Assembly: GCA_027080315.1 (NCBI GenBank)
Contig: JALWSI010000059.1
Coordinates: 1-26,947, forward strand
Direction: 5' to 3'
Source of the DNA: a bacterium
Lineage (GTDB): Bacteria; Thermosulfidibacterota; Thermosulfidibacteria; Thermosulfidibacterales; JALWSI01
DNA: 26,947 bases
Positions 1 through 26,947 of this stretch are shown in pieces (the stretch's first letter is position 1; each line of letters opens with the position of its first letter). The translations under genes and the position numbers were made by a program. Below the pieces are notes generated by a model that searched no databases, had not been told where the DNA came from, and saw nothing but the letters and a program-made list of their open reading frames with translations.

Positions 1-1
1 A

Positions 2-340
2 GCAAGAACCTTAGAGAAGATTCTTGAAGCCAAGGGATTCAAGGTCTCCTCTGTGTGCTGCAAGATGGGAGGGATTGAGAAGTCTGAGCTCAATTTCAAA
101 CACCTGAAAGATGGCCGCTACGAGGCCATATGCAACTCAATAGGGCAGGCTGTTATCCTCAACAAAGCGGGAACAGAGCTCAACCTGATTGTGGGACTCT
201 GTGTGGGGCATGACATCCTCTTCACAAAGTACTCTGAAGCACCGGTAACCACGGTGGTGGTGAAGGACAGGGTTCTCGCCCACAACCCCGCAGGAGCCTT
301 ATACTCCAACTACTATGCAAGAAACGTCTTTGGAGGGTAG
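2..340 (+). CDS. DUF1847-type putative metal-binding protein, C-terminal part
   Basis: The frame is open from base 2, so the gene begins before the window; the GTG at 53 is only an internal codon. The visible 112 residues include a Cys pair (VCCKMGG) and the stretch [10 protein letters not shown], which resemble the small DUF1847 family of cysteine-rich, presumed metal-binding proteins of anaerobes. The molecular function of that family is not established. Translation ends at TAG 338-340 with NVFGG. The family assignment is from memory of its motifs; the coding call is firm because the frame is open and has the same codon style as other genes here. Confidence 0.7.
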
Positions 341-521
341 CCAGGCCAAAGGCTAAAATATGATCCTTCTCTTTTTAATCAAACCTGTGGTCACCGCCCA
401 CTTTCCCGATACAACCTCTTGACAAATCCCTAATAAGCTGGTTGAACTCTCCCAAATGGTCAAAGCGGGGGAATTGCGGCTATCAAAAGCAGAATCTCAA
501 ATTACTATATATTGATGTGCC

Positions 522-2132
522 ATGAAAGTCTCTCATGATAGGAGAACCAGAAGCGTAAGAGACGATCTATTTGAGCATTGGATAGCTCTAATATGCTTAA
601 TAATAATATCTTATAGTGCACTACTAATCGCCATCATCTACCGATCTGAGATGTCTAATGCCTACTCTATAATCAAGCATAGGAATCAAGCGGTTAACTT
701 CTTTATAGAAGGATACTTTTCAAAGATAAGAAACGAGGTCCTTCTGTTATCAAACATACAAGAGGTGATAGAAGCACCATATTTAGGACCAAAAGCACGG
801 AAGAAAACACTGAAACTTTATAGGACTATTGAGGAGATTGATCCAGATATAAACTATGTATATTCAGGATACAAAAATGGCCTTTTACTAATAAACAACT
901 ACACTCCACCTAAGGGCTTTGATCCCACTGTACGTCCTTGGTACAAAGCAGCGTTAAGAACAGCACCAAATGCATCAAACGGCATCCCTTACCGAGAGAT
1001 AAAGACCAAAGAGTGGTTAGTTTCTATAAGCAGGGTGCTTATAGATAAGCATGGTAAAATCAAGGGGGTCGTATCAATAGATACATCTATAAACACAGTA
1101 GCAAACCTACTAAAGCAGCACATTGAGAGGTACAAAAGTCTCTATAGTTTTGTGATAAAGCCCAATGGTATAATTCTGATTCACCACGATAAGTCTCTTC
1201 TCAATAAAAGGTTATCAGATATCACAAATTCTTCCATAGATCTGACTAAGAGTTCAGGCTTATTCAGCTATACAAGCAACGGTTCAAAAAAGCTTGGTTG
1301 TTATAGTACAATTAAGAAACTCGGCTGGATCATTGTCACTATAGTGGATAAGGAAGAAGTATTAACTCCTATGATTAGCAAGATATTATTATCAATGTTA
1401 ATAGTTATAATCATTGCCATAGCCACTTCATGGTTCTTCAGTTCCTCTTTAAGCAAGAAGATCATAGTGCCACTAACAGAGCTGAGAAAAAGGGTAAGCA
1501 CCATCACCACAAGCGAAGGAGATATAAGTCCTAACTACAACTATCCCAACAACGAGATAGGAGAGATAGCATCAGATATTGAGCAATTAACCGAAAGAGA
1601 GCTGTATCTAAAAAACATTGAGCTTAAGAAGATGAACAGGCAGCTTGAGCTTCTATCTACCACAGACCATCTAACCAAACTTATGAACCGACACAAGATG
1701 ACCGACGAATTGAAGAAGGAGTGGAACCGGGCAAAGAGGTACAAAACCACCTTCTCTCTCATTCTGTTTGACATAGACCACTTCAAGAAGATCAATGACA
1801 CCTACGGGCATCAGGCTGGAGATCTTGTGCTGGCAGAGATGGCCTCGTTGGTTAAGAACACCCTCCGTACAACAGACATCATAAGCAGGTGGGGAGGGGA
1901 AGAGTTTTTGGTGCTATGCCCTGGCACAAACCTGCAAAGTGCTGCCTCCTTAGCCCAAAGACTAAAGACATCTATTGAACAACACAGATTCTCCATAGAC
2001 AGCAGGGTAACAATAAGCTTAGGGGTGTATGAGTTCACCAACCAGGAAGAGGATATAGAGGAGATGCTCAGCAAGGCCGACCAGAAGCTGTACGAGGCGA
2101 AAAGGTTGGGAAGAAACTGTGTAGTGTGCTGA
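522..2132 (+). CDS. membrane-bound diguanylate cyclase (dCache sensor, HAMP-like linker, GGDEF)
   Basis: A sensor enzyme predicted to make cyclic di-GMP from two GTP. Residues about 20-42 form the first membrane segment. Residues about 55-280 form a periplasmic dCache-like domain with the typical RPWYKAA motif, and the second membrane segment is 284-310. A HAMP-like linker and a short coiled coil lead into the GGDEF domain (about 375-536). The active-site loop reads GGEEF at residues 458-462, a variant seen in active enzymes. An RxxD inhibitory site (R449-D452) lies five residues upstream, so product feedback inhibition is expected. Bases 522-1600 are clearly richer in A/T and ATA codons than the GGDEF part and the neighbours, which suggests a mosaic or acquired sensor. 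It is convergent with hisA, with only 3 bp between the stops. Confidence 0.92.
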   Translation: MKVSHDRRTRSVRDDLFEHWIALICLIIISYSALLIAIIYRSEMSNAYSIIKHRNQAVNFFIEGYFSKIRNEVLLLSNIQEVIEAPYLGPKARKKTLKLYRTIEEIDPDINYVYSGYKNGLLLINNYTPPKGFDPTVRPWYKAALRTAPNASNGIPYREIKTKEWLVSISRVLIDKHGKIKGVVSIDTSINTVANLLKQHIERYKSLYSFVIKPNGIILIHHDKSLLNKRLSDITNSSIDLTKSSGLFSYTSNGSKKLGCYSTIKKLGWIIVTIVDKEEVLTPMISKILLSMLIVIIIAIATSWFFSSSLSKKIIVPLTELRKRVSTITTSEGDISPNYNYPNNEIGEIASDIEQLTERELYLKNIELKKMNRQLELLSTTDHLTKLMNRHKMTDELKKEWNRAKRYKTTFSLILFDIDHFKKINDTYGHQAGDLVLAEMASLVKNTLRTTDIISRWGGEEFLVLCPGTNLQSAASLAQRLKTSIEQHRFSIDSRVTISLGVYEFTNQEEDIEEMLSKADQKLYEAKRLGRNCVVC

Positions 2133-2135
2133 GTC

Positions 2136-2864
2136 TCACTTTAAGACAGCTATGGCCTCCTCTAAGGTGAACCTCTTCTCGTACAGGGCCTTGCCCACAA
2201 TCACCCCCATTATCCCCTCTTTCTCAACCTCTTTAAGCCTTTTTAAGTCTTCCAAAGAGGAGACGCCACCTGAGGCGATCACAGGAAGAGAGGTTGACCT
2301 TGCCAGGGCAACTGTCTCTTCAATGTTGGGTCCTGTAAGGGCACCATCCCGGGATATGTCTGTGTAGATTATGCCACACACCCCAATCTCTTCGCAGAAG
2401 CCAGCAAGCTCAGTGGCCTTTAAAGTGCTCTTCTCAACCCACCCATGGGTGGCTACCATGCCCCCTTTTGCGTCTATTCCAGCAATCACCTGGTCAGGAA
2501 AGGCTTTGGCGATTCTCTTCGCCTCCTCAGGATCCTTCACCAGCACGGTGCCCAAGATCACCCACCTAACCCCAAGTTCAATGAGTTCCCTGGCGTCCTC
2601 AAGGGAGCGAATCCCCCCTCCAACCTCAATGGGAACAGGCACCAAAGAGGTTATCTCTCCAATAATCCTTCTGTTGGGACTGCCATCTTTGCCGGCAAAG
2701 GCCCCATCAAGGTCCACCACGTGTATCCTCTCTGCTCCCCTTTTGACGAGATTCAGAGCCGCATCCTTGGGATCTTCAAAATAGACGGTCTTCTCCTCTG
2801 CCTTTCCCTGATACAATCTCACGCAGTTTCCATCCTTAAGATCTATTGCAGGAATAAGGATCAT
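2136..2864 (-). CDS. hisA: HisA, ProFAR isomerase (histidine biosynthesis)
   Basis: Phosphoribosylformimino-5-aminoimidazole carboxamide ribotide isomerase, the fourth step of histidine synthesis and a cytosolic (beta/alpha)8 barrel. The chosen ATG at 2864 gives 242 residues beginning MILIPAIDLKDG, the canonical N-terminus; a GGAGG sits just upstream. A longer open frame (to 2945) runs into the upstream TPR gene and is not needed. The expected catalytic aspartates are D8 and D131 (GIDAKGG). Phosphate-binding loops are seen as VGGGIRS (81-87) and ASGGVSS (197-203). It is the last gene of cmk-TPR-hisA, 10 nt after the TPR stop. No other his gene is in the window, so histidine genes appear dispersed. 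Confidence 0.97.
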   Translation of the reverse strand: MILIPAIDLKDGNCVRLYQGKAEEKTVYFEDPKDAALNLVKRGAERIHVVDLDGAFAGKDGSPNRRIIGEITSLVPVPIEVGGGIRSLEDARELIELGVRWVILGTVLVKDPEEAKRIAKAFPDQVIAGIDAKGGMVATHGWVEKSTLKATELAGFCEEIGVCGIIYTDISRDGALTGPNIEETVALARSTSLPVIASGGVSSLEDLKRLKEVEKEGIMGVIVGKALYEKRFTLEEAIAVLK

Positions 2865-2874
2865 GACACCTCCC

Positions 2875-3651
2875 TCACAGGTTCTCTGGAGACCACTGGG
2901 CATGAACCGTGTTGTACGCCACCTTTGAGTCCTTATCTGTGGCAAGGTAAAGGGTCTTACCGTTCATAAGCACCGCCAGCTGCCCTGTCCCCTCTCCAAG
3001 GTCTATCTCTGCGGCCCTTCCCTCACCCATGGGAAGAATAACCAGAGTGCCCTTACCTTCAACCCAAAGGGTACCACCGATCTCTTCAACCCGTTTTCTC
3101 TCTGTCCCCCAGAAAGCCACAAAGATCTCTGGATCAAGCTTCACCAGCCCCTCCATCTCCAACCTCAGGGGCTTAGGCAGCTCGCACACAGGCAGATTTT
3201 CTGCGGTCTTTGGAGCGCTCTCCACCTCTATTTTGGGAGCTGGCTCCACCTCCTTAGGAATCTCTTTTGCCAGGTCCTCAAATCCCCCTTTCTCAAAACA
3301 CTCCCTGGCCTTCTCAAGATCCCCCTTGCTTCTGTAAGAAAGACCAAGGGTGAGAAGCGCCTTGGGAGAGTCGGGCTTCTTCTCAAGGGCCCTTTCAAGG
3401 GCCTCTATGGCAGCATCAAACTTGTTCTGGTTAAAAAGGGCGGTGCCATAGTTGTACAGCACCGAGAAGGGAGGATCCTCTCCCTTGGCAAAGGGCTCAT
3501 AGAGGCGCTCAGCCTCAGAGTACTCCCCCACCTTCAGGGCAATGAAACCCAAGGTGCGCTGTCTCTCTCTCTCGTCTTCAATCTCCTGTGCAAGCCTCTT
3601 TGCCTCTTCAAAGTCCCCTCTTTTTATGGCCGCCTTTATCTCCTCAGTCAT
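2875..3651 (-). CDS. TPR-repeat protein with uncharacterised C-terminal domain
   Basis: 258 residues. Residues 1-130 form about three helical TPR-type repeats (for example FSVLYNYGTALFNQNKFDAA and SPKALLTLGLSYRSKGDLEKA). A proline/glutamate-rich linker (about 135-165) follows, then a roughly 95-residue C-terminal domain of predicted beta character (GGTLWVEGKGTLVIL) that I do not recognise. There is no signal peptide or membrane segment, so a cytosolic scaffold is likely. The ATG at 3651 has a strong GAGGGAGGT ribosome site right before it. It lies between cmk (21 nt upstream) and hisA (10 nt downstream), presumably in one transcript. The partner proteins cannot be inferred from sequence alone. 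Confidence 0.85.
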   Translation of the reverse strand: MTEEIKAAIKRGDFEEAKRLAQEIEDERERQRTLGFIALKVGEYSEAERLYEPFAKGEDPPFSVLYNYGTALFNQNKFDAAIEALERALEKKPDSPKALLTLGLSYRSKGDLEKARECFEKGGFEDLAKEIPKEVEPAPKIEVESAPKTAENLPVCELPKPLRLEMEGLVKLDPEIFVAFWGTERKRVEEIGGTLWVEGKGTLVILPMGEGRAAEIDLGEGTGQLAVLMNGKTLYLATDKDSKVAYNTVHAQWSPENL

Positions 3652-3672
3652 ACCTCCCTCCTGCTGCTTCTC

Positions 3673-4341
3673 TCAAGATTGAATGCGCTCTCTCGCCCAC
3701 CCCACTATGCGTTCAACCACCTGGGGTATGCTAAGCCCCGTAGTATCAAGCTCTACAGCATCATGGGCTTTCTTTAAGGGTGCGGTCTTTCTATTGCTGT
3801 CCTGAAGGTCCCTTTGGCAAATCATATCCCCTATCTCCTCAAGAGAAGGCAGAGGAGAAACTCCCCTCTCTTTCAACTCCACCCACCTTCTCCTGGCCCT
3901 CTCTTCAACAGAAGCCACAAGGAAGACCTTAAGGGCAGCATCAGGAAAGACCACCGTGCCCATATCCCTCCCCTCTGCCACAAGGCCCCCTTTAAGGGCA
4001 AAATCCCTCTGAAGGGCCAGCAGAGACTCTCTGATCTTGGAATGGGCGCTCACCACCGAAGCTCCCTGACCCATCTCCTCGGTTCTTATCTTAGAGGTTA
4101 CATCTTCGCCGTTCACAAACACCCTATCTCCTTCAAACCCTATCTCCATCTCCCTGCAGAGCCTGGCGAGACCCTCTTCGTCACCCCAGGAAACACCTTT
4201 TCTCTGGGCAAGCCAAGCCAAAGAGCGATAGATGGCACCTGTGTCTAAGTAGATAAACCCAAGTCTTTTAGCCACCAGTCTGGCAACGGTACTCTTGCCA
4301 GAGCCTGCAGGGCCATCTATGGCAACCACCCTCTTCTTCAT
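3673..4341 (-). CDS. cmk: cytidylate kinase
   Basis: Phosphorylates CMP and dCMP with ATP in pyrimidine salvage and nucleic-acid turnover; cytosolic. The P-loop is GPAGSGKST at residues 10-18, followed by YLDTGAIYR (substrate region) and AEGRDMGTVVFPDA, the signature of bacterial Cmk. The C-terminal half carries the R-rich lid (ERARRRWVELKERG) and QRDLQDSNRKTAPLKKA. At 222 residues the length is normal. I chose ATG 4341 rather than the ATG at 4362 because AGAGGTGG lies four bases upstream of it, whereas the longer start has no ribosome site and adds seven residues not seen in the family. First gene of the cmk-TPR-hisA operon. Confidence 0.95.
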   Translation of the reverse strand: MKKRVVAIDGPAGSGKSTVARLVAKRLGFIYLDTGAIYRSLAWLAQRKGVSWGDEEGLARLCREMEIGFEGDRVFVNGEDVTSKIRTEEMGQGASVVSAHSKIRESLLALQRDFALKGGLVAEGRDMGTVVFPDAALKVFLVASVEERARRRWVELKERGVSPLPSLEEIGDMICQRDLQDSNRKTAPLKKAHDAVELDTTGLSIPQVVERIVGWARERIQS

Positions 4342-4377
4342 AATCCACCTCTTCTTCCCCATCAGCGGTTTCCGGGA

Positions 4378-4413
4378 TTGCCAACGGACATCCCCTACTT
4401 ATATATAAGGGGA
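4378..4413 (+). promoter_or_regulatory. divergent promoter region with AT-rich palindrome
   Basis: Plus strand: TTGCCA at 4378-4383, then TATATA at 4402-4407 (18-bp spacing), a plausible sigma70 promoter with a very short leader for the TPR gene. Minus strand: TTGCCT at 4424-4419 and TATAAG at 4403-4398 (15-bp spacing), facing cmk. Both -10 regions lie in a 12-bp perfect palindrome, CTTATATATAAG (4398-4409), flanked by TCCCCT and AGGGGA. The two directions may therefore compete for RNA polymerase. No experimental support. Confidence 0.5.
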
Positions 4414-4429
4414 AAAGGAGGCAATGATA

Positions 4430-5482
4430 ATGGGTCTCATGGAGAGGGATATAGAGAGATACCTGGTAAGGGGTTCCATAAAGGGGCTTGAGAGCTACTT
4501 AGAGGTGAAGGGTGGCTCTGGTCCGTCGGCAGAAAGGGCAAAGGTCTTTCACCACCTAAGCAAGCTCCTCTTCTACCAGGGCAGGGAAGAAGAGGCGCTG
4601 GCTGCCTGTGAGGCTGGGCTTGAGCACAACCCTTTAAGCTATCCCTTACTCTACACAAAGCTCTACCACCTTCTTGAACGCAGCAGATTGAGCGAGGAGA
4701 GACGAAGGTGGATCCAGCTTGCCTCCCAGCCAGGGAAGAGAGAGGTTGCCTACTTCGCCATTGGGGTGATCTCTTTGCGAGAGGATAAAGAGATCAACGC
4801 CTACAGAGCCTTTATGAAGGCCTACAACGAGGGGAAAAGGGCAGGATCTCTCTGGGGCTTTGCAAGGGTGCTCTCAGACAGCGGCGACACCAAAGAGGCC
4901 ATAAAGGTCCTCGAAAGGGCAGTAAGCAAGGCCTATGAGTTTCCAAGGGTTCTCCTTGAACTGGCCCAGCTTGAGCTAAAAGAGGGTTCCCCCAAAAAGG
5001 CCCTGAGGCTATTGAGAAGGTACGTCTCTTTGGAGCCCGTTGACAAAGAGGGAAGAGATCAACTGGCCCACATTCTCATACACGTTGTTAGAGGCAGGGG
5101 ACCGGTGAAGCTATTTAGACAAAGAGAGGCCCTTAAACACCTGCTGGTGATAGCCAACACCATGCAGGTCTCGGTGGAATACCTCTGGATATACCACCTG
5201 CTTGCCAACATGTACCAGCAGAGGGGAGAGCTGGGCCTTGCAAGCAGATGGGAGCTGATTGCCCAAAAGACCTTTTTGGAGACCATCTACACCCTTTACC
5301 AGGGGGTGGTGAACAGTGTTCAAGATCCCATGCACGAGATGGCAGACATGCTTAAGAGCTTTAAGAGCACCCTTGAAGAGAAAGAGATTATCACTCCCGA
5401 GGAGTTTATGCGAAACTACCAGGCCGTAAAAGAGACCAGAATGCTGGAGGAGATGCTGAACGACGGCGAAGAAGACGAATAA
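4430..5482 (+). CDS. TPR-repeat protein, cytosolic
   Basis: 350 residues of mostly alpha-helical TPR-like repeats with no signal peptide or membrane segment. Recognisable repeats include KVFHHLSKLLFYQGREEEAL near residue 40, SLWGFARVLSDSGDTKEAI near 140 and LLELAQLELKEGSPKKALRL near 180. The last 60 residues are charged and end in a very acidic tail (NDGEEDE). AAGGAGG at 4415-4421 is 8 nt from ATG 4430 but only 2 nt from ATG 4424, so 4430 is preferred, at a cost of two residues. It is transcribed alone, divergently from cmk. TPR proteins are scaffolds; no specific partner can be deduced, although three TPR proteins occur in this window. Confidence 0.85.
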   Translation: MGLMERDIERYLVRGSIKGLESYLEVKGGSGPSAERAKVFHHLSKLLFYQGREEEALAACEAGLEHNPLSYPLLYTKLYHLLERSRLSEERRRWIQLASQPGKREVAYFAIGVISLREDKEINAYRAFMKAYNEGKRAGSLWGFARVLSDSGDTKEAIKVLERAVSKAYEFPRVLLELAQLELKEGSPKKALRLLRRYVSLEPVDKEGRDQLAHILIHVVRGRGPVKLFRQREALKHLLVIANTMQVSVEYLWIYHLLANMYQQRGELGLASRWELIAQKTFLETIYTLYQGVVNSVQDPMHEMADMLKSFKSTLEEKEIITPEEFMRNYQAVKETRMLEEMLNDGEEDE

Positions 5483-5527
5483 GATCACAATCTTACGTCT
5501 TCATAGAAAAGTTTCTAAATAGACCCA

Positions 5528-5557
5528 TTGACAAGAATTGGAGTAGAGGATTATAGA
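5528..5557 (+). promoter_or_regulatory. sigma70-type promoter of the tRNA pair
   Basis: A perfect -35 TTGACA (5528-5533) is followed by TATAGA at 5552-5557 with 18-bp spacing. Initiation would fall near 5564, about 20 nt before the mature 5' end of tRNA-Ala, as expected for a stable-RNA operon. Confidence 0.7.
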
Positions 5558-5583
5558 AGCCTCGCTCTCCGGCGGAAAGTAAA

Positions 5584-5659
5584 GGGCGGTTAGCTCAGGT
5601 GGGAGAGCACTACCTTCGCACGGTAGGGGTCGCCAGTTCGAATCTGGCACCGTCCACCA
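5584..5659 (+). tRNA. tRNA-Ala, anticodon CGC
   Basis: A 76-nt cloverleaf. The acceptor GGGCGGT pairs with ACCGTCC and includes the G3-U70 wobble that identifies alanine tRNAs. The D arm is GCTC/GAGC, the anticodon stem CTACC/GGTAG with loop TTCGCAC (anticodon CGC, reads GCG), and the T arm GCCAG/CTGGC with loop TTCGAAT. The discriminator base is A and CCA is encoded. First of two tandem tRNAs, 5 nt before tRNA-Val. Confidence 0.97.
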
Positions 5660-5664
5660 TATAA

Positions 5665-5740
5665 GGGCGATTAGCTCAGATGGGAGAGCGCTCCCCTCAC
5701 ACGGGAGAGGTCACAGGTTCAAATCCTGTATCGCCCACCA
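5665..5740 (+). tRNA. tRNA-Val, anticodon CAC
   Basis: A 76-nt cloverleaf. The acceptor GGGCGAT pairs perfectly with ATCGCCC, with discriminator A and encoded CCA. The anticodon stem is CTCCC/GGGAG with loop CTCACAC, giving anticodon CAC (reads GUG). The T arm is ACAGG/CCTGT with loop TTCAAAT. It probably shares the promoter at 5528 with tRNA-Ala. No terminator is seen before the next small gene, 27 nt away. Confidence 0.97.
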
Positions 5741-5767
5741 TCACCAACAAACCATCAAGGTCAAAGA

Positions 5768-5953
5768 ATGGAAGACAAGAAAGAGAAGGCTTGCACCGTT
5801 GAGAAGACCGCAGATGGAGGACTCTTTGTCATCTGTCCTGAATGCAAAGGAGAGAATCTCTTCTCGCCCCAGCGGGTGAGCCTCGCTAAGAAGAGACCAT
5901 TAAGGTGCTGGAAGTGCGGAGCGGTGCTGCCTGTTGATCCCACCAATCCTTAA
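5768..5953 (+). CDS. small zinc-ribbon protein
   Basis: 61 residues. Two CxxC knuckles (C23-C26 in ICPECKG and C47-C50 in CWKCG) are spaced as in a zinc ribbon, so one structural zinc is expected. The rest is basic and hydrophilic, without a membrane segment. The family is not recognised; such proteins often bind nucleic acid or act as adaptors, but nothing here shows which. The ribosome site is weak (AAGGTCAAAGA before ATG 5768). It follows the tRNAs by 27 nt and may be expressed by read-through from them. Codon style matches the neighbours, which supports a real gene despite its size. Confidence 0.75.
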   Translation: MEDKKEKACTVEKTADGGLFVICPECKGENLFSPQRVSLAKKRPLRCWKCGAVLPVDPTNP

Positions 5954-6097
5954 TTTAGCCAAATTCCCCACTTGCACCCCATTCTGATCTCCGCTATAGG
6001 TTGGGCAAGAGTGGGGGTGACGGTTGCGGTAAAAGGCATCCCAAAAGGAAATTGGAAATTTAAGTGAATTAACTTAGAGAAAGGGAGGAATTCTGGT

Positions 6098-6373
6098 ATG
6101 ACCAAAGCTGAGCTTATTGAGCTGGTGGCTAAAGAGGGGAATCTCACCAAGGCCCAGGCCAGCAAGGCCGTTGACGCCGTTTTTGGAGGGATATCCAGCG
6201 CTTTGGCAAAGGGTGAGAAGGTCACTATCGTGGGATTTGGAACCTTCTCTGTCTCCCATAGGGAGGAGAGAAAGGGTAGAAATCCCCAGACCAAAGAGGA
6301 GATCACCATCCCCGCATGCAAGGTTCCCAAGTTCAAGGCAGGAAAGAAACTGAAAGAGGTAGTGAACAACTAA
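6098..6373 (+). CDS. hup: HU/IHF-family nucleoid DNA-binding protein
   Basis: 91 residues, a full-length HU-type dimeric DNA-bending protein. The N-terminal helices (MTKAELIELVAKEGNLTKAQ) are followed by the family signature GFGTFSVSHREERKGRNPQT (residues 48-67), which includes the beta-arm that intercalates in the minor groove. It ends KFKAGKKLKEVVNN as HU and IHF do. The basic arm lacks features that would clearly separate HU from IHF-alpha or IHF-beta, but a single gene of this form is most often HU. GGGAGG lies 10 nt before the ATG. It is monocistronic by position, with a strong hairpin 27 nt after the stop. Confidence 0.95.
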   Translation: MTKAELIELVAKEGNLTKAQASKAVDAVFGGISSALAKGEKVTIVGFGTFSVSHREERKGRNPQTKEEITIPACKVPKFKAGKKLKEVVNN

Positions 6374-6400
6374 GTCAAGAGTGAAATCCTTTTTAGTACG

Positions 6401-6425
6401 CACAGGGACGCATAGCGTCCCTGTG
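6401..6425 (+). terminator. 11-bp hairpin after the HU gene (no U-tract)
   Basis: CACAGGGACGC (6401-6411) and GCGTCCCTGTG (6415-6425) are perfect inverted repeats around a 3-nt ATA loop. This is very stable, and its position 27 nt past the HU stop suggests a terminator or 3'-end protector. Neither strand has a run of T after the stem, so it is not a textbook intrinsic terminator. Confidence 0.55.
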
Positions 6426-6491
6426 TAGCTTAATGCCCTCTAATCGGCATCAGCCAAAAGACCCTTTTTCTATGAACCAATCCCTCCTCCC

Positions 6492-6520
6492 TTGTAAATA
6501 GAGAAGCGGTGGTCTATCTT
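6492..6520 (+). promoter_or_regulatory. possible promoter of the ybbR-glmM operon
   Basis: TTGTAA (6492-6497), 17-bp spacer, TATCTT (6515-6520); each hexamer matches consensus at four of six positions. It lies after the HU hairpin and about 40 bp before the ybbR start, in the only gap of the region large enough for a promoter. Confidence 0.35.
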
Positions 6521-6559
6521 CCTTCCTCAAGGCTATGAAGAAGGGAGGACTACCCTTGG

Positions 6560-7207
6560 ATGCTTAAAGGTCTCTTTAGTGAGAATATCCCCGAAAAGAT
6601 AGTTGCCATCCTTCTCGCCTTGGGACTATGGGCATACGTAACCGGTCAAGAGAAAATAGAGATGGGCTTTGTGGTGCCCTTAGAGACCACAAAACTACCA
6701 GCCAACCTTGAGATCACCTCTCCCCTTCCCCGCAGTGTGACCCTGAGGCTCAAAGGAGCTCCAGGAAGACTAAATTCACTCAAACCCTCAGACGTGAGAG
6801 TGCTACTAAACTTAAAAGACCTGACCCCCGGGATACACGAAAAGCCTATAACATCCAAAGAGGTAGTTCTACCTGAAGGAATAACACTGGTAAGGGTGAC
6901 CCCCCCCTCCATTGAGATCGCCTGCGACACCTTGGTTGAAAGGGAGGTGCCCGTGGTGGTGAAGTGGAGAATACCTCCTCCCAGAGGCCTGAAGATAAGG
7001 GTTGTGCCACCCAAGGTGAAGGTGAAAGGGGTGAAAGGGCTGATGGAGAAGGTGAAGGCTGTGGCCACCTATCCCATAGAGTTGCCCAAAGGACCCTTTG
7101 ACAAAAGAGAGATAGCGGCTCCCCTTGAGCTACCCATACCTGGAGCAACGGGAATACACCTGCTAAACACCAAGGTTAAGGTTATTGTAGAGAAAAAGAG
7201 AAGGTGA
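6560..7207 (+). CDS. ybbR: YbbR-domain protein (CdaR-like), membrane anchored
   Basis: 215 residues. One N-terminal membrane anchor (about 12-29, IVAILLALGLWAYV) is followed by YbbR-type beta domains outside the membrane. Typical phrases are PLETTKLPANLEI (39-51), PRSVTLRLKGAPG (57-69) and PPSIEIACD (114-122). In many bacteria YbbR/CdaR proteins partner the diadenylate cyclase CdaA, in the order cdaA-ybbR-glmM. Here glmM follows 3 nt after the stop, but no cdaA precedes, so the usual partner is missing locally. The start is not well placed: GGGAGG is about 13 nt upstream and lies within a 10-codon frame (6535-6567) that overlaps the ATG. Family call is firm; its role here is inferred. Confidence 0.88.
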   Translation: MLKGLFSENIPEKIVAILLALGLWAYVTGQEKIEMGFVVPLETTKLPANLEITSPLPRSVTLRLKGAPGRLNSLKPSDVRVLLNLKDLTPGIHEKPITSKEVVLPEGITLVRVTPPSIEIACDTLVEREVPVVVKWRIPPPRGLKIRVVPPKVKVKGVKGLMEKVKAVATYPIELPKGPFDKREIAAPLELPIPGATGIHLLNTKVKVIVEKKRR

Positions 7208-7210
7208 AAC

Positions 7211-8560
7211 ATGGGAAGGATTTTTGGAACAGACGGCATACGGGGAACGGCAAACATCGAACCCATGACTGTAGAGACGGCTTTGAGGGTAGGAAGAGCC
7301 GTTGGTTACCTATTCAGACAGGGGCGAGAAAAGGGGAAGGTGGTTATTGGAAAAGACACCAGGCTCTCGGGCTACATGCTGGAGGGTGCCTTGGTAGCAG
7401 GTATATGCTCAATGGGATCAGATGCCATACTACTTGGCCCTCTACCAACCCCGGGTATCAGCTTCATAACCCAGAACATGAGAGCCGATGCTGGTATCGT
7501 GATCTCTGCATCCCACAATCCCTATCAGGACAACGGTATCAAGGTGTTCACCGAAAAGGGGCTCAAGCTCTCAGACGCCCTGGAAGAGGTGTTAGAGAGG
7601 CTGATACTAAGCAGAGAGATAGATAGCATACGCCCAACTGCCCAGGCCATAGGCAAAGCCTTTAGGGTTGACGACGCAGTGGGCAGATACATCGTTCATC
7701 TGAAGCAGACCTTCCCTTCACACCTGTCTCTGGATGGAGTGAAGGTGGTTCTGGACTGCGCCAATGGAGCCACCTATAAGGTGGCTCCCATAGTCTTCTC
7801 AGAACTGGGCGCCAAGGTTGAGGTGATCAACAACTCCCCTGACGGCAGCAACATCAACCTTAATTGTGGTTCAACCTCTCCCCAAGGACTCCAAGAGGCG
7901 GTTAGACGCACAGGAGCAGACGCAGGTTTCGCCTTTGACGGAGACGGAGACAGGGTTATCATGGTGGACGAGAAGGGAAACATCTTAGACGGAGACTACG
8001 TCCTGGCAATCTGCGGTGTGGCCCTTTTGAAAGAGGAGAGGCTCTCCCATAACACCGTGGTGGGAACCATCATGTGCAACAAGGGACTGGAACTGGCCCT
8101 GGCTAGCCACGGGGGAACCTTGGTACGCACAGGGGTGGGAGACAGACTGGTATTTGATGCCATGCAGCAAGGTGGGTTCGTTCTTGGAGGCGAACCCTCT
8201 GGACACATCATCTTCTCAAAGCATGCCTCTACGGGAGACGGCATCGTAACCGCTTTGCAGATTCTATCAATCATGGTATCTCAGGATAAACCCCTCTCAG
8301 CCCTATCAAAGGTGCTCACCAAGCTGCCCCAAAAGGAGAGAAGCCTCCCAGTAGAGAAGAAACCCCCTCTTGAAGAGATCGCCCCCATTCAAAAAGCCCT
8401 TAGAGAGGCAGAGAAGGAGATGGGAGGCCAGGGCAGGGTGGTACTGAGGTACTCTGGCACAGAACCCAAGATAAGGATAATGGTTGAGGGACCCTCTGAA
8501 GATACAGTAGATAGGATAATGGATAACTTAGAGGAGGTTGTATCCTCGTGGTTAAAGTGA
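7211..8560 (+). CDS. glmM: phosphoglucosamine mutase
   Basis: Converts glucosamine-6-phosphate to glucosamine-1-phosphate, the entry to UDP-GlcNAc for peptidoglycan and lipid A; cytosolic. 449 residues, normal length. The N-terminus [13 protein letters not shown] is diagnostic. The catalytic phosphoserine is S101 in SASHNP (99-104). The magnesium loop is DGDGDR (243-248), the sugar loop GEPSGH (327-332), and the C-terminal phosphate-binding loop is [12 protein letters not shown]. It is 3 nt from ybbR and 19 nt before pdxJ, so clearly operonic. Placing GlmM at the head of an operon that also makes LptD, a GT9 enzyme and an AsmA-type protein joins precursor supply to envelope assembly. Confidence 0.98.
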
Positions 8561-8579
8561 AAAGGCTAAGGAGGTAGAT

Positions 8580-9296
8580 ATGCCTGTACTATTAGGTGTG
8601 AACATAGACCACGTGGCCACAGTTAGAGAGGCCAGAGGAGGAAGAGAGCCAGAGCCCATAGCTGCAGCCCTTCTCGCTGAGCTGGGAGGAGCAGACGGAA
8701 TAACCGTACACCTCAGGGGAGATAGGAGGCACATAAAAGAGAGGGATCTCTTCATGCTAAAGGATATTATAGCCACAAAGCTGAACTTGGAGATGGCTGC
8801 AACCCCTGAGATGGTGGGCATATCCAAAAAGCTGAAACCCTATTCTTGTACTTTGGTGCCAGAGGAGCCAGGAGAACTCACCACACAGGGGGGCCTTGAC
8901 GTGATCTCCCATCAGGATCACCTGAAAGAGGTGATAAAAGAGCTGAAAGAGCAGGGAATCGTGGTGAGCATCTTTATTGATGCAGACTCTGCTCAGATAA
9001 AGGCCGCTAAGGCTATAGGAGCCGATTTTATTGAGATACACACAGGGGTCTATGCTGAAGCAGAGACAGAGAAAGAGCAAGAGGAGGAGCTGCAACGCAT
9101 AATAGAAGCCGCCCGTTTAGCCCAGAACATTGGTCTAAGGGTGAATGCGGGACACGGACTGAACTACCAGAACGTGAGGCCCATTGCCCAGATTCCAGGC
9201 TTAGTGGAGCTCAACATAGGACACAGCATAATATCAAGAGCGGTTCTGGTGGGAATAGAGAGAGCTGTGCGGGACATGAAGGCGCTTCTACAATGA
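8580..9296 (+). CDS. pdxJ: pyridoxine 5'-phosphate synthase
   Basis: Final ring-closing step of the DXP-dependent vitamin B6 pathway: 1-deoxyxylulose-5-phosphate plus 3-amino-1-hydroxyacetone phosphate gives pyridoxine phosphate. 238 residues, full length. The family signature [17 protein letters not shown] starts at residue 5. Other markers are [37 protein letters not shown] and [12 protein letters not shown], spread along the TIM barrel as in E. coli PdxJ. A strong AAGGAGGT site precedes ATG 8580. The stop overlaps the pgpA start (ATGA). The glmM-pdxJ pairing is common in Deltaproteobacteria-type genomes (from memory). Confidence 0.98.
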
Positions 9297-9727
9297 CGAG
9301 GACTCAAGTACTTTTCCTAACTGGATTGGGGTCCGGTCTTTCTCCATGGGCACCAGGCACCATGGGCACCTTAGTGGGGGTGGTGCTGTACTTAGTGCTC
9401 TTCAAAGAGATCTCCCTCTTCTGGTACTTAACCCTAACAGTGCTCCTCTTCGTTTTAGGAGCAAAGGCAGCGGACAGAGGGGAAGAGGTGTGGGAAGCTG
9501 AGGATCCACCTGCCATTGTTATAGACGAGGTTGTGGGTTTTTTGATCGCCATGATGGGAGTGAAGGTCTCGTTCTGGAGCGTACTTTTAGGATTCTTGCT
9601 CTTCAGGTTCTGGGATATCTGGAAGCCCTTTGAGTGGATAGAGGAGCTACCTGGAGGATGGGGAATCATGGCAGATGACGCCCTTGCAGGGGTCATCACT
9701 TGCCTTATGCTCCACTTTATGTTCTAA
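9293..9727 (+). CDS. pgpA: phosphatidylglycerophosphatase A
   Basis: Dephosphorylates phosphatidylglycerol phosphate to phosphatidylglycerol at the inner membrane. 144 residues with three to four membrane segments. Family motifs are [11 protein letters not shown] (17-27), the acidic [13 protein letters not shown] (71-83), FRFWDIWKP (105-113) and MADDALAGV near residue 126, which carry the metal-binding acidic residues. The ATG overlaps the pdxJ TGA, so translation is probably coupled. It is 50 nt upstream of lptD with no terminator between. No pgsA is in the same operon. Confidence 0.95.
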
Positions 9728-9777
9728 TAGGGTTGTTAAAGAAGTAGAGCGGTAGGCGTTGAATACTCCACGAAAAG

Positions 9778-11868
9778 GTGGTGATTGAGGTAAGGGGAAA
9801 AAGGGCAAAAGGTATCGCGCTGCTGCTGGCAATTCTGGGAATACTGGCCGCTCCCGGAGTCTCAAGGTCTTCACCGGGAAAGGTGGATATTTCTGCCCGT
9901 AGCCTCGTTCGTGTTGAGGGAGAGCGCCTCGTTATTGCCAAAGGGGACGTAGAGATCCACTACCAGGATGTGACGCTAAAGGCTGACGAGGTTAAACTAC
10001 ACACAGACACCAAAGACTTAGTGGCAACGGGAAATGTGGTATTAAAGGAGAACAAAGGAAGCCTCACCTGCGACAAGCTTGAGTTCAACCTTGACACCAA
10101 GAAGGGCGTGGCCATGAGGGCCAGGGGATTCTTCTCGCCCTTCTACTACCTGCGGGGAAGAGAGATAAGGAAGGTAGGCCCCAAAAAGTACATTGTTGAA
10201 CACGGCAGCTTCACCACCTGCAAAACCTGCTCAAAGAAGCCAAACGCCGCTCCCGACTGGAGCTTCAAAAGCTCTCACATGGAGGTGGAGCTGGGAAAGA
10301 CCGCCACAATCCACAATGTGAGCGGATGGATAAAGAAGATACCGGTGATCTATGCACCCTACCTCAAGATACCTCTGCAGAACGAGAGGAAGACAGGGTT
10401 TCTCATACCAAGGGTGGGCTACAGCAAAACCAAGGGGAGCTTCGTGAAGATCCCCTTCTACTGGGCCATCTCAGACTACCAGGACGCCACCTTCACCCTC
10501 ATCCCTTACTCCAGGGGAACTATTAGGGGAAAGGCGGAATACAGGTACAACCTGGAGACGGGTAAGGGATTCCTCTCGTACGACTACATCAGGAAAGAGA
10601 GCGAGAGAACCCAGTGGAGCCTGTGGTACAACCACGACCAGAGGCTTCCCTTCAACTGGAGGCTCCTTGCTAAAGCAGATGTTCAGAGTGACAACGAGTA
10701 CAAAAAGGAGGACCAGGACAACTTTGAGAGGAGAAGCCAGCAGTTCTCTGACTCCTTTGTGATGCTAAGCAAAAGCTGGGGGAACAACTACTTGTCAGCC
10801 GAATTCAGACACAAGGAGGACCTTGAAAACAACTACGGAGAACGCACCATCAAGATGCCCGAGATCCGCTACTCCCTAATTGACAAGAGGCTCGGAAACT
10901 CTCCCCTATTCTTCAACCTTGACAGCTCCTTTCTCCACTACAGCAGGCGCCAAGACTCATCAGACATTGACTGGCAGCTATCCCGGTTAGACTTTCACCC
11001 TCAGATAGCCCTGCCCTACAGCCCGAGGCCCTGGATCTCCATAACCCCATACTATGGATTCAGAGAGACCATATACACCAAGAGACTCTCATCTGACGGG
11101 GGATTGGAGAAAGGGGTAATAACCAGATCCCTCTACAACGCAGGGGTGACTATGCGGGGGCCCCTTGCCCACAAGTACTTCTCCTTTAAAGGAAACAAGC
11201 TGAAACACTACATAGTGCCCGAGGTGAAGTACACATACATCCCAAGGGAGGATCAGAAGGACATTCCAGAGTTTGACGAGATAGACAACATAAAAGGAGA
11301 GAACAAGATAAACTACTCTCTAACCCAGTATCTCTACAAAATAGAGAGCAACAACCATGTGATCAAGATGGTAAAGTTCAGGGTTGAACAGGAGTTCTAC
11401 ATAGACAAGGCACGAAGCAACCATCCAAACAAAGAGGTCCTATCTCCGGTATGGATAGACTTAGACACCCATCTCGCCCAGGGGGTTGAATGGAACCACC
11501 AGCTCACCTACGACGTCTATGGCAACGGGGTGACCCGATGGGACACCCACCTCTCATTACATCCTCCAGGCAAAATCTGGGGTCTCAGTGGAAGCTACCA
11601 CTACAGCAAAGACCCTGACGAGAAGTTTCTCATCTTAGAACCATCCTTAGTCTTAGGTCCAATGTACCTGTGGGGAGCTATACGCTACGACGCAGAGAGA
11701 AACTATATGGCAGAGAAGGAGGCCAGATTGACCTGGCATAGCGAGTGCTGGGAGATATCCCTATCTTTCCTCTCTGTTGACAACAGGGGCAACGACGCCA
11801 AAGACGAGACCAAGTTCTCGTTCTTGGTAACCCTGAAAGGCCTGGGAACCATAGGTCGCAAGAGGTGA
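9778..11868 (+). CDS. lptD: LptD-like LPS-assembly outer-membrane protein
   Basis: Outer-membrane beta-barrel that, with LptE, inserts LPS into the outer leaflet. 696 residues, somewhat shorter than E. coli LptD (784). A signal peptide (about 1-32, hydrophobic IALLLAILGILAA) precedes an LptA-like periplasmic domain (about 36-125, repeats such as IAKGDVEIHYQDVTLKADEV). The barrel follows, with YAPYLKIPLQNERKTGFLIP typical of the family. Cysteines are C98, C148, C151 and one near the C-terminus, C657, in HSECWEISLSF, the place where E. coli LptD has an adjacent pair. Start GTG 9778 or GTG 9781; the frame is closed by TGA at 9760-9762 and no ATG is available. Its stop overlaps the next start (GTGA). 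Confidence 0.95.
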   Translation: MVIEVRGKRAKGIALLLAILGILAAPGVSRSSPGKVDISARSLVRVEGERLVIAKGDVEIHYQDVTLKADEVKLHTDTKDLVATGNVVLKENKGSLTCDKLEFNLDTKKGVAMRARGFFSPFYYLRGREIRKVGPKKYIVEHGSFTTCKTCSKKPNAAPDWSFKSSHMEVELGKTATIHNVSGWIKKIPVIYAPYLKIPLQNERKTGFLIPRVGYSKTKGSFVKIPFYWAISDYQDATFTLIPYSRGTIRGKAEYRYNLETGKGFLSYDYIRKESERTQWSLWYNHDQRLPFNWRLLAKADVQSDNEYKKEDQDNFERRSQQFSDSFVMLSKSWGNNYLSAEFRHKEDLENNYGERTIKMPEIRYSLIDKRLGNSPLFFNLDSSFLHYSRRQDSSDIDWQLSRLDFHPQIALPYSPRPWISITPYYGFRETIYTKRLSSDGGLEKGVITRSLYNAGVTMRGPLAHKYFSFKGNKLKHYIVPEVKYTYIPREDQKDIPEFDEIDNIKGENKINYSLTQYLYKIESNNHVIKMVKFRVEQEFYIDKARSNHPNKEVLSPVWIDLDTHLAQGVEWNHQLTYDVYGNGVTRWDTHLSLHPPGKIWGLSGSYHYSKDPDEKFLILEPSLVLGPMYLWGAIRYDAERNYMAEKEARLTWHSECWEISLSFLSVDNRGNDAKDETKFSFLVTLKGLGTIGRKR

Positions 11869-12710
11869 GGGGCAAAGCGCGTACCTACGCCAAGATATTT
11901 GCACTTGTAAGTAGCTCTATTATTCTCGTATTAGCTGCTCAAAATGTAGGGTCATGTCTTTTACAGCTAAAAACAGGAGAGGGGAACCAACACGGCCCAG
12001 AGGTGGTGCCATCGTCTAAGATGCTATCCCTTCTGGCCATGGGTGAAGAGAGAAGCGTGGGGGATCTGCTTATGGTGAAGCTCACCCTTCAGATTGGAGA
12101 GGTGGGTGTGAAGCAGCTGCCTGTTGAGTACGCCATTGGAATGATGAAAGCCGTCACAGAGCTGGATCCCCAGGATCTTGAGCCGTACTCCTTCGCCTTC
12201 TACCTCCTATCCTTCAACAAGAAGGCCATACCAGCCATAATAGGGTTCTTGAAGATGGGAATGAAAAGACAGCCCCACCAGTGGCGATTGCCTCTGTGGA
12301 TCTCGCTGCTCTACAAGTGGGAGCTAAGAGAGACCGAGATGGCAAGAAGGTGGGCCACTGTGGCCGCCCAGTATCCCAACGCCCCTCCCCACGTGAAGAG
12401 ACTCCCCTCTTACTTCCTGTACAAAGAGGGGAGATACCAGACGGCCCTTGAGATGCTCTCCACCCTCTACAATAACTCAAAGAGCGAAAGGGAGAAGAGG
12501 ATCCTGGCGAAGAAGATAGAGCTTATGAAGCAGCTCATTGTGCTAAACAGCCTGGTACGCCATTACCATGCCATCTACCATAGGTTTCCTGACTCTCTGG
12601 AGGAGCTGGTACGGGCTGGGTTTATTCCCCAAATCCCCTCCCCTCCTTACTCCCACAGGCGCTACATTCTGGATCACCGACACCACAGGGTGGTGATGGA
12701 AGGATGGTAG
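11865..12710 (+). CDS. membrane-anchored TPR-like protein of unknown function
   Basis: 281 residues starting with GTG that overlaps the lptD stop (GTGA). Residues about 8-28 are a signal anchor or signal peptide (IFALVSSSIILVLAAQNVGSC), so the rest is probably periplasmic. The middle is helical with TPR-like pairs (SYFLYKEGRYQTALEMLSTL near residue 185). The last 60 residues (RHYHAIYHRFPDSLEELVRA, then IPSPP) resemble the short C-terminal module often found in pseudopilin-like and related TPR proteins. Tight coupling to lptD and to the GT9 gene suggests a role in LPS or envelope assembly, but this rests on context only. Confidence 0.8.
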   Translation: MRGKARTYAKIFALVSSSIILVLAAQNVGSCLLQLKTGEGNQHGPEVVPSSKMLSLLAMGEERSVGDLLMVKLTLQIGEVGVKQLPVEYAIGMMKAVTELDPQDLEPYSFAFYLLSFNKKAIPAIIGFLKMGMKRQPHQWRLPLWISLLYKWELRETEMARRWATVAAQYPNAPPHVKRLPSYFLYKEGRYQTALEMLSTLYNNSKSEREKRILAKKIELMKQLIVLNSLVRHYHAIYHRFPDSLEELVRAGFIPQIPSPPYSHRRYILDHRHHRVVMEGW

Positions 12711-12735
12711 GGGTGAAGGGAATCCCCTGATTCAT

Positions 12736-13746
12736 ATGATTAACACGAACAAGATATCCAGTATTCTCTTAGTTAGACAGGATAAGATTGGGGATCTGGT
12801 CTTGATAACCCCTGCAATAAGGGCACTTAAAGAGAAATATCCCCACTTGAGAATCTCGGTGCTGGCAAGTTCTTATGCCGCCCCTGTCCTCAAAGAGAAC
12901 CCCTTTTTGCACGAGGTTCTGCTGTGGAACCAGGATAAGCCCAATTGTGCAGAAAAGGCTTTAAAAGACAGGAACTTTGGTGCAGCAGTGCTATTCTTTC
13001 CCACCTGGGCAGTCTCAAAAGCGGTGTGGAAGGCCAAAATCCCAATTAGGATAGGAGCAGGGGTGAGACCCTACTGGTTTCTCTTCACCCACAGGGTATC
13101 TCTTCACAGGTCAAGACACGAAAAGAAAGAGTGGGAGTACAACTTAGAGGCCCTGAAGCCCTTTGGGGTGAACCCCTCTCCTCCCAAAGGGCCCGAGATC
13201 TTTCTGTCTGAGGAAGAGAAGGCATGGGCTTATAGGTGGAGTAAAGGGCTACCTGCATCAAAAGGGATAATAGGGCTCTACCCCGGAGGTGGAGGAGAGA
13301 TCCGCTGGCCTTTGAAGAGATTTATGGAGCTGGGGGTCAAACTCGGCTCTGAAGGGTGGCATCCCGTGGTGCTATGGGGAAAGGGAGAAGAGGAGATTGC
13401 AGAGACTGCTCAAAGGGAAGGGTTAACCGTTGCCCCAGAAACCAGCATAAGGGAGCTTGCAGCCCTCATCTCCATCTGCAAGGCGATGGTCTCTAACAAC
13501 ACCGGTCCCATGCACATTGCCGCCGCCCTTAACCGCCCCTTGGTGCAGATCTTTGATCCCCGCCTGGCCTGCTCTCCAAAACGCTGGGGATACGAAGGAA
13601 GAGGACACAGAGTGATTATGCCTCCGGTGCCTCCCTGCAAGAAGTGCTCCACCTCGTGCCCCCATTACAACTGCATGGAGAAGATAGAACCTAACAGGGT
13701 TTTTCAAGCGGTAGAGGATGTGATAAGCGAGACCCATGAAGGGTAA
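12736..13746 (+). CDS. glycosyltransferase family 9 (heptosyltransferase-type)
   Basis: Predicted to transfer a heptose or similar sugar to the LPS inner core from an ADP-activated donor, at the cytosolic face. 336 residues. The family N-terminus LVRQDKIGDLVLITPAIRAL carries the GD pair (G19-D20). The donor-site motif NNTGPMHIAAAL starts at residue 254. A C-terminal cysteine cluster (C301, C304, C308, C313) resembles the Cys-rich tail of many GT9 enzymes. It lies 25 nt after the TPR gene; that gap holds a short AGGGG/CCCCT inverted repeat. The stop overlaps the AsmA start by 11 nt. Whether it is WaaC, WaaF or another member cannot be told from motifs. Confidence 0.92.
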   Translation: MINTNKISSILLVRQDKIGDLVLITPAIRALKEKYPHLRISVLASSYAAPVLKENPFLHEVLLWNQDKPNCAEKALKDRNFGAAVLFFPTWAVSKAVWKAKIPIRIGAGVRPYWFLFTHRVSLHRSRHEKKEWEYNLEALKPFGVNPSPPKGPEIFLSEEEKAWAYRWSKGLPASKGIIGLYPGGGGEIRWPLKRFMELGVKLGSEGWHPVVLWGKGEEEIAETAQREGLTVAPETSIRELAALISICKAMVSNNTGPMHIAAALNRPLVQIFDPRLACSPKRWGYEGRGHRVIMPPVPPCKKCSTSCPHYNCMEKIEPNRVFQAVEDVISETHEG

Positions 13747-16700
13747 GATCAGGCTTGTCTGGATAATGCCTCTGATCCTCGGGGCATTGATAGCAATCTT
13801 CATGGTGGTCTCCCCCATCTTAATCTCAGGGGCTATAGAGAAGTTCCACGTTAAGCTTAGAGCAGAGGAGACCATAGAGAACCTCACCGGAGGCACAGCC
13901 AACATCGGCACCCTATCAGCAGCCCTGTTTCCCATACCCCACATCGTTATTGACAACAGCACCGTAAAGATTCCCGGCAGGCTTGATCTTAAGGTGGACA
14001 AGGTGGAGATATACCCCCGTATTTTCTATCTCTTACAGGGAAAGATGCTGCTATCCTCTCTAAACTTGAAAGGTGTAGATGCCTCGGTTGTTGTGGTTCA
14101 CTCAAAGAAGAGAGGGAAACCTGTAAACCTAAAATCTATAAAGATTCCCACAATCTGGTTTGCCCTTCCTCCCCTTAATAGCCTTTCCTTGGAGAGATGC
14201 AAAGTATCCCTATACTCCCCCAAAAAGGATAAGCCCTTTTTGGTGATCCATCCACTTAATCTAAAAGCCTCCCTCAATCACAACAGGCTGAATTTGAAGC
14301 TAAGGTTGAAGACCGGATACTCTGAAGAGGTCTATCTCAAGGGCAAAGGGGATCTCTTATTCAACAACGCATATGCTAAGGTAGAGATAACCAACCTCAG
14401 GCCACACCTGTGGCTAAAGGAACTTCTACCCCATCCCCCGAAAGGGTTCAAAAAGGGAAACTTCAACTTCATAGGCCATCTTAAAAAGAGGGGAAGCGAT
14501 ATTCTGGCCCAGGGCACTGCAAGCATCCCCATACTCACATTCAAAACCAAAGAGACCACAAAGGAGGTGACACTCTCCCTTCCAAAGGCTCAAGGGACAT
14601 GGGAGGGCAACAAGAAGGGCTGGACCCTTAACTTAAAAGAGATCCACCTTCAGTATCCCCCTGCAAAGATGGGAATCACAGTGGTTAAGCGAAAAAAGGA
14701 GGCCTCAATTGTACTCCGTGCGGCTCAGCTTGACCTGGGTGCCCTTAGAACCTGGCTAAAACAGGTGCCCCCGGTTTACCACTACCTCCACAACCTCTTT
14801 GACATCGTTCATCAAGGAACGGCGAGAAATCTGACTGTAGGATTCCACGGAGAGAGCTTCAAGGAGATCTCCAACATCAGGAGACTCTCTATTGACGGCG
14901 CGGTGGAACATGCCCTTGTGATGATTCCCAAGGTGAAGCTCCCGGTAAGAGAGGTGAGAGGAACGGTTCACATGGAGAACGCCACCATAGTGGGGAGCAA
15001 CTTAGAGGGGCTTTTTGCTTCTTCAACCAAGGTGAGCAATGGCAGGTTCTCGCTGCTCTCATTGAAGGTTAAGAAGAACCACATGCACCCCTTTCACATC
15101 AACCTGGATGCCTACGGAAACAACACCATTGCCGACCTTCTGCCCGTATTGAAGCGGCTTATACACAACCGAGAGATCCTGAAAGAGCTGAACCGCATGG
15201 AGGCACAGGGCTCAGCAAGGTTGCACCTGTACCTCGGAGAGTACCTTGAGGCCCTCCACGCAGATGCAAGGGTTGAGGAACTAAAAGGGGTGGTGAAGTA
15301 TAAGGCCATTCCCTTTCCCGTTCACTTCCTCAAAGGGTCAGGAAGGTACCACAACAGCACAATAGAATGGGAGGGGATAGAGGCAAGTGTAGGAAACACA
15401 ACGGTCTCTCACCTTAGCGGCTCGCTGTCACCGTTACACGGCAATCCAACCTTGCAGATAAGGGAGCTCAAAGGCTCTCTTGAGATGCAAGAGATAAGAT
15501 ACTGGCTCCAAAGTTATCCTGTGCTTCATCCCTACACGGCCATCTTTCCATCAATAGAGGGAAGGCTGGAAGTGAAAAGTTGCCGCCTCAAGGGTCCACT
15601 AACAAAGCCAGAAAAGTGGAGATTCAACCTCATGGCCACACCCCAAAACCTTAACTTCTCCTTCACCTTAGTCCCCTTCACGGTAACCCTTATGGGCGGA
15701 ACCCTCACCTTCACAGAGCGGCTGCTGAAGATGGACAGGGTCACAGCCATAGGGGAAGGGTCAAGAATGAAGGTGTCAGGCTGGTTAAAGGACTACATAG
15801 GAAGGCCCTCCGCAGCAAAGGTTAGATACTCTGGCACCATGGGAGGGCCGCTTTACCGCTTCATAGCCCAGCTCTCTGAGACCCCAAAGGCTCTTTGGCT
15901 AAAGACCCCCTTTGAGACCAATGGAGTATGGAGATGGAAAGGAGGCTTAGCCCACACTTTAAAAGGAAGGGCCTCTTGGAGCTCTGGGGAAAGAGCCGCT
16001 GTGGACCTAACCTCGTCAGAAGAAGGGCTCTTTGTAAGAAACGCTTCCCTCACCACAAAGGGCACAAGGTGCAACTCAACAGCCACCATTCCTTTTAACA
16101 ACAGAAAGCCCATTGAGATTAGCTTTGAGGGAAGACTGAACTACCGGGATGTTGAGAACGTATTTCTGGATCACGGCTTTCTGGTTGAAGGGGGATTTAT
16201 TGAAGGCAAAGGGTTCTTTGCCTCGGTGGATCTGAAACGTCCTAAGAGATCCCTTATGAAAGGCTGGCTCAAGGCGAAGAACATTAAAACAGACGGCTAT
16301 CTCATCAAGAACCTTGAGGCCGAGGGCACCCCAAAGGGGTTAACCCTAAACAATCTAATCTTCATGTATGGTGAGGAGGAGTTCAAGGCTAAGCTTAATC
16401 TCATACTTTCAACTCCCCTGAATTTAACAGGCATAATCCAGGGTTCGGTCTTGAGGATACCCCACGAAAAGGCCGAGGTTAAGGCCCAAAAAGGAAGGCC
16501 AACCGTTGAGACCCAGGGAGGGAAACCCAGCAGAACCATACACTGGGAAAGGTACTTAGAGTCTATTGAGGGAACCCTAACCCTCAACATAGGAGAGATT
16601 GAGTACGGCAACTACACCATAGACCACTTTCTCGGCACCCTCAACATCCTGGGGGAAAGAGCAGGGGTAGAGATTGACATGAGAAAGGGAGAGGTCTGTA

Positions 16701-17503
16701 CCATCCCCATCGCCGGACGGGTGAAACTACCCATAAGAAACGGGGGGCAGAGCACCTACGAGGTTAGAATACCAAAGAGGAAGCTATCAGAAGAGGAGCA
16801 GCCGAGGTTTGAGAAGGTGATCCCCTGCCTCTTTCCAGAGCTGAAGGGAAAGGAACCCCTAATAGAGGGCCCCTTCAGGGTGTGGGGAGATATAAAGGGG
16901 CGGGATCCGGGAGACCACGAGGTGCTAAGACACCTGCACGGCTACCTCAAGGTGAAGTCTAATCCTAAGAAAGAGCTGGGCATAATCCACAAGTTCAATC
17001 TCGTCTCAAAGCTGCTCAATGTGTTGAATCCTTTGGACATGGCCCAGAATCTAACAAAAATCACCGTAGATGGCATACCCTTCACTAAGTTAATAGTAAG
17101 CCTGAAGTTTGAGGGGGAGACCTGGCCCATAGAGGAGATGGCATTGGACGGTCCCGCCATTAAGATAGTTGCCACAGGTAAGCTGAAGAAGACAGGCACC
17201 GAGATAGATGCCACTATTCTGGTGGGAATGCTCAAGACCGTAAGCCGGATAATCAAGAACATACCTTTGGTGAAGACCGTGGTGAAACACGTTCTTGGAG
17301 GAAAACACGGTTCAATCATCTCAATCCCCGTTCAGGTAAGCGGCCCCATAAACGATCCCTTGGTGGTGCCCATGTCCCCCACTGCTGTGGGCTCAGAGGT
17401 GTTCGGAATTGTGAAGAGAACCTTGGGGCTCCCAGTAAAGCTCTTATCTCCCCTTCTGCCCAGCGAGAAGAGAGAGGATAACAAAACCCAACATGAAAGG
17501 TAG
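13736..17503 (+). CDS. giant AsmA-like (YhdP/TamB-type) envelope protein
   Basis: 1255 residues. One N-terminal membrane anchor (about 8-30, WIMPLILGALIAIFMVVSPIL) is followed by a very long periplasmic region of repeating beta-strands. Segments such as LSSLNLKGVDASVVV, LSLERCKVSLYSP and INLDAYGNNTIADLL match the AsmA style. The C-terminal part (about 1090-1215), with NLTKITVDGIPFTKL and IDATILVGMLKTVSRIIKNI, resembles AsmA_2-type C-termini. Proteins of this class are thought to form hydrophobic grooves bridging the periplasm for lipid transport to the outer membrane. It overlaps GT9 by 11 nt and queE by 11 nt. The position after lptD supports an outer-membrane role; the subfamily is not decided. 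Confidence 0.88.
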   Translation: MKGKIRLVWIMPLILGALIAIFMVVSPILISGAIEKFHVKLRAEETIENLTGGTANIGTLSAALFPIPHIVIDNSTVKIPGRLDLKVDKVEIYPRIFYLLQGKMLLSSLNLKGVDASVVVVHSKKRGKPVNLKSIKIPTIWFALPPLNSLSLERCKVSLYSPKKDKPFLVIHPLNLKASLNHNRLNLKLRLKTGYSEEVYLKGKGDLLFNNAYAKVEITNLRPHLWLKELLPHPPKGFKKGNFNFIGHLKKRGSDILAQGTASIPILTFKTKETTKEVTLSLPKAQGTWEGNKKGWTLNLKEIHLQYPPAKMGITVVKRKKEASIVLRAAQLDLGALRTWLKQVPPVYHYLHNLFDIVHQGTARNLTVGFHGESFKEISNIRRLSIDGAVEHALVMIPKVKLPVREVRGTVHMENATIVGSNLEGLFASSTKVSNGRFSLLSLKVKKNHMHPFHINLDAYGNNTIADLLPVLKRLIHNREILKELNRMEAQGSARLHLYLGEYLEALHADARVEELKGVVKYKAIPFPVHFLKGSGRYHNSTIEWEGIEASVGNTTVSHLSGSLSPLHGNPTLQIRELKGSLEMQEIRYWLQSYPVLHPYTAIFPSIEGRLEVKSCRLKGPLTKPEKWRFNLMATPQNLNFSFTLVPFTVTLMGGTLTFTERLLKMDRVTAIGEGSRMKVSGWLKDYIGRPSAAKVRYSGTMGGPLYRFIAQLSETPKALWLKTPFETNGVWRWKGGLAHTLKGRASWSSGERAAVDLTSSEEGLFVRNASLTTKGTRCNSTATIPFNNRKPIEISFEGRLNYRDVENVFLDHGFLVEGGFIEGKGFFASVDLKRPKRSLMKGWLKAKNIKTDGYLIKNLEAEGTPKGLTLNNLIFMYGEEEFKAKLNLILSTPLNLTGIIQGSVLRIPHEKAEVKAQKGRPTVETQGGKPSRTIHWERYLESIEGTLTLNIGEIEYGNYTIDHFLGTLNILGERAGVEIDMRKGEVCTIPIAGRVKLPIRNGGQSTYEVRIPKRKLSEEEQPRFEKVIPCLFPELKGKEPLIEGPFRVWGDIKGRDPGDHEVLRHLHGYLKVKSNPKKELGIIHKFNLVSKLLNVLNPLDMAQNLTKITVDGIPFTKLIVSLKFEGETWPIEEMALDGPAIKIVATGKLKKTGTEIDATILVGMLKTVSRIIKNIPLVKTVVKHVLGGKHGSIISIPVQVSGPINDPLVVPMSPTAVGSEVFGIVKRTLGLPVKLLSPLLPSEKREDNKTQHER

Positions 17504-18188
17504 AACCCTGAAGATCTCGGAGTGTTTCACCTCCATTCAGGGAGAGGGGATCTTTACGGGAACGCCTGTCCTTTTCTTGAGGCTTGCAGGTTGCAACTTA
17601 AGATGCAGCTTCTGCGACACCAAATACGCGTGGGATAAAGGAGAAGAGATGGAGGTTGAGAAGGTGTCCCGGCTCATCAACCAGGCTCCCCTTAAGGATG
17701 TGGTGATCACCGGTGGCGAGCCCCTGTTGCAACCAGAAGGGCTTTTGGAGCTCATAAGCGCCCTGGATAGCAACAAACGCCTTCACCTTGAGACCAATGG
17801 CACCCTGTGGGAAGAAGAGCTGTTTGGAAGATTCCAGATGGTAACCATATCCCCCAAGCTGAAGAGCATGGCAAAGGAGGGTTTACAACACAAGGTGCTT
17901 GAGCGGTTTCACCGCTGGAGCGGCCCCCAGCAAGTGAAGCTCTTGGTGAGAGGGCAGAATGACTGGGAGGAAGCAGGGGGTTTGTTGGAAAAGTACCCTC
18001 GTTGGGGAAGGGAGATACCCCTCATCTTTCAGCCCCTCTGCGCAGAAGAGAACCGGGAAGACTACCTGAACCTGTGCACCATGCTCGCAGATGAGTTTTT
18101 GGAATGGAGAAAGGTAAAAGACTTAAAGAAGGTGAGGTTTCTACCCCAGCTCCACAAGGTGCTCTGGTGGGGTGAGGAGGGACGATGA
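17493..18188 (+). CDS. queE: 7-carboxy-7-deazaguanine synthase (radical SAM)
   Basis: Makes the deazaguanine ring of queuosine precursors: 6-carboxytetrahydropterin gives 7-carboxy-7-deazaguanine, using SAM and a 4Fe-4S cluster. 231 residues. The cluster motif is C34-x3-C38-x2-C41 in GCNLRCSFCDTKYAW, the usual QueE form. SIQGEGIFTGTPVLFLRLAG precedes it, and VITGGEPLLQ and HLETNGT are the expected SAM and substrate regions. The start ATG 17493 lies inside the end of the AsmA gene. The ribosome site (AGAGAGGA) is about 14 nt away, so translation may depend on the gene before. No queC, queD or queF is in the window, and no riboswitch fits between the overlapping genes. Confidence 0.97.
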   Translation: MKGRTLKISECFTSIQGEGIFTGTPVLFLRLAGCNLRCSFCDTKYAWDKGEEMEVEKVSRLINQAPLKDVVITGGEPLLQPEGLLELISALDSNKRLHLETNGTLWEEELFGRFQMVTISPKLKSMAKEGLQHKVLERFHRWSGPQQVKLLVRGQNDWEEAGGLLEKYPRWGREIPLIFQPLCAEENREDYLNLCTMLADEFLEWRKVKDLKKVRFLPQLHKVLWWGEEGR

Positions 18189-18754
18189 AGCCACTAATAC
18201 TTGCCATAGCCGGCAGCCCCAGAAGGCACGGCAACACCGAGATCCTTCTGGATCAGGCCATTGCCGGGGCAGAAGAGGCAGGGGCCAGGGTTGAGAAGCT
18301 GATTGTGGCAGAGATGAACATTGCACCCTGCACCTCCTGCGGGGTGTGCCTTGAGACGGGGCTCTGCTCCATAAGGGATGAGATGGAGGAGGTGTATAGG
18401 CATCTATTGACATGCCAGGCCATAATCGTAGCCACACCGGTCTTCTTCTACGGCATTCCCGCCCAGCTTAAGGCCTTGGTGGACCGCTGCCAGGCCTTGT
18501 GGGCACGAAAAGAGAGATTGGGAGAAAGCCTCAGGGAGGAAAGGGGCCATGCCCTTCTCATCTCTGTAGGGGGCACCGGGGGAAGCAAGGTGTTCACAGG
18601 GGTTAGACTAACCATGGAACTCATATTCAGGCTTCTGGATATGGAAGAACTTCCGCCTCTTTTAGTGGAACGGGTGGACGAGAAGGGAGAGATCTTAAAA
18701 CACTCCGACTCCCTTAAGCTGGCAAGGGAACTGGGCAAGAAGCTGGTGGAATGA
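18185..18754 (+). CDS. iron-sulfur flavoprotein / NADPH-dependent FMN reductase family
   Basis: 189 residues with a flavodoxin-like fold. The N-terminus AIAGSPRRHGNTEILLDQAI binds the FMN phosphate. A compact cysteine motif follows, C49-x2-C52-x2-C55-x5-C61 (CTSCGVCLETGLC), as in iron-sulfur flavoproteins that carry a 4Fe-4S cluster. ATPVFFYGIPAQLKALVDR (about 80-98) is the second flavin-binding stretch. Such proteins pass electrons between ferredoxin-like donors and unknown acceptors in anaerobes. The ATG overlaps the queE stop (ATGA) with a strong GAGGAGGG site. The pairing with the radical-SAM enzyme QueE could mean it supplies reducing power, but that is inference. Last gene of the plus-strand operon. 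Confidence 0.9.
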   Translation: MKPLILAIAGSPRRHGNTEILLDQAIAGAEEAGARVEKLIVAEMNIAPCTSCGVCLETGLCSIRDEMEEVYRHLLTCQAIIVATPVFFYGIPAQLKALVDRCQALWARKERLGESLREERGHALLISVGGTGGSKVFTGVRLTMELIFRLLDMEELPPLLVERVDEKGEILKHSDSLKLARELGKKLVE

Positions 18755-18828
18755 GCTCTACTCTGTCGGAAGCGGAGAGGTGAGCTCTGCCCAGAGGTCT
18801 TTTGCGTACAAGGGGTTGAATATTGCCC

Positions 18829-18872
18829 CGTGCAAATTGCAAGTTAAACTTTAGATCTGCACGCTAACTTGC
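18829..18872. other. two interleaved inverted repeats (pseudoknot-type layout)
   Basis: CGTGCA (18829-18834) is complementary to TGCACG (18858-18863), and GCAAGTTA (18839-18846) is complementary to TAACTTGC (18865-18872). The order A-B-A'-B' is that of an H-type pseudoknot if transcribed. It lies between the ends of two convergent operons, in the 209-bp gap 18755-18963, which otherwise shows no gene or T-run terminator. Confidence 0.45.
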
Positions 18873-18963
18873 GGAGCAGCAGAATCTCTTTACCTGAAAC
18901 TGGAAAGCTCCCACCCACCAACATTCCCCCTTCGCCCCCAACATTGACACCATCATTAAAAAC

Positions 18964-19680
18964 CTAAACCACCCAAATCCCCCTCTTCCTCCCCGAAAAG
19001 GGCAGGCGATATCGAAAGACCTGCCCCCCATATTTATCCTTTAACTGAACAGAATCTTTGAAAGATAGAAACAGTAGAATCGCCCCTTTCTCGCTCTTAA
19101 GCGGTCTAACCAACTCAAGGGCCCGTTCAGGTGCCGCAAGGGCCCGGGCCATCACAAAGGGGAATCTCTCTTCAACCTCCTCAGCCCTTTTGTGAATAAC
19201 CCTAACCCTATTGCCCAACCCCAGAACACGAACCATATGAGACACAAAGGCAAGGCGTTTCTGCGAGCTCTCTATGCCAACCCCGTAAAGCCTCTCATCT
19301 GCCACAACAAGGGGTAAAAGGGGAAACCCCGCCCCGCATCCCACGTCTGCAAAGGTGGTGCGGCTCTGGCTATGGGAAGGACCAGCATCTTTACTAACAG
19401 AATCGGAATCATCTCTAACGCTCTTGGGGAAAACCAAGGATATCCCCACCTCAGGAAAAAGCAGAGGCGCCAGAGAGTCCAAGATCTCCACCTCAACCAG
19501 CTCCTCCGGCTCTGACAGGGATGTTAGATTATGCACCCTGTTCCATTTGGTCAGTTCCTCCAAAAGCAGCGAAAGCTGCTCAACCTTTTCTACTGAAAGG
19601 CGCAATTGAACAGGAGACTCAGCCGTAACGGAGGAGACCAGTTTCCCGAGACCCTGGGTGATCAGAGCCGCCCAGTCCAT
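18964..19680 (-). CDS. rsmG: 16S rRNA (guanine527-N7)-methyltransferase, with Ser-rich insertion
   Basis: Methylates G527 of 16S rRNA with SAM; cytosolic. 238 residues. The family pattern LTKWNRVHNLTSLSEPEELVEVEILDSLAPL occupies residues 43-73 and the SAM-binding loop FADVGCGAGFPLLPL 110-124. ARALAAPERALELVRPLK and the C-terminal FSGRKRGIWVV are also typical. Residues about 79-108 are an unusual Ser/Asp-rich insertion between DSLAPL and the SAM motif, where relatives have a short loop. The gene usually sits beside mnmG and parAB near the origin; here it ends the polyamine/lipid operon, 3 nt after the preceding stop. No strong ribosome site; probably coupled. Confidence 0.93.
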   Translation of the reverse strand: MDWAALITQGLGKLVSSVTAESPVQLRLSVEKVEQLSLLLEELTKWNRVHNLTSLSEPEELVEVEILDSLAPLLFPEVGISLVFPKSVRDDSDSVSKDAGPSHSQSRTTFADVGCGAGFPLLPLVVADERLYGVGIESSQKRLAFVSHMVRVLGLGNRVRVIHKRAEEVEERFPFVMARALAAPERALELVRPLKSEKGAILLFLSFKDSVQLKDKYGGQVFRYRLPFSGRKRGIWVV

Positions 19681-19683
19681 AAC

Positions 19684-20394
19684 CTAAGGCAGTCGTCTTA
19701 TGGGCTTTATGAGTCTGGTGGACACAAAGTGTCTGCCCGGCACAAGGGGAATGGGAATCTCAAAATGCCTAACAAAGGGAGCTGCCTGCACCCCGGTGAT
19801 CTCAATGTCACTAAGCTCAGGAGTGACAAAGAACCACTTCTGAACCAAGGGCGAGAAGGGAGCGGCAAAGAGGTACGAGACCACCGCAGCAATCACCACC
19901 CCAAATGGGCTGAAGAACCGCAGGAAGAACATGAGCACCAGCATAATGAGAAAGAGCATGAAACCGCTGGTCATGTTGGCGGTGGCACATCCCCTGTGCA
20001 CCATGAGGGCATGGTCCCCTGAAAGCACCCGTTTCCTACCCCTCTGCGCCGCCTCCATAATGGCATCGGGGCTCATGATACCCTCAGGAAGATTAACATA
20101 GAACCCCACCTCCTGAGCCATGCCCTTGGGTCGTGAGCTTATCCCCTCCTCCTCCAAGATGTTCAGGGTGGCATGGCAGAGGGCATGGTTCTTTCTCAGC
20201 CTTGGATCACGCCACAGGTTCCACAGATGCCTCGGCAACTCCCACCATCCTCCCATTGAGAAGAGCACAAACTCGTAAGAGAAGAGCATGATGCTAATCA
20301 GTAAGAGAAGAGGGATCAGTATCCAGAAGAGAGGATTGAAGAGGATCAGCATGAGAATAACAAGGCACGAGAACGGGAACCAGAGCTCAAGCAC
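19684..20394 (-). CDS. uncharacterised integral membrane protein with HALxHATLN motif (DUF6391-like)
   Basis: 236 residues from GTG 20394. That start has GGAGG six bases upstream and overlaps the preceding stop by 8 nt; a TTG at 20412 would place this ribosome site inside the gene. Two membrane segments near residues 6-38 form a hairpin, and hydrophobic segments lie near 139-180. Between them, KNHALCHATLNILEEEG (about 69-85) and SGDHALMVHRGCATAN (about 125-140) give conserved-looking His, Cys and Asn residues next to the membrane. The first motif recalls the DUF6391 family, whose function is unknown. The C-terminal tail (about 190-236) is soluble and basic. Its place after a phospholipid-type transferase suggests a membrane-linked role only by context. 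Confidence 0.8.
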   Translation of the reverse strand: MLELWFPFSCLVILMLILFNPLFWILIPLLLLISIMLFSYEFVLFSMGGWWELPRHLWNLWRDPRLRKNHALCHATLNILEEEGISSRPKGMAQEVGFYVNLPEGIMSPDAIMEAAQRGRKRVLSGDHALMVHRGCATANMTSGFMLFLIMLVLMFFLRFFSPFGVVIAAVVSYLFAAPFSPLVQKWFFVTPELSDIEITGVQAAPFVRHFEIPIPLVPGRHFVSTRLIKPIRRLP

Positions 20395-20980
20395 CGGTAT
20401 CCTCCCTCTCAAGCATGGCCTTGGTGTGAAGAATACGCTGGATTGCAGTCACATTGGCAAAAACAGCAACCAAGATCACTGCCCACCACAAAAAGCCCAG
20501 CAAGGCCCCTGCAATGAGCATAATCACCCGCTCGGGGCGCTCTGCTATACCCACCTGGCACTGAGGTATCAGGCTCTCGGCCCGGGCCCTTGTGTAGCTA
20601 ACCATCACAGAGCCCAGAAGGGCCAGAAAGGCCGCAACGAAAAGGCCGATACTCTTCAAAGAGCACGCCTGGTAAAGCAATCCACCGTAGATGAAGATGT
20701 CCGAGTACCTGTCCACTGTGGAGTCAAGAAAGGCCCCAAAGGGAGAAGCCTGATTGGTCACCCGGGCGATCCCTCCGTCCAAACAGTCGCACAATCCCGC
20801 TGCTATGAGCACCACCCCAGCCCAGCGGTTGTATCCAGTTGCAAATAGAAGACCGCCAGCTGCACTTAAAATGGCCCCTGCCACTGTGAGGTGGTTGGGT
20901 GTAATCCCAAAGTCTGCCATCTTTTTGGCCACAGGCTGAAAGAGCGGAGAGAAGATATCCCTGTACCTGCTTGACAGCAT
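20387..20980 (-). CDS. CDP-alcohol phosphatidyltransferase (PIP-synthase/PgsA-like)
   Basis: Integral-membrane enzyme that moves a phosphatidyl group from CDP-diacylglycerol to an alcohol. 197 residues with about six membrane segments. The full signature D65-x2-D68-G69-x2-A72-R73-x8-G82-x3-D86-x3-D90 is intact (CDCLDGGIARVTNQASPFGA, then FLDSTVD). SYTRARAE in the third quarter and the ITPNHLTVAG start resemble phosphatidylinositol-phosphate synthases and archaetidylinositol-phosphate synthases more than glycerol-phosphate PgsA, so an inositol-phosphate acceptor is a reasonable guess. GGAG lies six bases before the ATG. Three nt separate it from speE; it overlaps the next gene by 8 nt. Confidence 0.9.
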   Translation of the reverse strand: MLSSRYRDIFSPLFQPVAKKMADFGITPNHLTVAGAILSAAGGLLFATGYNRWAGVVLIAAGLCDCLDGGIARVTNQASPFGAFLDSTVDRYSDIFIYGGLLYQACSLKSIGLFVAAFLALLGSVMVSYTRARAESLIPQCQVGIAERPERVIMLIAGALLGFLWWAVILVAVFANVTAIQRILHTKAMLEREDTGA

Positions 20981-20983
20981 AGG

Positions 20984-21853
20984 CTACTCCACCATCTCTT
21001 CCACGTAACGGGGAAGGGCCAGGGCGGCTTTATGGAGAGAAGGGGTGTAGTAGCGAAGGGTACCCTTCAGTCCCTCAAGGGGACGACTGGGACCATGGGC
21101 GGGATCAGGCCCAAGGGAACCCAAGGTGAAGCTCCAGGGTCCTCCGTAGGCAGGCACAGAAGAGAGGTATGAGCAGCTTATGGGGAAGAGCTCCTTAAAG
21201 ATAGCCGCCACCTGCCTCAAAACCTCAGGCTGAAACAGGGGAGACCCTGACTGCACCGCAATAACCCCCTTCTCCCTAAGAACCCGTCTGCACTGGCTGT
21301 AGAACTCTTTTTTGAACAGCCCCTCTGCCGGGCCAATGGGATCGGTGGAATCAACTAAGATCACATCAAAGGAGCCATCAGGTGCGTTGCCCACGTAAGA
21401 GATGCCATCACCCACCACCACCGTGGCCCTGGGGTCTGAGAATCCCGAGGCAAGCTCAGGAAGAAAGCGCCTGCTCACCTCCATCACCTCTGAATCTATC
21501 TCCACCTGCACCGCCTCTTCCACACAGGGGTGTCTCAGCACCTCTCTCAGGGTGCCTCCGTCGCCCCCACCAATGATGAGCACCCTTTTGGGCTTGGCAT
21601 GGGTGAACATGGGCAGGTGCACCAGCATCTCGTGGTATCCACACTCGTCTCTCTCGGTGAGCATGGTCATACCGTCAAGCACCAGCACCTTTCCAAAGCT
21701 CTCGCTCTCAAACAGGTCAATCTGCTGGTACTCGCTCTCCCCCGAATAGAGGGTCTGGCGAATACGAAAGGCTATGCGCCAGCCCTTGTCAAAGGGCTCG
21801 GTGTACCAGAGATCGGTGGCCCTTTTAGGAGCAGCAGCGGGGATCAATCCCAT
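20984..21853 (-). CDS. speE: polyamine aminopropyltransferase (spermidine synthase family)
   Basis: Transfers aminopropyl from decarboxylated SAM to a di- or polyamine. 289 residues. The N-terminal strand domain has [14 protein letters not shown] (37-50) and [18 protein letters not shown] (53-70). The cofactor loop GGGDGG is at 95-100, and the catalytic segment [14 protein letters not shown] (167-180) carries D168 and D171. The C-terminal region has [14 protein letters not shown]. The start overlaps pdaD by 10 nt with no good ribosome site. The operon encodes arginine decarboxylase but no agmatinase, so agmatine is a possible natural acceptor in place of putrescine. Motifs alone do not settle the substrate. 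Confidence 0.95.
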
Positions 21854-22311
21854 AACACCACCGCGGCGAAGGCGGTGCCTATCTTCTCTACCACGTGTTC
21901 CACCGCCACGCTTTTCAACCTCTTTATCTCCTTGCCCCTCATGCGCATACCCTCTTCAGCCATCCTGCGCACCGTCTCTTCAATCTCCTCCTTGGGGCCC
22001 GGAGCGGCGTACTCCATAATGAGGGCAGCGTGGTCTTCGTCGGTGGGAAATGCAGCAGCCACCCCTGCGCTTATCCTCTCTCCAGAGGTTGAAGAGGTTA
22101 TGCTGGCGTAGGCAACGGGCACCAGCGCACCCTGGGGCAGGGGTACAGGATCAATCTCTTTGCAGTGAGGGGGAATGATGCTGCTCATCTTCACCAGATT
22201 GGTGTTACCTATCCCCGCATCCAGCAGGGCCCCGTCAAAGGAGTTGAGGGGAGAGAACCCCTCCGATCTGCCCTTCACAAAGAAGAATGTGGTGGGCATG
22301 GTGAAGATCAT
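21844..22311 (-). CDS. pdaD: pyruvoyl-dependent arginine decarboxylase
   Basis: Makes agmatine from arginine using a covalently bound pyruvoyl group. 155 residues, the size expected for the archaeal-type proenzyme. The self-cleavage site is in [11 protein letters not shown], between S43 and S44; S44 becomes the pyruvoyl. [15 protein letters not shown] and the [19 protein letters not shown] stretch are family hallmarks, and [13 protein letters not shown] follows. The ATG overlaps the speD stop (ATGA) and has AGGAGG six bases upstream. The type is common in archaea and scattered in bacteria. Together with speD and speE it gives a short arginine route to polyamines that needs no PLP. Confidence 0.95.
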
Positions 22312-22709
22312 CGCATACCTCCTGCAGCAGCAACGGGCTTGTAGTTAAGCTCTTCAACATGGTGAAGCTGTCCCCGCCTCATCTCCATGGTGAACATGGT
22401 CTCTGCCTTCAACGCCTCTTTGAGATACTCAAAGGCTATCCAGGGGTCCACAGAGTCTCCGCAGGTGAAGAGATCCACCGCGGCGTACTGGTACTCTGGC
22501 CAGGTGTGTATGGCCAGATGCGACTCTGCTATCACCACCACCCCGCTTACTCCATGGGGGTTGAACAGGTGAAAAACGCTCTCCACAATGGTGGCACCAC
22601 TGTTAAGGGCCGCCTCTTTCATGGACCGCTCAATGAGCTCAACGGAGTTCAGGCGGTCTCTATCGCATCCATAAAACTCAACCAACACATGCCTTCCCAG
22701 TGATTTCAT
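22308..22709 (-). CDS. speD: S-adenosylmethionine decarboxylase proenzyme
   Basis: Pyruvoyl enzyme that makes decarboxylated SAM, the aminopropyl donor for SpeE. 133 residues from ATG 22709, chosen because AAAGGAG lies six bases upstream; an ATG at 22730 adds seven residues without a ribosome site. The self-cleavage site is E62/S63 in [12 protein letters not shown], with H68 and C83 (LFTCG) as the partner residues, the same spacing as the Thermotoga maritima enzyme. It is 59 nt downstream of the regulator gene and couples to pdaD by ATGA. Two pyruvoyl decarboxylases in a row make the pathway PLP-independent. Confidence 0.97.
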
Positions 22710-22735
22710 CTTCTTCTCCTTTCCATTCACCAGCG

Positions 22736-22749
22736 TTGACCTGGGTCAA
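22736..22749 (-). promoter_or_regulatory. palindrome in the speD leader
   Basis: TTGACC and GGTCAA are inverted repeats separated by 2 bp, 27 nt before the speD ATG and 19 nt after the regulator stop. It could be an operator or just spacer; it does not match the AAACG/CGTTT sites at the operon promoter. Confidence 0.25.
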
Positions 22750-22768
22750 GCCTGGGTTGGTGCCAAGT

Positions 22769-23299
22769 TTAGTAGGTCACCATGATCAGCACTGCCTCTT
22801 CCTCGCTTCTGTTCTCAAGGGTGAACTCGTTGTCAGGAAAGAGATATATCACGTCCTCCTCCCCTACCTTGATCTCCTCACCGTTCACCCTTAGCCATAG
22901 CTCTCCTTTAAGCAGGTAGCCAAAGATCTCTTCGTCATCAAAATCATCGCTTGTAAGCACCCCTTTAGAGGCTATGACCACATAGTAGGGATCCAACTCC
23001 CTGTATTGGATGTCAGGGGTGAGGAGCATTCTTCTCACCCCCGCAATATCCTCCTCAGCAAGTTCTCGCTCTTCTTTTCTGAACACATTGCGTTCGGGCA
23101 CCTCTATGTCTTGAAAGAAGGAGCTTATGTCTTCGCCCATCACGTCAAGCACCTGCTTCAGGGCCGCAACCGAAGGGGAGGCCTTGTCCCTCTCCACCTG
23201 AGAGAGAAACCCCTTGGTCAGATTGGCCCTGTTTGCAAGCTCCTCTAAGGTGAGGGCCTTTGACTTTCTCAACCTTCTCAGCTTCTTGCCTATCTCCAC
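22769..23299 (-). CDS. XRE-family regulator with cupin sensor domain (polyamine operon)
   Basis: 176 residues. Residues 1-60 are a Cro/CI-type helix-turn-helix (KLRRLRKSKALTLEELANRA, then LTKGFLSQVERDKASPSV). Residues about 105-176 are a cupin barrel ending GEEDVIYLFPDNEFTLENRS. This is the architecture of PuuR-like and related small-ligand regulators; a polyamine ligand is a natural guess because the gene heads the speD-pdaD-speE operon. The start is GTG 23299 with GAAGGTG five bases upstream. It is likely autoregulated: its promoter (23374-23402) overlaps one AAACG/CGTTT inverted repeat and precedes a second. Repressor versus activator is inferred from the site position. Confidence 0.92.
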   Translation of the reverse strand: MEIGKKLRRLRKSKALTLEELANRANLTKGFLSQVERDKASPSVAALKQVLDVMGEDISSFFQDIEVPERNVFRKEERELAEEDIAGVRRMLLTPDIQYRELDPYYVVIASKGVLTSDDFDDEEIFGYLLKGELWLRVNGEEIKVGEEDVIYLFPDNEFTLENRSEEEAVLIMVTY

Positions 23300-23338
23300 T
23301 TCGGCACCTTCTTTCTAAACTTTTCCCTTACCTATCAA

Positions 23339-23352
23339 ACAAAACGTTTTGT
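23339..23352. promoter_or_regulatory. operator-like palindrome O2 (ACAAAACGTTTTGT)
   Basis: A 14-bp perfect palindrome in the leader of the regulator gene, about 15 bp past the expected start of transcription. It shares the AAACG/CGTTT half-sites with O1, whose centre is about 22 bp away, close to two helical turns. Confidence 0.6.
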
Positions 23353-23361
23353 CGCATTTGG

Positions 23362-23374
23362 AAACGGAGCGTTT
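23362..23374. promoter_or_regulatory. operator-like inverted repeat O1 (AAACG-N3-CGTTT)
   Basis: Five-base half-sites around GAG lie directly over the expected start of transcription and touch the -10 element of the regulator promoter. A protein bound here should block initiation. Confidence 0.55.
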
Positions 23375-23402
23375 TTCTACGTATAAAGGTGGGGGTTGTC
23401 AA
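23374..23402 (-). promoter_or_regulatory. sigma70-type promoter of the regulator-polyamine operon
   Basis: On the minus strand, perfect TTGACA (23402-23397), a 17-bp spacer and TAGAAA (23379-23374). Transcription should begin near 23367, giving a leader of about 68 nt before GTG 23299. It is the only convincing promoter in the 151-bp gap before the seven-gene operon. Confidence 0.65.
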
Positions 23403-23450
23403 CAGGGTGGGATAAAAAATTTTTGGGGAGTTTTTATAGGAGGGAATATC

Positions 23451-24203
23451 TTAAGCGCGAGGCCTAAGATACTGAATTGCCTTAGATAAAGGCTTTTTTA
23501 CTACAATGGCGGGGCTCATTGGCAGTTTATTAATCTTCCAGGCCCGGTAGCATTCCAAATTGGCTTGAATGATGTTTTTTATGCTCCTATTGCTGGTGCC
23601 GCCGGTTCTCATCTTCACCAGCACCTCAGGTATATAAAATGTACTTACCTTGTACCTCTCTAAAAAACGAAGCATGATCTCGTAGTCGGCGGCAATCTTT
23701 AGGTCCGTGTTGAAACCTCCGTACTTTTCGTAAACAGACCTTTTCACAAAAAAGGTGGGATGGGGTGGATGCCAGCCTGTGCAAAAGAGCCCTTTGGTGT
23801 ACGGTGAGGATTTCCAATGCCTAACAACCTTAGAAAGCGTGGCGTCCATATAAAGCAGATCTCCGTAGCAGCTATCCACATTATGCTCTTTCACAGTCTC
23901 AACCACGGTCTTCACCACAGACTCATGGCAGTAAAGATCATCGGCATTTAAAAAGCCCACCAGATCTCCTTTAGCCAAGGCAAGTCCCTTATTCATAGCG
24001 TGATATATACCCTCATCGGGCTCAGACACCATCTTGGTCACCCTACCCCCAAGCTGCCTCACAAGTTCCACAGTGTTATCAGCAGAACCGCCATCAATAA
24101 CTATGTGCTCAACATGGGAATGGTTCTGGGTGGCAACGGAATTTATGGTATCGGCAATGGTATCAGCGGCGTTCAGGCAAACGGTTATTATGGAAACGAG
24201 CAC
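23451..24203 (-). CDS. glycosyltransferase family 2
   Basis: 250 residues with a GT-A fold, typical of surface-polysaccharide synthesis. The nucleotide-binding start SIITVCLNAADTIADTINSV is at 4-23. VIDGGSADNT (35-44) and EPDEGIYHAMNKGLALAKGD (61-80) follow, and the metal-binding acidic pair is NADD (86-89). HPPHPTFFVKRSVYEKYGGF and IAADYEIMLRFLERY form the acceptor region seen in WcaA-like enzymes. The start is GTG 24203, 20 nt after the carbamoyltransferase stop, with no visible ribosome site. Translation may be coupled to the gene before or the level low. Last gene of the glycan block; the sugar is not predictable. Confidence 0.93.
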   Translation of the reverse strand: MLVSIITVCLNAADTIADTINSVATQNHSHVEHIVIDGGSADNTVELVRQLGGRVTKMVSEPDEGIYHAMNKGLALAKGDLVGFLNADDLYCHESVVKTVVETVKEHNVDSCYGDLLYMDATLSKVVRHWKSSPYTKGLFCTGWHPPHPTFFVKRSVYEKYGGFNTDLKIAADYEIMLRFLERYKVSTFYIPEVLVKMRTGGTSNRSIKNIIQANLECYRAWKINKLPMSPAIVVKKPLSKAIQYLRPRA

Positions 24204-24223
24204 AACTAAAATTAACGCCCACG

Positions 24224-25981
24224 CTATCTACTGATAATATGGTTCCCCAAAACCAAGACGTCCATTTTGGTCCTTAAAAAACAATCCAAAGCCTCCTTAG
24301 GAGTACAAACTATGGGTTCGTTCTCATTGAAAGAGGTATTTAGAAGAACTGGCACCCCGGTTAACCCATAAAAAGCTTTTATTAATCTATAATATAAGGG
24401 GTTCTGACATTCTTCAACCGTCTGCAATCTACCAGTCCCATCCACATGCGTAACAGCGGGTATTATCTCTCTCTTCTCAGGCTTCACACTAAACACCATA
24501 AGCATAAAAGGGACAGGGTAGTCTGTTTCAAAGTACTCTCCGGTGTGCTCCCTCAATATGGAAGGAGCAAAGGGACGGAATGGTTCCCTGCGCTTGATCC
24601 TTGCATTTAGCACATCCTTCATTTCAGCCCTGCGGGGATCCACCACGATACTTCTATTGCCCAACGCTCGCGGTCCCCACTCCATCCTTCCCTGGAACCA
24701 CCCTACAACCTTACCCTCGGCAATAGCCCGAGTCGTCTTCATGCACAGCTCTTCCTCGTCATCAGCCCTTTCCACAGAACAACTCATCTCCTCCAACTCT
24801 TTCCTATACGCTGATAGCTGTTCACTTATCTTTTCATCGCTAAACTCAGGCCCCCAATAGGCATGTTCCAGAACAAAACCCCTGGGATAACCAAGAACGC
24901 TATTGTAAACGTAAAAAGCAGCTCCTATTGCTCCACCGGCATCTCCAGCTGCAGGGTGTATAAAGACCTCCTCAAAAGGGGTGTTCTCAAAGATCTTCCC
25001 ATTGGCCACACTGTTCATGGCGCAACCACCGGCCAAAGCCAGTCTCTTACAGCCCGTCTTCCTGTAAACCTGATTCAGAACATGAAAAAATACCTCTTCG
25101 TATCTCTGCTGAAGGGAAGCTGCTATATCCCTGTGTCTATCTGTGATCTTTTCATCCCTTCCTTTCCTGGGCGGGCCCAGTAATTCTTCAATCTTCCAGG
25201 AATAAACGGGCCCCATCTCAGGCTCTCCCTCCTCCCAGGTCATAGAGACTCCCTCGGAGTGATGAATAAAGAAGTCCAGATCCAGCTCGAAAAACCCCTC
25301 CAACTCATCTGAAACCCTGACAATACTTCGCATTTCGGACATAAAAGAGGGTTCTCCGTAAGCCGCCAGACCCATCACCTTATACTCGTCCCCGTATTTT
25401 GGAAAACCCAAGTACTGGGTAAAAGCCAGATAGAAAAGCCCCAGCGAATGGGGAAAAAACGTCCTCCCTGCCACCTGCAACACATTACCAGAGCCTTTTC
25501 CCCACATGGCCCCCACAAAATCCCCAAATCCATCCACAGAAACCAAGGCCGCTTCGTCAAAAGTAGAAACCAAAAAAGAACTGGCCAAATGGGCCACATG
25601 ATGCTCCACATTGTGAACCCTGGCTTTAAGCTCTTTCGGCTCGCCCCCCAGTCCCTTGCACAAAGCCTCTTTAACATCTCCGATCTTCATAGCGTTCTTA
25701 AGCCTGTTGGTAACCAGATTTAGGGAAGGCCTCTTCCTGAATGCAAAAAGGACCTTTTTCATGATATTGGCCTTAGGATTCCGGTTAATGGCAATATGGT
25801 CCACGTCCTTAAGCTCGATCCCTGCCTCCTGCAGGCAGTATTTAACGGCATTAACAGGCAATCCAGCCCAGTGCTTTACCCTGACAAAGCGCTCCTCTTC
25901 AGCAGCAGCAATAAGCTTTCCATCAACAACAACACATGCCGCAGCATCACCATGATAAGCATTAAGACCAAGAACAATCAT
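24224..25981 (-). CDS. carbamoyltransferase, NodU/CmcH/TobZ family
   Basis: Adds a carbamoyl group, from carbamoyl phosphate and ATP, to a hydroxyl, usually on a sugar. 585 residues, full length. The N-terminal ASKHA-type domain starts MIVLGLNAYHGDAAACVV and has EEERFVRVKH. The metal site region is NVEHHVAHLASSFLV (about 124-138), and LAGGCAMNSVANGKIF with HPAAGDAGGAIGAAF closes the domain. The C-terminal YrdC-like domain has VVGWFQGRMEWGPRALGNRS and FRPFAPSILRE. AAGGAGG lies four bases before ATG 25981. Between a GT4 and a GT2, it probably decorates a surface polysaccharide or LPS sugar. More AT-rich than the operons to its left. Confidence 0.96.
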   Translation of the reverse strand: MIVLGLNAYHGDAAACVVVDGKLIAAAEEERFVRVKHWAGLPVNAVKYCLQEAGIELKDVDHIAINRNPKANIMKKVLFAFRKRPSLNLVTNRLKNAMKIGDVKEALCKGLGGEPKELKARVHNVEHHVAHLASSFLVSTFDEAALVSVDGFGDFVGAMWGKGSGNVLQVAGRTFFPHSLGLFYLAFTQYLGFPKYGDEYKVMGLAAYGEPSFMSEMRSIVRVSDELEGFFELDLDFFIHHSEGVSMTWEEGEPEMGPVYSWKIEELLGPPRKGRDEKITDRHRDIAASLQQRYEEVFFHVLNQVYRKTGCKRLALAGGCAMNSVANGKIFENTPFEEVFIHPAAGDAGGAIGAAFYVYNSVLGYPRGFVLEHAYWGPEFSDEKISEQLSAYRKELEEMSCSVERADDEEELCMKTTRAIAEGKVVGWFQGRMEWGPRALGNRSIVVDPRRAEMKDVLNARIKRREPFRPFAPSILREHTGEYFETDYPVPFMLMVFSVKPEKREIIPAVTHVDGTGRLQTVEECQNPLYYRLIKAFYGLTGVPVLLNTSFNENEPIVCTPKEALDCFLRTKMDVLVLGNHIISR

Positions 25982-25996
25982 TTTGCCTCCTTAATA

Positions 25997-26947
25997 TTAA
26001 ACCCCTTTTTCATTTATAACCCGCTGATATAGCTGTATAACATGCTCTGCGACATTATCCCAAGTAAATTTTTGCATTATTAAACGCCTTCCATTCTCCC
26101 CCATCTTTTTTAGCATTCTTGGAGTATTCAATAAGCTCTTTAACGCCAAAGTAAGTTGATTAACGTCAGGCTCTATTACAAATCCAGCATTAGCAGAACA
26201 CACCTCGGAAAAGTTACATTGACGCGTTATAATCACCGGAAGCCCACAAAACATAGCCTCCAAAATCGCCATACTAAAGCCCTCAGAATAAGACGGCAGT
26301 ACAAAAATATCCGCGCAGTTTAAAATGGCTATCTTCTCATCCTCTGCTAACATACCGGTAAAGATCACTTTATCACGAATCCCTTCCTCTATGAGCATTC
26401 GTTCTACAACAGCACTATACCCATCAGTATCAGGCCCAGCCACAACTAAGTAAATATCTTCCATGTTTTTAGCTACCATACCAAAGGCCTTAGCCAAGAT
26501 ATCAAGCCCTTTTATTGGGTGAATACGACCTGAAAAAAGTATAACTCGCTTATCCTTTAATTCAGGACAACGTTCTTTTAGATCTTTAAGCTGTGAAGAT
26601 TCTAAAAATCTCTTTGGATTAACGCCATTCGGTATAGTCTTAACAGTAGTATACACTCCAAAAGTTTCTATGCTCTTTTTTTCTTCTTGAGTAATAGCAT
26701 GAATAGCAGCAGCTTTATTCAGCAAATGCTTCTGAATAATAGCAGCATATATTTTTTTTCTGAAACCCTTATATCTCAAAGCCTGAGGCTCTAAAGCCCC
26801 ATGTATAGTCACAATAAAAGGTTTTTTATGTTTACAAGCAGCTAAGCAAGCTACAAAATGAGGATAATGCCAAATCTCATGAATATGAATAAGATCAAAG
26901 TTTTTAGTTTCGCAAGCCAACGCTTTAGTCAATTGGGTAGAATAAGC
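25997..26947 (-). CDS. glycosyltransferase family 4, N-terminus outside window
   Basis: The open frame runs off the right edge, so the true start is beyond the window; the TTG at 26932 is only an internal codon. The visible 316 residues include DLIHIHEIWHYPHFV and TIHGALEPQALRYKGF in the acceptor domain. The donor domain has IPNGVNPKRF, ILFSGRIHPIKGLDILAKAF and PSYSEGFSMAILEAMFCGLP, the last holding the E-x7-E motif of GT4 enzymes. It ends with FTWDNVAEHVIQLYQRVINE. It is 15 nt upstream of the carbamoyltransferase. It is strongly AT-rich, with many ATA and TTA codons, which suggests a transferred glycan cluster continuing to the right. Donor and acceptor sugars are unknown. Confidence 0.95.
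   Translation of the reverse strand, partial: AYSTQLTKALACETKNFDLIHIHEIWHYPHFVACLAACKHKKPFIVTIHGALEPQALRYKGFRKKIYAAIIQKHLLNKAAAIHAITQEEKKSIETFGVYTTVKTIPNGVNPKRFLESSQLKDLKERCPELKDKRVILFSGRIHPIKGLDILAKAFGMVAKNMEDIYLVVAGPDTDGYSAVVERMLIEEGIRDKVIFTGMLAEDEKIAILNCADIFVLPSYSEGFSMAILEAMFCGLPVIITRQCNFSEVCSANAGFVIEPDVNQLTLALKSLLNTPRMLKKMGENGRRLIMQKFTWDNVAEHVIQLYQRVINEKGV

Follow-up and report, generated by a model that had tools for sequence, protein, structure and literature searches.

A Thermosulfidibacterales arginine-to-spermidine operon with a candidate speB gene on a separate contig

Introduction

How is arginine converted to spermidine by a bacterium whose polyamine operon carries no ureohydrolase gene? 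The question was raised by a locus in a window of 26,947 nucleotides, which is the whole stretch of DNA that was analysed. The initial annotation described a regulator of the XRE-cupin type followed by speD, pdaD, and speE, with neither agmatinase nor agmatine deiminase, and raised the question whether SpeE uses agmatine, by which the operon would be a self-contained, PLP-free aminopropylagmatine module. The analysis reported here points instead to an ordinary bacterial arginine-to-spermidine operon, in which the step that looks missing is encoded on another contig and the pathway has no gap (probability of roughly 0.9).

Results

Organization of the operon

The genes of the XRE-cupin regulator, SpeD, PdaD, and SpeE were grouped on the minus strand from 23299 down to 20984, at the positions given in the initial annotation (Table 1). 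SpeE, PdaD, and SpeD were tested against the curated cut-offs of Pfam and NCBIfam, and the scores lay above them. The two pyruvoyl decarboxylase genes and speE overlapped, as had been described, by 4 nt between speD and pdaD and by 10 nt between pdaD and speE. The regulator most resembled PuuR among the NCBIfam models, with a score of 54 bits that was far under the cut-off of 211. The sequence elements of the candidate promoter/operator region were common to the window and its relatives, as judged by eye from the upstream sequences.

Table 1. Features of the polyamine locus in the window
Feature	Position	Strand	Evidence
XRE-cupin regulator, first operon gene	22769..23299	-	HTH_3 37.5 bits, Cupin_2 34.8 bits
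speD, pyruvoyl S-adenosylmethionine decarboxylase (class 1b)	22308..22709	-	PF02675 150 bits; SAM_DCase_Bsu 156 (cut-off 76)
pdaD, pyruvoyl-dependent arginine decarboxylase	21844..22311	-	PF01862 157 bits; TIGR00286 168 (cut-off 107)
speE, aminopropyltransferase (spermidine synthase)	20984..21853	-	PF01564 203 bits; NCBIfam speE TIGR00417 302 (cut-off 250)
CDP-alcohol phosphatidyltransferase gene	20387..20980	-	PF01066 65 bits
Candidate promoter/operator region upstream of the XRE gene	23300..23450	-	TTGACA box and AAAACG/GTTTA-type repeats

The CDP-alcohol phosphatidyltransferase gene, which is outside the polyamine pathway, began 3 nt past speE, and therefore the transcript probably continues into it, beyond the end given earlier. 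Against the archaetidylinositol phosphate synthase model, which has a cut-off of 180, its product reached 180.3 bits. The window also contained LptD and heptosyltransferase genes, which pointed to a Gram-negative-type bacterium despite that score. Neighbouring tRNA-Ala(CGC) and tRNA-Val(CAC) genes were located at 5584-5740 of the window.

The arrangement of the operon is not a matter of chance. The gene order XRE-speD-pdaD was kept in all eight other genomes of the same bacterial order. The longer arrangement, XRE-speD-pdaD-speE-CDP-alcohol phosphatidyltransferase, was found in seven of these eight relatives, and the contig of the eighth (G008) stopped inside pdaD.

The two decarboxylases and the available routes

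The open frame of speD started with a GTG codon at 22730. The ATG codon at 22709 was preferred as the start because the product from this codon aligned colinearly with T. maritima AdoMetDC (PDB code 1tlu) from residue 1. The alignment showed the two proteins to be very close, and SpeD contained the equivalents of Ser63, His68, and Cys83, the residues of self-processing and catalysis, by which it fits the class 1b AdoMet decarboxylases. For neofunctionalised SpeD-type arginine or ornithine decarboxylases, marker residues have been published (PMC10407285). PdaD was colinear with the solved PvlArgDC structures (PDB codes 1n2m and 2qqd) and retained the SSIIPP serine cleavage motif and the IMEY motif. 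Its score above the curated cut-off and the internal serine cleavage motif placed it among the pyruvoyl-dependent arginine decarboxylases.

The term PLP-free was appropriate for both decarboxylases, but no sign of PLP scarcity accompanied it, with pdxJ in the window (8580-9296) and a PLP-dependent LysA in the genome. From pdxJ, the organism appears to make its own PLP. Searches of the genome with PF02784 and PF01276 revealed no arginine or ornithine decarboxylase of the PLP type. The single PF02784 protein, encoded directly before dapF, was considered as a hidden ornithine decarboxylase and rejected, as it reads as LysA. PF01276 gave no match above its cut-off in the genome and one below it, at 17.6 bits. 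The absence of agmatine deiminase was borne out by a PF04371 search of the 94% complete assembly. With an arginine decarboxylase alone, two step orders remain, one via putrescine and the other via N1-aminopropylagmatine.

A ureohydrolase on another contig

The claimed absence of an agmatinase was correct for the operon and incorrect for the genome. In the genome of the window (G000; 253 contigs, 94% complete, so that a further enzyme could be missed), the ureohydrolase search gave a single PF00491 match on contig C171 (G000:C171:418-1197, 243 bits, E 2.6e-72). The protein (L001:391-1242) was intact-looking, with 283 residues, and contained H106, D129, H131, D133, D208, and D210, which correspond to the six Mn ligands of arginase. 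The PF00491 match and all six ligands identified it as a ureohydrolase, a family that also takes in guanidinobutyrase, guanidinopropionase, and others. Its grouping with other ureohydrolases and its gene neighbourhood, described below, suggest that it acts on agmatine or on N1-aminopropylagmatine. The genome thus has a clear enzyme of the agmatinase family outside the operon, one of the two observations that the initial annotation had named as together refuting its proposal.

A scan of named genomes, from which 80 SpeE loci were kept, gave the usual neighbourhood of such genes. The pdaD gene occurred in 21 of the 80 loci, and speB adjoined speE in 19 of these 21; the order was pdaD-speE-speB in 18 and speE-speB-pdaD in one (L084). 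The pdaD-speE-speB clusters of Heliorestis acidaminivorans (L119), Ca. Desulfopertinax cowenii (L083), a Deltaproteobacteria MAG (L080), and a Thermotogae MAG (L095) resemble the present system in their enzymes and in the sequence of the genes. An XRE-type regulator and speD, as in the window, are likewise present in L080 and L095, the two loci with the full XRE-speD-pdaD-speE-speB arrangement. In contrast to these clusters, the speB of the window's genome was on a different contig, and the operon ran into the CDP-alcohol phosphatidyltransferase gene. The genomes of L081, L082, and L131, for which no completeness was given, yielded no ureohydrolase.

Phylogenetic analysis of 70 ureohydrolases placed the six proteins from the window's order in a group of 45 with a support of 94/87, in a tree whose bootstrap was not fully settled. 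The rest of the group consisted of 37 speE-linked proteins and two others. Because of this grouping with speE-linked SpeB and the usual pdaD-speE-speB neighbourhood, the C171 gene looks like the operon's own speB, located elsewhere.

The position of speB was shared within the order. In G000, G001, G002, and G003, speB lay directly after a related membrane-protein gene, presumably of the DUF21/CBS type, and therefore the new position is common to families of the order. In four genomes of the order, speB overlapped the end of this gene (L069:391-1254 and 1239-2516). Three relatives (G004, G006, and G007) were without speB in the initial search. In G007, one end of speB was found at a contig end, adjoining the same membrane-protein neighbour. 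In G006, contig C130 (4301 nt) broke off within the gene found ahead of speB elsewhere, and in G004, a genome only 71% complete, no ureohydrolase was found. True loss of speB was considered for these relatives but not supported, on account of the contig ends and of the low completeness of G004. Agmatine deiminase as a substitute was not found in G004 or G006.

The aminopropyltransferase

One PF01564 match was present in G000, and the product of speE was thus the sole aminopropyltransferase found. SpeE was 43% identical both to its best PDB match, 1iy9, and to 1inl, which we take to be the SpeE of B. subtilis and T. maritima, respectively. The closest match in the scan of named genomes had 49% identity. 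Residues Tyr73, Asp98, Asp168, Asp171, and Tyr236 were present, and the catalytic and diamine-site residues were largely identical to those of 1iy9 and 1inl; together with the family score, they placed the protein among the spermidine synthases. This likeness to both structures therefore does not decide between agmatine and putrescine. The second observation named in the initial annotation, pocket residues of a putrescine-specific type, gives no verdict either, because the published comparison of such enzymes detects no motif that would tell the activities apart (PMC11107197).

Compared with 1iy9, SpeE was one residue shorter in the loop after Tyr236 and had DSTDP in place of DSTEP. The deletion beside the pocket residue Tyr236 was order-wide: Y-G-G, where Y-P-S-G or a similar sequence is found elsewhere, occurred in all eight SpeE proteins of the order that were compared (the window, L015, L017, L018, L019, L020, L022, and L024). 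The motif was not found in the other 86 SpeE sequences of the set, a few of which were truncated or redundant.

Discussion

The enzymes of the operon would act in a familiar sequence. PdaD would decarboxylate arginine to agmatine, SpeD would decarboxylate S-adenosylmethionine, SpeE would transfer the aminopropyl group, and SpeB, from another contig, would remove urea. The operon genes are presumably co-transcribed, and the distant speB would serve the same pathway, lying apart from the operon in the window's order whereas in other bacteria it usually adjoins speE. Since either route needs this distant speB, the operon cannot be called self-contained.

The aminopropyl transfer and the removal of urea could follow one another in either order. 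Of 18 bacterial spermidine synthases tested, 17 aminopropylate agmatine to give N1-aminopropylagmatine, and the species concerned mostly encode arginine decarboxylases only (PMC11107197). The use of agmatine by the SpeE of the window is plausible because only an arginine decarboxylase was found and because so many of the tested enzymes accept agmatine; it was already proposed in PMC11107197 and is not new. The B. subtilis enzyme, with which SpeE shares its catalytic residues, and the T. maritima enzyme are both among those that make N1-aminopropylagmatine (PMC11107197). By this analogy, SpeE probably acts as an N1-aminopropylagmatine synthase as well. Thermus thermophilus and Thermococcus kodakarensis, which have an N1-aminopropylagmatine pathway, likewise process agmatine with an aminopropyltransferase and a ureohydrolase of the agmatinase family (PMC11107197), although agmatine use by the SpeE of the window is putative and the comparison is based on gene content. 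The step order from agmatine through aminopropylagmatine to spermidine, followed wholly or partly, is somewhat favoured.

In the classical route, the ureohydrolase would be an agmatinase giving putrescine, from which SpeE would make spermidine. The match of the SpeE catalytic and diamine-site residues to those of the spermidine synthases from T. maritima and B. subtilis is consistent with this, as is the putative agmatinase that was the best PDB match of the ureohydrolase. However, both synthases also aminopropylate agmatine (PMC11107197), and 'putative agmatinase' is an annotation only. The classical route has rather less than an even chance.

An obligate aminopropylagmatine route would be a finer version of the main reading and is no alternative to a relocated speB. 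SpeE would be specialised for agmatine, the distant ureohydrolase would be an N1-aminopropylagmatinase, and putrescine would never be made. Such a route would fit an organism in which an arginine decarboxylase but no ornithine decarboxylase was found, and most bacterial SpeE proteins accept agmatine (PMC11107197). In their common arrangement, pdaD-speE-speB, the genes parallel the order of the steps, although gene order is weak evidence. The change from Y-P-S-G to Y-G-G, seen in the order's eight proteins and in no other examined, may also speak for it. Against it, almost every such enzyme that has been published can turn putrescine into spermidine as well, and no sequence motif separates the agmatine and putrescine activities (PMC11107197). 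The obligate route is therefore less likely than not. An order-wide specialisation of SpeE for agmatine, for which the loop deletion might be responsible, with spermidine formed only via N1-aminopropylagmatine and never through putrescine, is unlikely.

A self-contained aminopropylagmatine module with no ureohydrolase or deiminase serving the pathway, as suggested by an operon without the former and a genome without the latter, is very improbable and is refuted at the genome level by the intact ureohydrolase that groups with speE-linked SpeB in the same genome.

The locus calls for caution, in that a gene absent from an operon had been read as an enzyme absent from the organism. For bacteria in which agmatine is derived from arginine, the aminopropylagmatine route has been proposed as the default one (PMC11107197), and if SpeE prefers agmatine, the organism described here would add one more lineage to that proposal.
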